From contig JAUNUL010000059.1 in NCBI GenBank assembly GCA_030538175.1, forward strand, positions 1-11,907: a stretch of 11,907 bases of DNA. The letters run 5' to 3'. A program made the translations under genes and the position numbers. The notes under the pieces were generated by a model that was not told the origin of the DNA, did not search any database, and was given only the letters and a program-made list of their open reading frames with translations. This DNA comes from Propionibacteriaceae bacterium. GTDB lineage: Bacteria > Actinomycetota > Actinomycetes > Propionibacteriales > Propionibacteriaceae. This document shows, in pieces, positions 1 to 11,907 of this stretch. Position 1 is the first letter of the stretch, and each line of letters begins with the position of its first letter.

Positions 1-844
1 CGGTGTCACGTTCAAATCCCACCTCAACGGGTCGCTGCACCGCTTCACTCCCGAGGTGTCGATGCAGGTGCAGCACCAGCTCGGTGCGGACATCATGTTC
101 GCCTTCGACGAGCTGACAACGCTGATGAACACCCGGGACTACCAAGTCCAGTCATTGGAGCGGACCCGGCTTTGGGCCGAACGCTGCCTCGTCGAACACG
201 GCAGGCTCACCGTTGAGCGGGTGGGCAAGCCCTATCAGGCGCTGTTCGGAGTGCTGCAGGGCGCGCAATACGAGGATCTGCGTCGCAAGGCCGCGCGCGA
301 TCTGGGTTCGATGGAGATGACCAGTCCGGACGGCGAGCGCTGGGGATTCGACGGTTTCGGCATCGGCGGTGCGTTGGAGAAAGAGAACCTGGGGCGGATC
401 GTCCGCTGGGTCACCGAGGAACTGCCCGAGGACCGACCGCGCCACCTGCTCGGCATCTCCGAACCCGATGATCTCTTCGCGGCGATCGAGGCGGGCGCGG
501 ACACGTTCGACTGCGTGCAGCCGTCCCGGGTGGCCCGCAACGCGGCCCTCTACACGGCGGATGGACGCTTCAACGTCGACACCGCCCGCAACCGACGCAA
601 CTTCGGCCCCATCGATGAGGAGTGCGACTGCTACACGTGCGCGCACTACAGCCGGGCGTACCTCCATCACCTGTTCAAAGCCAAGGAACTCACGGTCTTC
701 ACGCTGGCGACCATCCACAATGAACGGTTCACCGTCCGTCTCGTCGATGCGATCCGTGACGCGATGGATGCGGGGGAGTTCGAGGCGTACCGGACCGAGT
801 TTCTGGGCCGATTCTATGGCGGCCCGGTGCCCGGCCGGGCCTGA
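1..844 (+). CDS. tgt: Queuine/preQ1 tRNA-ribosyltransferase, 5'-truncated by the window edge
   Basis: This enzyme swaps guanine-34 of GUN-anticodon tRNAs (Asp, Asn, His, Tyr) for a 7-deazaguanine base in queuosine formation. The frame is open from base 2 and encodes 280 visible residues. The family is usually near 380-430 residues, so roughly the first quarter lies outside the window. Visible signatures are GVTFKSHL at the edge, the base-recognition stretch IMFAFDE, GVLQGAQYEDLR, the Gly-rich FDGFGIGG, and DTFDCVQPSRVARN, which carries the nucleophilic Asp of the family. The zinc-binding CDCYTC (nt 623-640) is followed by a downstream His in YLHHLFKAKE. The GTG at 56 is an internal Val codon, since family homology continues upstream of it. 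The convergent neighbour is a queuosine-precursor transporter, which supports a salvage role. Confidence 0.95.
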   Translation, partial: GVTFKSHLNGSLHRFTPEVSMQVQHQLGADIMFAFDELTTLMNTRDYQVQSLERTRLWAERCLVEHGRLTVERVGKPYQALFGVLQGAQYEDLRRKAARDLGSMEMTSPDGERWGFDGFGIGGALEKENLGRIVRWVTEELPEDRPRHLLGISEPDDLFAAIEAGADTFDCVQPSRVARNAALYTADGRFNVDTARNRRNFGPIDEECDCYTCAHYSRAYLHHLFKAKELTVFTLATIHNERFTVRLVDAIRDAMDAGEFEAYRTEFLGRFYGGPVPGRA

Positions 845-849
845 TCGAT

Positions 850-874
850 GCCCAAGTCCGCGACCGACGTGGGC
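850..874. terminator. Hairpin between convergent tgt and yhhQ-like genes
   Basis: Arms 850-858 (GCCCAAGTC) and 866-874 (GACGTGGGC) form a 9-bp stem with one A/G mismatch around a 7-nt loop. It starts 6 nt after the tgt stop and lies 10 nt beyond the stop of the opposing gene, so it could end transcription from both sides. There is no T-tract, which is common for actinobacterial hairpin terminators. Function is inferred from position and shape only. Confidence 0.45.
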
Positions 875-883
875 GCTCGGGCC

Positions 884-1579
884 TCAGCCGACCAGCGCGG
901 CCTGATAGCTCGGTTCCAGCCGCTTGATGCGGTTGATGATCAACGCGGTGAGCGGCATGAGGGCGTACTGCAACAGGGTCTTGTAGAGGAAGCCGAAGAA
1001 CGTGTAGTTCGCCCACTGGCCCACGCTGGTGATCCCGATCGCGGTAGCGGCGACGGTGCAGAACACGATCGTGTCGACCAGTTCGCCTAGTCCGGTCGAG
1101 CTGATCATGCGGGCGAACAGGCCACGCTCCTGATGTCTCTTCTTCATCAGCGACATGACCAGCGTGTTGAGGTTCTGGCCAGCTAGGAAGCCGAGCACGC
1201 TCGCGAGGACGATCTGCCACACCGGTCCGAGCGCGACTTCGAGTGCCTGCTGTTTTGCGATGCCGTAGTCATCATCGAAACCCGGCAGGACAATGATGAT
1301 GGCGTAGGTTGCGACGGCCAGGACGCTGGCGGCGAAGCCGGTGAAGATCGCCCGCCGGGCGGCTTTGGCCCCATAGATCTCGGTGATGATGTCGCCGCAG
1401 ATGTACGCCAGCGGGAACAGGAAGAAGCCACCGTCGGTGATGATCGGGCCGAAGACGACACCCTTCGACCCGCCGATATTCGACAGCACGACGACCACGG
1501 CCATGAGGGCGAGGAGGACGGCGTAGTTGCCGGAGCCGACCGAGGCGTACGCGACTGGAGGAAGGGGAGGCCTTTTCAC
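884..1579 (-). CDS. Queuosine precursor transporter, YhhQ/COG1738 (DUF165) family
   Basis: This is a 231-residue integral membrane protein with about six hydrophobic segments (around residues 20-35, 45-65, 78-99, 118-138, 165-185 and 198-218). It carries the family signatures FPLAYICGDIITEIYG (55-70) and SSTGLGELVDT (160-170). E. coli YhhQ of this family is linked to uptake of preQ0/preQ1, and the adjacent tgt makes the same role likely here; the exact substrate is inferred. The start is GTG at 1577-1579. No Shine-Dalgarno is visible, but a TACACT -10-like box lies 7 nt upstream, fitting a leaderless mRNA. Tyrosine codons are mostly TAC (8 of 10), unlike the phoH-argG genes. Confidence 0.88.
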   Translation of the reverse strand: MKRPPLPPVAYASVGSGNYAVLLALMAVVVVLSNIGGSKGVVFGPIITDGGFFLFPLAYICGDIITEIYGAKAARRAIFTGFAASVLAVATYAIIIVLPGFDDDYGIAKQQALEVALGPVWQIVLASVLGFLAGQNLNTLVMSLMKKRHQERGLFARMISSTGLGELVDTIVFCTVAATAIGITSVGQWANYTFFGFLYKTLLQYALMPLTALIINRIKRLEPSYQAALVG

Positions 1580-1592
1580 GTGCGAGAGTGTA
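1580..1592 (-). promoter_or_regulatory. Putative leaderless promoter -10 of the yhhQ-like gene
   Basis: On the minus strand TACACT (plus 1587-1592) matches the actinobacterial TAnnnT -10 pattern and is followed by 7 nt and then the GTG start, so transcription would begin at or next to the start codon. No convincing -35 is seen 16-18 nt upstream. The lack of a Shine-Dalgarno before the GTG agrees with leaderless initiation. Confidence 0.45.
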
Positions 1593-1704
1593 GGCGTGAC
1601 CCGGGAGCCATCCTGCCGGTTTGGACGTCCCCAATAGCCTGGGATTCTCGACTCATCCCGGTTTCCCGGAATCCCCAGTTCCCGATAACCCCCGAAAGGT
1701 TGAC

Positions 1705-2853
1705 ATGGGCTTCGAAGCCATCATCATTCCCCTGGTTCTTATCGTGGTCGTGGGCATCCTGCTCTTCGGTGGGCTGCGCACCAGCATCTTTTTCCAGGTG
1801 AAGACCCAGGAGAACGTGATCGTCGAGCGGTTCAGCAAGTTCCGCAAGGTTGCGGGTCCGGGTCTGAACACCAAAATGCCGTTCGTCGACAGCATCACCA
1901 AGCCGATCTCGCTGCGGGTCAAGCAGCTCGAGGTCAACATCGAAACCAAGACCAAGGACAACGTGTTCGTGACCATCCCGGTCGCGGTGCAATACGTGGT
2001 CGACGAGCACGCCGTGGTGGATGCGTACTATCGCCTCTCCGACCCCGAGGAGCAGATCCGGTCCTATGTCTTCGACACCGTCCGCTCGGCGCTGTCGACG
2101 CTGACGCTGGACACCGCGTTCGAGTCCAAGGACGACATCGCGACCACCGTGGAGGAGCGGCTGTCGCGGTCGATGGCCGAATACGGCTTCCGCATCGTCA
2201 ACACCCTGGTCACCGATATCTCTCCGGATCCCCGGGTGCGTGACTCGATGAACTCGATCAACGCCGCCCAGCGCGAGCGCGACGCTGCCCAGTCGCTGGC
2301 GGAAGCCGACAAGATCAAGCGCGTCACGCAGGCGCAGGCCGAGGCGGAGGCCCGACGCCTGCAGGGTGAGGGCGTGGCTGCGCAGCGCAAGGCGATCGCG
2401 ATGGGCATCGCTGAGCAGTACGAGATGTTGCGCGCTGCCGGCATCGAAGCAACCGCCGAGCACCTGCTGTTGATGACGCAGTATTTCGACACCCTCCAGG
2501 ACATCGCCCGCAACGGCCGCTCGAACGTCCTGATGCTGCCGAACAACCCGGGGGCGCTGGGCGACATCTCCCGTGAGGTCCAGAGTGCGCTGCTGACCGG
2601 TCAGGAGGCCGACCGCGCCCGCACCGCCGGTGAGCAGGAGGACGCCGACGAGGCCAACCGCGCCCGCCGGGCCGCTGAACAGGCCCGGGCCGATGAGCGT
2701 CGCCGGACTGATGAGCTGGCTGCCGCAGACGCCCGTCGCCGACACGAGTTGGAGAGCCGTCAGGCTGGGTTGAGCGACGCCGCCCAGCGTGCTGCCGGGC
2801 ACCTGCCCCAGGGCGTACGCGACGAACTCACCCGACGCTTCCAGCGCGACTGA
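1705..2853 (+). CDS. SPFH/band-7 (stomatin/HIR-like) membrane-anchored protein
   Basis: The 382-residue protein has an N-terminal membrane anchor (residues about 4-22, Ile/Val/Leu-rich) and then an SPFH/band-7 domain (about 30-215) with the typical GPGLNTKMPFVD segment. An Ala/Glu/Arg-rich coiled coil follows (about 185-240). A strongly charged tail (about 305-382, many Arg, Asp, Glu and Ala) is probably helical. SPFH proteins oligomerise at membranes and scaffold proteases or microdomains; the partner here is unknown. The ATG at 1705 was chosen because GAAAGG (1694-1699) precedes it by 5 nt and the anchor begins at once. The frame extends upstream to a TTG at 1621, but those residues look unlike protein of this family. 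No nfeD-type partner gene is adjacent. Confidence 0.88.
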   Translation: MGFEAIIIPLVLIVVVGILLFGGLRTSIFFQVKTQENVIVERFSKFRKVAGPGLNTKMPFVDSITKPISLRVKQLEVNIETKTKDNVFVTIPVAVQYVVDEHAVVDAYYRLSDPEEQIRSYVFDTVRSALSTLTLDTAFESKDDIATTVEERLSRSMAEYGFRIVNTLVTDISPDPRVRDSMNSINAAQRERDAAQSLAEADKIKRVTQAQAEAEARRLQGEGVAAQRKAIAMGIAEQYEMLRAAGIEATAEHLLLMTQYFDTLQDIARNGRSNVLMLPNNPGALGDISREVQSALLTGQEADRARTAGEQEDADEANRARRAAEQARADERRRTDELAAADARRRHELESRQAGLSDAAQRAAGHLPQGVRDELTRRFQRD

Positions 2854-2858
2854 GTCGT

Positions 2859-2877
2859 TGGCCGGCCTGGCCGGTCA
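2859..2877. terminator. Strong GC hairpin after the SPFH gene
   Basis: Arms TGGCCGGC (2859-2866) and GCCGGTCA (2870-2877) pair over 8 bp, one of them G-U in RNA, with a 3-nt loop. It begins 6 nt after the SPFH stop. A second small perfect hairpin (GACGC/GCGTC, 2895-2907) lies just before the end of the opposing gene at 2916. Together they could insulate the convergent pair. There is no T-run. Confidence 0.5.
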
Positions 2878-2915
2878 GAGCCTGGACTGAAGCTGACGCT
2901 CCGCGTCCTGAGAGG

Positions 2916-4010
2916 TCAATCCTCCTTGGGATAGCGGAGCGTCATTTCTTCCAGGACGTCCATTTCGCCGTGTTGGACCGGTGGTGACCACAACGTCACG
3001 CAATAGTCCCGGGCCAACGAATCCACGACCCAGGACAGTTCGTGGCGGCTCAGCTCTGTGGTATCCAGCCCGCCGGGTCCGCGTTCGAGCCCGATGAGCG
3101 CGGACGCGAGGGACGCGACGGCATGGGGCGATCCGGCGGTTGCCGCCAACTCGCGGACCGTTGACGGGCGTTCTGTGCGGAAATGCTCGAAGAGATAAAG
3201 CGCCCCCGCCAGCACCGAAGAGGGTGAGTCATCGCGGGAGAGCGCGGCCAGGATGGCCGGTGACCAGTGCCCGGTCGTGAGGGCCGGGCTCAGGGCATCC
3301 TCCATTGGGCTGGCCGGCAGGTCGCCGAAGAACCAGTCGATGGTGGCCAGTGGATCGATCCGGGCGAACGGGCCGGACCGAAAGACCTCCGTCAGGTGAC
3401 TGCCGACGAGGATCCCTAGGAGCGCCGCCGCTGTCCAGGCCTCGGGGTGACCGTGGGTGAGCCCTGTCGCGGATGCGCACCAACCCGACACGACATCGGG
3501 ACCGGCGACGATGGCGGACGCAGCGACCGGGAGCGTCCGGAACAGCATCGATGAGGTGCGGAAGTCACTGCGCGAAAGCGTGCGCCGAGCCATCAGGTCG
3601 GCTTGTGCGCTGTCTTCGGCGAGCGTCGGGCCCCGATCGATCCCCAATGCGGGCACATGAGCCAGCCATCCTTGCGCCTTTGTGCAGCCCGGCCAGCCCC
3701 GGGTGACCGCTCCCCAGTGCTGCAGGCCCCGGCGAATGTGCGGTGTGGGGGGCGGGGGCTGGGCATCGTGCCCCGGCGTGAGTCCCGGGTCCCGGGCACG
3801 TGTGTGTAGGCGGTGCCGGATGAGGGCGTCCACTGTCCAGCAGAGCTGGGGGATGACCGGTCCCGAATGGACCACCGCACTGCCGGGATTGCGCACATCG
3901 CCCAGCAGCGCACCCAGCAACATCCCTCGGAAGCTGTTGGTGAAAGCCTCCGGGAAGCCGGTCGGGGGAGCGGTGTCCTGGCCCCGTGATCGATGGTCGC
4001 TGTGCACCAT
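2916..4010 (-). CDS. ADP-ribosylglycohydrolase-fold protein with degenerate metal sites (probable pseudoenzyme)
   Basis: The 364-residue protein resembles the DraG/ARH family in order and spacing. It has an N-terminal FRGMLLGALLGD (27-38, family G-LLG-A-GD), a central MLFRTLPVAAS (155-165), THGHPEA (185-191, family TTHgdPeA), and a C-terminal VLAGALYLF (266-274) with ASLASALIG (299-307). Active ARH enzymes carry a TDDT motif and a C-terminal DxDT motif that bind two Mg ions. Here the aligned places read GPVIPQ (50-55) and TAGSPHA (291-297), with no acidic residues. It may therefore bind ADP-ribose-like ligands or act as a scaffold without hydrolysis; this is inference. The ATG at 4010 lacks a Shine-Dalgarno but has TAGGTT 6 nt upstream. 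The stretch at residues 73-110 is rich in Pro, Gly and Arg and has no evident family match. Confidence 0.68.
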   Translation of the reverse strand: MVHSDHRSRGQDTAPPTGFPEAFTNSFRGMLLGALLGDVRNPGSAVVHSGPVIPQLCWTVDALIRHRLHTRARDPGLTPGHDAQPPPPTPHIRRGLQHWGAVTRGWPGCTKAQGWLAHVPALGIDRGPTLAEDSAQADLMARRTLSRSDFRTSSMLFRTLPVAASAIVAGPDVVSGWCASATGLTHGHPEAWTAAALLGILVGSHLTEVFRSGPFARIDPLATIDWFFGDLPASPMEDALSPALTTGHWSPAILAALSRDDSPSSVLAGALYLFEHFRTERPSTVRELAATAGSPHAVASLASALIGLERGPGGLDTTELSRHELSWVVDSLARDYCVTLWSPPVQHGEMDVLEEMTLRYPKED

Positions 4011-4022
4011 GCGGCCAACCTA
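4011..4022 (-). promoter_or_regulatory. Putative leaderless promoter -10 of the ARH-like gene
   Basis: On the minus strand TAGGTT (plus 4017-4022) fits TAnnnT and is followed by 6 nt and then the ATG, placing the transcript start at the start codon. The -35 at a 17-nt spacing would be CGGTTT, a poor match. The box is nearly identical to the TAGGCT boxes before argG and the SRPBCC gene. Confidence 0.42.
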
Positions 4023-4137
4023 GTTCAGGGATTCCGGACAAACCGGGGATTCAACAAACCTCCAATGCGGCATAGACCACAGCCGCAACCGCTGAGTCCC
4101 GGATGACCTATTCCAGCGGCAGTGGCAACATGGGTTC

Positions 4138-4608
4138 ATGAGCACCGACAACGACCAGTTCATCGACGAAATGGTCCCGGATGGGTCCGAGCAGCTCGAC
4201 CAGCTCGAGTCTGATCGCTCCTTGATCGATCGCGGGGTCCCCGATCCGTTGGATGAGGGCTATATCCCGCCGGACGATTGGTCGGTCGCTGAGGGGTTCG
4301 GCAATACGGCGGCCGAAATGCGTCAGGGGGAAACCCTCGAGATGCGGATCAAACAGGAAATCCCGGAGACGGATCCGCGGGCGGCCGAGGACACTGAGCG
4401 GGGCGACGAGGAAATCTTGGACGACCGGGAGGTTGGCCGCCTCCGTGCGGGTCGCCTGATCGATGCCAACCAGGGCTATCCGGGTGAGGACCGGGAGTCC
4501 CAGTTGATCGGGAGCGACGTCGGCATCGATGGTGCCGCAGCCAGCGCTGAGGAAGCGGCCATGCACATCATCGATGAGTCCGACATCGACCGCGAGACCG
4601 AGGACTGA
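4138..4608 (+). CDS. DUF5709 family protein
   Basis: This 156-residue soluble protein is very acidic, rich in Asp and Glu. It matches the DUF5709 pattern: SLIDRGVPDPLDEGYIPPDDW (28-48) and GETLEMRIKQEIPE (64-77), then a C-terminal part with GRLRAGRLID (99-108) and AEEAAMHIIDESD (136-148), where the family has a conserved Ala-rich AMH segment. The family is known mainly from actinobacteria and has no established function. No signal peptide or membrane segment is seen. It is transcribed divergently from the ARH-like gene over a 127-bp gap. The ATG at 4138 has only a weak Shine-Dalgarno, and an out-of-frame three-codon ORF (4130-4141) ends in ATGA overlap with it. Confidence 0.8.
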   Translation: MSTDNDQFIDEMVPDGSEQLDQLESDRSLIDRGVPDPLDEGYIPPDDWSVAEGFGNTAAEMRQGETLEMRIKQEIPETDPRAAEDTERGDEEILDDREVGRLRAGRLIDANQGYPGEDRESQLIGSDVGIDGAAASAEEAAMHIIDESDIDRETED

Positions 4609-4849
4609 CTGACTCTGGCGGGCCGCCACGCTTCTGCGCAGCTGGCCCAGCTCGTGCCCTGCTGTCATCAGACCGACGGATGGCGTGTCTGCCCCGGGAC
4701 TGTGTGTCGCCCGCACTTCGCGGGTGCCCGGCGTAGGCGGCCCGGAACGCTGTCCGGGGAGAAACCCGCCTGCCGGTGTCGGTGGCGGTCATTAGACTGA
4801 GCTCACACGTGAGTGACGTGGCGTCCGACAGGGGCCACGCCGTCGACAT
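4609..4849 (+). promoter_or_regulatory. Upstream region of the phoH cluster with candidate -10
   Basis: This 241-bp non-coding gap precedes the phoH-ybeY-CBS-era cluster. After the two hairpins described under the DUF5709 terminator, TAGACT at 4793-4798 fits TAnnnT. The hexamer 17 nt upstream is CTGCCG, a weak -35. Just downstream lies an inverted repeat CACGT-N5-ACGTG (4806-4820), near the predicted transcript start, and then a GC-rich pairing GGCGT/ACGCC (4820-4841) in the presumed 5' leader before the GGAGG at 4858. Promoter and operator roles are suggestions from position only. Confidence 0.35.
4616..4628 (+). terminator. Short GC hairpin after the DUF5709 gene
   Basis: TGGCG (4616-4620) pairs perfectly with CGCCA (4624-4628) around a 3-nt loop, 7 nt after the DUF5709 stop. 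A second hairpin follows at 4708-4726 (CGCCCGC / GCGGGTG, 7 bp with one G-U, 5-nt loop). Neither has a T-tract, so terminator function is tentative. Confidence 0.35.
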
Positions 4850-5911
4850 TTGAGCTTGGAGGCCCCCATCAGACCGCAACAAGTGGACTCGCCAGCACGG
4901 GCCGGTGAGTCGGGTTCGCGCCAGATCACGATCCCGGCGAGCATCGATATGGTCAACATCCTTGGTCCTGCGGATAGCTTCCTGCGCATTCTGGAGAAAG
5001 AGCTCGACGCGGACGTCCATGTTCGCGGCAACCAGATCACCGTGACCGGGGACCCGGACGAGCTGGCGCTGGCGAGCGAAACCCTGACCGAAATGGTCAC
5101 CGTGATCCGCACCGGCCAGGGCCTCACCGGCGATGCCGTCGAGCGGATCATTGCGATGATGCGGGCCCACACCGACGAGCGGCCGGCCGAGGTGCTCACC
5201 GCCAATATCCTGTCGAGTCGCGGCAAGACCATTCGGCCAAAGACCCTCAACCAGAAGCGCTATGTCGATGCCATCGACGCGCACACGGTGGTGTTCGGAG
5301 TGGGGCCGGCCGGCACCGGCAAGACCTATCTCGCCATGGCCAAAGCGGTCCAGGCCCTGCAGAACAAGGACATCAACCGGATCATCCTGACCCGGCCGGC
5401 GGTCGAGGCCGGGGAGCGCTTGGGGTTTTTGCCCGGCACCCTCAGCGACAAGATCGATCCCTATCTGCGGCCGCTCTATGACGCACTCCACGACATGATG
5501 GACCCCGACGCCATCCCGCGGTTGCTGACCGCGGGCACGATCGAGGTCGCACCGCTGGCGTACATGCGAGGACGCACGCTGAACGACGCGTTCATCATCC
5601 TGGACGAGGCGCAGAACACGTCCATGGAACAGATGAAGATGTTCCTCACCCGGCTGGGGTTCAACTCGCGCATGGTCGTCACCGGTGACATCACGCAGGT
5701 CGATCTGCCCGGGGGGCAGAAGAGTGGGCTTCGGGAGGTTCGCCACATCCTCGATGGTGTTGATGACATCGCGTTCTGCACCCTGACCAATCACGACGTG
5801 GTGCGGCACAAGTTGGTGGGCCGGATCGTGGCCGCCTATGACCGCTATGAGTCCATTCTCGAGCCGCGCCAGGGGCGCCGGGTCCATGAACCTCGACAGG
5901 AGCGTCGATGA
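4850..5911 (+). CDS. phoH: PhoH family ATPase
   Basis: PhoH-like proteins are predicted cytosolic ATPases linked to RNA metabolism; the family lies next to ybeY in very many genomes. The N-terminal KH-like part (about 25-95) includes [19 protein letters not shown]. The P-loop domain has Walker A GPAGTGKT (152-159), [11 protein letters not shown] (186-196), Walker B FIILDEAQ (248-255) and [14 protein letters not shown] (276-289), closely like mycobacterial PhoH1. The C-terminal tail is Arg-rich. The start is uncertain: TTG 4850 and GTG 4883 have no suitably spaced Shine-Dalgarno, whereas GGAGG at 4858-4862 is 5 nt before an in-frame ATC at 4868. The stop overlaps the ybeY start as ATGA, implying coupled translation. 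Tyr codons are 6 TAT to 1 TAC. Confidence 0.95.
4858..4862 (+). promoter_or_regulatory. Shine-Dalgarno GGAGG spaced for an ATC codon in phoH
   Basis: GGAGG is followed by CCCCC and then in-frame ATC (4868-4870), an ideal spacing for initiation there. The in-frame TTG codons (4850, 4856) lie before or overlap it, and the GTG (4883) is 20 nt after it. ATC-start PhoH would place 19 residues ahead of the conserved ITIPAS, similar to the N-terminal lengths of related PhoH proteins. Confidence 0.4.
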
Positions 5912-6366
5912 GCGTCGATCTGAACAATGAGTCCGGCATCGAGGTGGATGAGACCGGGTTGATCCGGCTGGCCACATTCGTCCTGGACGAGCTGCGGATC
6001 CACCCGCAGGCAGAGCTGTCGCTGCTCTTCGTTGACGAGCCCACCATGAGCGCCTATCACGAGAAATTCATGGGTGAACCGGGGCCGACCGATGTCCTGT
6101 CGTTCCCCATGGACGAGTTGCGGCCACCCAGCGATGACGAGGAACCGCCGCTCGGCCTGCTGGGTGATGTCGTGCTGTGTCCGACGGTCACCGCCGCCCA
6201 GGCGATCGAGCACGGCCGCAGCCCCGATGCGGAGGCGGAATATCTCCTGGTCCACGGCATGCTGCACCTGCTCGGATTCGACCACGGCACGCCTGCGGAA
6301 AAGGCCGAGATGTTCGGTCTGAAGGACCGTTTGCTTGCGGCCTGGGCGGACAGCCAAGGCGTGTGA
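5908..6366 (+). CDS. ybeY: Endoribonuclease/rRNA maturation factor YbeY
   Basis: YbeY is a metal-dependent single-strand endoribonuclease needed for 16S rRNA 3' maturation and ribosome quality control. The 152-residue protein has the conserved PGPTDVLSFPMDE (58-70) and GDVVLCP (86-92). The metal site is HGMLHLLGFDH, with His116, His120 and His126 in the H-x3-H-x5-H pattern. The length is typical. The ATG at 5908 overlaps the phoH stop by ATGA and has AGGAG about 6 nt upstream inside phoH. It is followed 1 nt after its stop by the CBS transporter gene, so the three are almost certainly one operon. Confidence 0.95.
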   Translation: MSVDLNNESGIEVDETGLIRLATFVLDELRIHPQAELSLLFVDEPTMSAYHEKFMGEPGPTDVLSFPMDELRPPSDDEEPPLGLLGDVVLCPTVTAAQAIEHGRSPDAEAEYLLVHGMLHLLGFDHGTPAEKAEMFGLKDRLLAAWADSQGV

Positions 6367-6367
6367 C

Positions 6368-7711
6368 GTGGACCGGATTGACTGGATAGCCCTGGGCGTC
6401 ACGGTTGTCCTGACGGTGCTCGCGGGGCTCTTCGCGGCGGCTGAGGCGGCGCTCTATTCCTTCTCCAAGGCACGCGCTGATGGGTTGGTCGAGGAGGGCA
6501 GGCCTGGTGCCAAGCGGTTGGCGCTCATCACAGCCGACCCACCGCCCTATCTGAACACCACCCTTTTCATCCGGCTGCTGTTCGAGATCAGTGCCATCGC
6601 GTTGGTGGCGACCGTCGTCGTCACCAATATCACCGGCAATTGGCTCCGACTGCTGATCATCATCGGATCCATGCTGTTGGTGTCCTATGTGTTGTGGGGC
6701 GTCGCGCCGCGCACCCTTGGGCGCCAGCACGCGGACAGGATCGCGCTCGCGGCGTCCGGTCCGGTGTCGATGCTGACGTCGGTGCTCGGCCCCCTGCCCC
6801 AACTGCTCATCCTGCTCGGCAACGCCCTGACGCCCGGCCGGGGATTCGCCGACGGCCCGTTCAGCACCGAGGCGGAGCTGCGCGAGATGGTGGACAAGGC
6901 CGTCGCGAGCGAGCTGATCGAGGTGCGTGAGCACCGCATGATCCACTCGGTGTTCGACCTCGGTGACACCATCGTCAAAGAGGTCATGGTGCCACGCACG
7001 GATGTCGTGTTCATCGAACACAACAAGACACTGCGTCAGGCGCTGTCCCTTGCCCTGCGGTCAGGCTTCAGTCGGATCCCTGTGACCGGTGATGGCGGCC
7101 TCGATGATGTCGTCGGCGTGCTCTATGTCAAGGACGTCATGAAGCGCATCTATGACAACGCCAACTCCCAGACCTCGGAGAAGGCCTCGTCCATGATGCG
7201 GGAGCCCGTCTGGTGTCCCGACTCAAAGCCCGTCGATGAGTTGCTCCGCGAGATGCAGGCCAGTCGCAGCCACCTGGTGTTGGTCGTCGATGAGTTCGGT
7301 GGGACAGCCGGGATCGCCACCATCGAGGACATTCTGGAAGAGATCGTGGGAGAGATCGTCGACGAATACGACGACTCCGAGCTGCCGCCCTTCGTCGAGC
7401 TGGGCGTCGATCGCTATCGGGTCTCGTCCCGGCTGCCAGTCGACGAACTCGGACAACTCTTCGGTCTGGAAATGGACGATGAGGACGTCGACTCGGCGGG
7501 CGGGCTGATGGCCAAGGAGCTCAATAAGGTGCCGATCCCGGGGTCGATGGTGCGTGTTCACGGCCTGGAGCTCGTCGCAGAACGGGGTCCCGGGCGGCGC
7601 AACCAGATCTCCACCCTGCTGGTCACGCGGGTGCCGGATGACGACGATGACGATGCCGGGGTGGCTGCTGCCGCGGCCTTCACCGCGGAATCCGCAGACC
7701 GTGCGACCTGA
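6368..7711 (+). CDS. CNNM/CorC-type transporter with CBS pair (hemolysin-C-like family)
   Basis: The 447-residue protein has an N-terminal DUF21/CNNM membrane domain with hydrophobic segments near residues 7-27, 68-88, 93-115 and 130-153 and the conserved PRTLGRQHADRIAL (114-127). A tandem CBS domain follows (about 205-262 and 272-330, with VMVPRTDV and DEFGGTAGIATIEDILEEIVGEI). A CorC_HlyC domain lies near 345-422, and the Ala-rich tail carries six consecutive Asp (424-429). Related proteins are implicated in Mg or other divalent cation transport; substrate here is not shown. The GTG at 6368 was chosen because it begins 1 nt after ybeY, with AAGG 9 nt upstream, and gives a normal membrane N-terminus. 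It sits between ybeY and era as in other actinobacteria. Confidence 0.92.
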   Translation: MDRIDWIALGVTVVLTVLAGLFAAAEAALYSFSKARADGLVEEGRPGAKRLALITADPPPYLNTTLFIRLLFEISAIALVATVVVTNITGNWLRLLIIIGSMLLVSYVLWGVAPRTLGRQHADRIALAASGPVSMLTSVLGPLPQLLILLGNALTPGRGFADGPFSTEAELREMVDKAVASELIEVREHRMIHSVFDLGDTIVKEVMVPRTDVVFIEHNKTLRQALSLALRSGFSRIPVTGDGGLDDVVGVLYVKDVMKRIYDNANSQTSEKASSMMREPVWCPDSKPVDELLREMQASRSHLVLVVDEFGGTAGIATIEDILEEIVGEIVDEYDDSELPPFVELGVDRYRVSSRLPVDELGQLFGLEMDDEDVDSAGGLMAKELNKVPIPGSMVRVHGLELVAERGPGRRNQISTLLVTRVPDDDDDDAGVAAAAAFTAESADRAT

Positions 7712-7747
7712 GCGGCGTGTGCTTGGATGCAACAAGGGTCCTTCGTG

Positions 7748-7762
7748 CGAACAAGCCGTTCG
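7748..7762 (+). other. Small hairpin in the CBS-era gap
   Basis: CGAAC (7748-7752) pairs with GTTCG (7758-7762) around a 5-nt loop in the 82-bp gap between the transporter gene and era. It has no T-tract and only a 5-bp stem, so it more likely modulates mRNA stability or is incidental than acts as a full terminator. Confidence 0.25.
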
Positions 7763-7764
7763 TG

Positions 7765-7787
7765 GACAGAAGGACTGACAGAAGGAG
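7765..7787 (+). repeat. Tandem 10-bp duplication making two Shine-Dalgarno sequences before era
   Basis: GACAGAAGGA occurs at 7765-7774 and again at 7777-7786 with a 12-bp period. The second copy continues into AAGGAG (7782-7787), 6 nt before GTG 7794 and directly abutting ATG 7788. The first copy's AAGGA ends 13 nt before the ATG. The spacing decides for GTG 7794 as the main start. Confidence 0.6.
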
Positions 7788-7793
7788 ATGACG

Positions 7794-8747
7794 GTGTCGC
7801 TGCTGGGCATGGGGGATGCAGGCCGTCCCGAGGGGTTCCGTTCCGGTTTCGCGTGCTTCGTGGGGCGCCCCAACGCAGGCAAATCGACGCTGACCAATGC
7901 GCTGGTCGGCAGCAAGATCGCCATCACCTCCTCGAAACCGCAGACGACCCGGCACGCGATCCGCGGCATCGTGCACCGACCGGATGCCCAGATGGTCCTG
8001 ATCGACACCCCGGGGCTGCACAAGCCACGCACGTTGTTGGGGGAGCGGCTCAACGACCTGGTCCATGAGACCTGGTCCGAAGTCGATGTGATCGGTGTCT
8101 GCCTGCCGGCGGATCAGCGCATCGGTCCCGGTGACACCTATCTGGTGTCACAGATCGCCGAGTTGCCGCAACGCCCGAAGCTGATCGCCCTGGCCACCAA
8201 GTCCGACCTCGTGTCGGGGGAGCGCATGCGGCAGCACCTGCTTGCTATCGCGGCGATGGAGGAGAAGCTCGACATCCGCTGGGAGCACATGGTGCCGGTG
8301 TCCGCGGTCGCCGGTGACCAGGTCGACAAGGTGGGCGATCTTCTGGTGTCGTTGTTGCCGGAGGGGCCGGCGTACTATCCCGACGGCGAAATCACCGACG
8401 AACCCACCGAAACGCTGGTCGCCGAACTCATCCGGGAAGCTGCCCTCGAGGGCGTTCGCGACGAACTGCCGCACTCGATCATCGTCACCGTCGAGGAGAT
8501 GGAGCTGCGGGCCAACCGCCCGGAGGACAAACCGCTGCTCGACATCTTTGCCAACCTCATCGTTGAGCGGGATTCCCAGAAGGGGATCATCATCGGCCAT
8601 CGCGGGACCAGGCTTCGGGAAGTCGGCTCGGCGGCTCGCCAGCAGATCCAGCGGCTGTTGGGTACGCCGGTGCATCTCGACCTGCGCGTCAAGGTCCTGA
8701 AGGAGTGGCAGCGCGATCCCAAACACCTGAACCGACTCGGTTTCTGA
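7794..8747 (+). CDS. era: GTPase Era
   Basis: Era is a ribosome-assembly GTPase binding the 3' end of 16S rRNA through a KH domain. Counted from GTG 7794 (317 residues), G1 is GRPNAGKS (24-31), the G2 region PQTTRH (49-54), G3 DTPG (71-74), G4 TKSD (135-138, the T-K-x-D form also seen in mycobacterial Era) and G5 SAV (170-172). The conserved PAYYPDG.ITDEP linker follows, then a C-terminal KH domain with GIIIGHRG (264-271), where many relatives read GKGG or GKxG. It ends in WQRDPKHLNRLGF. GTG 7794 is preferred over ATG 7788 because AAGGAG directly abuts that ATG. It closes the phoH-ybeY-CBS-era block. Confidence 0.96.
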   Translation: MSLLGMGDAGRPEGFRSGFACFVGRPNAGKSTLTNALVGSKIAITSSKPQTTRHAIRGIVHRPDAQMVLIDTPGLHKPRTLLGERLNDLVHETWSEVDVIGVCLPADQRIGPGDTYLVSQIAELPQRPKLIALATKSDLVSGERMRQHLLAIAAMEEKLDIRWEHMVPVSAVAGDQVDKVGDLLVSLLPEGPAYYPDGEITDEPTETLVAELIREAALEGVRDELPHSIIVTVEEMELRANRPEDKPLLDIFANLIVERDSQKGIIIGHRGTRLREVGSAARQQIQRLLGTPVHLDLRVKVLKEWQRDPKHLNRLGF

Positions 8748-8828
8748 CCCACAGACGGCCCGTCGCCGCAGCGAATCCGACCATCCGAAACCAGCCGGCG
8801 TACACAAGGCGTGAACATTCGCTTGATG

Positions 8829-10274
<1,446 letters not shown>

Positions 10275-10317
10275 TTTTCCCCCAGCAGCCAAGAATGGTG
10301 TCGCAACGATGACGAAG

Positions 10318-10362
10318 AGGGCGGGGACTCGCGGCCGTACGCGCGGCTGTGACCCCCGTCCT
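10318..10362 (+). terminator. Bipartite stem-loop terminator after argG
   Basis: An outer stem pairs 10318-10326 (AGGGCGGGG) with 10354-10362 (CCCCGTCCT) over 9 bp with one G-U. An inner stem pairs GCCG (10334-10337) with CGGC (10344-10347), extendable by C-G and G-U pairs. The stem ends in a moderately T-rich stretch (TGTTCGTTGT, 10362-10371). It lies 43 nt after the argG stop. Confidence 0.55.
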
Positions 10363-10384
10363 GTTCGTTGTCGGACGTCAGTTC

Positions 10385-10433
10385 TAGGCTGAGCAGAACG
10401 CGTCACCACGACGCAACCCAACCCAACGGAAGG
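10385..10433 (+). promoter_or_regulatory. Putative promoter -10 and Shine-Dalgarno of the SRPBCC gene
   Basis: TAGGCT (10385-10390) is identical to the argG -10 box and would give a transcript start near 10397 and a leader of about 44 nt. The hexamer 17 nt upstream (TGTTCG) is a poor -35. GGAAGG (10428-10433), 7 nt before the ATG, is a good Shine-Dalgarno, so unlike argG this mRNA is leadered. Confidence 0.45.
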
Positions 10434-10440
10434 CAGGCTC

Positions 10441-10854
10441 ATGGCCACCGAAACCACTGGCACCGAGGACAGCACCCTCACCGACAGCGTTCGGGTCACC
10501 CGCACGCTGACGAAGCCGATCGACACCGTCTGGGCCGCGCTCATGACCGATGCCGGCGCGTCCGCGCTGCTCGGTGAAGGCGGTGAGCTGGGCAACAAGG
10601 GCGACGGCTGGCAGGCCGCCGACGGCACCTATGGCGTCACGCGCAGCTTCCACCCGCTGGAGCAGATCCGCTTCTCCTGGCACGCCGATGCCGACGCGCC
10701 GGCAACGCTGGTCGATCTCAGCATGAAGGCCGTCGACGACAACAGCACCCTGCTGGAGCTCGTTCACGAAAACCTCCCCGAGGACGCGGATCGCGACTAT
10801 CTCACCGAGAAGTGGGATTCGGCGTTGACCCGCATCGAAGAGCAGGCGAACTGA
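10441..10854 (+). CDS. SRPBCC/AHSA1-like (START-superfamily) protein
   Basis: This is a 137-residue soluble protein of the SRPBCC (Bet v 1-like) superfamily, closest in pattern to the AHSA1 group. It opens with a strand-helix VRVTRTLTKPIDTVWAALM (about 17-35), followed by a middle region ending in LEQIRFSWHAD (about 73-83), alternating strands PATLVDLSMKAVDDNSTLLELVHENLP (about 87-113), and a C-terminal helix YLTEKWDSALTRIEEQA (about 120-136). The family binds hydrophobic ligands or acts as a chaperone cofactor; no specific ligand or reaction can be given. The ATG at 10441 has GGAAGG at 7 nt. It is flanked by terminator-like hairpins on both sides, so it seems to be transcribed alone between argG and leuA. 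Confidence 0.82.
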   Translation: MATETTGTEDSTLTDSVRVTRTLTKPIDTVWAALMTDAGASALLGEGGELGNKGDGWQAADGTYGVTRSFHPLEQIRFSWHADADAPATLVDLSMKAVDDNSTLLELVHENLPEDADRDYLTEKWDSALTRIEEQAN

Positions 10855-10860
10855 CGCCCG

Positions 10861-10932
10861 CGTATTCGGCATGCGGCGGTCGTTGCTGCACCGCGGCACC
10901 AACGACCGGCCCCCGGCCCCCGCATTCGGCAT
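10861..10932 (+). repeat. 12-bp direct repeat, 60-bp period, within the terminator pair
   Basis: CGTATTCGGCAT (10861-10872) recurs as CGCATTCGGCAT (10921-10932), 11 of 12 identical. Each copy sits in the loop region of a CCGC/GCGG or CCCCCGCA/TGCGGGGG stem, suggesting that the two-hairpin array arose by local duplication. Confidence 0.5.
10877..10908 (+). terminator. Terminator hairpin 1 after the SRPBCC gene
   Basis: CGGTCGTTG (10877-10885) and CAACGACCG (10900-10908) are perfect 9-bp complements; after a C/C mismatch the stem continues with TGC/GCA. It begins 22 nt after the stop codon. The next 5 nt are GC-rich, not T-rich. Confidence 0.55.
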
Positions 10933-10948
10933 AGCCGTGCGGGGGTCG
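10914..10948 (+). terminator. Terminator hairpin 2 after the SRPBCC gene
   Basis: Arms CGGCCCCCGCA (10914-10924) and TGCGGGGGTCG (10938-10948) form an 11-bp stem with one G-U. After a TT bulge an inner CGGC/GCCG stem closes a 3-nt loop. It is the strongest stem-loop of the window and lies between the SRPBCC gene and the leu promoter. Confidence 0.58.
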
Positions 10949-10953
10949 TCCAT

Positions 10954-10990
10954 GTGCACGGCATGAGCGTTCAGGTGCGCGGCATGAGCG
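10954..10990 (+). repeat. 16-bp direct repeat with 21-bp period upstream of the leu promoter
   Basis: GTGCACGGCATGAGCG (10954-10969) and GTGCGCGGCATGAGCG (10975-10990) match at 15 of 16 positions. The period of 21 bp equals two helical turns, so bound proteins would lie on the same DNA face. Relative to a transcript start at 11019 they cover about -65 to -50 and -44 to -29, overlapping the place of a missing -35. This is the position expected for an activator or a repressor tandem site; the regulator is unknown. Confidence 0.5.
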
Positions 10991-11003
10991 CGGAGGTGAT
11001 GAG

Positions 11004-11018
11004 TGTTATTGTTCCGGC
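11004..11018 (+). promoter_or_regulatory. Extended -10 promoter of the leu leader
   Basis: TATTGT (11007-11012) fits TAnnnT and is preceded by TGT, giving an extended -10 TGn. It is followed by 6 nt and then the ATG of the 15-codon leader, which lacks a Shine-Dalgarno. No -35 is recognisable; the direct repeat occupies that region. Confidence 0.5.
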
Positions 11019-11066
11019 ATGGCTCGGTCGACCCTCCTTCTTGGGTGCCGCAGCGAGGTCCTCTGA
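11019..11066 (+). CDS. leuL: Putative leucine leader peptide (MARSTLLLGCRSEVL)
   Basis: A 15-codon open frame contains three consecutive Leu codons (CTC CTT CTT, 11034-11042) and ends in Leu before TGA (11064-11066), i.e. 4 Leu in 15 residues. It lies 72 nt before leuA, exactly where an attenuation leader would be. Translation would be leaderless from the extended -10 at 11004-11012. The left arm of the downstream 12-bp stem (11048-11059) lies inside the frame, and the stop lies in its loop, so ribosome position would affect folding. No protein evidence exists; the assignment rests on Leu content, position and structure. Confidence 0.6.
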   Translation: MARSTLLLGCRSEVL

Positions 11067-11134
11067 CGGGATGGCCACCTCGCTGCGGAGTCTCGTGCGC
11101 CGTCCGCCGATGACCATTCGAATCAGCGAGGACC
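11048..11134 (+). promoter_or_regulatory. leuA leader RNA: stem-loop with loop-to-Shine-Dalgarno pairing (LEU-element-like pseudoknot)
   Basis: CCGCAGCGAGGT (11048-11059) and ACCTCGCTGCGG (11077-11088) are perfect 12-bp complements with a 17-nt loop. The loop start CCTCTGA (11060-11066) can pair with 11123-11131 (TCA, GC bulge, GAGG), which contains the leuA Shine-Dalgarno GAGGA (11128-11132), giving an H-type pseudoknot. If the stem is opened, the pairing grows to GGTCCTC with GAGGACC (11057-11063 with 11128-11134). A competing stem GCGGA/TCCGC (11085-11089 with 11103-11107) would use part of the right arm. A conserved pseudoknot called the LEU element is reported before leuA in actinobacteria; I recall this from the literature and could not align it here. 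Confidence 0.6.
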
Positions 11135-11138
11135 ACCA

Positions 11139-11907
11139 ATGAATTTCTCTCCCAATGCCTTCGGCACCCGTGTGCAGACGCGCCCCGTGCAGCAGCCGAG
11201 CCCGATGCCCTATCACCGCTACACCGCGTTCCAGCCGGTGGATGTGCCGGATCGGACGTGGCCGGCGAACAAGATCACCAAGGCCCCGCGCTGGCTGTCG
11301 ACGGACCTGCGCGACGGCAACCAGGCGCTCATCGATCCGATGACGCCAGCCCGCAAGCGCCGCATGTTCGACATGCTGGTGCAGATGGGCTATAAGGAGA
11401 TCGAGATCGGTTTCCCGTCGGCCTCGCAGACCGACTTCGATTTCGTCCGCCAGCTCATCGAAGAGGACGCGATCCCCGATGACGTGCACATCTCCGTGCT
11501 CACCCAGGCCCGTGAGGATCTGATTGAGCGGACCGTGCAGTCCCTGGTGGGGGCGAACAAGGCGAACATCCACCTCTACAACGCGACCGCGGAGCTGTTC
11601 CGTCGCGTCGTGTTCGGCATCGACGAGGCCGAGTGCATCGCGCTGGCCAAGCGTGGCACCGAGATGGTCATGAAGTACGCCGAGCAGACGCTGGGCGATG
11701 TGAAGTTCGGCTATCAGTATTCGCCGGAGATCTTCACCCAGACCCCGACCGACTTCGCCATCGAGGTCTGCAACGGCGTCATGGACGTCTGGCAGCCCGA
11801 GGCCGACCGGGAGATCATCCTGAACCTGCCGGCGACGGTGGAGATGTCGACGCCGAACACCTACGCCGATCAGATCGAGTATTTCGGCCGCCACATCCGC
11901 AACCGCG
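11139..11907 (+). CDS. leuA: 2-isopropylmalate synthase, 3'-truncated by the window edge
   Basis: LeuA condenses acetyl-CoA with 2-oxoisovalerate, the first committed step of leucine synthesis. 256 residues are visible of a family normally about 560-640 residues long. The actinobacterial/fungal-type N-terminus is followed by the HMGL-like barrel: STDLRDGNQALIDPM (54-68) with the catalytic Arg58 and metal ligand Asp59, then YKEIEIGFPSASQTDFDFVR (85-104), KANIHLYNATAELFRR and NLPATVEMSTPNTYADQIEYF. The later metal-binding His motif and the C-terminal leucine-binding regulatory domain fall outside the window. The ATG at 11139 has GAGGA (11128-11132) with 6 nt spacing. Feedback by leucine is typical for the family, and the leader suggests an additional RNA-level control. 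Confidence 0.96.
   Translation, partial: MNFSPNAFGTRVQTRPVQQPSPMPYHRYTAFQPVDVPDRTWPANKITKAPRWLSTDLRDGNQALIDPMTPARKRRMFDMLVQMGYKEIEIGFPSASQTDFDFVRQLIEEDAIPDDVHISVLTQAREDLIERTVQSLVGANKANIHLYNATAELFRRVVFGIDEAECIALAKRGTEMVMKYAEQTLGDVKFGYQYSPEIFTQTPTDFAIEVCNGVMDVWQPEADREIILNLPATVEMSTPNTYADQIEYFGRHIRNR

Follow-up and report, generated by a model that had tools for sequence, protein, structure and literature searches.

A pseudoknotted RNA known as the LEU element has been described since 2005 in front of actinobacterial leuA genes. Leader mutants of Streptomyces coelicolor leuA reportedly had effects inconsistent with classical attenuation (Craster 1999, cited in PMC1262725). In S. lividans TK24, a leader peptide called LeuL1, MRFGLLLLSCRGEGL, precedes leuA; the passages of PMC8079986 that deal with it describe a leaderless frame with an experimental transcript start and without a typical terminator.

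We analysed a window of 11,907 nucleotides from a Propionibacteriaceae bacterium (assembly GCA_030538175.1, whole contig JAUNUL010000059.1, forward strand). Between positions 7788 and 10854 it carries, in this order, what we take from the translations to be an era-like gene (7788-8747), an argininosuccinate-synthase-like gene (8856-10274) and a small SRPBCC-like gene (10441-10854), followed by leuA. Judged by its sequence, the frame at 11139 is presumably leuA, the name also given in the original prediction. The closest titled relatives of its product are all from Propionibacteriaceae: a 'Propionibacterium sp.' MAG, Granulicoccus and Enemella.

Read directly, the sequence contains the regulatory anatomy that had been noted at this locus, namely an extended -10, a short frame with Leu codons, a 12-bp stem and a stop codon in its loop. 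By its position before leuA, its Leu run and its pseudoknot, the region is a further member of the LEU element. The suspicion that such a combination was only partly described did not hold: leader, pseudoknot and a stem between Leu codons and the Shine-Dalgarno are all already in Seliverstov 2005 (PMC1262725). The anatomy was right; the pairing held to be central, of the stem loop with the leuA Shine-Dalgarno, was not borne out. Rfam 15 covariance models give no match at the gathering score over the whole window, nor does 10900-11200 match any of them when E values of up to 10 are admitted.

Table 1. Features of the element in the window, and loci carrying related copies before other genes
Feature	Location	Strand	Remarks
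Extended -10, TGTTATTGT	11004..11012	+	hexamer TATTGT at 11007-11012, TG at 11004-11005; no -35 match
Leader ORF, MARSTLLLGCRSEVL-stop	11019..11066	+	start coincides with or adjoins the expected 5' end of the transcript; lacks a Shine-Dalgarno
Leu codons CTC CTT CTT	11034..11042	+	serve as 5' strand when pairing with the Shine-Dalgarno in the 'base stem' of 2005 (weak in the window)
H1 left arm (segment 1)	11048..11059	+	inside the leader frame; from covariation and sequence
GGTCCTC, alternative anti-Shine-Dalgarno	11057..11063	+	pairs with 11128-11134; not family-wide
H2 5' strand, GGATGGC	11069..11075	+	in the H1 loop; covaries with the downstream segment
H1 right arm (segment 2)	11077..11088	+	11078-11085 alternatively pairs with 11124-11131
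H2 3' strand, GCCGTCC	11099..11105	+	downstream of H1; covaries with the loop
leuA Shine-Dalgarno region, CAGCGAGG (segment 3)	11124..11131	+	copies part of the left arm; complements 11078-11085
leuA (2-isopropylmalate synthase), 5' part	11139..11906	+	runs off the window end
leuC copies with Leu runs, family f39	L204, L218, L220, L243, L244, L248, L252, L255, L257		directly upstream of leuC
leuB copies with Val/Ile/Leu mixes	L223, L225, L227, L228, L232-L235, L241, L249-L251, L253, L258-L260, L262-L264, L272, L273, L276, L277		
Leu/Val-codon copies before small proteins, family f7	L239, L246, L269, L271, L274		

For the comparisons we started from 170 loci. One without an accepted leuA start (L136) was dropped, and merging of identical upstream stretches left 149, five of them without a parsable hairpin: L056, L077 and L099 are cut short, L071 and L152 lack the element. 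Another of the 144 parsed sequences was set aside, its element lying too near the chosen start, and removal of sequences at least 85% alike reduced the remaining 143 to 91 representatives. Alignment A1 holds 83 of these, eight with long loops being omitted for alignment length. Subsets of the 91 served for the helix score (78), the folding model (87) and the extension test (57, those with GAGG and a YYYC right arm). A second set of 35 from outside the order was drawn from 38 parsed leuA-linked loci.

Six bases separate the extended -10 from the leader ATG at 11019; a sigma-70 consensus scan of 10860-11300 finds no two-hexamer promoter. The spacing and its conservation in relatives suggest that the leader is translated from a leaderless transcript. 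Among 89 relatives with at least 70 bases upstream, 87 have an in-frame ATG or GTG 5-10 nt 3' of TANNNT. Shuffling the upstream DNA leaves a mean of 2.3 (maximum 7), and the remaining reading frames score 2 and 1; the leaderless geometry that had been proposed from the window is a property of the family. Of 88 leader starts, 2 have an SD-like core in front of them, compared with 80 of 89 leuA starts. This geometry agrees with LeuL1, presented as leaderless in the part of PMC8079986 devoted to it, and one of our model matches before a leuA (L215) encodes the same 15 residues as LeuL1.

The frame runs through the Leu codons into the left arm in all 91 non-redundant relatives, the window included, with tails such as CRSEA, CRSEV and RRSEA. 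Three or four Leu stand among the six codons before the arm in 86 of the 91, so that the Leu run is conserved as anticipated, and in 90 of them the frame closes within the H1 loop or right at its edge. The window has 5 nt between the last Leu codon and the left arm, and its stop codon (11064-11066) sits in the loop (11060-11076). The commonest Leu codon in the leader runs of the 91 relatives is CTT (109 of 278); the 256 leuA codons in the window contain no CTT, 10 CTG and 4 CTC. Rare-codon sensing or Shine-Dalgarno pairing could explain the preference.

In H1, all 12 pairs between 11048-11059 and 11077-11088 are Watson-Crick (-24.5 kcal/mol). The single-sequence fold of 11019-11150 stands only slightly above shuffles (z -1.87, with 11 of 200 shuffles as good), so the window alone is no proof of structure and the proof is supplied by the relatives. 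Across the 83-sequence alignment, 11 of the H1 pairs are paired in 98.7% of cells. Double changes occupy 34 cells versus 5.2 in shuffles, a signal lost on shifting by one to three columns; the claim of a stem with its left arm inside the leader frame is thus borne out by covariation.

We further compared the duplex energy of each sequence's own two segments with that of segments exchanged between species. The permutations leave some relatedness, against which the second set of 35 and flat control pairs serve as guard. The controls, Leu codons with the downstream segment, left arm with the downstream segment, and downstream segment with Shine-Dalgarno, gave z values of +1.7, -0.05 and +0.5 in the 91 representatives and 0.0, +0.7 and +0.3 in the 35. 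For H1, z is -12.9 (91) and -7.1 (35). The loop and the segment downstream of H1 are likewise cognate, with z -5.8 and -3.7, and a position-resolved helix score for the same pair, applied to the 78 representatives whose spacer is long enough, reaches z +7.9. In 57 of these 78, two or three bases separate the corresponding helix, H2, from the right arm that follows it.

The Shine-Dalgarno has partners of its own. Its region CAGCGAGG has the same sequence as a portion of the left arm, so that the right arm can pair with either: in the window, 11078-11085 form 8 bp with the Shine-Dalgarno region (-15.3 kcal/mol, versus -24.5 for H1). Swapping gives z -5.3 (91) and -2.0 (35, p 0.02) for the right arm with the Shine-Dalgarno, and z -4.6 and -2.2 (p 0.016) for the Leu codons with it; the latter duplex is weak in the window, at -7.8 kcal/mol beside alternatives of -15.3 and -14.7. 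Judged by these sequence comparisons, the right arm of H1, which the original prediction did not consider, is the strongest partner of the Shine-Dalgarno across the family, followed by the Leu-codon run. The right arm also matches CAGC, outside the usual Shine-Dalgarno core, above expectation (p 0.0006, n=57). By group, this extension has p 0.019 in Propionibacteriaceae (n=30) and p 0.053 in the others (n=27); 11 of those others fall outside the Nocardioidales-like group as well, and these lack it (p 0.54). The best uninterrupted pairing of right arm and Shine-Dalgarno has 6 bp or fewer in 57 of the 91 representatives.

We now propose, as the reading that we hold to be rather probable, that the ribosome on the leader decides how the leader RNA folds and hence whether the leuA ribosome site is free. 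In low leucine, the ribosome would wait on the Leu codons and cover this run, with which the Shine-Dalgarno could otherwise pair. The left arm would be free from about 11048, H1 and H2 would form, the right arm would be held and the Shine-Dalgarno left open. With enough leucine, the ribosome would reach the stop codon at 11064, covering left arm and loop, and the freed right arm could pair with the Shine-Dalgarno. After its departure the complete element would also keep the site closed, since the codon run would then be paired with the Shine-Dalgarno. The controlled step would be translation, not mRNA decay or termination.

The downstream edge of a ribosome lies 13 nt beyond the first base of the A-site. 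With this assumed edge, placing the A-site at Leu 1 leaves the RNA free from 11048, exactly where the left arm begins. Placing it at the stop codon leaves the RNA free from 11078, exactly where the stretch of the right arm complementary to the Shine-Dalgarno begins. The resulting sign is what one would expect for a biosynthetic gene: open in leucine shortage and closed in plenty.

A three-state thermodynamic folding model could not tell a stall at Leu 1 from a ribosome at the stop codon. Averaged over 87 representatives, accessibility of the Shine-Dalgarno came to 0.38 for a ribosome at Leu 1, 0.34 for one at the stop codon and 0.22 for one at Leu 3, against 0.18 without a ribosome, a lower value that follows partly from the longer RNA; the window gave 0.37, 0.20, 0.06 and 0.11, respectively. 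The Leu 1 value was the higher one in 50 of 87. The difference between Leu 1 and stop was 0.043 for cognate sequences and 0.001 to 0.057 in six controls with swapped Shine-Dalgarno, and the Leu 3 stall falls below the stop codon, the wrong order for the proposal. As the model does not discriminate between Leu 1 and stop, we treat the sign of control as an inference.

Leader peptides classically act through transcription attenuation, intrinsic or Rho-dependent, and such control within the leader could take the place of translation control here too. Short U runs follow H1 in several relatives, and the C. glutamicum authors have this mode in mind in the relevant portions of PMC4046766 and PMC3890552. 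In the window, however, H1 is followed by AGTCTCGT, without a T run, and by our argument H1 as a terminator would have the wrong sign, being free to form while the ribosome waits at the Leu codons. A terminator scan of 10860-11300 returned no sites; it admits loops of 3-8 bases and is thus blind to H1. We regard transcription attenuation as unlikely and keep to a ribosome that sets the fold around the leuA start, for which the copies of the element at other genes are informative.

With a covariance model built from 83 sequences we surveyed 60 genomes, mostly picked for two or more matches, so that the frequencies given here are not class estimates. They contain 46 + 73 = 119 matches, 87 of which were classified; among the rest, many have the highest score in the genome concerned. 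The downstream gene is leuA in 45 cases, leuB in 23 and leuC in 9, and ten matches have no LeuA, LeuB or LeuC match behind them. The leuB copies come from 23 genomes of 7 families and the leuC copies from 9 genomes of one family (Table 1). Both genes were called by similarity to one protein each; the first 70 residues of these references match the NCBIfam models for leuC and 3-isopropylmalate dehydrogenase. In some copies (L225, L241) a short frame ending DRRDNGG-like stands between element and leuB.

Five of the ten other matches precede LeuA_dimer-like small proteins, probably stand-alone LeuA_dimer (LeuA allosteric) domains: among the four scanned (all except L271), three exceed the Pfam LeuA_dimer (PF08502) cut-off and L269 falls below it (18.2 vs 24.9 bits). 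The remaining five comprise one at a contig end (L221), one inside a coding frame (L242) and L240, L268 and L278.

The codon run changes with the gene downstream. Within the six codons that precede the arm, 23/23 leuB copies, 6/45 leuA copies and 1/9 leuC copies have Val or Ile, and at least three Leu are present in 0/23, 41/45 and 9/9, respectively. This count covers 85 of the 87 matches, L240 and L278 being dropped for poor hairpins, and its 45 leuA rows include the misparsed L280. Runs before leuB read, for example, VLVLI, LVVI, VRIL and IFVL. A second model, made without the codon-run columns from 80 sequences including such copies, found matches in 40/40 genomes, mostly in known places, plus four additional weak ones (E 3e-4 to 0.01).

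These observations bear on the 2005 proposal of a regulatory protein that binds the element, in which case the peptide frame would be incidental or auxiliary. The pseudoknot is indeed compact and conserved, the distribution of the element was matched to a helicase-like protein, and the leader-codon mutants cited there lacked classical behaviour (PMC1262725). A protein site, however, needs neither a frame closed at the loop nor a leaderless start, both nearly universal in the relatives, and the codon run varies with the downstream gene on a constant RNA fold. Such an exchange is best explained by reading by a ribosome and argues against a pure protein site, which we consider quite improbable; the Val/Ile runs that replace Leu in the leuB copies favour a ribosome-read sensor. 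In our searches of open-licence PMC papers we found no mention of the leuB, leuC and LeuA_dimer copies, and the regulon with exchanged codons may be the part that is new.

The original prediction had the ribosome at work as well, through another pairing: the H1 loop (CCTCTGA, or 11057-11063) would bind the leuA Shine-Dalgarno as a pseudoknot, prevented by a ribosome slowed at the Leu codons. The matches exist in the window. CCTCTGA (11060-11066) complements TCA (11123-11125) and GAGG (11128-11131), with GC between them, and GGUCCUC (11057-11063) pairs with GAGGACC (11128-11134) within a duplex of 11056-11069 and the Shine-Dalgarno of -14.7 kcal/mol. By eye, 5-6 of the latter pairs are kept in three of four other genomes of the genus (L002, L003, L006) and the match is missing from the fourth (L005). 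Direct pairing of 11057-11066 with the Shine-Dalgarno, raised as a further option, is therefore reasonable in the window and most of these relatives, but it is not general.

Across the family, cognate loop and Shine-Dalgarno pair no better than swapped ones (z -1.4 in the 91, +1.2 in the 35), so the complementarity seen in the window does not go beyond chance in relatives. The loop already has another covarying partner, the downstream segment (11099-11105 in the window). As the loop covaries with that segment and not with the Shine-Dalgarno, the conserved pseudoknot is H1 plus the pairing of the loop with the downstream segment, and both helices are kept in the window. A pseudoknot of loop and Shine-Dalgarno is rejected by the swap tests as a general feature and is possible in the window's genus; as the basis of control we think it very unlikely.

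Conserved sequence without regulation, a chance hairpin or a remnant of coding DNA, would fit the modest single-sequence fold and is practically negligible in view of the covariation, the leaderless geometry and model matches in 378 of 394 sampled genomes of the class.

Good-quality genomes of the class have matches in 349 of 359 cases. A phylum-wide sample gave matches in 32 of 296 genomes, 26 of the 32 within the class; of the six outside it, two are weak and four, from two families, are strong, with E values no worse than 3.6e-6. Sixteen class genomes have no match: seven lack a leuA match, two have only a distant one, two (G177, G446) carry a diverged element, and five of family f29 show none at E up to 1, one of which has its leuA at a contig end. 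In the loci of 80 titled relatives, a match lies upstream of leuA in 77, one of them (L056) cut by the contig end; of the misses, L077 and L099 have 40 or fewer bases upstream and the MAG contig L071 is a true miss.

Most sampled Propionibacteriaceae carry the element. In one genome of the window's family (G038), leuA is present and the element was not found: in L152 and L288, leuA directly follows the end of what we take to be era, with no element. Two Cutibacterium contigs (L081, L096) carry it; P. acnes was stated to lack the LEU element (PMC1262725).

Taken together, the LEU element could be a movable, ribosome-read sensor of branched-chain amino acids, and we give even chances to this wider picture: the fold would be kept and the codon cassette exchanged, a leucine regulon would extend across the class, and the right arm would take part in a three-way competition, paired with the left arm or the Shine-Dalgarno. 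Actinobacteria include antibiotic producers, amino-acid producers and pathogens, and their leucine control has been tied to this RNA element since 2005. The present tests single out the covarying helices and replace the idea of a loop:Shine-Dalgarno contact by two testable pairings, and the copies whose codon run follows the downstream gene constitute a natural experiment. If the scheme is confirmed, the choice between attenuator, protein site and riboswitch becomes testable, and the element can be annotated in most genomes of the class.

Among known systems, leaderless poly-cysteine ORFs of mycobacteria reportedly act as amino-acid attenuators, to go by the title of a 2020 report by Canestrari; these too would be short leaderless ORFs, with a different amino acid. 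Corynebacterium leaders share the Leu run before leuA, as in MNRANLLLLRRGGSQA of C. diphtheriae, and the sections of PMC4046766, PMC3890552 and PMC5784534 concerned with them treat them as (transcription) attenuators and leave a pseudoknot unmentioned. LeuL1 of S. lividans is likewise a leaderless Leu leader before leuA without a typical terminator; within the portion of PMC8079986 that covers it, the transcript start is experimental, whereas ours is predicted from sequence. The closest counterpart, in a comparison based on its text, is the LEU element of PMC1262725, with the same place before leuA, a leader frame with a Leu run and a pseudoknot; its base stem of Leu codons and Shine-Dalgarno is supported across the family here and weak in the window. 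The 2005 report lists leuA and one transposase as downstream genes; here we find leuB, leuC and LeuA_dimer-like genes as well, with changed codon runs, and we add the right arm of H1 as a covarying partner of the Shine-Dalgarno.
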